64,000 nucleotides of DNA from assembly GCF_002159665.1 (NCBI RefSeq), contig NZ_NFJC01000001.1, forward strand, positions 372,001 through 436,000, written 5' to 3'. Below are positions 1-64,000 of this stretch, piece after piece (the stretch's first letter is position 1; every line of letters starts with the position of its first letter). Position numbers and translations under genes: made by a program. Under the pieces are notes generated by a model. That model was not told where the DNA came from, made no database searches, and worked only from the letters and a program-made list of their open reading frames with translations. This DNA is from Desulfovibrio sp. An276 (lineage in GTDB: Bacteria > Desulfobacterota > Desulfovibrionia > Desulfovibrionales > Desulfovibrionaceae).

Positions 1-455
1 TCCACGACCACCTTCACCTCGTTGGGATCCTCGAATTCCTCCACTGTTGCCATGTCTGCCATGAGATTCACCACATTGATGGACGCATCCTTGAGCATGG
101 GTTCCACTGCGTCGTCGATCATCTGCGGCTGCACCATGGGCTCGTCGCCCTGCACCATAACCACGATATCAATCTTCTTGCCAGTCTCTTCCTCGATTTT
201 CAAAAGAGCTTCGGCTGTCCTTGTGGAACAGCGGGTATGGGTGTCGCTTGTCATGATGCATTTGAGGCCGACCTTCTTGCAGTAGTCCGCAATAATGTCG
301 TCGCAGGTGGCCACATAGGTTTCGGACAGAATCTTGCTCTTGGCAGTTCTGAAGGCAACATGGCCCACCATGGGGACACCATGGATAAGGGCAAGGGGTT
401 TGCCGGGATAACGGCTTGAGCCCATGCGGGCGGGAATGATGGCTACGATATTCAT
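1..455 (-). CDS. CMP-sugar synthetase (KdsB/acylneuraminate cytidylyltransferase family), partial
   Basis: The 3' end of this gene runs off the left edge, leaving about 151 N-terminal residues. The start ATG is at 455-453, after AAGGA. The N-terminus carries the nucleotidyltransferase signature IPARMGSSRYPGKPL at about residues 7-21, and VQGDEP lies near residue 120, as in enzymes that activate KDO or sialic acids with CTP. The usual HxSGTDR motif of KDO synthetases is replaced by HTRCSTR, so the substrate may be a different 2-keto-3-deoxy sugar. The gene follows an epimerase and an aldolase on the same strand, which fits synthesis of a surface-glycan precursor in the cytoplasm. The family is clear; the substrate is not. 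Confidence 0.85.
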   Translation of the reverse strand, partial: MNIVAIIPARMGSSRYPGKPLALIHGVPMVGHVAFRTAKSKILSETYVATCDDIIADYCKKVGLKCIMTSDTHTRCSTRTAEALLKIEEETGKKIDIVVMVQGDEPMVQPQMIDDAVEPMLKDASINVVNLMADMATVEEFEDPNEVKVVV

Positions 456-524
456 AGAGTTCCTTCGGCGCAGTCCCGTGCCTGGGACTAAAAAAAGGCG
501 CCGCCTCCTTTGTTTTTTTGTTTT
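453..524 (-). promoter_or_regulatory. Shared 5' leader element, copy 1 (cytidylyltransferase gene)
   Basis: Read in the gene direction, an A-rich stretch is followed by AAAGGAGGCGGCGCC, an inner hairpin (GTCCC/GGGAC), then GCGCCGAAGGA and the ATG. CGGCGC and GCGCCG can pair to enclose the inner hairpin. GGAGG lies 53 nt before the ATG. The same arrangement precedes the genes starting at 8396 (minus) and 17606 (plus). Confidence 0.55.
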
Positions 525-525
525 T

Positions 526-543
526 GGGGGCTTGGCAGCCCCC
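526..543. other. Short perfect hairpin between epimerase and cytidylyltransferase genes
   Basis: GGGGGCT and AGCCCCC pair (7 bp) around a TGGC loop. The T-rich flank lies on the plus-strand reading and only A-rich sequence follows in the direction of the genes, so it is not a good terminator for them. It could be an mRNA-processing or stability hairpin. Confidence 0.4.
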
Positions 544-588
544 TGTCTTTTCCTGAAATCCCCGGACTCTTGCAGCCCGAAATGAGCG

Positions 589-1503
589 CTAATCGTCTGT
601 GGGAACCAGATAGCCGCCCTCGCTCGTGAGCTCCGGGTGCATGTCCCTGTGTTCCGCTTCCATGACGCGCAGTATGCCCTGGCCGAGATCCACTGTCAGC
701 GGGGGCACCAGCTTGCGGCCAACCTTGGGCATGAAGCTGTAGGGCGTGATCTGATAGTGACCGCTGTTGGGATCGTTCTGGTAGCGGATCTCTATGTCCT
801 TGCCCAGCATTTCGCCTATCATCTTGAAGAGATCGCCGACGCGCATGGGCTGATTGCCGGTCACAATGATGTTCTGGTTGGCAAAGCTTTCGTCCAGGAC
901 TTCCAGTGTTGCCGTTGCCGCATCGTCCACATGCACATATTCGCGCAGGGCCGTGGGCGCTCCGTAGTAGGTAATGGTTCCGCTTGTCATGGCCTCGTGC
1001 ACAAAGCGGTGTATGGCGTTTCTGTTGTCTGCCCTGGGCCCATAGAGCGAGCCGTAGCGCAGGATGGTGTAGGGCAGATTGTGCATGGCCTGATAGTTTT
1101 CAATGTAGATTTCGCAGGCCTGCTTGCTGCAACGGTAGAAACCGCCGGACTTGCCGTACACATAGAGCGAGCTTGCAAAGATGTAGCGCTTGATCCCGTA
1201 CTTTCTGCAGGCCTCGAGAGCCATGACATTGCCCACCACGTTGAGCCTTGCCGTATCCACGGGCCTTGAGTTGGCTTCGCCTATGTCGGCAATGCCAGCG
1301 TAGTTGCAGACTATGTCTGCCCCCTCGACAGCCTTGTCCAGGACTGCTTCGTCCAGGATGCTGCCTACAATCATTTTCTGATTGTCCTTGAGCCAGGGAG
1401 AGGGGTTCAGATCGACAATGGTCACCTCGTGACCTGCCTCGCTCAACTTGTCGCAAATATGCGATCCCAAAAAGCCGGAACCGCCAAATACCGTGATTTT
1501 CAC
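589..1503 (-). CDS. NAD-dependent epimerase/dehydratase (extended SDR)
   Basis: This is a sugar-nucleotide epimerase or dehydratase of the extended short-chain dehydrogenase family, acting in the cytoplasm. The N-terminal Rossmann motif GGSGFLGSH binds NAD. The catalytic set is visible as SSLYVYG and a YxxxK in FYRCSKQ. I chose the GTG at 1503-1501 because GGAGGG lies 7 nt upstream and the Rossmann strand begins right after it; a longer reading from 1542 would add residues unlike the family. Its start overlaps the stop of the aldolase gene (TAGTG), so the two are probably translationally coupled. The exact sugar substrate cannot be told from the sequence. Confidence 0.9.
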   Translation of the reverse strand: MKITVFGGSGFLGSHICDKLSEAGHEVTIVDLNPSPWLKDNQKMIVGSILDEAVLDKAVEGADIVCNYAGIADIGEANSRPVDTARLNVVGNVMALEACRKYGIKRYIFASSLYVYGKSGGFYRCSKQACEIYIENYQAMHNLPYTILRYGSLYGPRADNRNAIHRFVHEAMTSGTITYYGAPTALREYVHVDDAATATLEVLDESFANQNIIVTGNQPMRVGDLFKMIGEMLGKDIEIRYQNDPNSGHYQITPYSFMPKVGRKLVPPLTVDLGQGILRVMEAEHRDMHPELTSEGGYLVPTDD

Positions 1504-2294
1504 TAGTTTTCCCTCCGACCGGGACGCTCGGCGTACTTCCACAAAAAGACTGTGTCTATGCCGTAGGCAATAAAGCGCGCGCCGTTGGCAATTTCCCTTT
1601 CGAGCTGCGCGGGATCGGGCTGCACCACATGCAGGCCCATGCGGGCGTGACAGCGCTGGCAGATCTCGCCAATCCTTGCCATGCAGGCCTTGAAGTCGGG
1701 ATGATCAAACTGTCCCGTCAGCCCCATGGAGCCGGAAAGATCGTAGGGTCCCACCATGATGGCGTCAAGGCGAGGATGGGAAAGTATGCTTTCCAGATTT
1801 TCCACTGCGCGGATGTGCTCTATCTGGGCGCAAATGAAGATATCGCCGGCAATTTTTGCACGATAGCTGTCAAAGTCCTTGCCGAAGACATTGGCGCGGC
1901 AGTAGCCGACCCCGCGGTACTCGGAAGGCTTTTCTCCCTCCCAGTTGTCGAGGCCTGGGTAGATGGACCAGCCTATGGCCCTGTCCAGCTGTTCGCGGCT
2001 CTCGATCATGGGGAAGATAAGGCCCTGGGCCCCGGCCTCAAGGGCAGCCTTTATCTGCGTCCTGCTGGCTTCGGCCAGACGGGCAAAGGGCACGGCACCT
2101 CCGCATTCGATGGCACGGAAGATGTCCGGCAATATGGTCCTGCCGAAGGATCCGTGTTCCATGTCCACAGCCACCCAGTCGTATCCTGCCCTGGCCATGA
2201 GTTCTGCCACATCCGCGTTGGGAATCTGCAGCCATGTGCCGACGGTTGCCTCGTCTCTTGCGAGAAGGGCCCGTATTTCACTGACACTTTTCAT
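1503..2294 (-). CDS. HpcH/HpaI family aldolase
   Basis: This is a class II metal-dependent aldolase of the HpcH/HpaI (2-keto-3-deoxy acid) family, which reversibly joins pyruvate to an aldehyde. Visible motifs are GTWLQIPNADVAELMARAG near the N-terminus, DMEHG, FPMIES and GPYDLSGSMG. I use the ATG at 2294, preceded by GAGGCG, which gives a family-typical length of about 263 residues; an upstream TTG would add 23 unlikely residues. It sits directly before the epimerase and cytidylyltransferase. I infer that it may form a keto-deoxy sugar acid that is then activated with CTP, although catabolic members of the family look similar. Confidence 0.88.
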   Translation of the reverse strand: MKSVSEIRALLARDEATVGTWLQIPNADVAELMARAGYDWVAVDMEHGSFGRTILPDIFRAIECGGAVPFARLAEASRTQIKAALEAGAQGLIFPMIESREQLDRAIGWSIYPGLDNWEGEKPSEYRGVGYCRANVFGKDFDSYRAKIAGDIFICAQIEHIRAVENLESILSHPRLDAIMVGPYDLSGSMGLTGQFDHPDFKACMARIGEICQRCHARMGLHVVQPDPAQLEREIANGARFIAYGIDTVFLWKYAERPGRREN

Positions 2295-2375
2295 GTAACG
2301 CCTCAATTGCTGTAAAAAAAGGCCTCCACAAGATTCGCCGTGCGAATCCTGACATGGGACCAATGGTTGGAGAAA

Positions 2376-3086
2376 TCAGTTCTGCTTCCTCTTGTCAAAA
2401 GACGCGGCTGCCTTCAGGTAGTCTTCCTCTGTTGGCTCTGCCTTCTTCTCCCCCTTGCCAAATTTTGCCTTCACTATCCCGATGAGAACCGGCATGATGG
2501 AAACAAGGATTATGCCATAGACAATAAGGGAAAAGTGCTTTTGCACGAATTCGAGATTGCCGAGGAAGTAGCCTGTGGACACCAGCAGTCCCACCCAGAG
2601 AACGCAGCCAGTGATGTTGTAGAAGAAAAAGGTGTGGGGATGCATGAGCGCAATACCTGCCACAAAGGGGGCAAAGGTACGCACTATGGGAACAAAGCGG
2701 GCTATGACAATGGCCTTTCCACCGTGATGCACATAGAAGGCGTGTGCTTCAAGCAGATACTTTCTTCGTATGAAGCGCGAATCGCGCTGGAAGATGGCCG
2801 GTCCCACATGGCGGCCGATGAAGTAGTTGGTCGCATCCCCCAGGCATCCTGCCAAGAGAAAGATGCCAAGGGCCTCCGGATAGCCCATGACGCCAGTACC
2901 TGCCAGTACGCCTGCTGCAAAGAGCAGGCTGTCGCCAGGCAGAAAGGGTGTTACCACAAGCCCTGTTTCGCAAAAGACAATGACAAAGAGGATGAGATAG
3001 ATCCATGTGCCATACTGGGTGACCAGCTCCAGAAGATGATCGTCCACATGCAGCACAAAATCGATAAAGAACTGTATGAATTCCAT
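2376..3086 (-). CDS. DedA family inner-membrane protein
   Basis: This is an integral membrane protein of the DedA/SNARE-associated family, whose bacterial members are linked to membrane homeostasis and lipid-carrier recycling. The typical start MEFIQFFIDF, the stretch ETGLVVTPFLPGDSLLF with its conserved PGD, and the later RFVPIVRTFAPFVAG are all present. Several hydrophobic helices follow the usual pattern. The C-terminal 30 residues are charged (KFGKGEKKAEPTEEDY). The chosen start at 3086 begins with the first family-like residue. It lies 81 bases upstream of the aldolase gene on the same strand and may be co-transcribed. Confidence 0.93.
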   Translation of the reverse strand: MEFIQFFIDFVLHVDDHLLELVTQYGTWIYLILFVIVFCETGLVVTPFLPGDSLLFAAGVLAGTGVMGYPEALGIFLLAGCLGDATNYFIGRHVGPAIFQRDSRFIRRKYLLEAHAFYVHHGGKAIVIARFVPIVRTFAPFVAGIALMHPHTFFFYNITGCVLWVGLLVSTGYFLGNLEFVQKHFSLIVYGIILVSIMPVLIGIVKAKFGKGEKKAEPTEEDYLKAAASFDKRKQN

Positions 3087-3244
3087 AAGTGAGATTTCTT
3101 TTCCTGTCTGATGTTGTCCCTGTTCCGATGCCGGGATCTGGGAAAAGGCGCATCCCATGTGTCCCAAACCGTGCTTCCGGCTCCGGGAACTGCCTTGTCA
3201 GCGCCCTTGTACCGTAGCTTTGCCTGTGGCACAATACACCATCT

Positions 3245-4429
3245 ATGCATCAAATAAACTTCTGCAACATATCTGGGCACTTGGCTGCAAACTTTGCACA
3301 GCGTGTGCGCCCTTTTCCTGCGCTTTTGTCAAGGCTGTCCTTCTGTCTTTTCGCGCTTGTTTTTTTGCTTTGGCAAAGCTGCGACACATCCTTGGCTGAA
3401 GTCCGCAATGTGGGCTTTTACAATATGGGCATTTCCCTGCCCGAACGCGAGCTCAATCTGGACATCAATGTCTGGTATCCCACGGACTCGCGCAGAAGGC
3501 GGCCCTACAAGTTGCAGTCCTGGAGCTTCAGGGCTGCGGGAAAGACTGCCGTTTCCCCTGGCTCATGGCCTCTGATCCTGCTTTCCCACCCCTCCTCGGG
3601 CAATCGCCTGACACACCACAATACGGCCTCCGATCTTGCAGCCAGGGGCTTTATCGTGGCTGTGATGACGCATCCTTTCGACAATCTGGACAGTATGCCC
3701 GATCTCTATTCCTGGGATCTCTTTGTGCACAGGGCCCGCGATCTCAGGCTGCTTTTGGACATCATCCTGAACCATGAACACTTTGCCCAAAGCATAGACA
3801 GGGAAAGAATAGGCGTGCTCGGCTTCGGGGCTGGCGGTGCCGCAGCCCTTCTTGTGGGCGGAGCCCTGCCAGACTGCACCCTGTGGGATACCTTCTGCAC
3901 TGGCAGCGATCTGCGCAATCCCTACTGCAACTCGTGGGCAAAAAACCGCATTGACAAAAACATCTGCCCTGCCCTTCCCCTGAAACACAGCCTTGCCGAT
4001 GTGCGCGTCAAGGCCTGCGCACTGGTAGAGCCAGGTTTTTCCATGCTTTTTTCGCACGATGCTCTTGCCTGGTTCTATCCTCCTGTCCTCCTTGTCAGGG
4101 GTGGAGTACAAAGGGATCAGGCCCTGATGCGCGAAAGCGAGCTTTTTACAACCCGCTTTGGGCGCAGGATAGAAAAGGTCACCCTGCCCCGCGCAGACGA
4201 GGAATCCTTCATGGCGCCCTGCCCGGAGAGACTTTTGCAGGAATTGCCCGAACTTTGCTACAGCGTGGACGACAAGCTGAGAGAAGAGATACATGAGAGG
4301 CTTGTCAGCACTCTCGCGGACTTCTTTACCCGCACCCTTGCCACAGGCTCTCCGAGGGCAATACCTGCCCCACCAGTCTTCGAACCAGTTGGCCCCATGC
4401 TTCCCGAAAGAAAAGGCTTGGCCAAATAG
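3245..4429 (+). CDS. Alpha/beta-hydrolase fold protein lacking the catalytic triad
   Basis: This resembles dienelactone hydrolase/PAF-acetylhydrolase-like secreted proteins. The hydrophobic segment around residues 31-51 ending SLA is a likely signal peptide. LLSHPSSGNR and LAARGFIVAVMTHP match the oxyanion region of the fold. The nucleophile elbow that should read GxSxG is GFGAGG (about 193-198), so glycine replaces serine, and the C-terminal region reads ADEESFMAPC where relatives carry a catalytic histidine. It is probably an inactive or binding version of the enzyme. No clear Shine-Dalgarno site marks the start; a TTG at 3326 would give a tidier signal peptide. The gene stands alone. Confidence 0.7.
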   Translation: MHQINFCNISGHLAANFAQRVRPFPALLSRLSFCLFALVFLLWQSCDTSLAEVRNVGFYNMGISLPERELNLDINVWYPTDSRRRRPYKLQSWSFRAAGKTAVSPGSWPLILLSHPSSGNRLTHHNTASDLAARGFIVAVMTHPFDNLDSMPDLYSWDLFVHRARDLRLLLDIILNHEHFAQSIDRERIGVLGFGAGGAAALLVGGALPDCTLWDTFCTGSDLRNPYCNSWAKNRIDKNICPALPLKHSLADVRVKACALVEPGFSMLFSHDALAWFYPPVLLVRGGVQRDQALMRESELFTTRFGRRIEKVTLPRADEESFMAPCPERLLQELPELCYSVDDKLREEIHERLVSTLADFFTRTLATGSPRAIPAPPVFEPVGPMLPERKGLAK

Positions 4430-4568
4430 CAGGGCAGGATAATCGTCCGGGATCTTCTTTGCAGGAACAAGAACCGGGACGCTCCCTCTGCCACTTTCAG
4501 GCAAGAATGTGCCAGCATACTGTGTAGAAAATACGCGCCTTTCGCATACATTGGCTCTGTTTGATGCA

Positions 4569-4592
4569 AGGCCCCTCAGGGTATCCGGGGCC
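4569..4592 (+). promoter_or_regulatory. Hairpin in the leader of the alcohol dehydrogenase gene
   Basis: GGCCCC and GGGGCC form a 6-bp stem in the untranslated leader, ending about 24 bases before the ATG. No T-run follows, so this is not a terminator. A role in mRNA stability or translation is only a guess. Confidence 0.3.
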
Positions 4593-4615
4593 ACTTCAGG
4601 ACAAGGAGAATAGCC

Positions 4616-5665
4616 ATGACATCAGAGACAATGAAGGCTGCAGTGCTCGTTGGGCCGCAAAAGATAGAAATACGCGAGGTCCCCGTGCCGGCTGTTACGC
4701 CAGGCACGATGAAGATTCGCGTCAGCTCCTGCGGCGTCTGCGGAAGCGACATTCACATGTGGAAGCAGGGCAAGGGCTGGAATCCCAATCCTGACCCGGA
4801 CTTTCACATGGGACACGAATTTTGCGGCGTAGTCGTTGATCCGGGTGACAGCATTTTTGCCATTGGCGACAGAGTGACCTTCTGGGCCAATCTCTATTAC
4901 GGGACCTGCGACATGTGCCGCATAGGCAAGGAACATCTGTGCCGCAATGTCCACGGGACAAACTACATAGGCTTTGTCTGCAACGGCGCCTACGCAGAAT
5001 ACTTTGTCGGCAGATCAAGAAATGCCTACAGGCTTCCGGACAGCGTTTCCGATGTGGCAGCAGGCCTCATCGATCCCCTGATGGTCGCCTACCATGCGGT
5101 GAAGCAGTCCAGCCTGAAGCTGCACGACAAGGTCCTTGTGGTTGGCAGCGGCATCATAGCCCAGCTCATCGGCGGCCTTGCCAAAAAGGCAGGCGCATCC
5201 CTGCTCGCCATGTCCAAAATTGACGAAAGGCAGACCGGCAAGGCCCGCGAGATTGGCGATTTCAATCTCTATTTCGACGGCAATGCCCCGGATCGAGCCC
5301 AAAGGATGCAGGAGGCCTCCAACGGGGGCTTCGACGTGGTCTTCGAAGCCGTTGGCGCTGAATCCTCTCTCGCAGCCTGCCTCGATGGCGTAAAGCCCGG
5401 TGGTGAAATCGTGGCCATTGGCAATTCCATGACGCCTGCCATTCCCTTCGAGCTCAACCGCCTTGTTCTCAACGAAATCCGTCTGACAGGCTCCGTGTCC
5501 TGCACCAGAAACGAATTCGAGGAGACCATCGATCTCATTGCCAAGGGCGTCATTGATCCCGCAAAATATGTCACAGACATTCTGCCTCTCGCCAAACTGC
5601 AGGAGGCCTTCGAGCGCCAGATCTCTCCCTCGGAACATGTCCTGAAGACCGTCATCAGACCTTAA
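4616..5665 (+). CDS. Zinc-dependent alcohol/polyol dehydrogenase (MDR family)
   Basis: This is a medium-chain NAD(P)-dependent dehydrogenase resembling threonine or sorbitol dehydrogenases. The catalytic zinc site is visible as CGVCGSDIH and GHEFCGVV. The structural-zinc lobe reads YYGTCDMCRIGKEHLC, so three of the four usual cysteines are present and tyrosine stands in the first position. The coenzyme fold follows near VLVVGSGIIAQL, whose GSGIIA departs from the common GxGxxG. The length (349 residues) is normal. An AAGGAG lies upstream of the ATG. It has no operon partner, so the substrate cannot be inferred. Confidence 0.9.
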   Translation: MTSETMKAAVLVGPQKIEIREVPVPAVTPGTMKIRVSSCGVCGSDIHMWKQGKGWNPNPDPDFHMGHEFCGVVVDPGDSIFAIGDRVTFWANLYYGTCDMCRIGKEHLCRNVHGTNYIGFVCNGAYAEYFVGRSRNAYRLPDSVSDVAAGLIDPLMVAYHAVKQSSLKLHDKVLVVGSGIIAQLIGGLAKKAGASLLAMSKIDERQTGKAREIGDFNLYFDGNAPDRAQRMQEASNGGFDVVFEAVGAESSLAACLDGVKPGGEIVAIGNSMTPAIPFELNRLVLNEIRLTGSVSCTRNEFEETIDLIAKGVIDPAKYVTDILPLAKLQEAFERQISPSEHVLKTVIRP

Positions 5666-6001
5666 CTGTGCGGTCACAATCCTGAAGAGGAAGCGAGCCA
5701 GATTGTCCCTGTCCTGACTTTCTTGGCTTCTGTTTGCCGGGACAGGAAACATACACTTCCTGCCAACCCGGCAGACATATGCTCTCCAAGGGAAATTGCC
5801 CTGCAGCAATCCGGCCTGTATCAGCCCTGCTTGCGGAAAAATCTCCTTTCTTGACAGCCGGGGAAAAGACACTATAGATGCAAATTGTAGCCTGTATTTG
5901 AGAACTGCTCCGCCACAACCAAGGGCATTTTCCCAACAGGAACAAGTATCTTCCAGATTTGTCGCACATCCTTTTGGGTGCATTTTTTCTTGGTGCATTT
6001 T
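5666..6001. other. Intergenic region with one imperfect hairpin
   Basis: No coding signal is convincing here. GCCGGG at 5736-5741 pairs with CCCGGC at 5767-5772, with AGGAA/TTCCT inside, but no T-run follows. The last 35 bases contain two copies of a short TTGGTGCATTTT-like sequence just before the next gene. Confidence 0.4.
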
Positions 6002-6628
6002 ATGTCGTGTGATCCAGGCGTCCTGCCCCCTGAGGGCACCCAGAAATCCGACTCGCGCAACTTTTTTCTTTCTCTCGGGCTTTCGGCGCTCTTTCTTGTT
6101 CTGTGCCTTGCCCTGACCATGCATTCCGTGGTCCAGAGTCATTCATCGTCCTTTCGCATGACCGAACCCGGCTGGATTTCCATGCCTGCCGGAGCCCGCT
6201 CGGCCTACCTTGGCATTCACGGCGGGACAGTTCCGGTGAGCCTTCTTGCCACAAGCACAGGCAACAGTCTCATCAGCTTTGTCGGCCAGACAGGCAACGA
6301 TTTTCTGGCTCTCCTGCGCAAGGCAGAGCTTCGTCTGCCCTCCTTCTTCAACAACAGCACACAGACAAGAGTCAGTGATCTTTTGAGCAATGCCGAACAT
6401 CTGGGAGCATTGCAGCTTTCTGCAGGATCCTCGCAGTCGAGCCTGCCTGTCATCTCCCTTTCCTACGACAGTGTCTTTTCCCTGGCTGCCAAGCCCGAAA
6501 TGGTGCAGCCCTTTGGTTTTTCGGAAAACCCGCTGCGCATCGAGGGGCACGTGAGCCTGCCGGACCAGCAGGTCCAGCAGCCACGCTACCATCTTCTGGT
6601 CGAACCAGAGCACCTGAACCCGCGCTAG
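6002..6628 (+). CDS. Membrane-anchored protein of unknown function
   Basis: I do not recognise a family. About 20 residues from the start there is one strong hydrophobic segment (FFLSLGLSALFLVLCLALTM) after a charged stretch, so the protein is probably an inner-membrane anchor with a periplasmic domain of about 160 residues. That domain is rich in Ser, Leu and Gln with no cysteines or repeats. I use the ATG at 6002; a GTG at 5978 in frame is equally possible and neither has a clear ribosome-binding site. A strong terminator follows directly, which supports a real transcribed gene. Confidence 0.6.
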   Translation: MSCDPGVLPPEGTQKSDSRNFFLSLGLSALFLVLCLALTMHSVVQSHSSSFRMTEPGWISMPAGARSAYLGIHGGTVPVSLLATSTGNSLISFVGQTGNDFLALLRKAELRLPSFFNNSTQTRVSDLLSNAEHLGALQLSAGSSQSSLPVISLSYDSVFSLAAKPEMVQPFGFSENPLRIEGHVSLPDQQVQQPRYHLLVEPEHLNPR

Positions 6629-6647
6629 GTTTTGCGCACGCATCCAT

Positions 6648-6688
6648 ACAAAACAAGCCTCCCTGGAAACCGGGGAGGCTTGTTTTGT
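6648..6688. terminator. Bidirectional terminator between convergent genes
   Basis: A 16-bp perfect stem (ACAAAACAAGCCTCCC with its complement) has a short loop, with A/T-rich ends serving both directions. It lies between the unknown membrane protein gene and the convergent RNase J gene. Confidence 0.9.
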
Positions 6689-6725
6689 ATGCGCCTTATT
6701 CCTCATTTGGGCTGACGCCTTGCAC

Positions 6726-8396
6726 CTAAATCTCCGAAATGATGGCAACCACTATGGGATCGCGATCCAGCACGCGCCTGAAGAAATGGCGCAGCGTGCT
6801 TCGTATTCCCTCCTGCACGTCCTGAGGCGCGAGATTGGAAGCCCTCGCCCTTTCAAGCTCGTCCAGAATAAGACACTTGGCGTCATCCAGAACATATCGG
6901 AACTGATCGAAGACAACGCCCCTGGACACTATTTCCGGACCATAGAGAACGTATCCCGTCTCGCTGTCCGTCACGAGCACGACTATGACCATCCCCTCAT
7001 CGCCCATGATACGGCGCTCGTGCAAGACGGAAACGCCCACGTCGCCAACGCCCTTGCCGTCCACAAGCGTGTAGTCGACTGCGATGGGGGGAAGAAGCTC
7101 GACCCTGTCCCTTTCAAGGCTCAGGGGATGGCCATCCTCAAGAATGACCACCTTGTCCTCGGCGACACCGCATTCATGGGCCAGGCGCCCGTGTTTTATG
7201 AGATGGCGGTACTCCCCGTGCACAGGCACAAAGTATTCCGGTCTCGTGGCAAGGAGCATGTCCCTGAGCTCTTCCTTCTGGGCATGGCCAGAGGCGTGGA
7301 TTGCCCAGACGCTCTCGTAAAAGACTTCCGCGCCCTGCCTGTACATCTCGTCTATGAGGTGCGAGATGACCCTGGCATTGCCGGGAATGACCCTGGAGCT
7401 CATGAGCACAGTGTCCCCCTTGTGTATGTGGAGCTGTCTGTGACGGCCATAGGCCATGCGCGAGAGCGCACTCATGGGCTCGCCCTGGGCTCCGGTTACG
7501 ATGAGGACCACCTTCTCGTCCGGGAGATCGGGTATGCCGTTGTGGGCATTGTAAAAGGCCTCGGGCACATGGTTGATGCCCAGATCGCTGGACATTTCGA
7601 TATTGTTGGCAAGGCTGCGGCCGCTGATGACCACTGTTCTGTCGTATTTGACGGCAAGATCGAAGACTTCCTGTATACGCTGCAGATGGCTCGAGAACAG
7701 GGTGATGACAATGCGCCCCTTGGCCCTGGCAAAGACATTGTCCAGGGAATCCATGACCTCGCGTTCCGTGAGACTTCTCCCCTCCCGTTCAATATTGGTG
7801 GAATCCGACATGAGCAGACGGACTCCCTTTTCGCCGGCAAAGGCACTGAAAAGCTCAAGATCCGTTCCCGCACCGGAAAGGGGGTGCGGATCGACCTTGA
7901 AGTCGCCTGTGTGCAGGATCTTGCCTACAGGGGTCTCGACCCCCAGAGCGAAACCCTGGGGGATGGAATGACAGACAGGCAGAAAATGGAAGCGCATGTC
8001 CCCCAGCTGTACAGGCTTGTCCGGCCCGACAGTCTGCAGATTGACAAGATCCAGAATGCCTCTTTCCTCCAGCTTGTGGCTGACAAGGGCCAGGGTAAGA
8101 GGCGAGCCGTACAATGTCACGCCCCGAAGCTCGGGGACAATCCAGGGCAGGGCTCCTATGTGATCCTCGTGTCCGTGGGTCAGGACTATGCCGAGAATAC
8201 TGTTCTTGACGGATTTGACCACGCCAAAGTGGGGAATGAGCACATCTATGCCGAGATGCTCGTCGCTGGGAAACATGAGGCCGCAGTCCACCATGACCAC
8301 GCCCCTTGCGGTCTCCCAGAGCTGGCAATTGAGGCCAATCTCTCCGAGACCGCCCAGCGGGGTTATGACAAGCTTCTCGTCTGTCTGTACTGTCAT
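6726..8396 (-). CDS. rnj: Ribonuclease J
   Basis: This is a metallo-beta-lactamase/beta-CASP ribonuclease with 5'-3' exo- and endonuclease activity in mRNA decay and rRNA maturation. The HxHxDH metal motif is seen as THGHEDHIGALPW near residue 78, preceded by TPLGGLGEIGLN. The beta-CASP region (MSDSTN, then SSHLQRIQ) and the later HASGHA and PVHGEYRHL motifs are intact. The length (556 residues) is typical. The ATG at 8396 is preceded by a TTG; neither has a strong ribosome-binding site, but the leader carries the element described separately. Confidence 0.95.
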   Translation of the reverse strand: MTVQTDEKLVITPLGGLGEIGLNCQLWETARGVVMVDCGLMFPSDEHLGIDVLIPHFGVVKSVKNSILGIVLTHGHEDHIGALPWIVPELRGVTLYGSPLTLALVSHKLEERGILDLVNLQTVGPDKPVQLGDMRFHFLPVCHSIPQGFALGVETPVGKILHTGDFKVDPHPLSGAGTDLELFSAFAGEKGVRLLMSDSTNIEREGRSLTEREVMDSLDNVFARAKGRIVITLFSSHLQRIQEVFDLAVKYDRTVVISGRSLANNIEMSSDLGINHVPEAFYNAHNGIPDLPDEKVVLIVTGAQGEPMSALSRMAYGRHRQLHIHKGDTVLMSSRVIPGNARVISHLIDEMYRQGAEVFYESVWAIHASGHAQKEELRDMLLATRPEYFVPVHGEYRHLIKHGRLAHECGVAEDKVVILEDGHPLSLERDRVELLPPIAVDYTLVDGKGVGDVGVSVLHERRIMGDEGMVIVVLVTDSETGYVLYGPEIVSRGVVFDQFRYVLDDAKCLILDELERARASNLAPQDVQEGIRSTLRHFFRRVLDRDPIVVAIISEI

Positions 8397-8473
8397 CAAC
8401 GTTCAGCGCAAGGCCCCTGCCCTCGTGTCAGGGATAACGCGCCGCCTCCTTATGTGAATTTTTTTGTTTTTTG
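8394..8473 (-). promoter_or_regulatory. Shared 5' leader element, copy 2 (rnj)
   Basis: In the gene direction, a tract of A and C precedes ATAAGGAGGCGGCGCG, then an inner hairpin (CCCTG/CAGGG) and GCGCTGAA before the ATG. CGGCGC can pair with GCGCTG using one G-U pair. GGAGG lies 53 nt before the ATG, the same distance as in copy 1. Because RNase J acts on RNA ends, autoregulation at this leader is conceivable. Confidence 0.55.
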
Positions 8474-8550
8474 TCCTGTGGGCCGCATCATTGGGAAAGC
8501 CCGGGCCTTTTGCAGGGCATTGCTTCTGATCATGCCGGCAAATGCAGGCT

Positions 8551-10056
8551 TCAGAGCAGTTCCGGATGAAATTCGCCCATGGCCCTGTAGAGTCTGGAAA
8601 GGGCTGTCAGATAATCCCCTCGCGCAGCAGTCAGAGCGACCTCGGCGGAAAGAAGATTCGAGGAGGCATCAAGAACGTCAAAGTTGGTGCCTACCTGTTC
8701 GCGATACTGTGCAAGGGCAGCCTCGTAGGCCTCGCGCGCGTGCGCCACATTCTGTCTGGCTACATCAATGCGCTTGTTTGCCTCGCGCAGGGAAAGAAAG
8801 TTCTGCTTTACCTCAAGGCCCGCATTGAGCATGAGCTCCCTTGCCTGACTGCGCGCACGGGAAACCAGCCAGCCTGCCTGCTGATCGGAAAAATAGGTTG
8901 TCCCCCACTGAAAGACTTCCCAGGAAAGCGAAGCGCCCACTTCCCATGTCGTTGACCTGCTGCCGTTGTTGCCTGCGCGCTGCAAGTCCGGGGTATTGCC
9001 GTTGGCGTTGATGCTGTAATAGGCCTCAATCTGCGGGTAGTAGCCTGCCCTGGCAATCAGTCTGTCCTTTACTGCCATCTCCACGGCCTTGTAGCCTACA
9101 TACAGATCCGGACGCATTCTGTAGGCTCGCTCCAGGCATTCCTCAAGGCTGCGCTTGAAGGGACGGGTCACCAGGGCACCCTTGTACTGCACGTTTTGTG
9201 TTGCTGCATAGCCGAGCAGAGTGTTGAGCTCTGCCAGGGACGTGTCGCGCGTATTTTCCTGGGTTATGAGCTCGCGCTGGGCGTCGCCCAGATCCACCCT
9301 TGCCTGCAAAACATCGAGCATGGGACGCAGGCCTACGTCGTGGAAGGCCTGGGTGATGTCCAGCTGATCCGCAAGCCTTGCCACGGCTTCCCTTTGGCTG
9401 CGGACATTTTCCACAGCGCACAGATAACTGATAAAGCTCTCCTGCACACTGCCCGTGGTCTCAAGCTCGCTTTGGCGAAGAGACGCCCTGTCGCTTTCCG
9501 CCTGCAGGGCCTGTTTCTGATAGGTGCCAAGGGTGCGAAAACCATCAAAGAGTATCTGGCGCACCTGCATGTTCCAGGTAAATGTTCCCCTGTCTGCCGG
9601 CTGACTGTTGCTGAAGTTGCCGGGATCCCTGTCCTGACGCTGGTATCCATAGGAATAGCTTGTGGAAAGCTCCGGAAAGAGTTCTCCCAGGGCTGCCTTG
9701 CGCCCTTCCTCGGATGCCTTTGCTGCAGCTTCCGAGGCACCGGCTGACGGATAATAGTCCAGGGCATGGCGCACTGCCCGACCCATGGTAAATGCCTCCC
9801 CGGGAGCCTTGGGTACCCTTGCCTTCTTCCCAGTTTCAAAGCGGGAAGGGGCAATGGGTCTGGCCGCCTGGGAGCTCAGACGCGGGCCAAAGGTGTCTGG
9901 ATCAAGCATGTCCTCTGCCTGAATCACGCGGGGCAGGGCAAGGACAGACAAAACAAGGGAGCAGACAAACAGGACAAGCCCCGCATGTCGCTCCTTTCTC
10001 GTGCCCGCAGAAACCGGCCTGCCGGCAGGGGATATGTGTTTGGACAGTGTGCGCAT
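8551..10056 (-). CDS. TolC-family outer-membrane efflux protein
   Basis: This is an outer-membrane channel of type I secretion or multidrug efflux systems. An N-terminal hydrophobic segment (LVLFVCSLVLSVLALP) ending VIQA suggests a signal peptide. Two OEP repeats are visible, with typical phrases RQILFDGFRTLGTYQKQALQ, FHDVGLRPMLDVLQARVDL and AQYREQVGTNFDVLDASSNL. The length of 501 residues matches the family. No membrane-fusion or inner-membrane pump gene is adjacent, so its partner must be encoded elsewhere. It reads divergently from nfnAB and lies upstream of rnj on the same strand. Confidence 0.92.
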   Translation of the reverse strand: MRTLSKHISPAGRPVSAGTRKERHAGLVLFVCSLVLSVLALPRVIQAEDMLDPDTFGPRLSSQAARPIAPSRFETGKKARVPKAPGEAFTMGRAVRHALDYYPSAGASEAAAKASEEGRKAALGELFPELSTSYSYGYQRQDRDPGNFSNSQPADRGTFTWNMQVRQILFDGFRTLGTYQKQALQAESDRASLRQSELETTGSVQESFISYLCAVENVRSQREAVARLADQLDITQAFHDVGLRPMLDVLQARVDLGDAQRELITQENTRDTSLAELNTLLGYAATQNVQYKGALVTRPFKRSLEECLERAYRMRPDLYVGYKAVEMAVKDRLIARAGYYPQIEAYYSINANGNTPDLQRAGNNGSRSTTWEVGASLSWEVFQWGTTYFSDQQAGWLVSRARSQARELMLNAGLEVKQNFLSLREANKRIDVARQNVAHAREAYEAALAQYREQVGTNFDVLDASSNLLSAEVALTAARGDYLTALSRLYRAMGEFHPELL

Positions 10057-10369
10057 GGCTGCAGACTACACAAAATTTCCCGTGCCTAGCAACTATCGTA
10101 CAGCGTACGGCACATGTTGCCACATTTGTTCAGCCGTCCTGTCGCATGGTTGCCAAAAGTACACAGACAGGCCCGCAACGTATGCGGCAAGCCTCGGGCT
10201 TCAGATTTTTGCGGCACTGTTCGCGCGACATACACCCGCGCTTTTGCACACCTTTCATCTTGCCAAGAGCAAAGAAGCAAGGTACTTCACTTTTCACTAA
10301 AAACAATCCCCCCTCATGGCTGGTATCCCTTTAACACCTCATTCCCTCTTTCTCTTTCCTGGAGGCTAT
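10057..10369. promoter_or_regulatory. Divergent promoter region of tolC-like gene and nfnA
   Basis: The stretch holds no supported gene. CGTACAGCGTACG at about 10095-10107 is a short palindrome that could be an operator. The nfnA ribosome-binding site GGAGG ends about 6 bases before the ATG at 10370. I could not pick a convincing -35/-10 pair. Confidence 0.4.
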
Positions 10370-11212
10370 ATGCCTGTACCAATTGTCGAAAAACAACCCC
10401 TGATTCCCGGCAAAACGAGCAAGATGGTTCTCGAAGCACCCGAAATTGCCCGTCACGCTAAGCCCGGCCATTTTGTCATGCTGCGCATGAGCGAACACGG
10501 CGAGCGCATTCCCCTGACCATTGCCGACACGGATAAGGAAAAGGGACTGATCACCATTGTCTATCTTGTTCTTGGCAAGTCCACGGCCCTGCTTGAAGCC
10601 CTGAATCCCGGCGACAGCATTCTGGACGTGTGCGGCCCCCTCGGACGCCCCACCCACATCGAAAAGGGCGGCACTGTCATCTGTGTCGGCGGCGGCACGG
10701 GTATCGCGGCCATGCACCATATTGCCAAGGGACACCACCTTGCGGGGAACAAGGTTGTGGCCATCATTGGCGCCCGCAGCAAGGATCTGCTCCTCTTCGA
10801 AAAAGAGCTTTCCCTGTTTGCCGACGAACTGCTCATCTCCACGGACGACGGCAGCTATGGCCACAAGGGACTGGTTACCGAACTTCTGAAAGGCAAGCTC
10901 GACGGCGACGAACCCATTCTCGAAGTCGTGGCTGTCGGCCCTGTGCCCATGATGGCAGCTGTTTCCGATCTGACCAGAGGGTACGGTGTCAAGACCACCG
11001 TCAGCCTCAATCCCATCATGGTGGATGGTATCGGCATGTGCGGAGCCTGCCGCGTCACCGTAGACGGCAAGACCCGCTTTGCCTGCGTGGACGGTCCGGA
11101 ATTTGACGGCCACAAGGTGGATTTTGCCGAGCTGAGACTCAGGCTTGGAGCCTTCAGGGCCCAGGAACAACAGTCTATGGAAGCCTACAGGAGTACCGCA
11201 GTCAATGGATAA
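10370..11212 (+). CDS. nfnA: NfnA: NADH-dependent ferredoxin:NADP+ oxidoreductase, small subunit
   Basis: This is the FAD/[2Fe-2S] subunit that pairs with NfnB to couple NADH and reduced ferredoxin to NADPH by flavin-based electron bifurcation. RIPLTIAD is the flavin-binding motif and CVGGGTGIAAMHHIA the NAD(H)-binding loop. MCGACRVTVDGKTRFAC carries the iron-sulfur cysteines near the C-terminus. I chose the ATG at 10370, with GGAGG 6 nt upstream; a longer frame from 10316 lacks family similarity. It overlaps nfnB by 8 bases. Homologues were once annotated as sulfide dehydrogenase or dihydroorotate dehydrogenase electron-transfer subunits; the neighbour makes NfnA most likely. Confidence 0.93.
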   Translation: MPVPIVEKQPLIPGKTSKMVLEAPEIARHAKPGHFVMLRMSEHGERIPLTIADTDKEKGLITIVYLVLGKSTALLEALNPGDSILDVCGPLGRPTHIEKGGTVICVGGGTGIAAMHHIAKGHHLAGNKVVAIIGARSKDLLLFEKELSLFADELLISTDDGSYGHKGLVTELLKGKLDGDEPILEVVAVGPVPMMAAVSDLTRGYGVKTTVSLNPIMVDGIGMCGACRVTVDGKTRFACVDGPEFDGHKVDFAELRLRLGAFRAQEQQSMEAYRSTAVNG

Positions 11213-12626
11213 GACAACGCCCAAGAAAAGAAAGGACAGGACTGCAATGCCCTGTCAGCCGGCCAATGTCCGCAGCCACAACTTCGACGAGGTTGCCCTC
11301 GGATATACTCTCGAAAATGCCCTTGACGAGGCCAGCCGCTGTCTGCACTGCAAAAAGCCTCTCTGCGTAGAAGGCTGTCCGGTCTGTGTTCCCATTCCCG
11401 AATTTATCAAGGCCGTCAAGGAACAGAACCTGGAAGAAGCATACCGCCTTCTGAAGACAGCCAACGCCCTGCCCGCAGTGTGCGGCCGTGTCTGTCCCCA
11501 GGAAAACCAGTGCGAGGGGCGCTGCATTCTCGGCCGCAAGGGTGAACCCGTTGCCATTGGCCGCCTTGAACGCTTTGTGGCAGACACGCACATTGCCAAA
11601 TCCGCCTGCGAGCAGCAGACAGGCACTAATGCCTGTTCCACCAGGGTGCAGGGGCTGAGCGTTGCCTGCGTGGGTTCCGGTCCCTCTTCCCTCTCCTGTG
11701 CCGGCTACTGCGCCTCCCACGGCCTCAAGGTGCATATCTACGAGGCCCTGCACGAACCCGGTGGCGTGCTCGTGTACGGCATTCCCTCGTTCAGACTGCC
11801 CAAGGACGTGGTCCACAGCGAAGTCAGCGCCCTGCAGGAGCTGGGAGTTGAAGTGCACCTCAACTGCGTGGCAGGAAGGACTGTTCAGATTTCCGAACTC
11901 TTGCAAAAGCACGACGCTGTCTTTATTGGTGTAGGCGCGGGCCTTCCCAAATTCCTGGGTGTTCCCGGAGAAAACCTTGTCGGCGTCTTTTCTGCCAACG
12001 AGTATCTGACCCGTATCAACCTTGGGCGCGCCTACAAGTTTCCGGAGTACGATACTCCTGCATTCCACGGCAAAATCGTCACTGTCTTCGGTGCCGGCAA
12101 TGTGGCCATGGATGCTGCCAGGACAGCGCTGCGCATGGGCGCAGAAGAGGTACACGTCTGCTATCGTCGTACCCGCGCGGAAATGCCTGCCCGTCACGAA
12201 GAAGTCGAACACGCAGAGGAAGAAGGCGTCATTTTCGACATGCTCGTGAATCCCCTCTCCTTCAAGGGGGACGCCAATCAGCGTCTCGAAAGAGTTGTCC
12301 TGCAGCGCATGGAGCTTGGGGAGCCGGACGAGAGCGGCCGACGTCGCCCTGTGGCAGTGCAGGGATCCGAGTTCGAAATGAAGACGGATCTGGCCATTGT
12401 CGCCCTTGGCACGCGCTCCAACCCCATTCTTCTCGAAGCTACGGAAGACCTTGAAAAGAACAAGTGGGGCTACATAGTCGTCAACGAGGAAACCTGCGAG
12501 ACGTCCATTCCCAATGTCTATGCTGGTGGTGACATCGTGACTGGCGCAGCCACGGTCATCCTCGCTGCCGGCGCGGGCCGCAGAGCCGGCATGTCCATCT
12601 GCGAACGCCTGCTCGGCGCAAAGTAG
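11205..12626 (+). CDS. nfnB: NfnB: NADH-dependent ferredoxin:NADP+ oxidoreductase, large subunit
   Basis: The large subunit resembles the small subunit of glutamate synthase. The N-terminal ferredoxin-like domain holds cysteines for two [4Fe-4S] clusters, CLHCKKPLCVEGCPVC and CGRVCPQENQCEGRC. A flavin fold starts at VGSGPSSLSCAGYCASHG and a NADP(H) fold at VFGAGNVAMDAARTALRMG. YAGGDIVTGAATVILAAGAG near the end is the usual closing FAD motif. The ATG at 11205 overlaps the nfnA stop codon, so expression is coupled. In anaerobes such as Desulfovibrio the complex balances NADH, NADPH and ferredoxin pools. A gltA label would be the main alternative; the adjacent NfnA argues against it. Confidence 0.94.
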   Translation: MDKTTPKKRKDRTAMPCQPANVRSHNFDEVALGYTLENALDEASRCLHCKKPLCVEGCPVCVPIPEFIKAVKEQNLEEAYRLLKTANALPAVCGRVCPQENQCEGRCILGRKGEPVAIGRLERFVADTHIAKSACEQQTGTNACSTRVQGLSVACVGSGPSSLSCAGYCASHGLKVHIYEALHEPGGVLVYGIPSFRLPKDVVHSEVSALQELGVEVHLNCVAGRTVQISELLQKHDAVFIGVGAGLPKFLGVPGENLVGVFSANEYLTRINLGRAYKFPEYDTPAFHGKIVTVFGAGNVAMDAARTALRMGAEEVHVCYRRTRAEMPARHEEVEHAEEEGVIFDMLVNPLSFKGDANQRLERVVLQRMELGEPDESGRRRPVAVQGSEFEMKTDLAIVALGTRSNPILLEATEDLEKNKWGYIVVNEETCETSIPNVYAGGDIVTGAATVILAAGAGRRAGMSICERLLGAK

Positions 12627-12703
12627 GTTCTTGTTGCGTGGCAGGAAGGCGCTTGTCTTCCTGCCACTTTCTTCTTCTGCGAACTTTCTTGCGGAAACCT
12701 TCC

Positions 12704-13525
12704 ATGATACGCTTTGATCTGCACAACCACACCTTCTACTCGCACGGCGCAAACAGCGTGACCGACATGTACAAGGCCGCCCTGGCAAAGGGTTTGTCCG
12801 TGTACGGTTTTACAGAACACAGCCCGCGCCCCGAGCGCTACACCTATCCTACGGAATACAGGGACAGACTCAATGCCCATCTTTCGGACTACGTGCGTGA
12901 AGTTGCCGAGCTTAAACAGGAACAGGGGCCCTGCCGTGTCCTGTTCGGCATGGAAATCGACTGGTTCGAGGAAGATCAGGATTTTGTGCGCAGGGCTGCC
13001 ACGCAGTTTCCCTTTGACTATCTGCTTGGAAGCACGCACTTTCTTGGCACGTGGGGCTTTGATGCAGGCCCAGAGCCATGGGAAGCCATGGACGAGACAG
13101 AAAGGTTTTCAGCCTACACGGCCTACTTTGCCACCTGGAAAAAAATGCTTGCCACCGGGCTTTTCAACATTGCCTCGCACCCGGATCTTATCAAGATTTT
13201 TACCAGGGACTCCTTCCACATGTGGATGGTCAGGGAAGAGAGCCAGCGTCTGGTCAAGGAGGCCCTTGAAGTGCTGAAGGCACAGGATATGGCCATGGAA
13301 ATCTCTTCTGCCGGCTTGCGCAAGCCCTGCAGGGAAATCTATCCCTGCCCCATGATCATGCGCCTTGCGCGTGAGGTTGGGGTGCGTATCAGCTTTGCCT
13401 CGGACGCGCACACTGATGGGGATGTGGCCTATGCATTCCCTGTGCTTGCAAGCTACGCCAGGGCCTTCGGCTTCGAAAAGGCCAGCTATTTTGCCGACAG
13501 GTGCTGGCATTCCGAAGAATTCTAG
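12704..13525 (+). CDS. PHP-family histidinol-phosphatase-like protein
   Basis: This metal-dependent phosphatase of the polymerase-and-histidinol-phosphatase (PHP) fold likely removes phosphate from histidinol phosphate. Metal ligands are seen in DLHNHTFYSHG at the N-terminus, the E of GMEIDWFEE, GSTHFL, SHPDLIK and SFASDAHTDG near the C-terminus. The length of 273 residues fits HisJ/HisK. The start at 12704 was chosen because the motif begins four residues later. No other histidine genes are nearby, so the substrate is inferred from the family only. Confidence 0.85.
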   Translation: MIRFDLHNHTFYSHGANSVTDMYKAALAKGLSVYGFTEHSPRPERYTYPTEYRDRLNAHLSDYVREVAELKQEQGPCRVLFGMEIDWFEEDQDFVRRAATQFPFDYLLGSTHFLGTWGFDAGPEPWEAMDETERFSAYTAYFATWKKMLATGLFNIASHPDLIKIFTRDSFHMWMVREESQRLVKEALEVLKAQDMAMEISSAGLRKPCREIYPCPMIMRLAREVGVRISFASDAHTDGDVAYAFPVLASYARAFGFEKASYFADRCWHSEEF

Positions 13526-13543
13526 GATTGCGGGTTGCAAACA

Positions 13544-14986
13544 ATGAGCCAGATTCTCTGTCGTCTTGAAAATGCCGGTCTTTTCCTGCCCGGAGACATG
13601 CAGCGCAGACTGATACTGAAGGATATCTGCCTTGAAATTGCCAAGAGCGAACACATTGTTCTCATAGGCAAGAACGGTGCTGGCAAGACCACTCTTTTGC
13701 GTCTTTTGCACGGCGAAGCCTGGACGACGCAAGGCAGTATCGCCTGGTTTGACGGCAGGGAGTTTTCCTCTTCGCGCATCACCGGCCTTGCTGTCACCTC
13801 CCTCGTGTCTCCAGCCATGCAGGAAAACTTTCAGCGTCATGCCTGGGACATTACCGGCCGCGAACTTTTGCTCACCGGCTTTGACGGCACGGACCTACTC
13901 TACAGCGACCCCTTGCCCCAAAGGGTGAAAAGAGCGGAGGAAATGGCCGATGCCCTGGACGCGACTGCCTTGCTCTCACGCAGTATCCTGGAGCTCTCGC
14001 AGGGGCAGCTGCGGCTTTTGCTCCTCGGACGTGCCATGGTGAGAAAACCCTCCCTGCTGCTACTCGACGAATGCACAGACGGTCTTGACGCAAGACACAG
14101 GGCTCTTTTTGCAAAGGCTCTCGAAAAGCTGGCAGAAGAAAGCACCATTGTCCTGACTACGCACAGGGAGAGCATGCTCCCGGACTGGATCTCGAAAAAG
14201 ATCTACATTGATGATGGCATGCTTTTCAATGAGCCGAGGGCTTTGGAAGAAGACACGGAAAGCATTTCCCTTGTCTCTTCGCAGGATGCAGTTCGCAAAA
14301 ACGGACAACCGGAACCGCTCATTTGCGTGGAAAAGGCCGATGTGTATGTGCACGGCAAAAAGGTGTTGCACAACATAAACTGGGAGCTCCACGCAGGAGA
14401 AAACTGGCTTTTGCAGGGAGCAAACGGATCCGGAAAATCGACTTTCCTGCGTATGCTTGCAGGGGATGAGCAGGTAGCCTGGCCGGGCTCAATCACGTTT
14501 TCCCTGCCAAGGGAAGACAACATCCCCTTCACAATACTGCGAAGAAGAGTGCGCCTTGTCTCCGACTACTCCCAGGCACTCTATGAGTATGACGTGACCT
14601 GCCTCGAACTGGTTCTTTCGGGGCTTGAAAATACGATTGGCATCTACAGGGATTTCAGCGAAGAAGAGCGCGCTCTTGCTGCCGAACAGCTTGCCAGGGT
14701 CGGCCTGCAGGGCAAGGAGAACGGCTCCATCCGCTCCGTTTCCACAGGGCAGCTGAGAAGAGCCTTCCTGGCCCGCGCACTCATGGGCTTTCCCCTGGTG
14801 CTCTTGCTGGACGAAGCCTGTACCGGACTGGATGTCAGGGGGCGCCTTGACTATCTGGACGTTTTAGACAGGCTGGTCGACGAGGGGCTTTCCTACGTCT
14901 TTGTCAGCCACTATCGGGAAGACATCCCCACATCCATCAACAGAACTGCTCTCATGCGCGAAGGCCGGCTGGAAATCACCGGCTGA
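13544..14986 (+). CDS. Tandem ABC ATPase (ModF/PhrA type)
   Basis: Two ABC nucleotide-binding domains are fused in one cytoplasmic protein of 480 residues. Domain 1 has Walker A GKNGAGKTTLL, signature LSQGQLR, Walker B LLLLDECTDG and the switch histidine in TTHRE. Domain 2 has GANGSGKSTFL, the variant signature STGQLRR, VLLLDEACTG and VSHYRE. This pattern matches ModF/PhrA proteins, for which roles in molybdate uptake or photorepair have been proposed without certainty. No permease gene is adjacent. The ATG at 13544 is preferred over an in-frame TTG at 13535. It follows the PHP gene by 18 bases and may be in its operon. Confidence 0.88.
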   Translation: MSQILCRLENAGLFLPGDMQRRLILKDICLEIAKSEHIVLIGKNGAGKTTLLRLLHGEAWTTQGSIAWFDGREFSSSRITGLAVTSLVSPAMQENFQRHAWDITGRELLLTGFDGTDLLYSDPLPQRVKRAEEMADALDATALLSRSILELSQGQLRLLLLGRAMVRKPSLLLLDECTDGLDARHRALFAKALEKLAEESTIVLTTHRESMLPDWISKKIYIDDGMLFNEPRALEEDTESISLVSSQDAVRKNGQPEPLICVEKADVYVHGKKVLHNINWELHAGENWLLQGANGSGKSTFLRMLAGDEQVAWPGSITFSLPREDNIPFTILRRRVRLVSDYSQALYEYDVTCLELVLSGLENTIGIYRDFSEEERALAAEQLARVGLQGKENGSIRSVSTGQLRRAFLARALMGFPLVLLLDEACTGLDVRGRLDYLDVLDRLVDEGLSYVFVSHYREDIPTSINRTALMREGRLEITG

Positions 14987-15007
14987 CAGGATATTGTCAC
15001 CCGCGCA

Positions 15008-15772
15008 TCAGGCATACCATGAGCCCGTGCAGACAAGGCGCACCTCTCCCGACACAGTGGCGCTGCACTTTTCCAGACGCACCTTGAGGCTGCCTCCGCT
15101 TGGCTGCACGATATTGAAGGGTGAAGGACTCTCCTTTCCTGTGCGTGCAAGGGCAATGGCCAGGGCAAGGGAGCCGGAACCGCATGCCCCTTCTGCATAC
15201 AGCGTGTCCAGGGCCCGCACATAGACCAGGGGACGTATGGTCAGGACTGATGTCCTGCTGTCCTTTCCATACCAGACCACGCCGCAGGCATCCTTTTTGT
15301 CAAGCCCGTACTCTGCCATGAGTTCACGGGCTCTTTTATTGTCCCATGTTCCGTCATGGGGAAGAAGAAGATGACTTATGCCAGGCAGGTGAACAACAGG
15401 TCCAAGTTTTTTGTCCTCAATCTCGCACTCTGGCAATTGCAGGCAGGCACTGGCATCCCACACGCCCTCTTCCCTTTTTTCAATTGTCAAATGCACGCTG
15501 GCAGGCCAGCCGGAAACGCAAACCGTATATGTTGCGCACACACTCTGGTCGATCCATGCCAGATATGCGCCAAAGGAACGGGTCGCATTTACGCAGAATT
15601 CTCCTCCGGCCATGTGCATGCGGCGTTCCTTCGGCACGACAAAGCCAGCCTGCTCGCAATCGAGTTGTCCGGCTTCCAGAGCCCTGCAGACCAGGGCCCT
15701 CGGCAATTCCCTTTCGAAAAAAAGTGTCGTGTTTCCACAGGCATTCCACTTGCTGAAAACGTACTTTTGCAT
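15008..15772 (-). CDS. DapF-fold amino-acid racemase/epimerase
   Basis: The protein has the diaminopimelate-epimerase fold with both catalytic cysteines: one in GGEFCVNATR near residue 58, the other in EGACGSGSLALA near residue 195. The N-terminal ACGNTTLFF matches the substrate-binding GNDF region of DapF with a Thr for Asp change. Overall it is more divergent than housekeeping DapF, and its GGEFCVNATR resembles CntK-type histidine racemases of opine metallophore pathways. No CntL/CntM partners are near. It converges with the tandem ABC ATPase gene. Isomerase activity is likely; the substrate is open. Confidence 0.75.
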   Translation of the reverse strand: MQKYVFSKWNACGNTTLFFERELPRALVCRALEAGQLDCEQAGFVVPKERRMHMAGGEFCVNATRSFGAYLAWIDQSVCATYTVCVSGWPASVHLTIEKREEGVWDASACLQLPECEIEDKKLGPVVHLPGISHLLLPHDGTWDNKRARELMAEYGLDKKDACGVVWYGKDSRTSVLTIRPLVYVRALDTLYAEGACGSGSLALAIALARTGKESPSPFNIVQPSGGSLKVRLEKCSATVSGEVRLVCTGSWYA

Positions 15773-16450
15773 GATGACTCCCGAACTTCAGGATATTCGA
15801 TTGCTTTCCTTCCGGGCTTGTACACTTCTCCGGCAAAGTCTATCAAGACCTGCGTGCCAGGTGGCTGCGCTTCGGGCAGATCAAAAGGCCTTTTTCCGAC
15901 AGGCCCTTGTCACCCAAAAGCCTTACACGATACTCAACATATTGTAACTAACATGTTTTATCTATGTGGCATTCCGAGATATCCGGCAGACATTGCGCAG
16001 GCAAACAAATGAATTCTGTGGCAGAGATACAGTTTCCACAGCACTCGTCTATGCTTGCGGTTTCAGTCAAAAGCCTGTACTTTGTTGATTGAAAGCCGTG
16101 TATAGACGGCATTGCACTGTCGCCGCACTGTCCCGCACAGGATGCAGGCAACTGCAATACGCGTGGCTTTCATGCGCGCCGCGTTTTCTCAAAACAGGGT
16201 GCGTGCTCCTTCAACGGGATTTTGCCTTTATGCTTCTTGTGTGCTAACAGCGAGCTTGATGGCAGGGCATACAGCATCCGCCTGTGGAGGCAAACCGGGA
16301 TACTGGCTCAATATCCCCTTTGTTCCTGCAGGCAGTGGTGCACCCCAAGGATTGCTGTCCCCAGGAATCCTCTGTTCCGTCAGGGGAGGATGTCAAAGGT
16401 CTCAATGGCGTGATTTCCACGCACTACATTTGAATGGAGGCTTCCATTTT
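15773..16450. other. Long intergenic region before the vWA-OmpA gene
   Basis: About 680 bases carry no supported gene. The frame of the downstream protein stays open back to about 16112, but that stretch lacks family similarity and a ribosome-binding site, so I treat it as leader. It should hold the promoter of the DapF-like gene (leftward) and of the strongly expressed vWA-OmpA gene (rightward). GGAGG is present about 10 bases before the ATG at 16451. Confidence 0.4.
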
Positions 16451-17452
16451 ATGAAAACTCTGCGTTTCCTGCTTCTTGCAGCCGTGCTGGTGTTCAGCTA
16501 CACGGTGAATGCCGCTGCTGCTCCCTTGGACTGCACAAAGAAAATCGAAAGCTTTGACTTCGTTGTGGACTACTCTGGCTCCATGATGATGAAAAGCACT
16601 GCTGCCAAGAAAGGCAAAATTCTTCTCGCCAAGGACGTGATGCATCGCATCAACGATGCCATTCCCAATCAGACCTTCAACGGCGGCCTGCACACCATCA
16701 CCCCCAATGGCACCCTCTACGCCCAGGGCCCCTGGGATCGCGCCAGGATGCACACTGCCATCGACAAGCTGAAGGGCAACTTCCCCATCTACGGCCGTCT
16801 GACCTACATGGGTGACAGCCTGAACCAGTACGAGTCCTTCCTGAGCAGCATGAAGCGCGATGCCGCCATCATCCTGTTCACCGACGGCGCCAACAACATG
16901 GGCGTGGACTTTGTCGAGACTGCCCGCCAGATCTACGCTTCCCAGCGCAATCTGGTTATCCACATCGTGTCCTTTGCCGACACCAAGGACGGCGAAGCCA
17001 ATCTGAAGGCCATCGCTGCCATGCATCCCGAGGCCCAGTACGTGAAGGCTGAAGACCTTGCCAATGACGACGCTGCTCTCGAGCGCTTTGTCGTTGCAGT
17101 GTTCTGCGGCAAGACCGAGTCTGTCATCGTTCTGCGTGGCGTGAACTTCGCCTTCGACTCCTATGCTCTCGACGCCAAGGCCCAGGGCATCCTTTCCGAA
17201 GCTGCCGAAATCATCAAGAGCCAGCCCGGCAAGAACGTTGTGCTGACCGGCTGGACCGACTCCATCGGTTCCAACGCCTACAACGCAAAGCTTTCCAAGA
17301 ATCGTGCCAACGCAGTGAAGAGCTACCTGAGCGAACAGGGCGTGCCTGCCAGCCGCATGACCACCGTGGGCAAGGGCAAGTCCTTCAAGTATGACAACAA
17401 CAGCGAAGAAGGCCGCTACATGAACCGTCGCACGGAAATCTCGTTCGACTAG
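16451..17452 (+). CDS. Secreted vWA-OmpA fusion envelope protein
   Basis: A signal peptide (MKTLRFLLLAAVLVFSYTVNAAAA) is followed by a von Willebrand A domain with a MIDAS-like DYSGSM near residue 38 and LFTDGANNMG later. From about residue 225 there is an OmpA-like peptidoglycan-binding domain (GVNFAFDSYALDAKAQ, LTGWTDSIGSNAYNAKLS, NRRTEISFD). The protein probably anchors to peptidoglycan in the periplasm while the vWA part binds a metal-dependent partner. Codon choice is strongly biased to C-ending codons, suggesting high expression. A strong terminator follows, so it is likely a single-gene transcript. vWA-OmpA fusions occur in several proteobacteria, but a specific function is not known to me. 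Confidence 0.9.
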   Translation: MKTLRFLLLAAVLVFSYTVNAAAAPLDCTKKIESFDFVVDYSGSMMMKSTAAKKGKILLAKDVMHRINDAIPNQTFNGGLHTITPNGTLYAQGPWDRARMHTAIDKLKGNFPIYGRLTYMGDSLNQYESFLSSMKRDAAIILFTDGANNMGVDFVETARQIYASQRNLVIHIVSFADTKDGEANLKAIAAMHPEAQYVKAEDLANDDAALERFVVAVFCGKTESVIVLRGVNFAFDSYALDAKAQGILSEAAEIIKSQPGKNVVLTGWTDSIGSNAYNAKLSKNRANAVKSYLSEQGVPASRMTTVGKGKSFKYDNNSEEGRYMNRRTEISFD

Positions 17453-17478
17453 TTCCAAAGCAGCTTTTCTCAAAGTAC

Positions 17479-17518
17479 AAAACCCCGACAGAAGAACTTT
17501 CTGCTGTCGGGGTTTATC
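17479..17518 (+). terminator. Terminator of the vWA-OmpA gene
   Basis: AAACCCCGACAG pairs with CTGTCGGGGTTT (12 bp) around a 12-base loop, followed by a T-containing tail. Confidence 0.9.
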
Positions 17519-17530
17519 CTTCTTGTCCAT

Positions 17531-17606
17531 CAAAAAAAAAACAAAATGGAGGCGGCGCTTGGTCCCTTTTTGCATGAACGAAAAGGGGCCGCGCCGAAGA
17601 AAGAGA
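17531..17606 (+). promoter_or_regulatory. Shared 5' leader element, copy 3 (lipoprotein gene)
   Basis: An A-rich tract is followed by ATGGAGGCGGCGC, an inner hairpin (GGTCCCTTTT with AAAAGGGGCC), GCGCCGAAG and the start codon. CGGCGC pairs with GCGCCG. GGAGG lies 58 nt before the ATG, against 53 nt in the other two copies. Confidence 0.55.
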
Positions 17607-18091
17607 TGAAAAACATCAAGGCATGCGCATTCATGTGCGCTCTTCTGCTCGTCCTGAACGGATGCGCAGCGTCTGGAACAAATGGCAGCGAAGCAGGCAA
17701 AGCTGCAGCTCAGGCCGGCTCGCAGGCTGCGTCCACGGCCCCAGAGGGCAAGAATCAGGTTCAGGCCAAGCTGGATCAGACCGGCATGAAACTCGCGTCC
17801 ATGGCCAACAGGACAGTGGCCCCCAACAAGAAAACCCCCACGGTTACCAAAAGGGGCAAGGAATACGTTGCTTCCTATGTGGAAGTCGATTTGCAGTCCG
17901 TGCGCACAACCATGCGTCCCGGCCAGTCTTCCAGGGTGCCCTATGTGGGCATCATCGAATACATGGAAAACGGCTACGAGTGCCGCGGCACAACAAGGGC
18001 CGCAGCAAAGTCCCTCAAGGACTGCAAGCCGACCAAGAGCAGGCGTGTTCAGGAACTTATCAGCTACGATGGCAAGAAGTGGCAGTACTAG
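17606..18091 (+). CDS. Small lipoprotein of unknown function
   Basis: The N-terminus has a lipoprotein signal with lipobox LNGC, so the mature protein should begin with a lipidated cysteine near residue 19 and sit in the envelope. The first part of the mature chain is Ala/Gly/Ser/Gln-rich and probably flexible. The C-terminal half (from GKEYVASYVEVDLQS) looks folded and has two cysteines. I recognise no family. The ATG at 17606 is preceded by GAAGAAAGAG; an in-frame ATG at 17546 would place 20 charged residues before the signal and is unlikely. It has the leader element described separately. Confidence 0.72.
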   Translation: MKNIKACAFMCALLLVLNGCAASGTNGSEAGKAAAQAGSQAASTAPEGKNQVQAKLDQTGMKLASMANRTVAPNKKTPTVTKRGKEYVASYVEVDLQSVRTTMRPGQSSRVPYVGIIEYMENGYECRGTTRAAAKSLKDCKPTKSRRVQELISYDGKKWQY

Positions 18092-18273
18092 GCTTGTCCG
18101 GGATACTGCAAGACTTCATTTTCAGCCCATAGTGCTGACAAAACATATCCTGAGCCATTCAGGATTTGTACGGGCAACAAGAGCTTTTGACCGGGCCTTG
18201 CGGCCTTGAGCACTGCCAGACCACACGGAAGGCTGCAGTTTTCAGCTCTCCTCCCGCGGGCACAACAAATTTC

Positions 18274-18315
18274 AGGGCGGCAGATTTCCCAGCGAAATCT
18301 GCCGCCCTTCTATTT
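18274..18315. terminator. Terminator between lipoprotein and shikimate-kinase-like genes
   Basis: A 14-bp perfect stem (AGGGCGGCAGATTT) is followed by TTCTATTTT on the plus strand. It lies between two convergent genes and can serve both, with the better T-tract on the plus side. Confidence 0.88.
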
Positions 18316-18358
18316 TCTTGAGCAGTACTTTCTGTTCATCCAGGCTGCTGACTGAGCA

Positions 18359-18907
18359 TCAGTTGCCATTTGCCCTCTTCTCAAGCTCGCGTGCAATGCT
18401 TTCAACGCAAGCTTCCAGGGGTTGCGTGGTATCGCAGTATATGTCCGCGTATTTGTTGTAGAGGGCAGAACGCTCATTGTAGAGATCGGCTATGGTTTGT
18501 CCCTTGGCTATCACAAGGCCCCTGTCAGGATTGAGAGCTATACGTTGCTGAATGACATTCAATGGAGCATCAAGCGCAACTACTGGCCCAAGCGAGCGCA
18601 GATGCTGCATGGCGGCATCCCTGTAGACCACCGATCCACCTGTGGAGATCACTGCTTTTCCCATGCGAAGGGAACCTACAAAGCGGCCTTCCAAATCCAG
18701 GAACTCTTCTCCCGAGAGGGCGTCGGTGATGGCCTGCAGAGGAGCTCCGTATGCAGATTCCATGAGCTGATCCGTGTCGACAAAGGCGTATCCCAGCCTT
18801 GTGGCAAGAGCCCTGCCAAGCGTAGACTTGCCCGAACCGGCCATGCCAATGATAGTGATACAGGGATCCGGGTGTTCGGGGCGACGGATAGTGTTATTTT
18901 CAGCCAT
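18359..18907 (-). CDS. Shikimate kinase-like P-loop kinase
   Basis: This is a small nucleoside-monophosphate-kinase-fold enzyme of the AroK/AroL family. The Walker A GMAGSGKST lies near the N-terminus and the substrate Asp is in FVDTDQLM. STGGSVVYR carries the GG motif of shikimate kinases, although the Arg of the usual GGG..R context is shifted. NPDRGL and LYNERSALY correspond to the lid and the conserved R..Y. The ATG at 18907 has GGAGG 10 nt upstream. Shikimate phosphorylation is the default inference; divergent members can act on other hydroxyl substrates, and no aro genes are adjacent. Confidence 0.82.
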   Translation of the reverse strand: MAENNTIRRPEHPDPCITIIGMAGSGKSTLGRALATRLGYAFVDTDQLMESAYGAPLQAITDALSGEEFLDLEGRFVGSLRMGKAVISTGGSVVYRDAAMQHLRSLGPVVALDAPLNVIQQRIALNPDRGLVIAKGQTIADLYNERSALYNKYADIYCDTTQPLEACVESIARELEKRANGN

Positions 18908-19268
18908 GTGCGAACAACCTCCATTTTCCATAATTTTCCCCTGACAGCCCTTCTCTTGTCAAGAAGACTCTGGTAATCGGCTTTTGCTTCCATGGGCAAG
19001 GGCCTGCTATTTTCTCAACAATATTTGTGTTTTTTGCGATTGTACACGGGATCGCTTTTGTTTTTTGCCCAGGGATCACGCCCTCGGGGGATACTTTCCC
19101 TGCGGAGGAAGAATGCAGGCGACACCTTGACGAAGGTGTTTTTGGCGTGTAAGGGAATAGCTCTTTATTTGGGGGGCTGATCCCCAAAACCCATTTCATG
19201 GAACAAATTTCTATAGGGCAAGGGCCTTTAATGGCACTAAAATCAATCTGCCCGCAGGAGAATTTCAG
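18908..19268. other. Intergenic region upstream of rpmH
   Basis: About 360 bases hold no convincing gene. The stretch contains the structured element at 19077-19149 and a further hairpin, TTTGGGG at 19168-19174 pairing with CCCCAAA at 19182-19188. The rpmH ribosome-binding site is CAGGAG, about 11 nt before the ATG. No DnaA-box cluster is seen, although this gene order often lies near replication origins. Confidence 0.45.
19077..19149 (+). ncRNA. Candidate structured RNA or attenuator leader of rpmH
   Basis: CACGCC (19077) can pair with GGCGTG (19144), enclosing two hairpins: CCTGC/GCAGG (19099-19119) and ACACCTT/AAGGTGT (19122-19139). The last hairpin is followed by TTTTT, so by itself it is a Rho-independent terminator. 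The closing helix partner lies after the T-run, which would allow alternative folding between terminated and read-through forms. I recognise no known riboswitch class. It could also be the 3' end of an independent small RNA. Confidence 0.35.
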
Positions 19269-19403
19269 ATGAAAAGAACATATCAGCCGAGCAAGGTGCG
19301 CCGCGCCCGCACTCATGGCTTCCGTGCCCGCATGGCCACCAAGAATGGTCGTGCAGTGCTTGCCCGCCGCCGCGCCAAGGGCCGCAAATCTCTGAGTGCC
19401 TAA
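19269..19403 (+). CDS. rpmH: 50S ribosomal protein L34
   Basis: The 44-residue basic protein [18 protein letters not shown]... is a full-length L34, too short for most ORF lists. It is part of the large ribosomal subunit. It opens the conserved rpmH-rnpA-yidD-yidC-jag-mnmE cluster. The start is fixed by the family N-terminus and CAGGAG upstream. The stop overlaps the rnpA start region. Confidence 0.98.
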
Positions 19404-19821
19404 GCTCGAAGACAGCAGTGCGGAATATCGCATCTGCGCACACAACGAGTGCGGCTTCTCGCTGCCGAAGGAAAGTCTGATACGTACCACAGCCGAATAC
19501 TCTCAGTGTTATGAAACTGGGATTCGGCTGCATACCAGACATTTCCTTCTTTTTGTTGCACCTCCAGCCGACGGCAACGAGGGGGTCCGCTTGGGGACCG
19601 CCGTATCCCGGAAGGTCGGGCATGCGGTGGTCCGCAATCGTATTAAGAGACTTTTGCGGGAATGCTTCAGGCTCAGCCTGCGGCATCTTCCCGTGAATGC
19701 ACGCATAGTGGTCGTGGCAAAGTCCTCTGCCGGCGCAGCCAGGCTCAAGCTTGACAACGTCTCGGACGAATTGCTTCGCGCCCTTTCAAGGCACTTTCAG
19801 CTCCGGCGTGCAGGGGAGTGA
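19396..19821 (+). CDS. rnpA: Ribonuclease P protein component
   Basis: This is the protein subunit that helps RNase P RNA trim the 5' leader of pre-tRNAs. The signature [14 protein letters not shown] is present at the expected place, and [18 protein letters not shown] and FLLFVAP match the N-terminal half. I use the GTG at 19396, which overlaps the rpmH stop by 8 bases; it gives an N-terminal extension of about 20 residues before the conserved region and there is no in-frame ATG closer, so the start is less certain than the rest. Coupled translation with rpmH is likely. Confidence 0.95.
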
Positions 19822-19824
19822 AAG

Positions 19825-20067
19825 ATGCACATTTTGCGCAAGATTGCCGTCATTCCCATTCGCATCTACCAACTGTTTCTCTCTCCGGTTCTGCCCAACT
19901 CCTGCCGCTTTCTTCCTACATGTTCTGCGTATGCCTACGAGGCCATCATGACCCATGGCATATTGCGCGGCAGCTGGCTTGCCCTGCGGCGTCTTGCGCG
20001 CTGTCATCCATGGGGCGGTTCCGGCTATGATCCAGTCCCCCCGCCACGCAGCAAAAATCCCCGCTAG
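19825..20067 (+). CDS. yidD: Membrane protein insertion efficiency factor YidD
   Basis: The 80-residue protein has the YidD hallmark [19 protein letters not shown] and a C-terminal [13 protein letters not shown]. It is thought to help YidC insert membrane proteins at the inner membrane. GGGAGTGAAAG precedes the ATG, three bases after the rnpA stop. It sits in its usual place between rnpA and yidC. Confidence 0.97.
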
Positions 20068-20087
20068 TCCGAATCAAGGTATGTCCC

Positions 20088-21836
20088 ATGCAAGATGGTA
20101 AAAATCTCATATTGGCCATAGTTCTCTGTCTGCTCGTCGTAGTGGGCTGGTCCTATCTGGGAGAAAAAATGGGCTGGGCGCCCAAGCCTGTCCCGGTCGA
20201 ACAGACACAAAACCCGGAGGCAGCAGCTCAGGCACAGGCCCAGCAGGCAGCCCAGACGCCTCAGGCTCCAGCTGCCCCCCTGCCTGTTTTCACCGAATCC
20301 GAAGGGCGTGACATGGCCATTGTCACTCCCCTGTACACGGCAAGGCTCTACACTGGTGGCGGTATCCTGCGTTCCTTCGAGCTGGCAAACTACCGTACGG
20401 CAGTGGAAGCAGATTCTCCCAAGGTCAATCTTATCAATGAAACCACTGCTGCCATGGCTCCCATGGGACTCTTGCTCAACGGCCAGCCTACCTGGAGTGT
20501 CGGCAAATGGCAGTGCGAGGAACAGGGCGACGTTACCGTTGCTGAAGGGACGCAAAAGACCATTCGCCTTATCGGCATGGTAGGCGATCTGCGCGTGGTT
20601 CGCGAGCTCACCTTTGATGCTGCAAGCTATGCCATCAAGGAAAACGTGCATGTGACTCCTGTGGGAACACAGGCACTGTCCGTGCGTCTTGGCTACACTG
20701 CCGGCGCAGACGCAAGCAACGCTCATGGGGATCGCTACGATGCCATGCGTGTTGGCTGGGATGAAGCAGGCAGCCTTGAAGAGGAAAGCAGCGCCGACAA
20801 GCTCGCCACAGGCGTTACCAAAACCGGCACCATCTACTGGGCCGGCGCCATGAGCACCTACTTCTTCAATGGCGTGCTTCCGGCAAAGCCCGAGAACGTG
20901 ACCTTCAAGGGCGTGCTGCAGAATCAGGTCTACCGCGTTGCCATTGAGCTTGAGCCCTTCAATGCTATCCCCGGCCAGGAAAACGTTGTTTCCACAACCT
21001 ACTGGATGGGTCCCAAGGACCGCCATCTCATGGCTCCCGTCAGCGAGGAGCTCACAAAGTGCATCGACCTTGGCATGTTCAGCCTCATCGCCAAGGGCCT
21101 TCTTTGGATTCTCAATTTCTTCTATGGCTACGTGCACAACTGGGGTGTGGCCATCATCCTGCTGACCATTGTCATCAAGATCATTTTCTGGCCCCTCACA
21201 GCCAAGAGCTACTCCTCCATGGAGAAAATGAAGCAACTGGCCCCCATGATGCAGCAGATCAGGGAAAAGCATAAGGGCGACAAGGAAGCCACCAACAAGG
21301 AAGTGATGGCCCTGTACAAGACCTACGGCGTCAATCCCGCCAGCGGCTGTATCCCGATCCTCATCCAGATGCCTGTCTTCCTTGGTCTCTATCAGGCTCT
21401 TCTGACAGCAATCGAGCTGCGCCACGCGCCCCTTTTGGCCACCCTCCCCGGTACGGACATTGCCTGGCTGGCCGACCTGTCCTCCAAGGACCCCCTGTAT
21501 ATCACCCCCATTGTCATGGGTCTTTCCATGTTCATCCAGCAGCGTCTTTCTCCGCCGGCTACTGATGCGCGCCAGCAGAAAATCATGATGTTGCTGCCCG
21601 TTGTCTTTACCTTCCTCTTCCTGGCCTTCCCTTCCGGCCTTGTGGTCTACTGGCTTGTCAACAACATCATCTCCATCGGTCAGCAGCGCTGGATGATGCA
21701 CAAGATGGGCACAGACAAGAAGAATCACAACAAGAAGGACAAGGGCCCCAAGGGACAGCTGCGCAAGCCAGCCTCTTCAAAGCCGGCTGCCTCCAAGCCT
21801 GCACCTGCGGCAGCAACCGGCCCAAAGAACGCCTAG
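20088..21836 (+). CDS. yidC: Membrane protein insertase YidC
   Basis: This Oxa1/YidC-type insertase of 582 residues sits in the inner membrane. The first transmembrane helix (LILAIVLCLLVVVGWSYL) is followed by a Pro/Ala/Gln-rich linker and the large periplasmic beta domain (about residues 65-330). The conserved five-helix core starts at NWGVAIILLTIVIKIIFWPL, with MQQIREKHKGDKE in the cytoplasmic hairpin and VTFLFLAFPSGLVVYWLVNN later. The C-terminus is Lys-rich, as is common for ribosome binding. It lies 20 bases after yidD. Confidence 0.97.
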   Translation: MQDGKNLILAIVLCLLVVVGWSYLGEKMGWAPKPVPVEQTQNPEAAAQAQAQQAAQTPQAPAAPLPVFTESEGRDMAIVTPLYTARLYTGGGILRSFELANYRTAVEADSPKVNLINETTAAMAPMGLLLNGQPTWSVGKWQCEEQGDVTVAEGTQKTIRLIGMVGDLRVVRELTFDAASYAIKENVHVTPVGTQALSVRLGYTAGADASNAHGDRYDAMRVGWDEAGSLEEESSADKLATGVTKTGTIYWAGAMSTYFFNGVLPAKPENVTFKGVLQNQVYRVAIELEPFNAIPGQENVVSTTYWMGPKDRHLMAPVSEELTKCIDLGMFSLIAKGLLWILNFFYGYVHNWGVAIILLTIVIKIIFWPLTAKSYSSMEKMKQLAPMMQQIREKHKGDKEATNKEVMALYKTYGVNPASGCIPILIQMPVFLGLYQALLTAIELRHAPLLATLPGTDIAWLADLSSKDPLYITPIVMGLSMFIQQRLSPPATDARQQKIMMLLPVVFTFLFLAFPSGLVVYWLVNNIISIGQQRWMMHKMGTDKKNHNKKDKGPKGQLRKPASSKPAASKPAPAAATGPKNA

Positions 21837-21851
21837 CTCCGGGTATCTGGC

Positions 21852-22754
21852 ATGGAGACAGCGACCGAGGACGGGTTCAAGGAGTTTCTGGGAAAAAATC
21901 TTGATGCAGCCATCGAGGACGCCTGTCAGTACTTCAATGCCAGCCGCGAGCGGCTGGAAATAGAGATACTGCAGGATGCCAGGAACGGCATATTTGGCAT
22001 AGTCGGTGCCCGCAAGGCCAAAATTCGTGCACGGCGGGCAAGACTGCGCGCTACCGTGCAAAGCGTGCTCGGTTCCCTTTCAGCACACGGAAAAGTCTCG
22101 CGCCCCATAAGCCCCTCGCCCGCAAGGGCAGGGGCTGGTCGCGAAAATTTCGGTTCACAGGCAGCAGAAGAAGCGGACAGGCACCAGGAAGAAGGGGGGT
22201 GTTCCCGCGGCTTTCGCAAAAGCTGCGAGGAAAGCCTGCCAAACAGGCCCCTGAAGAAAGAGGCCATACCCTCTGCCCTGGAGGAAACCAGGGAAATTCT
22301 GACCAGACTTCTTGTTCCTCTGGTAAACAGTCTTCCCCGGCTGGAGCTTTTCTGTGAAGAAGGAGAAATCCTTGCCTGTGTGTCCGGCATCGACGACCCG
22401 TCCCACATAATCGGCCGTGACGGACTTGTGCTTGTAGCCCTGCAGCATCTGGCAAGCCGCCTGGTCTCGCGAAAGATGCAGGCAGGGATAAGCATACGGA
22501 TTGACGTTGGGGATTATCGCAGCAGACAGGAGGAGGAATTGAAGGAACTGGCCCTGTCTCTGGCCCAAAAGGTCAGCGACAGCGGAAAGTCTCTTTCCAC
22601 CCGGCCCTTGAGTTCCTATCAGCGCCGTATTGTACACATGGCTCTGAAGGGACAGGAAGGCATCCAGACGCGCAGCGCGGGCCAGGGCACACTGAAGCGC
22701 GTGCTCATACAGAAAAGAAAAGCCCCACAGCAGGAGAACCCTTGCCTGTCATGA
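21852..22754 (+). CDS. jag: Jag/KhpB RNA-binding protein (Jag-N, KH, R3H)
   Basis: The N-terminal Jag domain (FLGKNLDAAIEDACQYF, then DARNGIFGIVGARKAKI) is followed by a low-conservation linker of about 100 residues. The KH domain has DPSHIIGRDGLVLVALQHL, a GxxG-type loop, and the R3H domain follows with the RRIVHMALKG stretch. Such proteins bind RNA and, in other bacteria, influence cell division and envelope synthesis. The gene overlaps mnmE by an ATGA junction and follows yidC by 15 bases, so the cluster is one operon. The linker is longer than usual for the family. Confidence 0.93.
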   Translation: METATEDGFKEFLGKNLDAAIEDACQYFNASRERLEIEILQDARNGIFGIVGARKAKIRARRARLRATVQSVLGSLSAHGKVSRPISPSPARAGAGRENFGSQAAEEADRHQEEGGCSRGFRKSCEESLPNRPLKKEAIPSALEETREILTRLLVPLVNSLPRLELFCEEGEILACVSGIDDPSHIIGRDGLVLVALQHLASRLVSRKMQAGISIRIDVGDYRSRQEEELKELALSLAQKVSDSGKSLSTRPLSSYQRRIVHMALKGQEGIQTRSAGQGTLKRVLIQKRKAPQQENPCLS

Positions 22755-24184
22755 CAGCTTCTACAACGACAAATGGCACCATTGTAGCCCAGGCAACAGC
22801 CCAGGGCAGTGGTGCCATTGCTATTATCCGCATTTCAGGCCCAATGGCAAAAAAGCTCTTGGGCCTGCTTTTTACGCCATCCCAGGCTACTTTCAGCGAT
22901 TTTGTACCCTGGAGGGTGTACCATGGCATAGTTCATGACCTGAATGGCACAAAAATAGACGATGTGCTCTGTTTTTACATGCCTGGTCCAAGGACATACA
23001 CTGGCGAGGACTGCGCCGAAATACACTGCCATGGCGGGCAGCTTATAGTGTCGGCCATCATCGAGGCTTTGCTTGAGGCAGGCGCCTGTCCCGCACGACG
23101 TGGAGAATTCACACACAGGGCCTTTCTCAACGGCCGCATGGATCTGAGTCAGGCCGAAGCAGTGGCGGAAATGATTGCTGCTCCGAGCAGGACTGCTCTC
23201 GGACAATCCCTGCGCAGACTGAACGGCGAACTCGGCCGCAGGGTCGGCAAAGTGCGTGAGAAACTCGACTGGGTGCGCATGAACATGAGCCTTGCGGTAG
23301 ATTTCCCCGAAGACGAAGTCGAAATTCTGGACAGAAAGGATTTTCTGGCCCATGTCCAGTCTGCAGGCAGGTCACTGCAGGATCTTCTGCGTGGAGTGGC
23401 GCGTGCAAAGGTCTATGCGAACGGCGCAAGGGTTGTTCTGGCCGGATCCGTCAATGCCGGCAAATCCAGCCTCATGAATGCGTTGCTCGGCAAAAACCGT
23501 GCTCTGGTAACAGACGTGCCCGGCACGACCAGGGATTTTCTGGAAGAGGGGCTTCTTCTGGGAGATCTTCCCATACGCCTGGTGGACACTGCCGGTGTGC
23601 GCGAAAGCAGCGACAAGGTCGAATCCCTCGGCATAGAACGCTCAAGGCAGCAGATAGAGGAAGCGGATCTGCTTGTTATCGTGGTTGACGGGGCAGCCCT
23701 CGGTTCTTCCGGGACAGGAGAGCTCAGCTGCCCGGACGAGGTTGCGGCAAGGCTTTTGCAAAATGCTTCCCCGTCCACTCTTGTAGTCTGGAACAAGGCT
23801 GATATATGCCTTCCGGAACTTTCCGAAAAACAGACAAGGCCCGAATGGTGCGTATCAGCGCATGGAGAAGTGGACTTTGTCTGTGTCTCGGCACTCACAG
23901 GCTTCAATCTTGATCTGGCTTGCGACAAAATGGCGCAGCTGATCCTCGGCAATCTTCCTGGTGACGAATACGGTCTAGCTCCCAACGACAGGCAGGCCCA
24001 TGCCCTGCACTACGCCTGCAGGGAGCTTGACGCCCTGGCTCGTGACATTGAGGCCGGACAGCTGTATGATCTTCTGTCGGTACATTTAGACATGTGCTGC
24101 TCTTTTCTGGATGAAGTCATTGGTGTGGGAACCGCTCAGGATGTGCTCAATCACGTCTTTGAAAGCTTCTGCATAGGCAAATAG
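22751..24184 (+). CDS. mnmE: tRNA modification GTPase MnmE
   Basis: MnmE works with MnmG to place the 5-carboxymethylaminomethyl group on U34 of certain tRNAs. The N-terminal folate-binding domain begins NGTIVAQATAQGSGAIAIIR. The G domain shows GSVNAGKSSLMNAL, the DTAG motif and WNKAD. The C-terminus ends with the conserved CIGK containing the catalytic cysteine. I use the ATG at 22751, which forms ATGA with the jag stop; an in-frame TTG at 22742 has better spacing (5 nt) from AGGAG and is a real alternative start. The length of about 477 is normal. Confidence 0.97.
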   Translation: MTASTTTNGTIVAQATAQGSGAIAIIRISGPMAKKLLGLLFTPSQATFSDFVPWRVYHGIVHDLNGTKIDDVLCFYMPGPRTYTGEDCAEIHCHGGQLIVSAIIEALLEAGACPARRGEFTHRAFLNGRMDLSQAEAVAEMIAAPSRTALGQSLRRLNGELGRRVGKVREKLDWVRMNMSLAVDFPEDEVEILDRKDFLAHVQSAGRSLQDLLRGVARAKVYANGARVVLAGSVNAGKSSLMNALLGKNRALVTDVPGTTRDFLEEGLLLGDLPIRLVDTAGVRESSDKVESLGIERSRQQIEEADLLVIVVDGAALGSSGTGELSCPDEVAARLLQNASPSTLVVWNKADICLPELSEKQTRPEWCVSAHGEVDFVCVSALTGFNLDLACDKMAQLILGNLPGDEYGLAPNDRQAHALHYACRELDALARDIEAGQLYDLLSVHLDMCCSFLDEVIGVGTAQDVLNHVFESFCIGK

Positions 24185-24249
24185 CCACATCCTAAAGTCC
24201 TGCCGGCCTTCCAGCCGGAGAGAAGAGCCGGCACGCTGGGGGCTCTTTC

Positions 24250-24873
24250 ATGGAACTTGATGAAAACATACGCAAGAAGCTGACAAGCGAAGAGATCAAT
24301 GAGCTGCCCCTGGTGCACTATGGAGGTCCGGTTTCCATCATACGCAGCAAAATGCTGCTGGATCTTGCCCTGCCTGCTCTCAAGGAGGAGCCTGTACTGG
24401 GCTTTGACACCGAATCTCGGCCGACCTTTCGCAAGGGAGTTGCCCATTACCCCTCCCTCATCCAGCTTGCTACGGCAAAGTGCGTCTACATCATTCAGCT
24501 AAAGCATCTACCCCTGAACAGGGAAATCACGGATCTGCTGTCCTCCCCCAATCAGATCAAGGCAGGCGTGGGCATTGGCGAGGACATGCGCGAACTGGCC
24601 AATCTTTTGTCCTTCACCCCCCAGGGGCATGTGGATCTCGCCAACATAGCAGAAAAAAACGACATCAGCAGCCGCGGGCTCCGCTCGCTTGCAGCCAGTC
24701 TCTTCGGCGAACGCATCTCCAAGGGGCCCCAGTGTTCCAACTGGAGCCTTCCCAACCTGAGCGTTCGTCAGGTCATATACGCTGCCACAGACGCATGGAT
24801 GGGCAGGCGCATCTTTTTGCGCATGCGTGAACTCGGCCTCAAGGGATTGCCCAAGGGGAGCCAACTTGACTGA
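24250..24873 (+). CDS. DEDD-type 3'-5' exonuclease (RNase D/WRN-like)
   Basis: The compact 207-residue protein matches the 3'-5' exonuclease domain of WRN/RNase D. The four acidic residues are in GFDTESRP (D and E), GIGEDMREL (D) and the C-terminal YAATDAWMGR (Y and D), making it the DEDDy type. HRDC domains of full RNase D are absent. It probably trims RNA or DNA 3' ends. It follows mnmE by 65 bases and overlaps the CofD-like gene by 8 bases. Confidence 0.88.
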   Translation: MELDENIRKKLTSEEINELPLVHYGGPVSIIRSKMLLDLALPALKEEPVLGFDTESRPTFRKGVAHYPSLIQLATAKCVYIIQLKHLPLNREITDLLSSPNQIKAGVGIGEDMRELANLLSFTPQGHVDLANIAEKNDISSRGLRSLAASLFGERISKGPQCSNWSLPNLSVRQVIYAATDAWMGRRIFLRMRELGLKGLPKGSQLD

Positions 24874-26044
24874 CGACAAGCCCCACCTTGCAGATACGGA
24901 ACATCCGCCCATTTTCTTCAGCGGCGGTACTGCTCTCAAAAGGCTGAGCTCGACCTTTGCCGCCCAGGGCTGCCACACTGTGCATCTTGTCACGACCTTT
25001 GACTCCGGTGGCTCTACGGCTAGGCTGAGGGCGGCCTTTGCCATGCCTGCCCTGGGGGATTTGCGCAACCGCCTGGTTGCCCTTGCGGACCCAGACCTGT
25101 GCAGCCACGCCCTTGTGCACTGCATGGAAACAAGGATCCCTGACACAGGTGATCCGCAGAATCTGCGGCAAATGCTCGTTGCCATGGGTAGGGAGGACCA
25201 TCCTGTCTGGCAGGGCATAAACGCAACTCCGGCAAGGTGTCTGCGTCAGTGTCTGACCCACTTTCTCGCAGCCATGCCAGCCAGCTTTGACGCAAGACAG
25301 GCAAGTCTCGGCAATATCTGCATGGCAGGCAAATATCTGCAGGAACACCGCTCGCTCAATGCCGTCCTGGGGCTTTTCTCCCGCCTGCTTCACGTGCAGG
25401 GCGAGGTCTTGCCCATTGTGGAAGAGAGCCTTCATCTTGCGGCAAGGCTGTGTGACGGCACAACGCGTGTGGGGCAGCACCACTTCAAGGAATTCACAAG
25501 CCCGATACAAGAGTGCTTCCTCACCGTGAACGAGCCCGACAGGGGCAGGGACGAACCTGTCGTCTGCAAACCAAGGGCTTCCTCGGCTGCCCTTGCAAGA
25601 CTGCGAGAGGCAGGACTTGTCTGCTATCCCATGGGGAGCTTCTTTTCGAGCGTGGTAGCGAACCTTCTTGCAGACGGGGTGGCCAATGTCGTGGCAGCAC
25701 TTGACTGTCCCAAGGTCTTCATTCCCAATACTGGGCACGATCACGAACTCATGGGTCATACCTTGTGCGACGAGATGCGCATCCTTGTGCAGACGCTTCT
25801 GGGTGAACGTTGCAGTGCAGCAGACAACGGCTGGAAGGAGTCTGCAGGTCTTTTCCTCACCCACATGATGGTGGATACCCGCAACGGTCACTATCCCGGA
25901 AGCATGGAGCTTGCGCAAAAACTTGCACAGGAAGTCGGGGTGCAGGTTCTCGATCTGCCCCTGGTAGACGAAGACAGACAACACCATAATCCCCAAAAGC
26001 TTGCAGAGCTTATCCAGCACATGACGGGAACGAATAATGCCTGA
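24866..26044 (+). CDS. CofD-like protein (GAK-system type)
   Basis: The protein belongs to the CofD/YvcK nucleotide-sugar-like fold. The N-terminal FFSGGTALKRLSSTF, TTFDSGGST and GDLRNRLVALAD are characteristic, and FIPNTGHDHELMGH resembles the C-terminal motif of this branch. The pattern matches the CofD-related protein of so-called GAK systems, which I recall as common in Desulfovibrio; here no HprK-like kinase or ATP-grasp partner is adjacent. I chose the TTG at 24866 because AGGGGAG lies 5 nt upstream; a GTG at 24827 has no such site. No F420 pathway genes are nearby, so a phospholactate-transferase role is unlikely. Confidence 0.78.
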   Translation: MTDDKPHLADTEHPPIFFSGGTALKRLSSTFAAQGCHTVHLVTTFDSGGSTARLRAAFAMPALGDLRNRLVALADPDLCSHALVHCMETRIPDTGDPQNLRQMLVAMGREDHPVWQGINATPARCLRQCLTHFLAAMPASFDARQASLGNICMAGKYLQEHRSLNAVLGLFSRLLHVQGEVLPIVEESLHLAARLCDGTTRVGQHHFKEFTSPIQECFLTVNEPDRGRDEPVVCKPRASSAALARLREAGLVCYPMGSFFSSVVANLLADGVANVVAALDCPKVFIPNTGHDHELMGHTLCDEMRILVQTLLGERCSAADNGWKESAGLFLTHMMVDTRNGHYPGSMELAQKLAQEVGVQVLDLPLVDEDRQHHNPQKLAELIQHMTGTNNA

Positions 26045-27065
26045 CGCAATATACATAGTCGGGCCGCAACATGCAGGAGACAGGCTTGATCACTGCCTTT
26101 CCCAGTTTTTGAATCTTTCCCTGCGGGCCAGCAAAAGACTTATCGACGATGGACAGGTCCTTCTCAACAACAAAAGGGCAAGGCCAGGTCAAAGGGTACG
26201 GGAAGAAGACGTCGTATGCGTTGCACAGATAACGGCTCCAGAGAAAAGCCTTGACGAGAATGAGAAGCATGCATCTGCGAGGCTTTTGCTTTGCAACGCA
26301 AGCTTTGCCTTTCTGTACAAGCCGTCCCTCTTGCATACCGTACATCTTGCAGGCAGGAACAACACAAGTCTTGAGGATTTTCTTGCGCATCTCTTGCCCG
26401 GAGAGGAAGACAAAAGGCTTTTGCAGCGTCTGGATTACGCGACATCGGGCATAGTGACCTGTGCTTTGAATGCCAGTGCAGAAGCATTGTTCCGTGCAGA
26501 GGAAAGCTCGGGCCATGTCTGCAAATACTACCTCTGTCTTTTGCAGGGCAATCTCGATCATTCCCTGCTCATGAAGGCCCGGCTTGTGGGCAAGGGTGCA
26601 AGGGTTCAGGCCACAAACGAGAACAATCCCGATCCTGCGCGCTGGACAGAGATTGTTCCCCTCAAGGTTCTCGACGCGCAAGAGGCCTGTTTCTTCCTCC
26701 CCAGAGACGTGCAGGACTCAAGCCTTACCCTGGCAGGGTGCCGTATCCACAGGGGATTTCGACATCAGATTCGTGCCCATTGCGCTCTAGCCGGACACCC
26801 CCTGGCAAATGACGACCTCTACGGACACTCTAACGGGCAGGGCAGCAATACCTTCTCCCCACACAAACTCAAGACTAACAAGGAACGTGTGCAGGATACA
26901 GGGACTACACGACATTTTTTCCTGCATCATGCAAGACTCGAATTTGACCAAAATGTGGTTGAAAGCCTGCCAGACTGGCTTTCCAGGATCGACAGGGGCG
27001 AACATGAAGCGCACAAATGGTTTGCACAAAACAATTTTGTCGGCTATGGTAGATGTCCGGTGTAA
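26037..27065 (+). CDS. RluA-family pseudouridine synthase
   Basis: An S4 RNA-binding domain (RLDHCLSQFLNLSLRASKRLIDDGQVLLNN) precedes a pseudouridine synthase domain. The catalytic Asp is in QRLDYATSGIV, where relatives have HRLDxxTSG; the first His is Gln here. GFRHQIRAHCALAGHPLAND is the later conserved motif. The enzyme converts uridine to pseudouridine in rRNA or tRNA; the target site is not evident. It overlaps the CofD-like gene by 8 bases. The region after about residue 255 has a divergent insertion (HSNGQGSNTFSPHKLKTNKE). Confidence 0.88.
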   Translation: MPDAIYIVGPQHAGDRLDHCLSQFLNLSLRASKRLIDDGQVLLNNKRARPGQRVREEDVVCVAQITAPEKSLDENEKHASARLLLCNASFAFLYKPSLLHTVHLAGRNNTSLEDFLAHLLPGEEDKRLLQRLDYATSGIVTCALNASAEALFRAEESSGHVCKYYLCLLQGNLDHSLLMKARLVGKGARVQATNENNPDPARWTEIVPLKVLDAQEACFFLPRDVQDSSLTLAGCRIHRGFRHQIRAHCALAGHPLANDDLYGHSNGQGSNTFSPHKLKTNKERVQDTGTTRHFFLHHARLEFDQNVVESLPDWLSRIDRGEHEAHKWFAQNNFVGYGRCPV

Positions 27066-27142
27066 CATAACCGAAACATGCCTGTCACGTATTTGGCATT
27101 CTCGCCAGGGCATGCCCGACATCTCAAACCGATGGATCGCCC

Positions 27143-27769
27143 ATGTTTGCAGCATTGCTCCCCAAATCGGCCCCTTTTTTCGAGATGCTCCTCGAACAGA
27201 ACAATCTTTTGCGCCAAGCTGCTGAAGAAAATGTGCGTCTCTTCAGCGAAGTAGAAAACCGCTACAGCAGTTACAAAATCATTGCGGAACTTGAAGACAA
27301 GGCAGATATCCTGTACCGCAAGCTAGGACGCAGCCTGTCTTCAACCTTCATAACTCCAATCGACAGGGAAGACATCCTGCGCATCAGCCAGGGCCAGGAA
27401 GAATGTCTGGACAATCTGCAGAGTCTGGCTGCCAGACTCACGTCCTATAACATGCCGGACATGCTCTTTTCAGCCCAAAAGACAGCAAGCATTGTGCAGG
27501 AAATGTTCGCACTCACAACGGACATGCTTGTCGGCCTGAGCAAGCGTCGGGACGCACACAAGACAAGGGCTTTCCGCAACATGCGTGCGGAATGCGATTC
27601 ACTGCTCGCAGTCGGCCTTGCCGAGGTGATGGATGTGAGCGAACAAAATCTGTCCAGCCTTCCCTCCGTGCTCAAGTGGATGCAGATCTACACAGGTCTG
27701 GAAAATCTTCTGCATCAGGTAACAGAACTTTTTGAACATATTGAAGAAGCGGTGATGAAAAATGTTTGA
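27143..27769 (+). CDS. PhoU-like DUF47 protein (Pit accessory)
   Basis: This helical protein of 208 residues belongs to the DUF47/PhoU-like family that accompanies Pit phosphate transporters. Its start FAALLPKSAPFFEMLLEQ and the region ELEDKADILYRKLGRSLSSTFITPIDREDI are family-typical. It probably regulates the adjacent transporter at the membrane surface. It overlaps the transporter start by 8 bases, giving coupled translation. Confidence 0.92.
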   Translation: MFAALLPKSAPFFEMLLEQNNLLRQAAEENVRLFSEVENRYSSYKIIAELEDKADILYRKLGRSLSSTFITPIDREDILRISQGQEECLDNLQSLAARLTSYNMPDMLFSAQKTASIVQEMFALTTDMLVGLSKRRDAHKTRAFRNMRAECDSLLAVGLAEVMDVSEQNLSSLPSVLKWMQIYTGLENLLHQVTELFEHIEEAVMKNV

Positions 27770-28769
27770 GGTACCCCTTCTTCTCGTCCTCATTGTCATC
27801 ACAGCCCTCATTTTCGATTTCACCAATGGCGCCCACGACTGCGCCAACGCCATTGCCACAGTCGTTTCCACCAAGGTCGCCACACCCCGCATGGCTGTCA
27901 CCATGGCCGCACTCCTGAACCTGCTTGGAGCCTTCCTCGGAACCGAAGTAGCCAAGACACTGGGAGGAGGTCTTGTCTATCCTGCCATGGTTGAAGGCTC
28001 GCAAATCCTTGTCTTCGCAGCTCTTGTTGGCGCCATAGTCTGGAATCTGCTTACCTGGTACCTTGGTATCCCCTCCTCTTCCTCCCACGCACTTATCGGC
28101 GGCCTGCTTGGCTCCGCCTGGGCCCATGCCGGCTTTGAGGCCATCAACTTCTCGGGTGTTGTCACCAAGGTTGTCCTGCCCTTCATTGGCTCGCCTCTTG
28201 CAGGTTTTTGCGCAGGCTTTCTGGCCATGTTTATCATCTACTGGGTGTGCGCACGCTTCAGAAGGGCTCGCATCAACGCCTGGTTTCGACGCATGCAGCT
28301 TGTCTCGGCAGGCTTTATGGCCCTCTCGCACGGCCTCAATGACGCTCAGAAGACCATGGGCGTCATTACCCTGGCCCTGCTTCTCTTTGGTTACCTGGAT
28401 ACAGTGGAAATTCCCCTCTGGGTCAAGCTCGTCTGCGCCCTGGCCATGTGCATGGGAACAGCCATAGGCGGCTGGAAAATCGTCAAGACCATGGGGCACA
28501 GAATCTTCAAGCTTGAGCCCGTACACGGATTTGCTGCCGAAACTGCCACAGGCTGCGTCATCACCTGCGCAAGCATGATCGGCGCTCCTGTCAGCACGAC
28601 CCATACGGTTTCATCTGCCATTTTCGGCGTAGGATCTAGCAAGCGCTTGAGCGCTGTGCGCTGGGGCGTTGCCGGCCAACTCGTCATTGCCTGGGTATTG
28701 ACTCTGCCCTGCGCTGGCATTGTGGGAGCTATTTCCTACAAGGTTCTGCACATGATCTGGCCTGCATAG
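27762..28769 (+). CDS. pit: Inorganic phosphate transporter, PiT family
   Basis: This 335-residue membrane protein has the two inverted Pit signatures: DFTNGAHDCANAIATVVSTK near the N-terminus and LSHGLNDAQKTMGVITLAL in the second half. About ten hydrophobic helices can be traced. It should import phosphate with a cation across the inner membrane. The upstream overlapping PhoU-like gene is its usual partner. A strong terminator follows. Confidence 0.95.
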   Translation: MFEVPLLLVLIVITALIFDFTNGAHDCANAIATVVSTKVATPRMAVTMAALLNLLGAFLGTEVAKTLGGGLVYPAMVEGSQILVFAALVGAIVWNLLTWYLGIPSSSSHALIGGLLGSAWAHAGFEAINFSGVVTKVVLPFIGSPLAGFCAGFLAMFIIYWVCARFRRARINAWFRRMQLVSAGFMALSHGLNDAQKTMGVITLALLLFGYLDTVEIPLWVKLVCALAMCMGTAIGGWKIVKTMGHRIFKLEPVHGFAAETATGCVITCASMIGAPVSTTHTVSSAIFGVGSSKRLSAVRWGVAGQLVIAWVLTLPCAGIVGAISYKVLHMIWPA

Positions 28770-28805
28770 ACCCTTTTTGCAAACAAGGGGAACGCACCAT
28801 ATTCG

Positions 28806-28844
28806 AAGGGGGAGGAAGGCAAAACCTTCCTCCCCCTTTCTTTC
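28806..28844. terminator. Terminator between pit and argD
   Basis: AAGGGGGAGGAAGG pairs with CCTTCCTCCCCCTT (14 bp) around a 5-base loop, followed by TCTTTC. It lies between convergent genes. Confidence 0.9.
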
Positions 28845-28891
28845 AGGAAAACAGCCCGGGATTCCGTCCGCAAACACCCAAAAAACAGGTG

Positions 28892-30091
28892 TTAGTCTTT
28901 GAGCAGCCTTGTCTCCAGGGCGTCCATGAATGCGTCCACATCTTCCTCGCTGATGACAAGGGGCGGCAAAAGACGCAGGGTTGTGTCATGGCAGAGATTG
29001 CACAAATAGCCTGCCTCAAGCAGTGAGGCCCAGACATCACGTGCGCTGTGCGGAAGCTCTATGCCTATGAAAAGGCCCTTTCCGCGCACCTCCTTGATGG
29101 AACCGGGATGACTGTTCATGAAAGCTCTTGCCCTGTCCATGATGCGATTGCCAAGCCTTTCGGCTCTCTCGGCAAGGTGGTCGCGCTGCATGATCTCGAC
29201 CACCTTGCTTGCCACAGCCGAGGTCAGCAGCCCCGCACCAAAGGTTGTGCCATGGGAGCCAGCGACAAAGCCCTTGCTCACCTCTTCCGTTGCCATGACT
29301 CCGCCCATGGGCAGACCATTGGCAAGGGCCTTGGCCATGCTGATGATGTCCGGCTTGACGCCACATGTCTGATAGGCCCAAAAGCGTCCCGAGCGGCACA
29401 TGCCTGCCTGCACCTCGTCGCAGCAAAAGAGCACGTCCCTTTCCCTGCAGAGTTGTTCCACAGCGCGGACATAGTCATTATCCAGGACAATAACGCCACC
29501 CTCGCCCTGCACTGCCTCGAGAAGGACAGCGCAGGTTTTGTCGTCAATCGCCTGGGCCATGGCCTCGATATTTCCTGCCTCGACCTGCTTGAAGCCTGCT
29601 GGCAGAGGCTTGAAGCCGTCCGCCAGAGCGTCCCTGCCAGTTGCAGCAAGGGCACCAAATGTCCTGCCGTGGAAGCATCCGGAAAGAGTGATAATGTCTA
29701 CGGCCTCTTCCCTGCCCCTGACTCTGGTCATGTATCTGCGTGCAAGCTTGATCAGCGTTTCATTGGCCTCGGCGCCGGAATTGCAGAAAAAGCAGCGGCT
29801 CAGGTGCTCTGTTGTGCCCACAAGCTTTCTGGCAAGCGCGACCTGGGGCTGGCTGTAGGCAAGATTGCTCACGTGCCACAACGCCCTTGTCTGCTCGTTG
29901 AGAACGTCAACAAGCTCCGGATTGCAGTGCCCAAGGCTTGTTACGGCTATGCCGGCAAGCAAATCCACATATTTCTTGCCGTTCACATCCCACAGGTGCG
30001 CTCCTTCCCCCCTGGCAAAAGCCACGGGATAGCGCCCGTAGGTCTGCATGATGTATTTATGGTCGTCTTTGACAATTTCTTCATAGGTCAT
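28892..30091 (-). CDS. argD: Acetylornithine aminotransferase-like class III aminotransferase
   Basis: This PLP enzyme of the class III family acts in arginine synthesis (N-acetylornithine) and may also serve succinyldiaminopimelate. FCNSGAEANETLIKLAR, SGCFHGRTFGALAATG, CCDEVQAGMCRSGRFWAYQ and the PLP lysine in ISMAKALANGLPMGG are all present. The start at 30091 has GAGGAGAAATC upstream; a longer reading would add 23 Arg-rich residues. Length 399 is typical. No other arg genes are adjacent, and dut is upstream on the same strand with a 102-base gap. Confidence 0.9.
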   Translation of the reverse strand: MTYEEIVKDDHKYIMQTYGRYPVAFARGEGAHLWDVNGKKYVDLLAGIAVTSLGHCNPELVDVLNEQTRALWHVSNLAYSQPQVALARKLVGTTEHLSRCFFCNSGAEANETLIKLARRYMTRVRGREEAVDIITLSGCFHGRTFGALAATGRDALADGFKPLPAGFKQVEAGNIEAMAQAIDDKTCAVLLEAVQGEGGVIVLDNDYVRAVEQLCRERDVLFCCDEVQAGMCRSGRFWAYQTCGVKPDIISMAKALANGLPMGGVMATEEVSKGFVAGSHGTTFGAGLLTSAVASKVVEIMQRDHLAERAERLGNRIMDRARAFMNSHPGSIKEVRGKGLFIGIELPHSARDVWASLLEAGYLCNLCHDTTLRLLPPLVISEEDVDAFMDALETRLLKD

Positions 30092-30193
30092 GATGATTTC
30101 TCCTCGAAGTACTCTCTTGCTTGCCCTTCGCCTTTTTCGGGCAAGCGCTGCTATCGGCAAAAGAGCCCTGCGTGTGTCTGTTGCAATCAGCCC

Positions 30194-30697
30194 CTATCGT
30201 CCACTGTGTCCAAATCCGCCTGCACCACGTTCCGTAGCCTGCAGATCATCGACCAGGGCATAGCAGGGCCTTGCGTATGGCTGGAATATCAGCTGCGCTA
30301 TGCGCTCGCCTCGGCTGATTCGTCGCACGTCCTTCGAAGTGTTCAGCAAAACCACCAGTATTTCTCCCGTGTAGTCCGGATCAATGACGCCCACACCCTG
30401 AGCCACGGTCAGGCCATCCCTGGCGCCTAGCCCACTGCGCGAATAGAGAAAGCCGGCATACCCGGGGGTCCGGGGCTGTACCCGCACACCGGTAGGGATA
30501 GTCGCGCGTTCGCCAGGGGCAATCTCCAAGGCCTCCCCTGCAAGCACAGCACGCAGATCCGTGCCAGCAGAGCGGCTGGTCGCCGCACAGAGGCCCTCCC
30601 TGTACAAGGCTTTTGCCTCGTCGCTGGTGAAGGCGATCCCCACCTCCAAAACAGGTTCCCTAACCTGTTCCGATGTTTGCTGATCGAAAGCTGTCAT
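30194..30697 (-). CDS. dut: Deoxyuridine 5'-triphosphate nucleotidohydrolase
   Basis: The trimeric dUTPase removes dUTP and yields dUMP for thymidylate synthesis. All five motifs are visible: AGTDLRA, PTGVRVQ, SRSGLGARDGLTVAQGVGV, RGERIAQLIFQ and RGAGGFGHSGR. The protein is about 167 residues, slightly longer than usual because of an N-terminal extension of about 20 residues. I use the ATG at 30697; a TTG at 30706 is also in frame. It is divergent from trmFO. Confidence 0.95.
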   Translation of the reverse strand: MTAFDQQTSEQVREPVLEVGIAFTSDEAKALYREGLCAATSRSAGTDLRAVLAGEALEIAPGERATIPTGVRVQPRTPGYAGFLYSRSGLGARDGLTVAQGVGVIDPDYTGEILVVLLNTSKDVRRISRGERIAQLIFQPYARPCYALVDDLQATERGAGGFGHSGR

Positions 30698-30982
30698 AAT
30701 TCTCAAACTTGCTCCCGCAAATCAAAACACTCCCTTCCAAAGGGGACGAAAAATTTACTCGACTTGCCATTGTCCTGCAAGATCTGATTTTTGCAGGCAA
30801 AATACCTGCCTCTTTTCCCATGCCTTTCGATTGCCATGCCTCCAGTCTGTCAGGGGGCTTCCCCTGTTCATGACTTTTGCGCATCTCTGTGGCATGTAGG
30901 GGCTGCGCCGCAAGCATCCAACCCTTGTTTTCCGGGTGCTTGCCTGCGACACAACCTACAGGAATCATTCCAGGAACCATTC

Positions 30983-32314
30983 ATGTCCGAAATAGCTATA
31001 GTTGGTGCCGGTCTTGCCGGCTGCGAATGCGCCAGAGTCCTTGCCGCCAGGGGAGTGGACGTCACTCTTTTCGAATGCAAACCAAAGGAACGCTCAAAGG
31101 CTCACGTCTCCGACAATCTGAGCGAGCTTGTCTGTTCCAATTCCCTGCGCTCTGACGCACTGGCAAGCGGTATTGGCCTTCTCAAGCAGGAATTGCGCGA
31201 TCTGCACAGTCCCTTCATGGCCGATGCTGATGCCTGCCGCGTTCCGGCAGGCAAGGCGCTTGCCGTAGACAGGGAGCTCTTCTCCTCGCGCATAACCCGG
31301 GACGTGGTGCAAAATCCCCGCATCAACCTTGTGCAGGAAACTATTTCCTCGCTGGAAGAGGCACGTCTTGCGCCGTTCAGATTCATTGTCCTGGCAGCCG
31401 GTCCCCTTGCCACCGAGAGCCTCTCGCAAAGCCTTGCCAGCGCCATTGGCATGGAGCACTGCTATTTCTACGACGCCATTGCGCCCATCGTCTGGGGGCA
31501 CAGTCTCGACTATGGCATTGTCTTCAGAGGATCCCGCTACGGCGACGAACAGGGAGAAGGGGCTGACGAGGGAGACTATCTCAACTGTCCCATGACCAGG
31601 GACGAATACAATGTCTTCTACGAGGCCCTTTGCGCTGCGGAAAAGGTGCACGCCAGGGATTTCGAAAAGCACTTCGAGGGCTGCATGCCCATCGAGGCTC
31701 TGGCTGAACGCGGCCCCAAGACCCTGGTCTTCGGTCCCATGAAGCCTGTCGGCTTTACGGATCCGAGAACAGGCAGACGCCCCTGGGCCCTTTTGCAGCT
31801 CAGGGCAGAAAGTCTCAACGCCGCAGCCTACAACCTTGTTGGCTGCCAGACCAAGCTCACCTATGCCGAACAGGCCCGCGTCTTTCGTCTGATACCAGGC
31901 ATGGAGAAAGCCGAATTCATACGTTTTGGCAGCATGCACCGCAATACCTACGTCAACGCACCAAAAGTGCTTGCCCCAGACAGCTCGCTGCTCGCAAGAC
32001 CCAACGTTTTTGTCGCAGGCCAGCTCTCAGGAGTGGAAGGCTATGTGGAATCTGCAGCGCACGGACACTGGATTGCCCAGATACTCCATGCACGCATCAC
32101 GGGAAGAGAGCTCACCTCACCCCCGCTGACCACTGCCCTTGGCGCCCTGCTCGGACATCTCAGAACGGAGCAGAAGAAATTTCAGCCAAGCAACGCCCAT
32201 TTTGGCCTCATGCCCGAACCGGACTTTCGCATTCCCAAAAAGGAGCGCAAGGAATGGTACGCACAAAGAGCCAGAGCAGATTTCGAAGCCTGGCAGGCCC
32301 AAAATGCCCTGTAG
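30983..32314 (+). CDS. trmFO: TrmFO: folate/FAD-dependent tRNA (m5U54) methyltransferase
   Basis: The enzyme uses methylenetetrahydrofolate and FAD to make 5-methyluridine at position 54 of tRNA. The N-terminal FAD motif IVGAGLAGCECARVLAARG is followed by SELVCSNSLRSD with the conserved cysteine region. GPMKPVGFTDPRTGRRPWA and FVAGQLSGVEGYVESAAHG are diagnostic. The start at 30983 opens directly on the FAD strand; an open frame back to 30791 lacks similarity. TrmFO is used in place of TrmA, as in other bacteria outside the gamma group. The downstream tRNA-Val may share its transcript. Confidence 0.96.
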   Translation: MSEIAIVGAGLAGCECARVLAARGVDVTLFECKPKERSKAHVSDNLSELVCSNSLRSDALASGIGLLKQELRDLHSPFMADADACRVPAGKALAVDRELFSSRITRDVVQNPRINLVQETISSLEEARLAPFRFIVLAAGPLATESLSQSLASAIGMEHCYFYDAIAPIVWGHSLDYGIVFRGSRYGDEQGEGADEGDYLNCPMTRDEYNVFYEALCAAEKVHARDFEKHFEGCMPIEALAERGPKTLVFGPMKPVGFTDPRTGRRPWALLQLRAESLNAAAYNLVGCQTKLTYAEQARVFRLIPGMEKAEFIRFGSMHRNTYVNAPKVLAPDSSLLARPNVFVAGQLSGVEGYVESAAHGHWIAQILHARITGRELTSPPLTTALGALLGHLRTEQKKFQPSNAHFGLMPEPDFRIPKKERKEWYAQRARADFEAWQAQNAL

Positions 32315-32394
32315 TCAGAAAATTTTTACAATTGCGAAAAAAATGCTTGACGAGAAGGCTGAGAAACTATAAACAGACTCCTGCCTTTAAGAAC

Positions 32395-32471
32395 AGGAGC
32401 GTAGCTCAGGTGGCTAGAGCGCTTCCTTGACACGGAAGAGGTCAGCAGTTCAAGTCTGCTCGTTCCTACCA
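32395..32471 (+). tRNA. tRNA-Val (anticodon GAC)
   Basis: The 77-base sequence folds as a standard cloverleaf with encoded CCA. The acceptor stem is AGGAGCG/CGTTCCT, the D stem GCTC/GAGC, the anticodon stem CTTCC/GGAAG with loop TTGACAC, and the T stem AGCAG/CTGCT with TTCAAGT. The anticodon GAC reads valine codons. It lies between trmFO and thrS. Confidence 0.97.
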
Positions 32472-32483
32472 CACTCAAGCAAT

Positions 32484-32529
32484 CGGGAGTGCATCTCCCG
32501 GCGGCGAAAGGCGTTGTACGCCAACCGCC
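32484..32529 (+). ncRNA. Structured tRNA trailer/thrS leader hairpins
   Basis: CGGGAG/CTCCCG makes one hairpin. Next to it GGCGG and CCGCC enclose a second hairpin GGCGT/ACGCC. The structure lies between the tRNA and a terminator-like hairpin. It may guide tRNA 3' processing or form part of a thrS attenuator. I do not recognise a T-box motif. Confidence 0.35.
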
Positions 32530-32549
32530 CTTGTTAAAAATATACGCCG

Positions 32550-32582
32550 GAGGGGAGGTCATTGGCCTCCCCTTCTTTTTTA
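32550..32582 (+). terminator. Terminator after tRNA-Val, upstream of thrS
   Basis: AGGGGAGG pairs with CCTCCCCT, followed by TCTTTTTT. It lies 43 bases before the thrS start, so it either ends the tRNA transcript or acts as an attenuator for the thrS operon. Confidence 0.85.
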
Positions 32583-32624
32583 TGTGCTTGCGACACTGCA
32601 CATAGTACGGAGGAATTCTTTCCC

Positions 32625-34559
32625 ATGGATGTCCGTGTAGAAGGACAAACAATTGCCGTGGCAGAAAACGCGGACATTGCGTCCGTGCTCAAGTCTGCCA
32701 TGAGCGGCAAAAAGTTCAAGAGTATCGTGGCTGCTTCCATAGACGGCAAGACATATGATCTTTCCTCTCCCCTGCCCGCTGGCTGCACCGAGATAACCCC
32801 CATTGTTGCCAGCAGTCCCGAAGGACTGGAAATGATCCGGCATTCCACTGCCCACGTCATGGCCCTTGCCGTGAAAAAGCTCTTCCCCAATGCACTTGTG
32901 ACCATTGGGCCCGCCATCGAGAACGGCTTCTACTATGACTTTGATGTGGAAAAGCCCTTCACTCAAGGTGATCTCGAACAGATAGAAGCGGAAATGCACC
33001 GTATTGCTGCGGCAAGAATTCCCTTCGTTCGCTCGGAAATGTCCAGTGACGAGGCTAAGACAAAATTCGGGTCCATGGGCGAGAAATACAAGGTCGAAAT
33101 CATCGACGACCTCGGTGAGGCCAATGTCTCTCTCTATCAGCTTGGCGATTTTGTGGACCTGTGTCGTGGTCCTCACGTGCCGAATTCGGGCTTTTGCGAC
33201 CATGTTCGCCTGACTGCCGTTGCCGGAGCCTACTGGCGCGGCAATGAGAAGAACCGCATGCTTTCCCGCATCTACGGCACTGCCTTTGCGGATGAAAAAG
33301 CCCTGAAAGACTATCTCCACCAAATGGAGGAGGCCAAGCGCCGCGATCACAGAAAGCTCGGTCGGGAACTAGGCTTCTTTACCTTTTTCGAGCACGTTGC
33401 TCCCGGCATGGTCTTCTGGCTGCCCAAGGGCATGCTCATGCGCACCATCCTGGAAGACTTCTGGAAGCGCGAGCATTTGAAACGTGGCTATTCCATTGTG
33501 CAGGGCCCGCAACTTCTGCGCCAGGAAACCTGGAAGCAGTCCGGACATTACGACCACTATCGCCAGAACATGTACTTCACCGAAATCGATGAAGAGATGT
33601 ATGGCATCAAGCCCATGAACTGCATTGGGCACATGCTTATCTACGGCAATTCGGTCCACTCCTACCGTGACATGCCCGAGCGCTTTTTCGAGCTTGGCCT
33701 TGTACACCGTCATGAAAAAAGCGGAGTGCTGCACGGACTTTTGCGCGTTCGTCAGTTCACACAGGACGATGCGCACATTCTCTGCACACCCGAGCAGCTT
33801 GAAAGCGAAATCATCAATGTCATCCGCCTCATTCAGGATCTGATGACCTTGTTCGACTTCAAGTACAAGATTGAAATTTCCACCAGACCCGAAGACAGCA
33901 TCGGTACGGACGAGGCATGGGAGCTTGCTACGAACGCCCTTATCGAAGCCGTCAGGAAGGAAGGTCTCCCCTACAGCATCAATGAGGGTGACGGCGCCTT
34001 TTACGGACCAAAGATAGATGTCAAGCTGCTTGACTGCATTGGTCGCGAATGGCAGTGCTCCACAATTCAGGTGGACTTTACCCTGCCCGAGCGTTTTAAC
34101 CTGACCTATGTGGGTCAGGACGGCGAACGTCATCGTCCCGTTATGGTGCACAGGGCCATCATGGGTTCCGTGGAGCGCTTCATTGGCGTGCTTATCGAGC
34201 AGTACGCAGGAGCCCTGCCTGTCTGGCTTGCGCCCGAACAGGCCAGGTTGCTCACTGTTACCGATGCTGCCATTGATGCAGCCAGGGACATGGAAAAGAC
34301 CTTTGCCGCAAACGGCATCCGCGTCAGCCTCGACGATCGCAACGAAAAGCTTGGCTTCAAGGTGCGCGAGGCTCAGGTGAACAAAATCCCCTACATGCTT
34401 GTGGTGGGAGAAAAGGAAGCACAGAGCGGAACTGTGAGCGTTCGTTTGCGCACAGGAGAAAATCTGGGCATGAAGACCGTCGAGGAAACGATTGAACTGA
34501 TCAGGGCCGCGGCGGCAGAACCGTTCACGAAAGGAGGAATGAGCTATAGCTTCGCCTAA
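32625..34559 (+). CDS. thrS: Threonyl-tRNA synthetase
   Basis: This class II synthetase charges tRNA-Thr. The TGS domain (residues 1-60) is followed by the editing domain with [16 protein letters not shown] and the catalytic core. The zinc cysteine lies in [11 protein letters not shown]. Motif 3 is [19 protein letters not shown] and the anticodon domain ends the protein. The start ATG at 32625 has GGAGG about 13 bases upstream. It opens the conserved thrS-infC-rpmI-rplT-pheST cluster. The infC Shine-Dalgarno lies inside its last codons. Confidence 0.97.
34533..34548 (+). promoter_or_regulatory. Shine-Dalgarno that fixes the AUA start of infC
   Basis: GGAGG at 34533-34537 is followed by 8 bases and then ATA at 34546, in the infC frame. 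The ATG at 34561 is 23 bases away, too far. The only other ATG nearby (34540) is out of frame and belongs to thrS. Confidence 0.65.
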
Positions 34560-35091
34560 CATGAAACCCCGCAGGCGCATGCCCGATGACGGGGTCCGCC
34601 GTAACGAGCTGATACATGCGCGCGAAGTGCGTGTTATCGGCATGGACGGAGAACAGCTGGGCATAATGTCCCGCAATGACGCCATTGCTGCGGCACGTGA
34701 TGAAGGTTGTGATCTGGTCGAGGTCTCTTCCAATTCCGAACCGCCTGTCTGCCGCATTATGGACTATGGCAAGTTCAAGTACGAGCAGCAGAAAAAGCGT
34801 CAGGACGCCAAGAAAAGGCAGGCTGTTGTCCAGGTCAAGGAAATCAAGGTTCGTCCCAAGACGGACGACCATGACTACGAAACCAAGGTGCGGCATGTTC
34901 GCCGATTCCTTGAAGATGGCGACCGCTGCAAGGTCACAGTCTTCTTTCGTGGGCGCGAAATTGTCCACAAAGATCGCGGCATGGACATACTCGATCGCTT
35001 CGTGAAGGATCTCGAGGATGTCGCAAGGGTTGACCAGGAGCCACGCGCCGAAGGCCGCACCCTGCAGATGCTGCTTGTGCCCAAAAAATAG
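34546..35091 (+). CDS. infC: Translation initiation factor IF-3 (probable AUA start)
   Basis: IF-3 binds the 30S subunit and checks the start codon. Visible motifs include [45 protein letters not shown] and [30 protein letters not shown], split over the N and C domains. I place the start at ATA 34546, because the Shine-Dalgarno is 8 bases before it and an in-frame stop lies just upstream. Many bacteria use rare starts in infC (AUU in E. coli) so that IF-3 represses itself. The ATG at 34561 remains an alternative that would remove five residues. Confidence 0.93.
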
Positions 35092-35140
35092 AGCTTGCAA
35101 GGGGCACGTTTTTCAGGCAAGCTCACCCTCCCCTAGAGGG
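35091..35140 (+). promoter_or_regulatory. Hairpins in the rpmI-rplT leader
   Basis: GAGCTTGC (35091) pairs with GCAAGCTC (35117), and CCCTC pairs with GAGGG just after. The stretch lies between infC and rpmI. L20-mediated control of this operon is known in other bacteria, so this could be a binding site, but I cannot match a known L20 leader. Confidence 0.35.
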
Positions 35141-35168
35141 AAAGTTTCATTTTGTGAGGTCCAAACAA

Positions 35169-35366
35169 ATGCCGAAGATCAAAACGCGGCGTTCTGCCGC
35201 CAAGCGCTTCGAACTGACGAGCACCGGCAAGTACCGTCGTCGCCGTCAGAACCTGCGTCACATCCTGACCAAGAAAGCGCCTGGCCGCAAGATGCGTCTT
35301 GGGCAGCCCACCGTGGTGGATTCTGCCAATCTGAAGGCCGTCCGCAGGCTTCTGCCCAACGGATAG
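35169..35366 (+). CDS. rpmI: 50S ribosomal protein L35
   Basis: The 65-residue basic protein MPKIKTRRSAAKRFELT... is full-length L35 of the large ribosomal subunit. The start is fixed by the family N-terminus; GTGAGGT lies upstream. It is in its standard position between infC and rplT. Confidence 0.98.
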   Translation: MPKIKTRRSAAKRFELTSTGKYRRRRQNLRHILTKKAPGRKMRLGQPTVVDSANLKAVRRLLPNG

Positions 35367-35476
35367 GTTTTACATCCGATTTTTGCTGATCGTCCCCCAA
35401 GGGGAAGATCCCATATTGTACTGTCCCGGCGGGCTTTCCGACCTACGCCTTGTCCGGGTTTGAGGAGGACACACCA

Positions 35477-35827
35477 ATGCGTGTAAAGAGAGGTCTTGCC
35501 GCACATCGCAGGCACAAAAAATATCTTGACGCTGCCAAGGGTTTCCGCGGTGCACGCCATCGTCTGTACCGTACCGCCAGGGAAGCCGTTGAGCGCTCGA
35601 TGCAAAATTCCTTTGTCGGCCGCAAGCACCGCAAGCGCGACTTCCGTCAGCTGTGGATCCTGCGCATCAATGCTGGTGCTCGCTTGAGCGGACTTTCCTA
35701 CAGCCGCTTCATGCATGGTCTGAAGGCTGCAGGCATCGTTCTGGACCGCAAGATTCTTGCCGACCTTGCCGTTTTCCACAAGGATGATTTCGCTGCCCTG
35801 GTGGAAAAGGCTAAAGCATCCCTCTAA
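35477..35827 (+). CDS. rplT: 50S ribosomal protein L20
   Basis: The 116-residue protein [23 protein letters not shown]... is L20, an early assembly protein of the 50S subunit that also represses its own operon in several bacteria. [10 protein letters not shown]-type residues ([16 protein letters not shown]) and [11 protein letters not shown] are present. GAGGAGG precedes the start. The 110-base gap after rpmI includes inverted repeats that may matter for its control. Confidence 0.98.
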
Positions 35828-35847
35828 GGACAGTTGCTTTGAAACGA

Positions 35848-35887
35848 GGAGACAAGGCTATGCCCTTGTCTCCTTTTTCTTTTTTTT
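35848..35887 (+). terminator. Terminator after rplT
   Basis: GGAGACAAGG and CCTTGTCTCC form a 10-bp stem followed by a long T-rich run. pheS starts 47 bases later, so this may reduce but need not abolish read-through. Confidence 0.9.
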
Positions 35888-35933
35888 GCATCAAGCCCGT
35901 CCCGGCTTCCGGGGTCGGGTCACGGAACTAGAC

Positions 35934-36968
35934 ATGGATATCATTTCTGCTCTGGAAGGCCTTGCACCGGAACTGGAAAAAGGCCTCGAAAAAGCCTCTA
36001 CAGCCGATGAACTGGAAAGTCTGCGCGTGAAATTCCTTGGCCGCAAGGGTGAGCTTGCCTCCATCATGAGCGAATTGCCCTCGCTTGCTCCGGAAAAGCG
36101 CCCCGAGGCAGGCAAGGTTGCAAACAGGGTCAAGGAAGAGCTCACCACCCTGTTTGAAGCACGCAAGAAAACCCTCGAGGACCTCGCCGAGCAGGCCTTT
36201 ATCGAAAGTTTCGATCCCACTCTGCCGGGCCGCCATCCATGGGAAGGTACAAGACACCCCATCACCCTTACCATGGAAAAAATCTGTTCTGTTTTCGAAA
36301 AGCTGGGCTTTGATATCGAAAGCGGCCCCGAAGTCGAAACAGACTACTACAATTTCGAAGCGCTGAACCTGCCTCCCGAGCACCCGGCCCGCGACATGCA
36401 GGATACGCTCTATATTACGGACAACATTGTTCTGCGTACCCAGACCTCTGCAGTCCAGGTCCACACCATGGAGAGGCGCAGGCCCCCTCTGGCCGTTGTT
36501 TCTCCCGGCAAGGTCTACCGCCGCGATTCCGACATCACGCACACTCCCATGTTCCATCAGGTCGAAGGCCTCATGGTAGGCGACAATGTGACCCTGGCCC
36601 ATCTGCGCGGAGTTCTGACTGCCTTCAGTCAGGCCATGTTTGGCAAGGAGACCAAGGTTCGCTTCCGCCCCAGTTTCTTCCCCTTCACGGAGCCTTCCGC
36701 AGAAGTGGATATTTCCTGCTGCCTGTGCCACGGCAAGGGACATGTGAACGGCACACCCTGCCGAGTTTGCAAGACCACTGGCTGGCTTGAAATCCTTGGC
36801 TGCGGCATGGTTGATCCCGCGGTCTTTTCCTGCGTGGGGTACCCGGAAGACATTACCGGTTTTGCCTTTGGCATGGGCGTAGAACGCATTGCCATGCTTA
36901 CGTATGGCCTTGGCGATCTGCGCATGTTCTTTGAAAACGACGCTCGTTTCCTGCGCCAGTTTGTCTAA
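35934..36968 (+). CDS. pheS: Phenylalanyl-tRNA synthetase alpha subunit
   Basis: The catalytic alpha subunit joins Phe to its tRNA. The N-terminal coiled coil (residues 1-90) leads to the class II core with [10 protein letters not shown] and [18 protein letters not shown] cysteine-rich insertion, CCLCHGKG and CRVCKTTGW, occupies the place of a simpler loop in the E. coli enzyme and resembles zinc knuckles found in other lineages. The start at 35934 gives 344 residues, normal for the family. A small secreted-protein gene separates it from pheT. Confidence 0.97.
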
Positions 36969-36996
36969 GCGCCTTGTTCAGACGGTTTGTTCAAAG

Positions 36997-37302
36997 ATGC
37001 GTGTTCCCCTGTTGCCCCTGTTCTGTGCCTGTCTTTTGGCAGGCTTTTGCCCGCAAATGGCCTCTGCTGCCAGCTACTCAACTTCGGCTCCTCCCAGAAC
37101 CGGACTCGAGTCTCCAGACACGCCGCTCAAGGGCCGGAAAATTCCCACCATTGAAGCCTTTGGGGATGCCTACGGCAACCCCATAACGCCTGACATACAG
37201 GAAAAGCCGCGAAAAGAGAGGCTGCGCAATGGTGCATACGGGGGCAAGAGACAAAAGGAACGCCCTCTTCCGAACCCGATGGACGAACGTCCTCTTTGGT
37301 AA
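36997..37302 (+). CDS. Small secreted protein of unknown function
   Basis: The 101-residue product has a clear signal peptide (MRVPLLPLFCACLLAGFCPQMASA) and a short mature chain rich in Pro, Arg, Lys and Gly (PPRTGLESPDTPLKGRKIPT). It has no cysteine in the mature part and no motif I know. Its place between pheS and pheT, usually adjacent, is unusual but suggests co-transcription. No good ribosome-binding site is seen, so the start is uncertain. Confidence 0.6.
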   Translation: MRVPLLPLFCACLLAGFCPQMASAASYSTSAPPRTGLESPDTPLKGRKIPTIEAFGDAYGNPITPDIQEKPRKERLRNGAYGGKRQKERPLPNPMDERPLW

Positions 37303-37373
37303 AACATATTTTTTCATGCGGCGTTGAAGGACAAAACACATCTGCAACGCCCCTTTCATGCCCAAGGTGACTT

Positions 37374-39767
37374 ATGCTGCTTTCACTCTCCTGGTTACGC
37401 GAATTTGTTCCTTATGAAGGAAGCGCCTCGGAACTTGCCGACCGCCTGACCATGCTTGGTCTGGAAGTGGATGACATCGTCCATCCCTTTGCAGACATCT
37501 CTTCCATTGTGGTTGGCAAGGTTGTGGAGTGTGCTCCCCATCCCAACTCCGATCACATGCACGTCTGCAAGGTGGACGTCGGCAGTGGCGAACTTCTGCC
37601 CATCGTCTGTGGCGCTCCCAATGTGGCCGCAGGCCAGACCGTAGCCGTGGCCACGGTCGGCACTGTCATGCCCGGAGGCATGCAGATCAAGAAGGCCAAA
37701 TTGCGTGGCGAACCCTCTTTCGGCATGATCTGCTCCGAAAGGGAAATGGGCCTGAGCGAGGATCACACTGGCATCCTTGTTCTTGATGACAGCCTCCCCA
37801 TAGGTGTTCCCCTTGTTGATGCCCTGAACCTCGACAAGGAAGTTCTCGATATAGATATTACGCCCAACAGGGCCGACTGCCTGAGTGTCTTGGGACTTGC
37901 CCGCGAAGTGGCCCTAGCCTTCAATCTTCCCATGCAGGTCACGGAAAAGCTTCCCGAATTTTCGGCCTCCGACTATCCCCACCCGGAGATTGTCATTGAG
38001 GATCCCGCGTTCTGCCCCTGCTACATGGGTCGCGTTATCACTGGTACCACGCTTGCCCCAAGCCCCATTCGCATGCGCTACCGTCTGCATGCCGTGGGCG
38101 TTCGCGCCATCTCCAATGTTGTTGACGTTACCAACTACATCCTCATGGAGACAGGCCAGCCCCTGCACTCCTTTGCTCTTGACAAGGTGCGCGGTGGCAA
38201 GGTCATAGTGCGCCATGCCGAAGAGGGGGAGCACTTCACGACCCTGGACGGACAGGACAGGATTCTCACAGCCCGCGATCTCACCATTCGCGACGCAGAG
38301 GGCCCTGTGGGTCTTGCCGGTGTCATGGGCGGACTCGAAAGCGAAATGACTGCCGAAAGCAAGGGAGTCTTCCTTGAATCCGCCATTTTCAGGCCTGCAT
38401 CCATCCGCGCCACGGCCAGGCGCCTTGGCCTGCACTCCGAAGCATCCTTCCGCTTCGAACGCGGCGTGGACCAGCAAAGAACCCAGTGGTGCCTCGACAG
38501 GGCTTGTGCCATGATCCAGAGTCTTGCCGGTGGCATTGTTTCCGACAGACTTTGCAAGAGCGAGCCTGCGCCCTTCGTACCTGCGCAAATCAAGTACCGC
38601 CCCGCCCGCTGCACAAAACTTCTTGGCGAGGAGCCCGGTCTCGACTTCAGCAAGAATGTGCTGACAGGCCTTGGCTGCGAGGTGGATGCTACAAACAGTG
38701 ACGAATGGAGCGTGAAGCAGCCCAGCTGGCGTCCCGATGTCACTCGCGAGGCGGATCTTATAGAGGAAGTCGCCCGCTTCTACGGCATGGACAAGGTCAA
38801 GCCTGTCCTGCCCAGTGTCGAGCGCAAGCTTGAGGACGCTTCCCTGCCCGAAACCACCTATGCATTCATGGATCGTCTGCGCTGCTGGGCCAGCGGCCTT
38901 GGCCTCAACGAATGCATCAACTACAGCTTTGTGGGCACAAGGGATCTCGATTTGCTCAATCTTCCTAAGGAAGGACGCATCGAGATAATGAATCCCCTCT
39001 CTGCCGACCAGGATGTGCTCAGGACCGCCCTTGCTCCCGGACTTTTGCACACCCTGAATACCAACATGCGCCAGAATGCAAGCTCAGTGCGCATCTTTGA
39101 GCTCGCCAACGTCTTCGTGAAGGACGACACAGTCTACACAGGAACACGCGAGACCGGCATGATGGGCTTTTTGCTCACAGGCCGCCGCTACGACGAGCTC
39201 TGGCCACAGAAAGTCGGCGAACTGGACTACCTTGACCTCAAGGGCATAGCCGAAAACCTCATGCGTTTCCTGCATCTGCCCGCTCCGACTGTCAGCCTGA
39301 AAAGCGAGCATCCCTATCTCTTGCCTGCAGTAGACGTGTATGTGGGTGAGGAATGCGTAGGCACCATGGGCCGTGTCCAGCCTGCCATTGCCGACCGCTA
39401 TGAGGCTCGCTGGCCTGTATGGGTGGCAGAATTCAACCTTGAAGTTCTGCGCAGGCTGCACGACGCAGCAACGACAGGCTTCAGGGAGCTCGCAACCTAT
39501 CCCGCTGTTCGCCGGGATATCACGGTCATCGCGGATCCTGGCATGAAGGCAAAGACCATCATGGATGCCATCATCTCATCCGGATCCTTCCTGCTTGAAG
39601 ACGTCTCCATGATCGACCTCTTTGTTCCCAAGGACGGCTCAAGCCGCAACCTCACCTTCCGTCTGACCATGCGTTCTCCGAAGAAAACGCTCAAGGATGC
39701 GGAAGCGGACAAGGAAAGGGATCGCATTGTGCACGCCCTGGAAAAGGACCTCGGCGTCCGCATCTAG
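37374..39767 (+). CDS. pheT: Phenylalanyl-tRNA synthetase beta subunit
   Basis: The large beta subunit forms the (alpha-beta)2 enzyme and edits mischarged Tyr. The start MLLSLSWLREFVPYEG is family-typical. A tRNA-binding domain (residues 40-150), the B3/B4 editing region and the B5 domain (RWRPD-like QPSWRPDVTREADLIEEVARFYG) can be traced. The C-terminus carries the FDX-ACB anticodon domain (RELATYPAVRRDITVI). Length 797 is normal. A terminator follows. Confidence 0.97.
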   Translation: MLLSLSWLREFVPYEGSASELADRLTMLGLEVDDIVHPFADISSIVVGKVVECAPHPNSDHMHVCKVDVGSGELLPIVCGAPNVAAGQTVAVATVGTVMPGGMQIKKAKLRGEPSFGMICSEREMGLSEDHTGILVLDDSLPIGVPLVDALNLDKEVLDIDITPNRADCLSVLGLAREVALAFNLPMQVTEKLPEFSASDYPHPEIVIEDPAFCPCYMGRVITGTTLAPSPIRMRYRLHAVGVRAISNVVDVTNYILMETGQPLHSFALDKVRGGKVIVRHAEEGEHFTTLDGQDRILTARDLTIRDAEGPVGLAGVMGGLESEMTAESKGVFLESAIFRPASIRATARRLGLHSEASFRFERGVDQQRTQWCLDRACAMIQSLAGGIVSDRLCKSEPAPFVPAQIKYRPARCTKLLGEEPGLDFSKNVLTGLGCEVDATNSDEWSVKQPSWRPDVTREADLIEEVARFYGMDKVKPVLPSVERKLEDASLPETTYAFMDRLRCWASGLGLNECINYSFVGTRDLDLLNLPKEGRIEIMNPLSADQDVLRTALAPGLLHTLNTNMRQNASSVRIFELANVFVKDDTVYTGTRETGMMGFLLTGRRYDELWPQKVGELDYLDLKGIAENLMRFLHLPAPTVSLKSEHPYLLPAVDVYVGEECVGTMGRVQPAIADRYEARWPVWVAEFNLEVLRRLHDAATTGFRELATYPAVRRDITVIADPGMKAKTIMDAIISSGSFLLEDVSMIDLFVPKDGSSRNLTFRLTMRSPKKTLKDAEADKERDRIVHALEKDLGVRI

Positions 39768-39813
39768 CGCTCTTTCTGTCATCTGACATCGGCAAAGCGT
39801 CACACAATCTTTT

Positions 39814-39849
39814 GGCACGCAAGTCCTGAAGGCTTGCGTGCCTTTTTTG
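39814..39849 (+). terminator. Terminator of the thrS-pheT cluster
   Basis: GGCACGCAAG pairs with CTTGCGTGCC (10 bp) and is followed by TTTTTT. Confidence 0.93.
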
Positions 39850-39963
39850 TCCCCAATGCCCGCCTCTTCAGGTTGAAGCAACAGGCAAGCAGGCTGCAGA
39901 AGTGTTGTGTTCCTTTGTCCAAGACTTGCCCTCATATGGACGGCAGAAAAAAAAAGTGTCAGT

Positions 39964-40446
39964 ATGCGTGCGGAAAAAGGATCTTTTGCTTGCGATTCCT
40001 CGGGGGATTCCGACTGCATGGGAGATTTGGGAAGAACCTATCGTATAGGGCAGATTGCCACCATACTCGGTGTCAGAACATCTGTTCTCCGTTTCTGGGA
40101 GCAGGAGTTTCCTGTCCTTGCGCCCATACGCCTGCCAAGTGGCCACAGGGCCTATACGGAACAGGATCTGCGCATGCTGCAGCGCATACGGGAATTGCTC
40201 TATACCAGGGGCATGACCATTGAAGGGGCACGCCAGCATCTTCTCAGACGCGCACCTGCAACCATGTCTGCAGAAGAAATTGAAACCCGTAACAGAAAAC
40301 TTGCAGAAAGACACAGAGAACAGGCAGAAAAACGCCGCGCCCGCTCTGCCATGCGCAAGGGCAGCGACAATGTCTTTCTGCGCTCCATTCTCCAGGATCT
40401 GAAGCAATTGAAGCAGGAACTCGAACAGGAGGAAGCCCGCGCATGA
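39964..40446 (+). CDS. MerR-family transcriptional regulator
   Basis: An N-terminal winged helix-turn-helix of MerR type, TYRIGQIATILGVRTSVLRFWEQEF, is followed by SGHRAYTEQDLRMLQRI, the usual wing and helix. The C-terminal half is a charged coiled coil (AEEIETRNRKLAERHREQAEKRR) with no metal-binding cysteines, so the effector is not a thiol-bound metal. I list the ATG at 39964; a second in-frame ATG at 40018 starts closer to the DNA-binding domain and is equally plausible. It ends in an ATGA overlap with rpe, so it may sense or control pentose-phosphate genes, which is a guess. Confidence 0.85.
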   Translation: MRAEKGSFACDSSGDSDCMGDLGRTYRIGQIATILGVRTSVLRFWEQEFPVLAPIRLPSGHRAYTEQDLRMLQRIRELLYTRGMTIEGARQHLLRRAPATMSAEEIETRNRKLAERHREQAEKRRARSAMRKGSDNVFLRSILQDLKQLKQELEQEEARA

Positions 40447-41153
40447 TACTTTCCCCCTCACTACTCTCTGCAAACTTTGGCAAACTCGCAGAGGAATGCC
40501 GGGATCTTGAAAAGGCCGGCGTGCCTTGGCTGCACCTTGATGTCATTGACGGAAGCTTTGCACCAAACATTACTTTTGGCATCCCGGTCATTGCTTCCTT
40601 GAGAAAGCAGTGCAGCCTCTTTTTTGACGCCCATCTCATGGTGAACGCCCCCTCCCGTTATGTGGAGGACTTTGCCAGGGCTGGTGCGGACCTCATTGTT
40701 GTCCACTCCGAAGCCGAAACCCATCTGCAGCGCTGCCTTGCCAAAATACGTGAACTGGGCTGTCTTGCCGGTGTAGCGCTCAATCCTTCCACGGATATCG
40801 GGCAGCTTCGCTGGCTGACTGCGGATTTGGATCTTGTTCTGCTCATGAGCGTGAACCCCGGTTTTTCCGGCCAGAAATTCCTGCCTGTAGTAGAAGCAAA
40901 AATTCAGGCAGTGCGCGAGCTTCTGGATGCCAACAATGGCAGCCATATTCCCATTCAGGTAGACGGAGGGGTTTGTCCAGAAAACATCGGCAGGCTGGTT
41001 CAGTGTGGTGCCGATGTTTTTGTGTCCGGATCCGCCTTCTTCAAATTTCCGCCCTACGACGAGCGCCTCGCCCAATTCCAGAAGGCAGCCGCTCAGGGCG
41101 AGCTGCGTTTGGCAGCACAAGTCTGTTCAAAATGGAAACCTCGCCAGGCGTAG
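40443..41153 (+). CDS. rpe: Ribulose-phosphate 3-epimerase
   Basis: This TIM-barrel enzyme interconverts ribulose-5-phosphate and xylulose-5-phosphate. Visible motifs are WLHLDVIDGSFAPNITFG, FDAHLMV, HSEAETHL, MSVNPGFSGQKF and IQVDGGVCPENI, with metal and catalytic Asp and His residues in place. The ATG overlaps the merR stop by four bases. The C-terminal 15 residues extend a little beyond the usual end. It precedes tkt by 20 bases, forming a non-oxidative pentose-phosphate operon. Confidence 0.97.
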   Translation: MILSPSLLSANFGKLAEECRDLEKAGVPWLHLDVIDGSFAPNITFGIPVIASLRKQCSLFFDAHLMVNAPSRYVEDFARAGADLIVVHSEAETHLQRCLAKIRELGCLAGVALNPSTDIGQLRWLTADLDLVLLMSVNPGFSGQKFLPVVEAKIQAVRELLDANNGSHIPIQVDGGVCPENIGRLVQCGADVFVSGSAFFKFPPYDERLAQFQKAAAQGELRLAAQVCSKWKPRQA

Positions 41154-41173
41154 CGAGCTTCAAGGAGAGTTTC

Positions 41174-43168
41174 ATGACCGTGACCCGTTCGCAGTGTGCC
41201 AATGCCATCAGGGCTCTTGCCATAGATGCCATAGAAAAAGCCAAATCCGGCCACCCCGGGGCCCCACTGGGCATGGCCGACATGGCCGAAGCACTCTGGC
41301 GCCACTGCCTCAAACACAATCCTGCCAACCCAGACTGGTTCAACCGCGATCGCTTTGTGCTCTCCAATGGACATGCCTCCATGCTCATGTACAGCCTGCT
41401 TTATCTCACAGGCTACAAGCTCGGCTTGGAGGACATCAGGAATTTCCGCCAGTGGGATTCGCTCACTCCGGGACACCCTGAGCATGGACATACCCCAGGC
41501 GTTGACATTACCACCGGGCCCCTCGGCTCCGGCATTGCATCTGCTGTCGGCATGGCCCTGGCAGAGCGCATGCTTGCAGAAAAATACAACAAGCCCGGCT
41601 ACAATATCGTCGACCACATGACCTATGTTTTCATGGGTGACGGTTGCCTTATGGAAGGCGTCAGCCACGAGGCCTGCTCGCTTGCAGGCACATGGAAACT
41701 CGGCAAGCTTGTTGCCCTCTATGACGACAACGGTATTTCCATTGACGGCAAGGTCAGCGGATGGTTCACGGAAGATGTGGCAAAGCGCTTTGAGGCCTAC
41801 GGCTGGCAGGTCGTTGGCCCCATCGACGGACATGATGCCGAGGCCCTGGACAAGGCTCTCGCCGAGGCCAGAAGCGACACAACACGTCCTTCCATCATTA
41901 TCTGCCGCACCCACATCGGTTTTGGTTCTGTCCTAGCCGACAGCGAAAAATGCCATGGCTCTCCTCTCGGAACAGACAACGCAAGCAAGGCAAAGATCGA
42001 CCTCGGCCTTCCTGCCGAGCCCTTCTCCATCCCGGCAGAAATTCTTGCTGCTTGGGACGCCACAAAACAGGGCCAGGCATGGGAAGAGGAGTGGCAAACC
42101 CTGCTTGAAGGCTACAAAAAGGATCACCCTGGTCTTGCCAAGGAATTTGTTCGCCGCATCAGCGGCACTCTCCCTGTAGGCACCGACACTGTTGTGGACA
42201 ATATTGTGCGCAAAGCCCGTGAAGCAAGGGAAAAACTCGCCACCAGAGTGTCCTCGAAAAACGTCTTGAGCGAACTTGTTCCTGCCATTCCCGAACTTGT
42301 TGGCGGCTCTGCGGATCTTTCGGGTTCTGTCGGGACCAAAACGGCCTCGTCCGTTATCATGAATCCCGACACCTATGACGGCAACTATCTTTGCTACGGT
42401 GTGCGTGAATTTGCCATGGGCTGCATCATGAATGGACTTGCCGTTCATGGCGGCTTCATCCCCTATGCCGGAACCTTCATGGTTTTTTCCGACTACGCGA
42501 AACACGCTATCCGTCTTGCAGCCCTCATGAAATTGCGCGTCTGCTGGGTGTTGACCCACGACAGCTATGCGGTTGGCGAGGATGGCCCCACTCATCAACC
42601 CATAGAACAGCTGAACATGCTGCGCTCCATACCCGGTTGCACTGTCTGGCGCCCCTGCGACGCAGAAGAGTGCGCCATTGCATGGCAGGCGGCTCTTGCA
42701 GCACAGGGCCCAACCTGTCTGTCACTTTCCCGCCAGAGCCTGCCCTACATCGACAAGGGCAAGAATCCCGCCATGTCCAGGGGCGGATACATTGTACGCG
42801 ACTGCCAGGGCAAACCTGAACTCATTCTTCTTGCCACTGGTTCCGAAGTTTCTCTCTGTGTGGAGGCGGCCAGTATTCTGGACGGCCAGGGTGTCAGGGT
42901 GCGCGTTGTTTCCATGCCATCCTGCGAAGTCTTCGACGCCCAGGATGAAGAGTACAAAATGAGCGTCCTTCCCGAAGACGTGCGTGCCCGTCTGGCTGTG
43001 GAAGCTTCATGGTCCGGCTATTGGTACCGCTATGTAGGCCTTGACGGCGATGTACTGGGCCTGGATCACTTTGGCGCATCTGCTCCCGGCGGTGAACTTG
43101 CAAAGCATTTCGGCTTTACTGCCGACAATGTGGTGGCAAGAGCTCTTGCCCTGCTCGGGAAGGCCTAG
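41174..43168 (+). CDS. tkt: Transketolase
   Basis: The thiamine-diphosphate enzyme moves two-carbon units between sugar phosphates. The start TRSQCANAIRALAIDAIEKAKSGHPGAP is typical, the TPP motif GDGCLMEGVSHEA is present with the NG-type end, and the pyrimidine domain shows GVREFAMGCIMNGLAVHGG and THDSYAVGEDGPTHQPIEQ. The length of 664 residues is full. GGAGAG lies before the ATG at 41174; the frame stays open further upstream, but that overlaps rpe. Confidence 0.97.
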   Translation: MTVTRSQCANAIRALAIDAIEKAKSGHPGAPLGMADMAEALWRHCLKHNPANPDWFNRDRFVLSNGHASMLMYSLLYLTGYKLGLEDIRNFRQWDSLTPGHPEHGHTPGVDITTGPLGSGIASAVGMALAERMLAEKYNKPGYNIVDHMTYVFMGDGCLMEGVSHEACSLAGTWKLGKLVALYDDNGISIDGKVSGWFTEDVAKRFEAYGWQVVGPIDGHDAEALDKALAEARSDTTRPSIIICRTHIGFGSVLADSEKCHGSPLGTDNASKAKIDLGLPAEPFSIPAEILAAWDATKQGQAWEEEWQTLLEGYKKDHPGLAKEFVRRISGTLPVGTDTVVDNIVRKAREAREKLATRVSSKNVLSELVPAIPELVGGSADLSGSVGTKTASSVIMNPDTYDGNYLCYGVREFAMGCIMNGLAVHGGFIPYAGTFMVFSDYAKHAIRLAALMKLRVCWVLTHDSYAVGEDGPTHQPIEQLNMLRSIPGCTVWRPCDAEECAIAWQAALAAQGPTCLSLSRQSLPYIDKGKNPAMSRGGYIVRDCQGKPELILLATGSEVSLCVEAASILDGQGVRVRVVSMPSCEVFDAQDEEYKMSVLPEDVRARLAVEASWSGYWYRYVGLDGDVLGLDHFGASAPGGELAKHFGFTADNVVARALALLGKA

Positions 43169-43192
43169 ACGCCAATATTGCAGATTTTCTGC

Positions 43193-43245
43193 CCCTGACC
43201 GCAGTCAGGGCTACGCACACTTTTGTCTGTACCGGTCCAACCGGT
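43193..43245 (+). promoter_or_regulatory. Two short hairpins in the pgk leader
   Basis: CCCTGAC/GTCAGGG (43193-43210) and ACCGG/CCGGT (43231-43245) lie between tkt and pgk. The second hairpin ends next to the GGAGG ribosome-binding site, so it could affect translation. No T-run follows either. Confidence 0.35.
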
Positions 43246-43256
43246 GGAGGAAACCA

Positions 43257-44432
43257 ATGCCTATTCCCAAGATGACGGATCTGGATCTTCGCGGCAAAAC
43301 TGTTGTCATTCGCGAAGATCTCAATGTGCCCGTCAACAACGGCAAAATTACCAACGACAAGCGTATCCGCGCTGCCCTGCCCACCATACAGTATGCTCTT
43401 GACAAGGGCGCAGGCGTCATTGTCCTGTCCCATCTTGGACGCCCCAAGGAAGGTGAGTTTGATCCGCAGTTCTCCCTGGCACCAGTGGCAAGCCGCCTTG
43501 GCGAATGCCTTGGCCGCGACGCCCTGCTCACAGACGACTTTGAAGTGGCAAGAAAAGTCCGCCCCGGCGGCGTAGTGGTCTTTGAAAACGTACGCTGCCT
43601 CAAGGGCGAAAAGGCCAATGATCCTGTTCTCGCCAAAAAGCTTGCCGATCTCGGCGACGTCTACGTCATGGACGCCTTTGCCACTGCCCACCGCGCCCAG
43701 GCGTCCACCGAAGGTGCCATCCGCGCCGCAAAGGAGGCCTGCGCGGGCCTTCTGCTCACTGCCGAACTCGAAGCCTTCGCCAAGGTTCTCGACAATCCCC
43801 AGCACCCGCTTGTGGCTGTCATTGGAGGTTCCAAGGTTTCCACCAAGCTTGAACTTCTGAACAATCTGCTCGACAAGGTGGACAAGCTCATTGTTGGCGG
43901 CGGCATATCCAACACCATGCTTGCAGCCAAGGGGAACAGTGTTGGCAAATCCCTCTATGAACCGGATCTTGTTGAAGCTTCCAAGGAGATTCTGGCCAAG
44001 GCAGAAAGGCTCGGCAAGGAAATTCCCCTTGTCATCGATGTAGTGGTGGCAGACGAGCTGAAGGAAGGCGCCACAGCCACTGTGTGCATGGCAAACGAGG
44101 TCCCCGAGGACAAAATGATCCTCGACGTGGGACCCAAGACAAGGGAGCTCTACGACAAGGTCCTCAAGGAAGCCAGGACAATAGTGTGGAACGGTCCTGT
44201 GGGCGTATTTGAAATCAATCCCTTTGGCGAAGGAACAAAGGCCATTGCACAGAGCATGGCCGATTCCGAGGCCTTTGTGGTTGTGGGCGGCGGAGACAGC
44301 ATTTCTGCAGTCGAAGGTTATGGCCTGGCTGACAAGATGGACTACATTTCCACAGGCGGTGGCGCATTCCTCGAACTTTTCGAGGGCAAGAAGCTGCCTG
44401 CTGTGGCTGCTCTCGAAGATCGCTGCAAGTAA
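43257..44432 (+). CDS. pgk: Phosphoglycerate kinase
   Basis: This is the glycolytic kinase that makes ATP from 1,3-bisphosphoglycerate. REDLNVPVNNGKITNDKRI at the N-terminus binds substrate, HLGRPK and FATAHRAQAS are conserved, and the nucleotide site ends with VVGGGDSISAVEGYG and STGGGAFLELFEGK. Length 391 is typical. GGAGG lies 7 bases before the ATG. It is the last gene of the merR-rpe-tkt-pgk run, and the SRP RNA follows. Confidence 0.98.
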   Translation: MPIPKMTDLDLRGKTVVIREDLNVPVNNGKITNDKRIRAALPTIQYALDKGAGVIVLSHLGRPKEGEFDPQFSLAPVASRLGECLGRDALLTDDFEVARKVRPGGVVVFENVRCLKGEKANDPVLAKKLADLGDVYVMDAFATAHRAQASTEGAIRAAKEACAGLLLTAELEAFAKVLDNPQHPLVAVIGGSKVSTKLELLNNLLDKVDKLIVGGGISNTMLAAKGNSVGKSLYEPDLVEASKEILAKAERLGKEIPLVIDVVVADELKEGATATVCMANEVPEDKMILDVGPKTRELYDKVLKEARTIVWNGPVGVFEINPFGEGTKAIAQSMADSEAFVVVGGGDSISAVEGYGLADKMDYISTGGGAFLELFEGKKLPAVAALEDRCK

Positions 44433-44469
44433 TCCTTGACAAGGAAATCGCTTGTGACTACCTTGCATC

Positions 44470-44548
44470 TGCCGGGTGGCGGTAGCGCTGCCAACCCCGT
44501 CAGGTCCGAAAGGAAGCAGCGGTAACAGAGGTTGCCGGGTGCCCGGCA
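44470..44548 (+). ncRNA. ffs: Signal recognition particle RNA (4.5S-like)
   Basis: The ends TGCCGGG and CCCGGCA pair, and the tip carries the invariant SRP domain IV sequence: AGGTCCGAAAGGAAGCAGC with its GAAA-type tetraloop and internal A-rich bulge. The size, about 79 bases, is that of the small bacterial form without an Alu domain. It binds Ffh for co-translational targeting. Confidence 0.93.
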
Positions 44549-44597
44549 TTTACTAGGCATTCAGCACAGGAAGCAAACAGACTTCCTGACGGATATC

Positions 44598-44636
44598 AAG
44601 GGCGGAACCATATCATGGTTCTGCCCTTTCTCTTTT
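44598..44636 (+). terminator. Terminator after SRP RNA
   Basis: AAGGGC and GAACCAT pair with ATGGTTC and GCCCTTT around a small bulge, followed by CTCTTTTT. Confidence 0.85.
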
Positions 44637-44641
44637 TCGGA

Positions 44642-45466
44642 TTATTGGCCGAGACAGGGATAATACAGCTTTAGAAGCCTTTCTCCATTGCGCGTCAAAT
44701 CGTCCATTTGCCTGCCGGACAAACCCACTGCCTGCAACCTTGCAAGCTCCCCCTCTACCCTGAAAAAGGGCCAGTCCGAGCCAAACACCAACCTGTCACA
44801 AGGCAGAATGCGCAGCAGTCGTCCAAGACGTGAACTGTCTGCATGAAACGACGTATTGGACGTATCGAACCAGAGATTTTCGGGGCAGCCATGCGCAAAA
44901 ATCTCTTCCACATCATCCCACATGCACCATCCCCCCATGTGCGCCCCGATGATGTGCAGAGAAGGAAAGCTCCCGGCAATCCTTTCAAGCTGTCTGGGAG
45001 TGGAAAACAACGTTTTGCAGCCCCCTTGTTTCTGGCGGCTGCCAACATGGACAAGGAGACAAAAGCGTCCGCTCATTGCCTCGTAAAGCGGGAACATGGC
45101 CTTGTCATCCAGCCTGAACCCCTGATAGTCCGGGTGCAATTTGATGCCGCCAATGCCTGCACTGGCAAGAAAATCCAGCTCCTCCTCCCAGGAGGGCAAC
45201 TCGGGGTGCACTGTTCCAAAGGGGAGAAGCAGGCTGTCTTTGGCAAGGAGCGAGATGGCAAAGCGATTGACAGCGTGAACATGCTCTCCCCTTGCGGCAC
45301 AACAAAGAACGCAGGCCCTGTCCATGTCTGCCTTGCGCTCTTCGTTCACAAGATCATCAAGAACACCACTTGCCTCGCATTGCAGCCCAAATCCCCGAGA
45401 AAGAGCCTGGACAGCTCTTTTTGCACCATGAGAAAGCCAGGCATGGGTATGTATGTCGATTCTCAT
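44642..45466 (-). CDS. Amidohydrolase-2/TIM-barrel metal-dependent hydrolase
   Basis: This TIM-barrel hydrolase has the opening MRIDIHTHAW with the HxH metal motif, then GIGGIKLHPDYQGF, a histidine in IIGAHMGGW and a final Asp in LVFGSDWPFF. These match the amidohydrolase-2 family, which includes decarboxylases and lactonases. The family cannot be narrowed to a substrate. I use the ATG at 45466; an upstream start at 45499 would add 11 residues. It is downstream of the 2-hydroxyacid dehydrogenase gene with a 65-base gap and may share its transcript. Confidence 0.85.
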   Translation of the reverse strand: MRIDIHTHAWLSHGAKRAVQALSRGFGLQCEASGVLDDLVNEERKADMDRACVLCCAARGEHVHAVNRFAISLLAKDSLLLPFGTVHPELPSWEEELDFLASAGIGGIKLHPDYQGFRLDDKAMFPLYEAMSGRFCLLVHVGSRQKQGGCKTLFSTPRQLERIAGSFPSLHIIGAHMGGWCMWDDVEEIFAHGCPENLWFDTSNTSFHADSSRLGRLLRILPCDRLVFGSDWPFFRVEGELARLQAVGLSGRQMDDLTRNGERLLKLYYPCLGQ

Positions 45467-45531
45467 GATATATGTCTCAAGAAAGCTTTTTCCGCTCAAA
45501 AGTTGCTATTGCCTGTCTTTCCATGCAAATC

Positions 45532-46518
45532 CTAGATCTCACGGGGAGCAGCCTTTACCCTGTTCAGCAGATTGACAGGCGTTCCCTGCATCCAGCGCCG
45601 CACTATTTCACCGCTTAGGCTGAGCAGTCTTTGTCTGGCAGTTCTTGAAGTCCATGCCATATGAGGCGTGATAATCGTATTGGGTGCATGGAGAAGGGGA
45701 TTGTCCCTTCTTGGCGGTTCATGCGCAAGCACATCGGCACCGAAGCCGGCCAGCTTGCCATCGACAAGAGCTTTCGCGCAGTCCTTCTCGTTTACAAGGC
45801 CACCATGCGACACATTGACAAGAAAGGCTCCATCCTTCATGCGTTCGATTGTTTTCTTGCAGATGAGCTCTTTTGTCTCCCGTGTCAGGGGACAATGCAG
45901 GGAAACCACATCAGCTTTCTGCAGCAGGGTGTCAAGACCGACAAAGGAAAAGGGCGCAAACGAGGGGGGATTCCTGGGCGTTCTGCAGGTGGCCAAAACC
46001 TCCATGCCAAAGGCATTGGCCAGGCGCCCTACTCTGCGCCCTACGGCACCAAAACCGACAAGACCAAGGATCTTCTTGTCCAGGCAGACTGGGGGATCTG
46101 TCCAGAAGGACCAGACCCTGAGTCTCGTCCATTCACCCTCATGAACACTTTGAGAATGGACGCTCACCCTTCGCAAGAGATTGAGCATGAGAGCCAGCGT
46201 ATGTTCTGCCGCATCCGCAGAACTGTAATCCTGTACATTGCATGCAGCAATGCCCCGCTTCTCAAGGGCCTGAATGTCAACCAGATCGGTACTGGTAGAC
46301 ATGATGGCAACCAGCCTCACATTGGGGCCAAGCAAGGCAACGTCCTCGGCATCCAGTGGCATTCTGTTCACCAATACGACATCGCTTTCTGCTGTTCGTT
46401 TGGCAATTTCAGACGGCTGGGTACTGGGGTAAATATTTGTCTCGCCAAGATCGGTTATTGGCTGCCATTGCAAATCGCCGGGATTGATGATCCCGCCATC
46501 CAAAATTGTGATCTTCAT
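45532..46518 (-). CDS. D-2-hydroxyacid dehydrogenase-like protein (Arg to His)
   Basis: The protein has the D-isomer 2-hydroxyacid dehydrogenase fold: LVGFGAVGRRVGRLANAFGM binds NAD, SLHCPLTRETKELI is the second signature, and ITPHMAW holds the catalytic His. Where the family has N-x-S/A-R-G, this protein reads NVSHGG, with a CAT codon for His in place of the catalytic Arg. The Glu of the EP motif is kept. It may have changed chemistry or little activity. The start at 46518 (MKITILDGG) fits the family; the frame stays open for 73 further residues upstream without similarity. Confidence 0.85.
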   Translation of the reverse strand: MKITILDGGIINPGDLQWQPITDLGETNIYPSTQPSEIAKRTAESDVVLVNRMPLDAEDVALLGPNVRLVAIMSTSTDLVDIQALEKRGIAACNVQDYSSADAAEHTLALMLNLLRRVSVHSQSVHEGEWTRLRVWSFWTDPPVCLDKKILGLVGFGAVGRRVGRLANAFGMEVLATCRTPRNPPSFAPFSFVGLDTLLQKADVVSLHCPLTRETKELICKKTIERMKDGAFLVNVSHGGLVNEKDCAKALVDGKLAGFGADVLAHEPPRRDNPLLHAPNTIITPHMAWTSRTARQRLLSLSGEIVRRWMQGTPVNLLNRVKAAPREI

Positions 46519-46822
46519 CGCAAAGACGGGTCTTGCTGTTTTATGCCCCTGGGGAGCTGTTGGCGTATTTCTCCTGGGATTCCGTACAACGCGGGAAAAC
46601 AGAGGAATTGGGCAGACAGTGCAACAATGGAAAAGAACACATCCCGCAAAACTATCCTTTTTTGTGTTCTCAAAGTATATTTTTGCCAGCGTCCATATGC
46701 AAGTACCTCTTTGCGCGAACACAAAAAAAGACCCCACAAAAATGGAGTCCTACATGAAACAAGGGAAGCCATTCCATCTGGAACAGCTTCCCCTCTATCA
46801 AAATTTATTGCTGGTACAAGAA
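46519..46822. other. Intergenic region between pal and the hydroxyacid dehydrogenase gene
   Basis: No gene is seen. The stretch carries two hairpins on the minus strand: 46763-46793 (GGGAAGC/GCTTCCC) and a terminator at 46723-46750. The promoter of the dehydrogenase gene should lie between the terminator and 46518. Confidence 0.45.
46723..46750 (-). terminator. Terminator of the tol-pal locus
   Basis: On the minus strand, GACTCC pairs with GGGGTC (one G-U pair), followed by TTTTTTT. It lies about 70 bases beyond the pal stop, after a larger hairpin at 46763-46793. Confidence 0.8.
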
Positions 46823-47290
46823 CTAGTGGGCGATCACGCGGAAGTCGTCGCGACGGTTCTGGGACCAGGCAGCCTCGTCATGACCCTGAACGGCGGGTTT
46901 TTCCTTGCCGTAGGAAATCATCTCGAGCTGGCTGGGGGAAACGCCCAAGGTCACCATGTAGTCATAGGCAGCACGTGCACGGCGTTCGCCAAGAGCAAGG
47001 TTGTATTCCTGGGTGCCACGTTCGTCGCAGTTGCCTTCGATGCGCACGCGGATGGTGTTGTAGCGCTTCATCAGCTCAGCCTTGGCCTTCAGGACTTCCT
47101 GATACTGGGGCTGAATGGTGTACTGATCAAATGCAAACAGCACGCGACCATCGGTGATCTGCTGAATGGCAGCCTGCATTTCAGGGGAAATGCCAGTGTC
47201 AGCATAGCCAGGTTCTGCAGACTTCTTGGCGCAACCAAAACCGGCAGCAAGAGCCACCACCAGCGCAAGAACGAGAGCGAAACGTTTCAT
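46823..47290 (-). CDS. pal: Peptidoglycan-associated lipoprotein Pal
   Basis: This outer-membrane lipoprotein binds peptidoglycan and TolB. The signal ends in the lipobox AGFGC. The OmpA-like domain shows VLFAFDQYTI, IEGNCDERGTQEYNLALGERRA and GKEKPAV. The length of 155 residues is normal. GGAGG is 6 bases before the ATG. It lies downstream of tolB with a 583-base gap and a terminator between, so it is probably transcribed from its own promoter. Confidence 0.95.
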   Translation of the reverse strand: MKRFALVLALVVALAAGFGCAKKSAEPGYADTGISPEMQAAIQQITDGRVLFAFDQYTIQPQYQEVLKAKAELMKRYNTIRVRIEGNCDERGTQEYNLALGERRARAAYDYMVTLGVSPSQLEMISYGKEKPAVQGHDEAAWSQNRRDDFRVIAH

Positions 47291-47873
47291 TATAAGCCTC
47301 CTGAACAGCTTCTAGAAATGGAAATTTCCATACTATCACGTTGAGAAAAGCGGGATATAAAATTCCCTCTCAACTGCAATGAATGGTATCTTCACTTGTG
47401 ATTTTGTCAAGACATACAGGTGTCTTTTTCCCCGAAAGAGTCTCGATCCAAGCCGTTTTACAAGCCAAATCGAGCCATGCCCATCTCGCACTTGTGTTCG
47501 AGAGTTCATGAAAGCCACAACCTGTGGGGCGTTTCGCGATCTGCGCTTGCCAGCCTGCAAACAGCCACTGGTTGTTATGCCTTTCTTCGGGGCGAGCAGC
47601 CTTGCAGCCAATCCTATCCGAACCCCTTCAGCCGTACTGCTATTCATCCACTCCCTTCCTCACGCGTGACGCAGGAAGCTGCGCGGATTCACAGTTCCCC
47701 ATACGGAAAAACTGGCTTTCCGACAAAAGGTGTAAATAATTGTATCAACCTTGCCATGGATTGGCAAGAAAAGTCCTTGAAATCAACCCGGATTGCCTGC
47801 TCTTTTTTACAAGAAAAAAAAGGGGTACAACATCTTGTACCCCCTTTTTCAAGAATTTCCAGAATTTCTGACT
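47291..47873. other. Long intergenic region between tolB and pal
   Basis: The stretch has no supported gene. It contains the tolB terminator and, near 47300-47420, should carry the pal promoter. Short open frames here lack ribosome-binding sites or typical codon use. Confidence 0.4.
47813..47849 (-). terminator. Terminator of tolB
   Basis: GGGGTACAA pairs with TTGTACCCC (9 bp). In the minus-strand reading it is followed by eight Ts; a T-run on the other side also allows plus-strand termination. Confidence 0.92.
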
Positions 47874-49190
47874 TTAGCGTCCCTGGGCAGGAATTCCCCA
47901 GCGGGGGAAATAGGCATTGCCATTGACAGGCACCCTCTTGGCATCCCCACCATGACGGGTTGTCAGATAAATCGACCGCTTGCCACCGCGGGAAGAAGAA
48001 AATGCTATGAAGTAGCTGTCCGCGCAGAACGAGGGCTGTTCGTCAGAACCAGGCCCAAAGGAAACCTGAGTTTCGGCCCCTGTCACAAGGTCCTGGACAA
48101 AAATTCTCTGTCCGTAGGCAGTCAGGCGGCTGAAGACAACGAGCGTGCCGTCGGGAGAGAGGTTGGCTTCCGTATTGTAGGAACCCTGCTGGCTCACACG
48201 TGTCACGGCTCCTGTATTCAGATCCTTCATGAAGATCTGGGGGCCGCCGAGACGGGAGGAAGTGAAGGCCATCTTGGTGCCTGTCTTATCAAAGGTAGGA
48301 GACACATTGATGGAATTGTCCTGCTCCAACACCCTTTCCTTCTTGAAGACATGGTTCAGCTGGTAGATGACAGGATACTTGCCATTGGAAAGAGCCACGG
48401 CAACCTTGTTGTTGGGCAGGAAGGAAGGTCCGATGACAACGTCGCCGGGGAAACGGACTCTCTGAACTCTGCGGCTGCGGGCATCCCACACGCCAAGGGA
48501 ATGCGAACGCTCATCAATCTGGGTGAAGACAATAAAGCGACCGTCAGGGGACCAGGTGGGAGACATTGCTTCGCCGCGAATATTCGTGATCTGCCTGAAA
48601 TCACGGCCTGTTGGCTTGGCAAGGCAAACTTGGGCGCTGAGCTTGCCCCTCTTCACGACAAAGGCAAGGGTAGAGCGGAAGAAAGCTCCGTTGCCAGTCA
48701 GGGCCTCAAGCAGATCCGCACAAAACCTGTCTGCCACTTCGGGCAGATCCCTGCTTGAAACGCTGGGATACTCCTTGCCGAAAAGACGAGCCCCACCGCT
48801 TGTCTCATAGGCTCTCATCTGTACCCTGGTGGTCCCTCTGTCACCGTTGGGCCAAAGAGTTGTAACAACTATATCACTGCCAGCCAGCTGAAAACGCTTG
48901 AAGTCAGCCTGTGGCGGCTCAACACCGGCAAGAACTGTTCCTCCAAGGACGGTTTTGGGATCTGTCAGACGCATGAAGGGCAGAAAACTCAGGTTTTCAT
49001 TGACAAGTTTCTGCAGCTGTGCCCCCATTTGTCGAGCTTCCGTATTGGGTCCGGTGATGGGTGCGGCAAGCCCCAGATTGACCACATTCTGCCCAGGCCC
49101 ATAGATGTCCACGCGTGGCGCGGCTAGGGTCTGACCGGCAGTACAGAAAAACACGGTCAGGGCAATGGCGAGAAATTTACGAAGCATCAT
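47874..49190 (-). CDS. tolB: Tol-Pal system protein TolB
   Basis: TolB is a periplasmic beta-propeller protein that links Pal to the inner-membrane TolQRA complex. A signal peptide (LAIALTVFFCTAGQTLAAP) is followed by the N-terminal domain (to about residue 160) and WD40-like TolB repeats with SPTWSPDGRFIVFTQ, SPTFDKTGTKMAFTSSRLGG and NLSPDGTLVVFSR. GGAG lies 4 bases before the first of two adjacent ATGs. It sits between the repeat protein gene and pal. Confidence 0.95.
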   Translation of the reverse strand: MMLRKFLAIALTVFFCTAGQTLAAPRVDIYGPGQNVVNLGLAAPITGPNTEARQMGAQLQKLVNENLSFLPFMRLTDPKTVLGGTVLAGVEPPQADFKRFQLAGSDIVVTTLWPNGDRGTTRVQMRAYETSGGARLFGKEYPSVSSRDLPEVADRFCADLLEALTGNGAFFRSTLAFVVKRGKLSAQVCLAKPTGRDFRQITNIRGEAMSPTWSPDGRFIVFTQIDERSHSLGVWDARSRRVQRVRFPGDVVIGPSFLPNNKVAVALSNGKYPVIYQLNHVFKKERVLEQDNSINVSPTFDKTGTKMAFTSSRLGGPQIFMKDLNTGAVTRVSQQGSYNTEANLSPDGTLVVFSRLTAYGQRIFVQDLVTGAETQVSFGPGSDEQPSFCADSYFIAFSSSRGGKRSIYLTTRHGGDAKRVPVNGNAYFPRWGIPAQGR

Positions 49191-49389
49191 ATTTCTCCAG
49201 CATGATTTGTTGAAATGCTCTCTGAAAACAGAGGACGATTGTTGATTTGCTTCTGTGTGAAAAATGTGTGGCTGCAAATGTGCCCAAGCGAAAATTTTTC
49301 GTCAAGGATGTTCAGGGACGAAGGCGCGACATTCTTGTTGCGGCTGCCTTTCCTGCTGCCTTGTTTGGACGTGGCAATCCGAAAAGACA

Positions 49390-51201
49390 CTACCTTGCAG
49401 CCCCGGGACTGTTGTTCGGCTGTTCAAAGTAAGAAGGCTGAGTATCCTCTTTTTTCGAAGCAATCCCTTCGGAGGCAGTAGGGGCAGACGAGCGTCCTGC
49501 GGCTTCTTCCCTGCGCAAGGCTCTGGCTGCCCTGGCTGCCTCCACTTCAGCGGCAATCTCCGCCTTGCGTTCATCAGACAGGGGAAATGGCGTGACAGGT
49601 GCCTTGGGATCTATCACCTTGCCCTGCACTTTCGTAGAAGGCAGTGGTGGCTGCGGAACAACCCAGTCCACCTTTGCTCCCTGTCCCTGTGCGGAATCTG
49701 GCTCATGCTTTGCTGCAGGACTCTTCCGTGTCGCCTTGTCGGTAACACTTGGAGCAGGAACTGCCTTGGCAGACGATTGTCCCGAGGCTCCTTCCCTGCG
49801 CAAGCTTCTGGCTGCCTCGGCTTCAGCGGCTATCTCAGCCTTGCGTTCGTCGGAAAGGGGTAGTTGCGTAGCTGATGCCTTGGGATCTATCACCCTGCCC
49901 TTCACCTGTGCAGATGGCGGCGGTGGCTGTGGAACAACCCAGTCTACCTTTGCTTCCTGTCCCTGTGTGGAAGTTGCCTCATGCTTTGCTGCAGGACTCT
50001 TCCGTGTCGCCTTGTCGGTAACACTTGGAGCAGGAACTGCCTTGGCAGACGATTGTCCCGAGGATTCTTCCCTGCGCAAGCTTCTGGCTGCCTCGGCTTC
50101 AGCGGCTATCTCGGCCTTGCGTTCGTCGGAAAGGGGTAGTGGCGTAGCTGGTGCCTTGGGATCTATCACCCTGCCCTTCACCTGTGCAGATGGCAGTGGT
50201 GGCTGCGGAACAACCCAGTCCTGCCTTGCTCCCGGCCCCTGTGCGGAAGTTGTCTCATGCTTTGCTGCAGCAGAACTCTCCTGCGCAGTCTTGCCGACTA
50301 CACCTGGAGCAGAGATTTTGCTTTCTTCTGCCTTCAGCTTTTCCTGTTCGCTCTGCCCTGAAAAATTGGTCCCTGGCGCCTCTTCCTTTTGCAGAGAGTT
50401 TTTCTTTTCCTGGCCATCGACTTTACCGGCAGGAACGGTCTGGACATGCACGTCGTTATTCCGGATATCGCGAGATTCAATCACCAAATCTGTCAGCCCG
50501 GGTTTTGGGGGATACCTGCTAATGACTGGTCCGGGAACAACCACTTGGGACGGTTCCCTTTTTTCCTCCAGTGACCTTGACTTGGGCTCTGGCAAAGGCT
50601 TGACGGGGGTGCGTTCCCTCAATTCCCTTGCTCCCGGAATATGTTGCCCGGGGGCAAACTCGTATCCTGCGAAACTTTCACCCCGTTCCCGTGCAACAGC
50701 TTCGGCCCTGGCGCGGGCATCTTCTTCGGCATACCCGGCTTCGCGTACCCTGTACTCCCGATCACGCTGCGCTCTCTCGCGAACCTGTCGCTTGAGCTCT
50801 TCATCAGGGTCTACTGGCGTTTCTGAAGGCTTCCGGATCTGCAGGGTACACGCAAGGCGTACTGCCTGACCATCCGGAGGTGGCGCAAATCTGCCCACCT
50901 TGTGAGCTGCACCGCATGCCGATGTATCAAAGGTGTCATGTCCAGAGGAATGTTTTACAACGCAATCCTGCAACATGCCCGAGCTGTCAATAAGGAGCTC
51001 TATCTCTGTCCTGTATTCGCCATAAAGCCCCTGAGGAGGATCCCACACCTCGCCAATGCGCCCGAATACTCCTGCCGCATAGTTCTCGCCGCTCAAACCG
51101 CCCGCGATGAAGATACGCTGGGCAGCCCAAGCCATATCCGGGTATGCAAGGCCAGGCGTCAAGACAAGAAGAAAGAGCGTCCATGCACGAGTATGTTTCA
51201 A
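49390..51201 (-). CDS. TonB-C-like envelope protein with three 92-residue repeats
   Basis: The protein of 603 residues has a signal peptide (LFLLVLTPGLAYPDMAWA). A TonB/TolA C-terminal-like domain follows at about residues 40-125 (ELLIDSSGMLQDCVVKHSSG, HKVGRFAPPPDG), resembling the C-terminus of the adjacent TolA. A charged linker follows, then three near-identical units of about 92 residues with DWVVPQPP, KGRVIDPKA, LPLSDERKAEIAAEAEAARS and PSVTDKATRKSPAAKHE. It starts at TTG 51201 with GGAGG 7 bases upstream. Its place between tolA and tolB suggests a role in the Tol-Pal system. The function of the repeats is unknown. Confidence 0.82.
   Translation of the reverse strand: MKHTRAWTLFLLVLTPGLAYPDMAWAAQRIFIAGGLSGENYAAGVFGRIGEVWDPPQGLYGEYRTEIELLIDSSGMLQDCVVKHSSGHDTFDTSACGAAHKVGRFAPPPDGQAVRLACTLQIRKPSETPVDPDEELKRQVRERAQRDREYRVREAGYAEEDARARAEAVARERGESFAGYEFAPGQHIPGARELRERTPVKPLPEPKSRSLEEKREPSQVVVPGPVISRYPPKPGLTDLVIESRDIRNNDVHVQTVPAGKVDGQEKKNSLQKEEAPGTNFSGQSEQEKLKAEESKISAPGVVGKTAQESSAAAKHETTSAQGPGARQDWVVPQPPLPSAQVKGRVIDPKAPATPLPLSDERKAEIAAEAEAARSLRREESSGQSSAKAVPAPSVTDKATRKSPAAKHEATSTQGQEAKVDWVVPQPPPPSAQVKGRVIDPKASATQLPLSDERKAEIAAEAEAARSLRREGASGQSSAKAVPAPSVTDKATRKSPAAKHEPDSAQGQGAKVDWVVPQPPLPSTKVQGKVIDPKAPVTPFPLSDERKAEIAAEVEAARAARALRREEAAGRSSAPTASEGIASKKEDTQPSYFEQPNNSPGAAR
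49500..50330 (-). repeat. Three tandem 276-bp repeats in the TonB-C-like gene
   Basis: The units recur every 276 bases, for example CGCAAGCTTCTGGCTGCC at 49799 and again 276 bases later, with a third copy 286 bases earlier that carries a 9-base insertion. Each unit encodes one 92-residue repeat. The close match suggests recent duplication or gene conversion, so copy number could vary between strains. Confidence 0.85.
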
Positions 51202-51255
51202 GGGGCAACCTCCTCATAGTGTGCGCACAGGCAGGATGCGTATAGTGCAGAGGCC

Positions 51256-52209
51256 CTAGCCTCGTCTCAGTTCATTGAGCGTAAACACCATTTCCAGACT
51301 CTGATATTCGGGACTTGGGGGAGGCGGAAAGTCTCCGGCCCTGCTTGTACGCATGATGGCATTCACACAGGACGAATCGTACTGAACATTTCCGGACGAA
51401 CGGACAACCACGCAATCCTGAACTTCACCCTGGGCGCTGACATCAATAACAATAGTGCATTGCAGATTCTGTCTGGTAGCCGAGGCATATCCCCAGTTGG
51501 GACGCACTGCCAGCATGACCTGCCCTATATAGACAGAATGCAGACCACCTCCGCCAGGCCCGCTGCCTTCGCCACCGCCACCACCGCGGTTTCCGCTGGA
51601 TTTCTTGCGGGCTTCTGCAAGCGCACGCTCTACCGAGGACCCCCTGTCACCGGACTCTGCCCGTGAAGTTGCCTTGCGCTTGGCCTGGTTGAGGGCAGCC
51701 TTGATGGGATCCTCTTCCTGCTCGCGCTTGTCCTTTTTGGGCTGTTCCTTCTTCGGCTGCTCCTTCTTGGGTTGTTCCTTTTTTGGTTGTTCCTTCTTCG
51801 GTTCCGGTTTCTTGGCTACTTCCTTCTTGGGTTCGGGCTTCGGCTCCGGTTTGGGTTCAGGTTTTGGTTCGGGTTTGGGCTTTGGCTTGGGCTCGGCCTT
51901 CTTGGGTTCTTCCTGAGGAATAGGCAAGGCCTTGGCCGGATCTGGAGCAGCTTTGACCTCTTCCCTTTCGTGGGCGGCCACTTCAGCCTTTTCTGCTGGT
52001 GCAGAAGGAGCAGGCTCACCTTCTCCCTTTTCACCCATGGGCCCCAGAATGGGGGAAGGAGTCTTGTTGCCGCCCGGATCTCCTTCCACAAGGCTGATCT
52101 GCACAGGCTTTGTCATGTCAATGAGCGGAGAGCCCACTGGCCAGAGCCAGATGAGCAGGATGACCGCTATGTGCAGGCACAGCGACAATATATATGTTGC
52201 CAAGGGCAT
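51256..52209 (-). CDS. tolA: TolA-like protein with long Pro/Lys/Glu linker
   Basis: A single N-terminal transmembrane helix (YILSLCLHIAVILLIWLWP) anchors the protein to the inner membrane. A long linker of EPKP and PKKEQ repeats (about residues 105-165) spans the periplasm. The C-terminal TonB-like domain (IVIDVSAQGEVQDCVVVRSSG, SLEMVFTLNELRRG) would contact partners at the outer membrane. It couples the TolQR motor to TolB/Pal. It follows tolR by 14 bases. The label TonB is possible by fold alone, but the locus points to TolA. Confidence 0.88.
   Translation of the reverse strand: MPLATYILSLCLHIAVILLIWLWPVGSPLIDMTKPVQISLVEGDPGGNKTPSPILGPMGEKGEGEPAPSAPAEKAEVAAHEREEVKAAPDPAKALPIPQEEPKKAEPKPKPKPEPKPEPKPEPKPEPKKEVAKKPEPKKEQPKKEQPKKEQPKKEQPKKDKREQEEDPIKAALNQAKRKATSRAESGDRGSSVERALAEARKKSSGNRGGGGGEGSGPGGGGLHSVYIGQVMLAVRPNWGYASATRQNLQCTIVIDVSAQGEVQDCVVVRSSGNVQYDSSCVNAIMRTSRAGDFPPPPSPEYQSLEMVFTLNELRRG
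51733..51905 (-). repeat. Low-complexity codon repeats in tolA
   Basis: The stretch encodes about eleven short units, PKKEQ at 15-bp period and EPKP at 12-bp period. The near-identical DNA units make the length liable to change by slippage. Confidence 0.8.
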
Positions 52210-52223
52210 GAGAAACCAATCCC

Positions 52224-52667
52224 CTATCTTGAACGCGAAGCCTGTTTGGCTGCAGCTGCGGCCATCTCGACATTTTCGGCAATGACGCCGAGCTTTTCAA
52301 TTCCTACTGCCTTGATGCGCCCCATGACATCTACAACAACCCCGTAGGGCACTTCCTTGTCCGCCTGGAGAAAGAGAGACTTGTTCTTTTCCTTGACCAG
52401 ACTCTGCAGGAATCCCTCAAGCTGTTCAATATCATCTACCCGGTATTCGTCCAGAAAAATGGCACCATCCCGCCGTACTGTAAGCGTCATGTGCTCGCTC
52501 TCTGTTGGCAGCACTTCTACCTGTTTCGTCTGGGGCAGATCGACATCAAGTCCTTCACTCATCATTGGTGTCGCCACCATGAAGATAATCAACATGACCA
52601 GCATGACGTCTACGAAGGGCGTCACGTTGATTTCTGAGACAAAACGTCCAGGTTGAGAAGCTTGCAT
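52224..52667 (-). CDS. tolR: ExbD/TolR-type protein
   Basis: One N-terminal transmembrane segment (PFVDVMLVMLIIFMVATPM) carries the conserved Asp (of VDVML) used in proton flow. The periplasmic domain follows, with VDLPQTKQVE and LFLQADKEVPYGVVVDVMGR, both family-typical. The length is 147 residues. It starts three bases after tolQ and works with it as the proton channel that energises TolA. Confidence 0.95.
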   Translation of the reverse strand: MQASQPGRFVSEINVTPFVDVMLVMLIIFMVATPMMSEGLDVDLPQTKQVEVLPTESEHMTLTVRRDGAIFLDEYRVDDIEQLEGFLQSLVKEKNKSLFLQADKEVPYGVVVDVMGRIKAVGIEKLGVIAENVEMAAAAAKQASRSR

Positions 52668-52670
52668 GGT

Positions 52671-53366
52671 CTAGAACTCCGTAGCTCCGGTCTTTGACAC
52701 CTTGCGATGGGCATTGAGTTCGCGTTGTACGCGGTTGAGGAAGATGCCTGCGAAATTGACCAGCAGGGTGTCTATCTGGGCAAGGCGACCGAGGAAAAAG
52801 TTGAATCCAATCGTGGCAGGGACTGCCACTGCCAGACCTATGGCTGTTGCAACCAGAGCTTCGGAAATGCCGGGGGCTACAGTGGCGAGCGATGCTGACT
52901 TGGACATGCCGATGGAATGGAAGGAGTGCATGATGCCCCAGACTGTACCGAAAAGTCCTATAAAGGGAGCTGTGTTGGAGCAGGTTGCCAGAAGCGAGAA
53001 GGAGGCCTGCATCCGAGAAAGCTCAGATCCCACACCCTGCCTGAGAGCCCTGCGCACGTTATCGACTATGACATCCGAGGAGTTGCCAAGCTCCTTGGAT
53101 CTGTTGAATTCCATAACGCCCTTCTGGGCAACGGCATACAGCGGAGAATTGGGATCGGCACCAAGAAACTGCACTGCGTCGCGCAAATTTGCCGCGTCCT
53201 CGAAATTTCTGATACCGGCAATGGCCTTGCGCTTGGCTGCCCCCAGAAGCAGTGCCTTCTGAATCATCAGCCCCCAGCTTCCCACTGACATGAGAAAAAG
53301 GATAAGCAGTACGGCCTTGGCCACCAGACTGGCGTTGGCAATCATGCTAAAAAAGTTGAATTCCAT
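52671..53366 (-). CDS. tolQ: MotA/TolQ/ExbB-type proton channel protein
   Basis: The protein of 231 residues has three hydrophobic segments: LVAKAVLLILFLMSVGSWGL near the N-terminus, LATCSNTAPFIGLFGTVWGI, and EALVATAIGLAVAVPATIGFN. The latter two hold the conserved small and polar residues of the ion channel. The start at 53366 (MEFNFFSMIANAS) fits the family and has GGAG upstream. It is the first gene of the tolQ-tolR-tolA-(repeat)-tolB run. Confidence 0.95.
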   Translation of the reverse strand: MEFNFFSMIANASLVAKAVLLILFLMSVGSWGLMIQKALLLGAAKRKAIAGIRNFEDAANLRDAVQFLGADPNSPLYAVAQKGVMEFNRSKELGNSSDVIVDNVRRALRQGVGSELSRMQASFSLLATCSNTAPFIGLFGTVWGIMHSFHSIGMSKSASLATVAPGISEALVATAIGLAVAVPATIGFNFFLGRLAQIDTLLVNFAGIFLNRVQRELNAHRKVSKTGATEF

Positions 53367-53482
53367 CGAAATCTCCAGCATTTTCGAAATAGAGCACGGC
53401 ACCTTGCAGCTTGTTCGGGCACTGGGGCCGGGCCGGACTCGTTGGCGGCACAATGCTACGAAATGGCCCTCTTTTCAAGTCC

Positions 53483-53507
53483 AAATACCTCCTAAGAGGT
53501 ATTTTTT
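53483..53507. terminator. Hairpin upstream of tolQ, downstream of the TtcA-like gene
   Basis: AATACCTC pairs with GAGGTATT (8 bp, extendable by one A-T). A T-run follows on the plus strand only. It lies just beyond the stop of the minus-strand TtcA-like gene, so it may be a weak terminator for that gene or an operator for tolQ. Confidence 0.55.
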
Positions 53508-53512
53508 GCCTG

Positions 53513-54292
53513 TTAATTTGCCTGTTCTGGCCCAATCTTTGCGTCCTCTTGCGCCCTAATCCTGTCCTTGTCCAGCTGCCAACGTGTCAGACCGTTAAAA
53601 ATACAGCGTCTGGCATTGTCCGTAACCCCGTAAAGAGTGTGCAGTGTCTCTTCCATGGATGAACGGGATGTGTGTCCTGCCGAAGGACACGGATTGGACC
53701 AGACAGGGAGTTCCCACTTGCGGGCTGCTGCCCTTATGGTCCGCTTCTCTACCAGCATGAGAGGTCGGATAACCTGCAGGGAGCCGCCAAAGAAGGGCTC
53801 GCTCATCGACATCCCCTCCACCCTGCCGTTGCGGCAAAGATTGAGAAAGAACGTCGAGACCAGATCCTCGGCATTATGGCCTATGGCAAGGTGGGTGAGA
53901 TGGTACTCGCGACACAGTTCGAACAGTCTTCTTCTTCTGAGCCACGCGCAACGAAAACATGCACTGTTGCGCTGATTTGCCTCGCTGTGTCCCTGCAGGC
54001 CATAATCCGTAATTTCCACATGGCCGGGTATTCCGTTTTGGGCAAGCCAGGTGACAAGAGGCTCGTGATTGGCAGGATCAAAGCCAGGATTTAGGTGAAT
54101 GGCAAAAATCTCGAAGGGAAAGGGAACTATCCCCTGGCGAAGACGCAGGCACTTGAGCATGACAAAGCTGTCTACCCCACCAGACACAGCTACCCCTACC
54201 CGGCATCCGGGGTAAAGCATACCTGTCTGTTGCATGGCCTTGCCCATGCTCCTGATACACGTTTCCTGGGCAAAACTGCGTTTTTCCCTCAT
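53513..54292 (-). CDS. TtcA-like tRNA-thiolation PP-loop ATPase
   Basis: The protein shows an adenosine-phosphate PP-loop, AVSGGVDSFVML, and a CFRC cysteine pair (SACFRCAWLRRRRLFEL). A third cysteine sits in NPCPSAG. These match TtcA-type enzymes that make 2-thiocytidine in tRNA with an iron-sulfur cluster. LAIGHNAEDLVSTFFLNL is the usual downstream helix. I use the ATG at 54292, with AGGAAGGA upstream; the frame stays open upstream but lacks similarity. Length 259 is normal. Confidence 0.85.
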   Translation of the reverse strand: MREKRSFAQETCIRSMGKAMQQTGMLYPGCRVGVAVSGGVDSFVMLKCLRLRQGIVPFPFEIFAIHLNPGFDPANHEPLVTWLAQNGIPGHVEITDYGLQGHSEANQRNSACFRCAWLRRRRLFELCREYHLTHLAIGHNAEDLVSTFFLNLCRNGRVEGMSMSEPFFGGSLQVIRPLMLVEKRTIRAAARKWELPVWSNPCPSAGHTSRSSMEETLHTLYGVTDNARRCIFNGLTRWQLDKDRIRAQEDAKIGPEQAN

Positions 54293-54605
54293 GATTCCTT
54301 CCTTGTCATGGTTTGCGGCTTCCTTGGCATCCCTTTTTGCAAGCATTTGCTGCGTCAGGGAAGGCAAAAGAAATGCCCTCGCATATTTATCTGATTTTTC
54401 GGCAAATTGAAGATTTTTGACCGGCAACTGGCAAATTTTGATCTTGACAGGCAAGAGTACGCTCAAATAAAAAGACAAATTTCAAATGAATCAGCCCTCT
54501 GGCACCAGGATCGTGGTTGCCACAGGGCAACTGGTTCATACAGCGCCCTTGACAGTGCAGAAGCTGGCATTACTTTTTTTTCAGCATGTCTGCAATGGAG
54601 GTTAT
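54293..54605. promoter_or_regulatory. Divergent region upstream of rpoZ
   Basis: This 313-base stretch separates the TtcA-like gene from rpoZ. Two sigma-70-like promoters facing rpoZ are seen: TTGACA at 54444 with ATAAAA at 54467, and TTGACA at 54549 with TACTTT at 54571. The second would give a short leader of about 23 bases. Confidence 0.5.
54549..54576 (+). promoter_or_regulatory. Candidate sigma-70 promoter of rpoZ
   Basis: A perfect -35 box TTGACA (54549-54554) is spaced 16 bases from TACTTT (54571-54576). It is followed by GGAGG and the rpoZ ATG within 30 bases. A second candidate lies 105 bases upstream. Confidence 0.5.
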
Positions 54606-54806
54606 ATGGCCCGTATTACCGTCGAAGACTGCCAGAAAGTCGTTCAGAACCGTTTTCTGCTTGTTCAGATGGCTATCAAGAGAGTTCGTCAGTACCGCGA
54701 TGGATATGATCCCCTCATCAAGACGGACAACAAGGAAATCGTGACTGCCCTGCGCGAAATTGCCGCAGGCAAGGTCAAGTGCCCCGAATTGGACAATCCA
54801 AAGTAG
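54606..54806 (+). CDS. rpoZ: RNA polymerase omega subunit
   Basis: The 66-residue protein [20 protein letters not shown]... is omega, which helps RNA polymerase assembly. [16 protein letters not shown] near the end is typical. GGAGG lies 4 bases before the ATG. dnaJ follows after 105 bases. Confidence 0.96.
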
Positions 54807-54911
54807 CAGACACATTTTTCAGCCCGGGAAGTACGCCCAACGTCCAGAGCCTTTCCCTGACTGCAACCACTATTTGGTCACTCCCAAGACTTTGCCAGAG
54901 ACAACAACCAT

Positions 54912-56030
54912 ATGGACAGCAAGAGAGATTACTATGAAGTCCTCGGGGTTCCCAGGAATGCAACCCAGGAGGAACTGAAGAAGGCCTATCGCAAGCTGAC
55001 CTTCCAGTATCATCCCGACCGCAATCCCGGGAACAAGGAAGCAGAGGAGAAGTTCAAGGAAGCTGCAGAAGCCTATAATGTTCTGCGCGACGAAAACAAG
55101 CGCGCCCGTTACGACCAGTTTGGTTTTGATGGTGTTGACCAGGGACAGGGCTTTGCCAGCACAAGCGATATCTTCTCGCAGTTCGGCGATCTCTTTGGCG
55201 ATTTCTTTGGTTTTGGCGGCTCTGGCACTGCAGCCATGCAGGGTGCGGATTTACGCTACGAGCTGACCATAACCTTTGAGCAGGCAGCTCGCGGCGACGA
55301 GGCGAAACTCGTCCTCCCCCGTCACGAAACCTGTGGGACCTGCCATGGTTCAGGCGCTGCGCCCGGCACCAAGGTGGAAACATGCCCGCGCTGCAAGGGC
55401 ACTGGCCACATCCACAGATCCCAGGGATTCTTTTCGCTGGCGACACCATGCCCCTACTGTCATGGTACAGGTCAGCATATTCCCAGACCCTGCCCCACCT
55501 GCCATGGTGAAGGTCTGGTCAAGAAAACAAAGGAACTTTACGTACGTGTCCCGGCTGGCGTGGACTCGGGTACAAGATTGCGCGTACACGGCGAAGGTGA
55601 GCCGGGGCAATACGGAGGGCCTCCAGGAGATCTCTACGTTATCGTCCGCGTCGAACCGAGCAAGGTCTACGAGCGTCAGGGACAGGATCTCATATATACA
55701 ACCGAAATATCCTTTACCCAGGCAGCTCTCGGGTGCCGCATAGAGGTTCCAGGACTCAATGGCGAACTGCCCCTTGAAATTCCCAAGGGGATTCAGAGCG
55801 GGACAATCCTGCGCATCGCAAACGAAGGCCTTCCCTATATTGGCCGCTCTCAAAAGGGAAGCCTGCTTGTGGACGTAAAGGTCATCACCCCCACAAAGCT
55901 CACCGAGAGACAGATTGAACTCTTGCGCGAATTCGAGGAGCTTTCCCAAAAACCGGACTCTCTGTTCGATCAGGCTGCTCAAAAGGTGAAAAAAAAGTTT
56001 GCCAAGGCCAAGAAAAACATGGGCCTGTAG
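54912..56030 (+). CDS. dnaJ: Chaperone protein DnaJ
   Basis: This is a type I J-protein that stimulates DnaK. The J domain (residues 3-68) has the HPD tripeptide in [10 protein letters not shown] short Gly/Phe-rich region follows ([15 protein letters not shown]). The zinc domain has four CxxCxGxG repeats: [24 protein letters not shown] and CPTCHGEG. The C-terminal substrate-binding part runs to the end. Length 372 is normal. dnaK and grpE are not in the window. A very strong terminator follows. Confidence 0.97.
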
Positions 56031-56046
56031 ATTCTCTTCAGCTCTT

Positions 56047-56085
56047 GCAAAAGAAAAGCCCCCGCCACGGGGGCTTTTCTTTTGC
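56047..56085. terminator. Bidirectional terminator after dnaJ
   Basis: An 18-bp perfect stem (GCAAAAGAAAAGCCCCCG) has a 3-base loop. A-rich and T-rich ends give termination in both directions; it separates dnaJ from the convergent small gene. Confidence 0.95.
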
Positions 56086-56101
56086 CCTTCCTGCACTTTC
56101 C

Positions 56102-56347
56102 CTAGCCCTGCCTTTTGAAAGCGTCCTTTCCCCGAGCGGGCAATCCGAAAAGTTCCGGTTCCTTTTCAAGCAGAGCCCTTGCCAAAGCATCAAAATCGGG
56201 ACTGTACTCACCCCTGCGAAGCTGTTCCACCAATGTCTCCAGACGTTTGAGCCTGTCATTGGACAACTGCGCGGTTGTTCCATCCATCTCGTCTTCCCCT
56301 GCTTCCTTGCATGGGGGCTGCGGCTGTGCATTGCAGGAAGTTTTCAC
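56102..56347 (-). CDS. Small protein, FlgM-like C-terminal pattern
   Basis: The start is uncertain. A GTG at 56347, eight bases after the metF stop and preceded by AGGGGAACAG, gives 81 residues; an ATG at 56377 would overlap metF by 22 bases. The C-terminal half, RLETLVEQLRRGEYSPDFDALARALLEKE, is helical and resembles the sigma-28-binding region of FlgM anti-sigma factors (G-x-Y-x-x-D-x-x-x-x-A). No flagellar genes are near. It probably shares the metF transcript. I regard the FlgM link as a lead, not an assignment. Confidence 0.5.
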   Translation of the reverse strand: MKTSCNAQPQPPCKEAGEDEMDGTTAQLSNDRLKRLETLVEQLRRGEYSPDFDALARALLEKEPELFGLPARGKDAFKRQG

Positions 56348-56355
56348 CTGTTCCC

Positions 56356-57228
56356 CTACTTCTTTCCGAGTCCGCATTCACGAACTATGTCAAGACAAAG
56401 GTCAGCCTTGTTCAGCGTATAGAGATGGATACCAGGCGCACCACCTATGAGCAGACGCGAGATGAGATCCACTGTGAAATCCATGCATATGCGAGCTACG
56501 TCACCATTGCTGTTCCTGTCTGCCTCTTCAAGCTCAAGAAAGAGTCTCCCCGGGATAGATGCCCCACACAGGGAAAGCACACGCTTGAGCGAGGCAAAGC
56601 TTTGTATGGGCATGACACCGGGAATGACAGGACAGTTGCACCCGTGCTGGCGCAGCCAGTCAACAAGTTCAAAATATTCGCGCACATCAAAGAAAAGCTG
56701 GGTTAGAACAAAGTCTGCTCCACACTCTATCTTGCGCAAGGTGTAGCCACGGTCGTCGCTGTAGGTGGATGATTCCGGATGCGGGCAGGGATAGCCTGCC
56801 ACGCCTATTCCCATCTGGGGAGCCTGGAGTCGAACATAGCGCACAAGGTCCGCTGCGTGCTGAAAGGGTCCGGTCCAGCTCCAGGGAGTATCCTTGGGCG
56901 GATCTCCGCGCAAGGCAAGAATATTGCAAACACCTGCATTCTGAAGTTGGTCAAGATACTTGGCAAGCCCCTGTACCTTTGCATTCACACAAGTCAAATG
57001 ACTCATGACGCATAGATTCATGGAAGCAAGCTGACGCACTATGGCGAGCGTCTTGTCCTGCTTGCCGCCACCTGCTCCATAGGTCACTGAAGCAAAGAGC
57101 GGATTGATTTCCTGCAGCCTGTCTACTGCATGATAAAAATCCTTCATTGCCTCATCATTTGCAGGCGGGAAAAATTCCAAGGAAACAAAGGGTCTTTTGT
57201 TGTTCTTCAAAAGCTCGATGATGCGCAT
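56356..57228 (-). CDS. metF: 5,10-methylenetetrahydrofolate reductase
   Basis: This flavin TIM-barrel enzyme makes 5-methyl-THF. The N-terminal SLEFFPPAN, SVTYGAGGG and LALRGDPP are the folate and flavin motifs, and DFVLTQLFFDVREYFELVD and PVIPGVMPI follow in the expected order. Length 290 is typical. AAGGAG lies upstream of the ATG at 57228. It is not accompanied by other methionine genes here; it may serve methionine synthesis or C1 flow in this anaerobe. Confidence 0.95.
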   Translation of the reverse strand: MRIIELLKNNKRPFVSLEFFPPANDEAMKDFYHAVDRLQEINPLFASVTYGAGGGKQDKTLAIVRQLASMNLCVMSHLTCVNAKVQGLAKYLDQLQNAGVCNILALRGDPPKDTPWSWTGPFQHAADLVRYVRLQAPQMGIGVAGYPCPHPESSTYSDDRGYTLRKIECGADFVLTQLFFDVREYFELVDWLRQHGCNCPVIPGVMPIQSFASLKRVLSLCGASIPGRLFLELEEADRNSNGDVARICMDFTVDLISRLLIGGAPGIHLYTLNKADLCLDIVRECGLGKK

Positions 57229-57464
57229 TCAATGTTCTCCTTCACAAAAACTCTCCGGGGCTTTTCCTGCACACGTCAGGACAGTCCCCGAGGAGGCGCT
57301 GGCGGCAGGGCATACAGCCACGAGACCCGCCAGACTTCATTGCAGGTTGAGAATGCCCCGGTAGAGGTCGGATAGGCAAGCAAAAAATTGTCCCCCCTTT
57401 TGCCCCTTCACACCCTTTGGGAAAACCTTGCAAAAGCAGAATATTACCTCTAGTCTGCAAATCC

Positions 57465-58412
57465 ATGAGCGCGGTATTTGTCATAATTCGCACGCTGGCT
57501 GTGGTCCTGCTGCTGCTTTTCTTCCACTGTCCCGTCCCGCTTGCTGCAGGTACGGAACAGACAACTGCGCAATCGCTGGATGTGATCCCACCTTCCCTGT
57601 CGTCTTCCGAAGGACAGGCTGTGAAAGAAAACGAAGCGGTTGCCTGGCTTGAGCTGGAAAAGGGGCTCGACTACGCAGAGCTGGTCACACCCGGATTCTC
57701 CCTGGTAGCTGTGCGCATCAATCCTGAATACTTTGATTTTGTGCTCTGCTCGGCTGGCAGGGACAAAGAAGGTGCTCGCACCCTGCGTGAGTGGAGTGAA
57801 AAATACAACCTGTCCGTTGTCATCAATGCCAGCATGTACCTGCCAGATGGACTAACCAGCACCGGATACATGCGCAGCGGCGACTACATCAACAACAAGC
57901 GCATTGTGCAGCGCTTTGGGGCCTTTTTTGCCGCCCAGCCCGATGATCCGGATCTTCCCAGAGCCACAATTCTGGAGCGTGACACGGACATCTGGCGCGA
58001 GTTGCTCTCCCACTATAGCGTTGTCATTCAAAACTACCGCATCATCAGTTCCGGACGTCGCATCCTCTGGTCACCAGGTGGACCATTGTACTCCATCTCA
58101 GCAGTTGCAACAGACGGCACTGGGAATATCCTCTTCCTGCACAGCAGAGAACCCGTGGAAGCTTACAGTTTCGCCCAGCATCTCCTGCACCTTCCCCTGG
58201 ATATTCGTACTGTGATGTATGTGGAGGGAGGAGGACAGGCCGGACTTCTTGTCCGCTCGCAAAAGCTTGAAAGGGAACATCAGGGACGCAATGCCGTAGA
58301 TTTCCTTGTCTCGGGGAACAGAACAGTGCTTTTGCCAAATGTCATAGGAGCGAAACCCATTGCCAGAGAGAATGCCAGGGACAACCTGAACGGTCTATCC
58401 CGTTTCCCGTAG
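57465..58412 (+). CDS. Phosphodiester glycosidase (NAGPA-like) family protein
   Basis: A signal peptide (VVLLLLFFHCPVPLAAG) is followed by a domain of the NAGPA/DUF2233 phosphodiester-glycosidase family. Typical phrases are VVINASMYLPDG, WSPGGPLYSISAVATDGTGNILFLHSREP and MYVEGGGQAGLLV, the last containing the conserved EGG. Relatives act on cell-wall or exopolysaccharide linkages. The protein should be periplasmic or secreted. It is a single gene between metF and dfx. No terminator is clear downstream. Confidence 0.8.
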   Translation: MSAVFVIIRTLAVVLLLLFFHCPVPLAAGTEQTTAQSLDVIPPSLSSSEGQAVKENEAVAWLELEKGLDYAELVTPGFSLVAVRINPEYFDFVLCSAGRDKEGARTLREWSEKYNLSVVINASMYLPDGLTSTGYMRSGDYINNKRIVQRFGAFFAAQPDDPDLPRATILERDTDIWRELLSHYSVVIQNYRIISSGRRILWSPGGPLYSISAVATDGTGNILFLHSREPVEAYSFAQHLLHLPLDIRTVMYVEGGGQAGLLVRSQKLEREHQGRNAVDFLVSGNRTVLLPNVIGAKPIARENARDNLNGLSRFP

Positions 58413-58698
58413 ATTGGACAAAAAATTTCTGCAAATTTCATCCCGGTTGTCCACAATTGGATATATGCTTTTTTTTCTTTGTTTTCAGTATATTGCAAAA
58501 ACACATTCTCCAGTTTTTGCTGACAGGGGGCATGAAGTTAGCGCTGATCGGCAGCGAAAATGAAATTTTTACCTCTTGCCTTAATAAGAAATAATCTCAT
58601 ATTCTTTCCTGCAGGCATTGCCTGACAGTACATGCCCCCCAGCCGGTCCCCCTGGCCGGGACTTTCAACCCTTTAGCCAACCATAAGACGGAGCGAAC

Positions 58699-59079
58699 AT
58701 GCCAGCCAAACTGGATATCTACAAATGCGAGAAATGCGGCACAATTGTGGAAGTGATGGAGCCCGGCACCTGTGCTCCCTCCTGTTGTGGCTCTGCCATG
58801 ACCCACATGAAGGAAGGATCTACGGACGGCGCACTGGAAAAGCACGTCCCCGTGATCTCCAAGGTGGACGGCGGCTACAAGGTCGTCGTTGGCTCTGTAG
58901 CCCATCCCATGCTTGAAAACCACTACATCCAGTGGATTGAACTTGTGGCAGGCAACGAAAGCCTGACTCATTTCCTCAAGCCCGGTGACACACCTGAAGC
59001 CGTCTTCAAGACTGACGCCGAAAAGGTTGTTGCCCGCGCATACTGCAATCTGCACGGACACTGGAAGGCCGAAAACTAG
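58699..59079 (+). CDS. dfx: Desulfoferrodoxin (superoxide reductase)
   Basis: The protein reduces superoxide to peroxide without making oxygen, as suits strict anaerobes. The N-terminal desulforedoxin-like centre I has CEKCG and SCCG cysteines. Centre II has the His and Cys ligands: [21 protein letters not shown] and CNLHGHW. Length 126 is standard. rub follows after 146 bases, and roo lies further downstream, making an oxygen-defence locus. Confidence 0.97.
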
Positions 59080-59225
59080 GCCGGACACCCTTGGCCGATA
59101 CATGTCCCGGGAAGGAGACAGTTTCCTTCTCTCCCTTTCTGCTCAACCCTCAAACCTGCCGAAACAGCCTTCTCTGCAACAAACAGATGCACGCCTGTTC
59201 ACAGGCAAATTCAGGAGTAGATGAC

Positions 59226-59366
59226 ATGAACAAATACGAATGCGATGTCTGCGGATACGTCTATGATCCCGCCGAACACGACGGTGTTGCCTTCGAAGAT
59301 CTTCCCGATGATTGGGTCTGCCCCATCTGTGGCGTAGGCAAGGATTCCTTCTCCAAGCAGGACTAG
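59226..59366 (+). CDS. rub: Rubredoxin
   Basis: The 46-residue one-iron protein has [10 protein letters not shown] and CPICGVGKD, the two CxxC pairs that bind iron. It donates electrons to superoxide reductase and to the oxygen reductase encoded next. CAGGAG precedes the ATG. A terminator follows, so dfx-rub is a likely two-gene operon. Confidence 0.97.
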
Positions 59367-59381
59367 ACTTGTTTGATACAC

Positions 59382-59415
59382 GCCCGCCAAAGTCCTCTTT
59401 GGTGGGCTTTTTCTT
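59382..59415 (+). terminator. Terminator of dfx-rub
   Basis: GCCCGCCAAAG pairs with CTTTGGTGGGC (one G-U pair) and is followed by TTTTTCTTTC. Confidence 0.9.
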
Positions 59416-59612
59416 TCGACTCTTCATCCAGAGTCATCGTATGAGAATTCTCCAAATTCTGGAGAAGACACCTTCTTGGTGTTTGTGTTTTCTGGCAAAA
59501 GTTACGGCTTGTGTAAAACACCCAACAGCCAATTCATTGTACTGCATACAGAAGACAATAGCTGATCACAGCTTCAGATTCTGTATATAGGTTGCATTCT
59601 TAAAAAATTTCT

Positions 59613-59694
59613 CTCAGGGAGGTTAGCGCCAGGTATTGCCCCGGCACAGGGACACATTCCCTATTTCAGGAAAAGGCGCCCAAAAATCTTTATG
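59613..59694 (+). promoter_or_regulatory. Possible degenerate leader element upstream of roo
   Basis: An A-rich stretch is followed by GGGAGG, AGCGCC, an inner hairpin (AGGGA/TCCCT) and GGCGCC, then the roo ATG. GCGCC and GGCGC can pair. The layout resembles the three leader elements but the sequence between GGAGG and GCGCC differs (TTA instead of CG), so it may be coincidence. Confidence 0.3.
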
Positions 59695-60897
59695 AACGCA
59701 CTCGAAATTGCAAAGGATACCTACTGGGTCGGCGTCGTCGACTACGATCACCACGATTTTCACGGCTATTCCCGCAGTCCTGAAGGCACAACCTACAACG
59801 CCTACCTCATCAAAGACGAAAAGAACTGCCTGATTGATACAGTGCCGGCAGGCATGGACAAAACCCTGCTCTGCCGCATGTCTCATGTGCTCGAGCCCCA
59901 GAAGGTTGACTACATTGTCTGCAACCACATGGAACTGGATCATGAAGGTGCTCTGGCCGAAATCGTTGCAGCCTGCAAGCCCGAAAAGATTTTCTGCTCT
60001 GCCATGGCACTGAAGTCCATGGCCGGCTACTACGGCAACCAGATGAAGGACTGGCCCGTGCAGGCTGTAAAGAGCGGAGAGACCATCAGCCTGGGCAAGC
60101 ACACCCTGGTCTTCCAGGAAACCCGCATGCTGCACTGGCCCGACAGCATGGTTACCTACTGCCCCGAAAGCAAGATTCTCTTCTCCCAAGACGCCTTTGG
60201 CCAGAACATCGCCTCTTCCGAAAGATTCACAGACGAAATCGATCACGGTGATCTCGTTCACAGGGTCAAGGAATACTATTTCAACATTGTCCTTCCCTAT
60301 TCCCAGTACGTTCTCAAGGCCCTTCCCGTCCTGGGTCAGCTGGACATCGAAATTATCGCTCCCGACCACGGATTGCTCTGGCGCGGAGACAAGGTCCAAG
60401 AGGCTGTCAATCTCTACAGGGAAATGGCAGAGCAAAAGCCCCGCAAGCGCGCTGTGGTCATTTATGACACCATGTGGTCCTCTACCCAGCGTCTGGCATA
60501 TGCCGTAGCCAGTGGTCTGGAGGAAAACGGTGTCCCCGTCAATCTTCTTTCCGTGAAGAAAAACCACCACAGCGCCGTTATGACCGCTCTGGCCGATGCA
60601 AGCGCCCTGGCTGTGGGCTCTCCCACACACAACAACGGCGTTCTGCCTCTTGTCATGAGCACTCTGACCTATATCAAGGGCTTGCGTCCGAAAATCCTTG
60701 TGGGCGGAGCCTTCGGTTCCTACGGCTGGTCTGGCGAATCCCCGAAGATCCTGCAGCAGTACCTGCAGGATATGGGTATCGAGATGCCTGCAGAGGCTGT
60801 TCGTGCCCAGTGGCGCCCCAATCATGACGATCTTGTCAAGGCGCACCAGCTTGGCAAGAGCATGGCCGAGGCCCTGAAGGCCAAGTGCCAGGACTAG
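59692..60897 (+). CDS. roo: Rubredoxin:oxygen oxidoreductase (flavodiiron protein)
   Basis: The 401-residue protein reduces oxygen (or NO) to water with electrons from rubredoxin. The beta-lactamase-like diiron domain has the ligands HMELDHEGAL, MLHWPDSM, FSQDAFGQ and APDHGLLW. A C-terminal flavodoxin domain begins at VVIYDTMWSSTQRLAYA and binds FMN. It follows the dfx-rub terminator by about 280 bases and has its own terminator, so it is expressed separately. Confidence 0.97.
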   Translation: MNALEIAKDTYWVGVVDYDHHDFHGYSRSPEGTTYNAYLIKDEKNCLIDTVPAGMDKTLLCRMSHVLEPQKVDYIVCNHMELDHEGALAEIVAACKPEKIFCSAMALKSMAGYYGNQMKDWPVQAVKSGETISLGKHTLVFQETRMLHWPDSMVTYCPESKILFSQDAFGQNIASSERFTDEIDHGDLVHRVKEYYFNIVLPYSQYVLKALPVLGQLDIEIIAPDHGLLWRGDKVQEAVNLYREMAEQKPRKRAVVIYDTMWSSTQRLAYAVASGLEENGVPVNLLSVKKNHHSAVMTALADASALAVGSPTHNNGVLPLVMSTLTYIKGLRPKILVGGAFGSYGWSGESPKILQQYLQDMGIEMPAEAVRAQWRPNHDDLVKAHQLGKSMAEALKAKCQD

Positions 60898-60913
60898 TTT
60901 TTCCTTCCTTTAG

Positions 60914-60940
60914 GGGCGGCAGTCATGCCGCCCTTTTTTT
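60914..60940 (+). terminator. Terminator of roo
   Basis: GGGCGGCA pairs with TGCCGCCC (8 bp) around a GTCA loop and is followed by seven Ts. Confidence 0.93.
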
Positions 60941-60959
60941 GTGCAGAGTGAAGGAAAAA

Positions 60960-61937
60960 TCATCCCTTTTCCATACGTACCCTGGCAAAGCGAAAGGCTG
61001 GCGCCCCCAGACCGGCAGCACATGCCCTGTCGCGTATGTCGTCGCACTCTGGTCTGGAATACCATTGCCCGTCAATGACATACTCCTTGGTTCTGACGGG
61101 AGTTCCATCTGCAAGCTGTCCTTCGCCGCTCCTTCTGTCCACAACCAAGCGGCGCAAAATCTGTTCCCGAAAGCCCAGGGTATGGGTATGGCGCAACAGG
61201 AGCGAGCGCACGGCAGTTCTGTCTTTGATGTGGCACATAATGCGCAATAGCCCCATCGGTCTGTTTTTCTTTCCTATTCCCGAAAGCCAGAGGACGTCCA
61301 GAACCCGCTTGTCATTGGAAAGAGTCTCTATGACCAGGCCGGCTTCCTCTCCAGTCAGATGGTCGATATGGCTTTCCATTTGCACAATCTTTTCCCAACA
61401 GCCCTCTGCCTCGACAAGCAAGATCAATGACAAAGGGCGCCCCTCCCTGCCGGATACGCTTGCTGTCAGCAAGGGCTCACCGCCAATTTCTCGGGACTGA
61501 CGGACTGACAGGGCCTTGAAAAGCAGTGCGCAGGCAAGGCTTACACCAGTTGTGCTGCTTGGTGTTCCGGAAAAACCAGCAAGAAGCTCGCGTTTTGTGG
61601 CAAGTGCCTCGTCCCTGGTATTCTCCTCCTGAATTGGCAGGGGAAGTGTTCCTGTCAGAATGGAAGTTACTCCCAATCTGGAAAGAATCCTGCAGATGCG
61701 CAAAAGGCCGAGCGCCTGTTCGCGTTCGTACACCTTGAGAATTCCCATGCTGTCGGCAAGTTTTGTAATTGCCGAAACCATTTGCAGAACAGGCCCGTCA
61801 AAAGCCAAATCCTTTTTTCCTCCTGCCAGATCCTCTATCCGGCAGGCGTCCTCGAGCATCTGTTTCAACGCTTGGCCAAGTATTTTCGTATTGATGCCGT
61901 ATCTTGCATCAATGTAGAGAATTCGCTTCTTGCCCAT
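60960..61937 (-). CDS. LarC-like (DUF111) protein
   Basis: The C-terminal two thirds match LarC, which inserts nickel into the pincer cofactor of lactate racemase: ESHIDHLTGEEAGLVIETL, GKKNRPMGLLRIMCHIKD and RHTHTLGFREQ. The N-terminus reads RILYIDARYGINTKILGQALKQML; the usual D-x-F-SGISGDM loop is only partly kept. The length (325) is shorter than most LarC. No larA, larB or larE is nearby. It may act in another nickel-cofactor pathway. The ATG at 61937 has GAGGG upstream. Confidence 0.75.
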   Translation of the reverse strand: MGKKRILYIDARYGINTKILGQALKQMLEDACRIEDLAGGKKDLAFDGPVLQMVSAITKLADSMGILKVYEREQALGLLRICRILSRLGVTSILTGTLPLPIQEENTRDEALATKRELLAGFSGTPSSTTGVSLACALLFKALSVRQSREIGGEPLLTASVSGREGRPLSLILLVEAEGCWEKIVQMESHIDHLTGEEAGLVIETLSNDKRVLDVLWLSGIGKKNRPMGLLRIMCHIKDRTAVRSLLLRHTHTLGFREQILRRLVVDRRSGEGQLADGTPVRTKEYVIDGQWYSRPECDDIRDRACAAGLGAPAFRFARVRMEKG

Positions 61938-62498
61938 GGAAACCCTCCCTTCTTCAGACAGGTTCTCATGCTGAGCAATTTGCGCCCGCATTGCAAGAAA
62001 AACTCGTGATGAACGCGCAAAAATCACACTTTCCATCATCCGGCCTTTGGAAAGCCGCAGTACACAGAAGCGGATGTGAAGCCTTTTTTCCAAACCCAAA
62101 TTCGATTCGGGCATTGCCATTTCGGGAAAAGTATGCTCATATCAATTCTTGCCTGAAACACCGTACAATTTGTCGCTGCGATCAGGCTCTGCCTAGTTAT
62201 CTGTATTTGCAGAAAAATTTATCAATATCCGTGGCAGTGTTCCCTGACAAGGCCGGGGATGGAGATCAGGCAGAACGTTCAGGTCGGCTTACTGCTCTTC
62301 AATCGAACAGTGTCCTCAACAGTGCGCTACAGGTTTTTCCAAAAAACCGACAGCCTGCTTTGGGCACTTTTGATTGACATTTATAGCAATTTTAAGCTGT
62401 TGCTCTCTTGTTCCATCTCGCAGCGCGTTTGCTTCAAACGTGCATGGAGCCAGATGGATAAGCGAGCTGTGCAGACACCTTGTTTGAAGGAGAAGCAA
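61938..62498. other. Intergenic region between larC-like and CBS-ACT genes
   Basis: About 560 bases with no supported gene. A TTGACA lies at about 62376, but the -10 spacing is not convincing. AAGGAG lies 7 bases before the ATG at 62499. Upstream open frames of the CBS gene lack similarity. Confidence 0.4.
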
Positions 62499-63167
62499 AT
62501 GCTCATATCTCCCTGGATGACCACTGAAGCCATCAGTGTCCAGCCTGACACATCCCTTTCCAGATGTCAGAAGCTCATGAAGGAGCACGGCGTCCGTCGT
62601 CTTCCTGTAGTCGATGACAGCAATCGTGTTATTGGCATTATCTCCGACCGTGATGTCAAAAGTGCTTCCCCTTCCAAGGCAACATCGCTTGAAGTGCACG
62701 AAATTCAGTACCTTCTTGCAGAAGTGAAGGCCAAGGATATCATGACGTCCAACCCCATCTGCGTGAAAAGCAACGAGAGCATCTCCAAGGTCGCCCTCAT
62801 TATGCTTGACAAGAAGATTGGGGGCATGCCCGTAGTGGATGATGACAATCACCTGCTTGGCATCATTACCGATCAGGATGTCTTCAGGGTACTTGTAACC
62901 ATTGGCGGCGCCCGCGATCCTGGCATAGAGCTTACAGTAGAGACAAGCCAGGAACCTGGTTCCCTTGCCCGCGTCTTTGACATAGTCCGCAAGAACAAGG
63001 GGCGCATCGTCTCGGTCATGACAGCCTACCTTGCCAATGGCAACCGCCACGTGTTCATTCGTCTGCGTCCCTTTGAGGACGAGTCCGCCAGCGCTTCCCT
63101 GAAGGAAGCTTTGGAAACACAGACAAACCTGCTTGAATGGACAATATGTTCCGGGATGGCAGACTAG
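62499..63167 (+). CDS. CBS-pair and ACT-domain protein
   Basis: Two CBS domains (about residues 4-60 and 75-135) bind adenine nucleotides; RRLPVVDDSNRVIGIISDRDV and GGMPVVDDDNHLLGIITDQDV are their signatures. A C-terminal ACT domain follows (TSQEPGSLARVFDIVRKNKGRIVSVMT), which usually binds amino acids. There is no catalytic domain, so it is likely a regulatory sensor of energy or amino-acid state. The open frame further upstream is not family-like. Its neighbour is dsrC, but they are separated by a palindrome. Confidence 0.87.
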   Translation: MLISPWMTTEAISVQPDTSLSRCQKLMKEHGVRRLPVVDDSNRVIGIISDRDVKSASPSKATSLEVHEIQYLLAEVKAKDIMTSNPICVKSNESISKVALIMLDKKIGGMPVVDDDNHLLGIITDQDVFRVLVTIGGARDPGIELTVETSQEPGSLARVFDIVRKNKGRIVSVMTAYLANGNRHVFIRLRPFEDESASASLKEALETQTNLLEWTICSGMAD

Positions 63168-63298
63168 GGCTAAAACTTTTCCATTCTTTGCCCTTGCCAT
63201 ACGCTTGCCTTTGTGGCAATGTCTGCTGAAGAAAATTTCCGGGGTATTGTGTTCTTGTCAACATGCCCCGTTTCAAGGCAGTAATGCTCAAACTGCTT

Positions 63299-63326
63299 GT
63301 GCAAATCCTTAGAATTTGCACTTTTT
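63299..63326 (+). terminator. Inverted repeat between CBS-ACT gene and dsrC
   Basis: GTGCAAAT (63299-63306) and ATTTGCAC (63314-63321) are perfect 8-base arms around CCTTAGA, followed by TTTTT. It may end the CBS-ACT transcript, or the arms may be an operator for dsrC. A second small hairpin, GTCGGA/TCCGAC, lies closer to dsrC. Confidence 0.55.
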
Positions 63327-63419
63327 AAGAGCTGAAATCAATTGCTTGTCGGAGTCGTTCCGACTGGTGCAACCCAGGATCAAGGATCCTGCTTTTCATG
63401 AAGTCCAAGGAGGACACGC

Positions 63420-63737
63420 ATGGCTGAAGTTCAATTCCAAGGCAAAACATTCGAAGTTGATGAGGACGGCTTCCTTCTCCACTTCGAGGACTGGTGCCCG
63501 GAATGGCTCGAATATGTGAAAGAGTCTGAAGGCATCAAAGAAATCACCGCCGATCATCAGAAAATCCTCGACTTCCTGCAGGATTACTACAAGAAGAACG
63601 GTATCGCACCCATGGTCCGTATTCTCTCCAAGAATACTGGTTACAAGCTGAAGGAAGTTTACGAGCTCTTTCCTTCCGGCCCCGGCAAGGGCGCCTGCAA
63701 AATGGCAGGCCTTCCCAAGCCCACTGGCTGTGTGTAG
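63420..63737 (+). CDS. dsrC: DsrC: dissimilatory sulfite reductase sulfur-carrier protein
   Basis: The 105-residue DsrC/TusE-family protein carries sulfur from DsrAB as a trisulfide. The C-terminal arm has both conserved cysteines, at residues 93 and 104, in GACKMAGLPKPTGCV. The start MAEVQFQGKTFEVDEDGFL is typical. Two cysteines distinguish it from TusE-only relatives and support a sulfite-reducing lifestyle. It is a single gene with its own terminator; dsrAB is not in this window. Confidence 0.97.
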   Translation: MAEVQFQGKTFEVDEDGFLLHFEDWCPEWLEYVKESEGIKEITADHQKILDFLQDYYKKNGIAPMVRILSKNTGYKLKEVYELFPSGPGKGACKMAGLPKPTGCV

Positions 63738-63783
63738 GATTCAGCCCTTATTTTTTGACGGGGCTTTGCCCCGTCATATCAAT

Positions 63784-63817
63784 GCAAAAAGCCCCCTTCT
63801 GGGGCTTTTTGCTTTTC
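63784..63817 (+). terminator. Terminator of dsrC
   Basis: GCAAAAAGCCCC pairs with GGGGCTTTTTGC (12 bp) and ends in T-rich sequence. An upstream stem-loop (TGACGGGGC/GCCCCGTCA, 63756-63776) precedes it. Confidence 0.9.
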
Positions 63818-63856
63818 TGGCACTCCTGTGCTAAACGCGTACGGAAAATTATTGGG

Positions 63857-64000
63857 ATGAGCATTGTTGCGCATTCCCCGAGTCCGCAAAAACCAGATAC
63901 GAAAACAAAAAAGGGAGGGGCGCATCCTCTCCTGCTTGTCCGCAGGGAACTTGAGCGCCAATTTTGGGATGAAGCTTCATCACACCAGTCCGGACGACAG
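63857..64000 (+). CDS. Unknown protein, truncated by window edge
   Basis: From the ATG at 63857 the frame stays open to the last base (48 codons) and the product is cut by the edge. The start is Pro/Lys-rich, then HPLLLVRRELERQFWDEASS, which looks like real coding sequence but matches no family I know. The ribosome-binding site is weak. It could also be a chance open frame. Confidence 0.35.
   Translation, partial: MSIVAHSPSPQKPDTKTKKGGAHPLLLVRRELERQFWDEASSHQSGRQ

Follow-up and report, generated by a model that had tools for sequence, protein, structure and literature searches.

Why would three unrelated genes share a leader in which a GGAGG lies more than 50 nt before the start codon? The window analysed here, a 64,000-nt stretch of the Desulfovibrio sp. 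An276 genome (contig NZ_NFJC01000001.1, positions 372,001 to 436,000), contains such leaders at 453-524 (minus strand), 8394-8473 (minus) and 17531-17606 (plus), in front of kdsB, rnj and a gene for a lipoprotein-like protein, respectively. The first-pass annotation had placed the leaders there, and we confirm its positions, the occurrence of GGAGGCGGCGC and a closing GCGCYGAA in all three, and its GGAGG-to-ATG distances of 53 (kdsB), 53 (rnj) and 58 nt (lipoprotein). It had also considered the GGAGG too far away to act as the ribosome-binding site, and had offered a riboregulator, an RNase J cleavage signal or a family of leader repeats as possibilities.

Four leaders in the window share one hairpin

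Read in the direction of its gene, the element consists of GGAGG, an outer stem of the CGGCGC/GCGCCG type, a variable inner hairpin, a spacer of mostly 7-10 nt and the ATG (Table 1). Of the order of parts described earlier, GGAGG, stem and ATG hold, while the A-rich tract and the inner hairpin vary and some copies have the outer stem alone. The closing motif is real but is not a separate motif: since GCGCCG and the outer CGGCGC are reverse complements of each other, the former is the second arm of the same stem. The window holds four copies, one more than had been reported; in the fourth, a 9-nt spacer leads to an ATG at 63969, and the open reading frame (ORF), which runs past the window end, encodes what we take from its translation to be a class A penicillin-binding protein. 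The kdsB gene is cut by the opposite edge, and the five kdsB models match it from model position 1-5, all below cut-off. No Pfam or NCBIfam match to the lipoprotein-like protein was obtained at the thresholds used.

Table 1. Coordinates of the leader elements in the window and of the genes that follow them.
Feature	Position	Strand	Basis
GGAGG (Shine-Dalgarno), lipoprotein leader	17548..17552	+	sequence; base conservation in G023 copies
Outer stem 5' arm CGGCGC, lipoprotein leader	17553..17558	+	fold and pair counts
Variable inner hairpin, lipoprotein leader	17559..17590	+	fold
Outer stem 3' arm GCGCCG, lipoprotein leader	17591..17596	+	fold and pair counts
Spacer hairpin-to-ATG, 9 nt (predicted bridged Shine-Dalgarno spacing), lipoprotein leader	17597..17605	+	
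Lipoprotein-like gene, 161 aa, served by the leader	17606..18091	+	
GGAGG, RNase J leader	8445..8449	-	
Hairpin, RNase J leader; arms 8439-8444 / 8404-8409	8404..8444	-	fold
Spacer, RNase J leader, 7 nt	8397-8403	-	
RNase J family gene, 556 aa	6726..8396	-	TIGR00649, 500.8 bits (cut-off 400)
GGAGG, kdsB leader	504..508	-	
Hairpin, kdsB leader; arms 498-503 / 466-471	466..503	-	fold
Spacer, kdsB leader, 10 nt	456-465	-	
kdsB, 3-deoxy-manno-octulosonate cytidylyltransferase, cut by window edge	1..455	-	five kdsB models
GGAGG, fourth copy	63914..63918	+	covariance models
Hairpin, fourth copy; arms GGCGC 63919-63923 / GCGCC 63955-63959	63919..63959	+	covariance model

No Rfam 15 family was found at the element, either in the window (gathering threshold) or at 17 loci (E up to 1). 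The window also contains an ordinary tRNA and a bacterial small SRP RNA, at 32395-32468 and 44468-44553. At one locus (L023:1351-1461, minus strand), a sub-threshold match to HgcC (RF00062; 35.5 bits, gathering threshold 50, E 6.7e-5) lies just upstream of a copy of the element.

The element recurs before start codons across the An276 genome

The 3.2-Mb An276 genome contains 26 exact copies of GGAGGCGGCGC, compared with one of a reversed control pattern. For 22 of these seeds, an ATG starting an ORF of 60 aa or more follows at a distance of 28-53 nt; the remaining four were dropped, three having no matching closing arm and one (L021) allowing a 5-bp stem but having no such ORF. When folded between GGAGG and ATG, the 22 copies each form a closed stem that leaves 7-15 nt, and 7-12 nt in 21 of them.

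Two covariance models were built, R1 from these 22 copies and R2 exclusively from 40 copies in G023, a genome of another species (the best 40 of its 88 matches). R2 re-finds the three window leaders at E values of 2e-10, 1.5e-8 and 1.6e-6 and recovers the fourth copy (63899-63961, E 6e-7), together with one chance-level match (E 0.59). In An276, R1 gives 49 matches at E ≤ 1, including 36 at E ≤ 0.05. The best 30 of the 49 comprise the 22 training copies and eight new ones and all precede a start codon, the new copies each standing before an ORF of at least 113 aa; changed stems seen among the eight by eye are CTGCGC/GCGCAG and TGGCGC/GCGCCA. The suggested family of leader repeats is thus borne out by seeds throughout the genome and by matches in relatives, and its fixed position before start codons by the best 30 of the 49 R1 matches in An276 and by the 40 best copies of G023.

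The proteins annotated downstream (19 in An276, four of them without a family at the thresholds used, and 10 in G023) are mostly housekeeping and share no common theme; they include RNase J, NusA, a semialdehyde dehydrogenase, an AAA lid protein, a ferredoxin-type protein, GAPDH, PGK, TrpS and signal peptidase I. Curated models for kdsB, sucD, rfbF, GAPDH, TrpS, HslU, LeuB and IspH match from model position 1-2 and residue 1-5 (the cut kdsB being under cut-off), and the start codons are therefore right.

The outer stem is conserved through compensatory changes

The seed-based alignment was set aside for the analysis of covariation, which it cannot reveal because its 5' arm served as the search seed, and the alignment from the other species was used instead. 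The 13 pairs that make up two helices in the 40 G023 copies are formed in 91.6% of cells, as against 31-40% for slid partners, and each of the five GGAGG bases is kept in 39 or 40 copies. Two-sided changes occur at 8 pairs and in 49 cells, where shuffles average 5.1 and 17.9 and reach the observed values in 1 and 0 of 500 cases; because the copies are related and come from a single genome, these figures should not be read as probabilities.

Automatic stem extraction from further genomes hit unrelated places and was left out in favour of 70 checked copies (22 from An276, 40 from G023 and 8 orthologs). Standard base pairs fill 412 of the 420 cells of the outer six positions, and 62 of the 70 copies have all six. 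The second pair is G-C in 38 copies, A-T in 26, G-T in 5 and T-A in 1, and the sixth is T-A in 34, C-G in 23, T-G in 8 and unpaired in 5. The conserved fold suggested by the first-pass annotation is upheld, with covariation visible both in the two-sided changes of G023 and in compensatory pairs between orthologous leaders (below).

Other pairings were considered as the conserved structure and rejected. Pairing of AGGAAA with UUUCCU or with UUUCC was no better than in shuffles, and pairing of GGAGG with CCUCC is conserved, yet with no two-sided change.

Folding would bring the GGAGG to an ordinary distance

The stem begins directly after the GGAGG, and the folded hairpin would thus bring this sequence to a normal Shine-Dalgarno distance. 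The earlier objection that the GGAGG is too far from the ATG to be the ribosome-binding site is less well supported than its opposite, as the stem closes exactly between the GGAGG and the short spacer. Over the 70 checked copies the linear gap ranges from 27 to 54 nt (sd 6.3), whereas the gap bridged by the predicted fold is 7-12 nt in 69 copies and 15 nt in one (sd 1.4). Taken by genome, linear distances are 28-53 nt (sd 8.2) in An276 and 40-54 nt (sd 2.2) in G023, and bridged distances 7-15 nt (sd 1.9) and 7-11 nt (sd 0.95), respectively. Pairing energies of the bridged sequence with the standard 16S anti-Shine-Dalgarno, which is assumed for the An276 species, have medians of -11.5 kcal/mol in An276 and -9.5 kcal/mol in G023. 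Between hairpin and ATG, only one of 62 copies, that of kdsB, reaches -4 kcal/mol, the level taken to mark a Shine-Dalgarno-like site.

Two observations count against bridging. The predicted probability that the GGAGG is unpaired averages 0.40-0.42, with 23 of 62 copies above 0.5; the probable reason is that many copies contain a CCUCC able to pair with the GGAGG. In addition, transposon geometry by itself could account for the steady spacing of young copies. Orthologous leaders weigh most for bridging, because there such geometry had time to decay.

Orthologous genes carry either the element or a nearby Shine-Dalgarno sequence

The lipoprotein gene has an ortholog in G087 whose protein is 77% identical to that of An276, and the stems of the two leaders, CAGTGC/GCACTG in G087 and CGGCGC/GCGCCG in An276, differ by two compensatory pairs. 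In seven other genomes (G093, G049, G090, G080, G062, G056 and G023) the gene has no element and instead a GGAG-, GAGG- or AGGA-type sequence near the ATG; in G073 neither an element nor a Shine-Dalgarno sequence is clear. The orthologs in G074 and G068 aligned inside the gene only, and their starts were left out of the comparison.

At rnj, the element is present in An276 (CGGCGC/GCGCTG), G087 (CGGCGC/GCGCCG) and G093 (CAGCGC/GCGCTG) and absent from 27 of the 30 loci read; since the starts of rnj orthologs often differ, no claim about Shine-Dalgarno sequences is made for these 27. The GAPDH gene has the element in seven of 30 loci read (G023, G068, G070, G064, G065, G067 and G076, representing seven species), with linear GGAGG-to-ATG distances of 27-52 nt and bridged distances of 7-10 nt. 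The GAPDH leader of G065 is a bare 7-bp stem with a 5-nt loop, and the stem in G076 is CTGCGT/GCGCAG. All 23 GAPDH loci without the element have AGGA, GAGG, GGAG or AGGG at -18 to -4.

The element is unevenly spread within the genus and occurs beyond it

Covariance-model searches of relatives brought up further copies. Among 41 genomes, R1 at E ≤ 0.05 gives 36 matches in An276, 88 in G023 and 0 to 6 in the remaining 39, and R2 at E ≤ 1e-4 has matches in 22 of the 79 genomes searched within the genus (67, 67, 64, 43 and 39 copies in the richest, 14 in An276); all these counts per genome are lower bounds, because at most 13-150 candidates were scored in each. In a phylum sample of 395 genomes, with 13 candidates scored per genome, five had matches at E ≤ 1e-6; An276 and one other of the five belong to the same genus.

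Outside the genus, in genomes chosen for holding an 18-mer of the element, R2 at E ≤ 1e-3 finds 58 copies in a deltaproteobacterial metagenome-assembled genome (MAG), Gx485, 32 and 12 in two Anaerobiospirillum MAGs, 7 in Baaleninema simplex PCC 7105, 6 in a Prochloraceae, 4 in a Ktedonobacteraceae and 3 in a Steroidobacteraceae MAG. Twenty named loci were read among 80 listed, of 114 found. Inside and outside the genus taken together, an ORF of at least 100 aa begins 5-7 nt past the end of the model match in 15 of 23 places, the other eight having shorter ORFs, a different offset or none. Among 52 viral stretches that contain the 18-mer, three are matched by R2 (E up to 0.05), and the others are taken as chance. 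At L234:580-634 the element precedes a 37-aa ORF that presumably encodes ribosomal protein L36.

The same structure adjoins TnpB genes

At four loci (L302, L311, L249 and L383) the opposite-strand ORF adjoining the element is TnpB, with PF01385 (OrfB_IS605) and PF07282 (Cas12f1-like_TNB) above cut-off; the L302 protein also matches NF040570, L302 and L311 are viral contigs, and further TnpB-adjoining loci were found by tblastn. In the cyanobacterium Baaleninema, where TnpB again lies next to the element on the other strand (partly masked in L379), L379, L380, L381 and L384 share nearly identical upstream DNA, of which L383 is a diverged relative, and L382 represents another TnpB-like context. 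The TnpB match at L171, in a Desulfovibrio MAG, covers residues 286-375 only and lies 55 nt from the model match. Two copies in G040, which belongs to another family of the order, are on short contigs (L076 and L099) with a TnpB match alongside, and are therefore probably mobile copies, possibly stemming from contamination. A search for linkage to the Y1 transposase TnpA did not show one: Y1_Tnp is found in 11 of 12 genomes, and of 30 such loci, one has an R2 match at 3e-7 and two have weak ones.

Searched with two TnpB queries, neither the window nor 63 stretches of An276 and G023 yielded a remnant. The copies in the window are solo, and we thus refer to them as derived from IS200/IS605-type ends and not as members of that class. 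Since the same structure adjoins TnpB of IS200/IS605-type transposons, the likeliest origin of the solo copies, as far as can be judged from sequence, is exaptation of transposon ends.

The surroundings of the copies bear on how they may have arrived. ATGA adjoins 64 of the 70 checked copies, as would be expected if TCAT was the target; its background is 6 of 30 in the window by a crude caller, but 22 of 23 among GAPDH starts without the element. In Baaleninema, the full copies L381 and L384 have no clear gene after ATGA, so that insertion would not be confined to start codons. A second palindrome about 25-55 nt upstream, as in miniature elements, was seen by eye in 14 or more of the 40 G023 copies; some copies in this genome have GTCTGATCAG..GATCAGAC, 27-53 nt upstream of GGAGG. 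Copies L490 and L494 of Gx485 have an unrelated palindrome, AGAATCG..CGATTCT, at a similar place. In the Anaerobiospirillum genome G095, all 11 fetched copies, seven of them identical, end (by the model) 5-6 nt before the ATG or GTG of different ORFs of at least 61 aa. In three of the G095 copies (L367, L368 and L375) the upstream DNA is conserved, over about 270 nt between L367 and L375, and contains an open frame, whereas the downstream genes differ. An upstream ORF of Anaerobiospirillum copies resembled the end of IscB but had no Pfam, NCBIfam or PDB match, and the name was dropped. Between the element-bearing proteins of An276 (22) and G023 (from the best 40 of 88 matches), one pair matches at 1e-10, with 34% identity, and the elements were likely gained independently in the two genomes.

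A bridged ribosome-binding site of probable transposon origin

These observations lend themselves to an explanation to which we assign a probability of about 0.82, namely that each copy is a hairpin-bridged ribosome-binding site descended from an end of IS200/IS605-type (TnpB-bearing) transposons. On this proposal the GGAGG would pair with 16S rRNA while 16-46 nt are looped out by the stem that begins with the following base, and the mostly 7-10 nt after the stem would set the distance to the start codon, allowing a distant Shine-Dalgarno sequence to work as if it were close. The ancestor would have been one end of a transposon lying next to 5'-TCAT, which reads ATGA on the other strand. Insertion at a start codon within ATGA would displace the gene's own Shine-Dalgarno sequence and bring a new one; the rest of the transposon would later be lost, and selection would retain the end because the gene needs it.

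We also lean, with less assurance, towards a dual use of the transposon end: a DNA hairpin for transposition that, once transcribed outward, may work as a portable bridged ribosome-binding site. A TCAT-targeting element of this kind would repair the gene that it displaces at the start codon, so that insertions cost little, and in several lineages tens of housekeeping genes, including ribosomal protein genes, may now depend on solo ends.

Alternative explanations

A different possibility is a regulatory switch, in which closed GGAGG-CCUCC pairing alternates with an open outer stem and the genes form a regulon governed by temperature, a protein or a small molecule. Many G023 copies have UUCCUCC, which could pair with the GGAGG in 95.5% of cells, and in the fold ensemble the GGAGG is on average about 40% unpaired. 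The lack of two-sided changes in this pairing nevertheless argues against a switch, as do the scarcity of TTCCTCC among the 22 An276 seed copies, its absence from the shortest GAPDH leaders, in which GGAGG and outer stem persist, and the absence of a common theme among the annotated downstream genes; we regard a switch as unlikely. A signal at which RNase J, a CsrA-like protein or some other protein binds or cleaves, with no relation to the spacing of the start site, is the least probable of the readings considered. Although rnj itself has a copy and internal loops UUCCU/UUUCC are common in G023, the inner sequence is missing in some copies, 27 of the 30 rnj loci read lack the element, and the steady feature is the spacing to the ATG. 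The RNase J cleavage signal proposed earlier in particular finds no support, rnj being one of 22 genes downstream of seed copies.

The copies could also be passive relics, miniature elements that landed at ATGA by chance and play no part in translation. The presence of the same structure beside TnpB would fit such relics, as would the upstream palindrome seen by eye in 14 or more of the 40 G023 copies and the identical copies before different genes in G095. What makes this reading very improbable is that the start-codon position is held in the 30 best of 49 An276 matches and the 40 best of 88 in G023, that orthologous copies keep their pairing via compensatory changes, and that genes including gap, pgk, trpS, ispH and nusA, like all but kdsB, lack a Shine-Dalgarno-like site in the stretch from hairpin to ATG.

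Relation to known systems

RNA thermometers and riboswitches that mask the Shine-Dalgarno sequence are likewise structured leaders around that sequence. They mask it, however, whereas the GGAGG of the present element lies outside the covarying stem. The ends of IS200/IS605 and TnpB transposons, and of their miniature derivatives (MITE/PATE), have a hairpin near a fixed short sequence. The element resembles them in its hairpin, which has ATGA next to it in most checked copies, and, in non-solo copies, in a TnpB gene on the opposite strand; it differs in the outward GGAGG at the foot of the hairpin, which a flanking gene could use, and in its solo copies at start codons.

The closest mechanistic parallel comes from phage T4, where, according to passages of PMC3014915, hairpins between Shine-Dalgarno sequence and AUG cut the spacing from 22 to 5 nt in gene 38 and from 27 to 11 nt in gene 25 and improve initiation. 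The likeness to these split ribosome-binding sites, as those passages present them, is an intervening hairpin that shortens an over-long spacing, in our case by a predicted fold. In T4 this concerns two phage genes, while the element is a sequence-related, TnpB-linked family that stands in front of unrelated cellular genes, tens of them per genome, and recurs in several phyla. Free-standing IS605 stem loops without transposase, kept at the RNA level with compensatory changes, have been described for lipoprotein genes on Borrelia plasmids (Delihas 2009, PMC2775950, in parts of the text); there they sit at the 3' ends of genes, with role unknown, whereas the Desulfovibrio elements precede start codons. 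The main text of PMC2775950 contains no words beginning with "ribosom" or "Shine". Searches of open-licence papers listed no report of a TnpB/IS605 end serving as a ribosome-binding site, of start-codon insertion of this kind, of a comparable hairpin family between Shine-Dalgarno sequence and start, or of such a Desulfovibrio motif. As far as we have found, then, the mechanism is known from T4 genes 25 and 38 and the dispersed, transposon-derived family is new.

The bridged ribosome-binding sites that we found in print are those of the two T4 genes, and here a dispersed cellular family would provide them for tens of genes per genome. Surveys that look for a Shine-Dalgarno sequence just before the ATG may miss such genes. 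The copies form a natural library of hairpins of varied size with near-constant bridged spacing, which makes reading by the 30S subunit across a hairpin directly testable, and the orthologs with and without the element are ready-made controls. If the proposed explanation is true, this would be a mobile element that donates translation signals, not promoters, to the genes beside which it lands.
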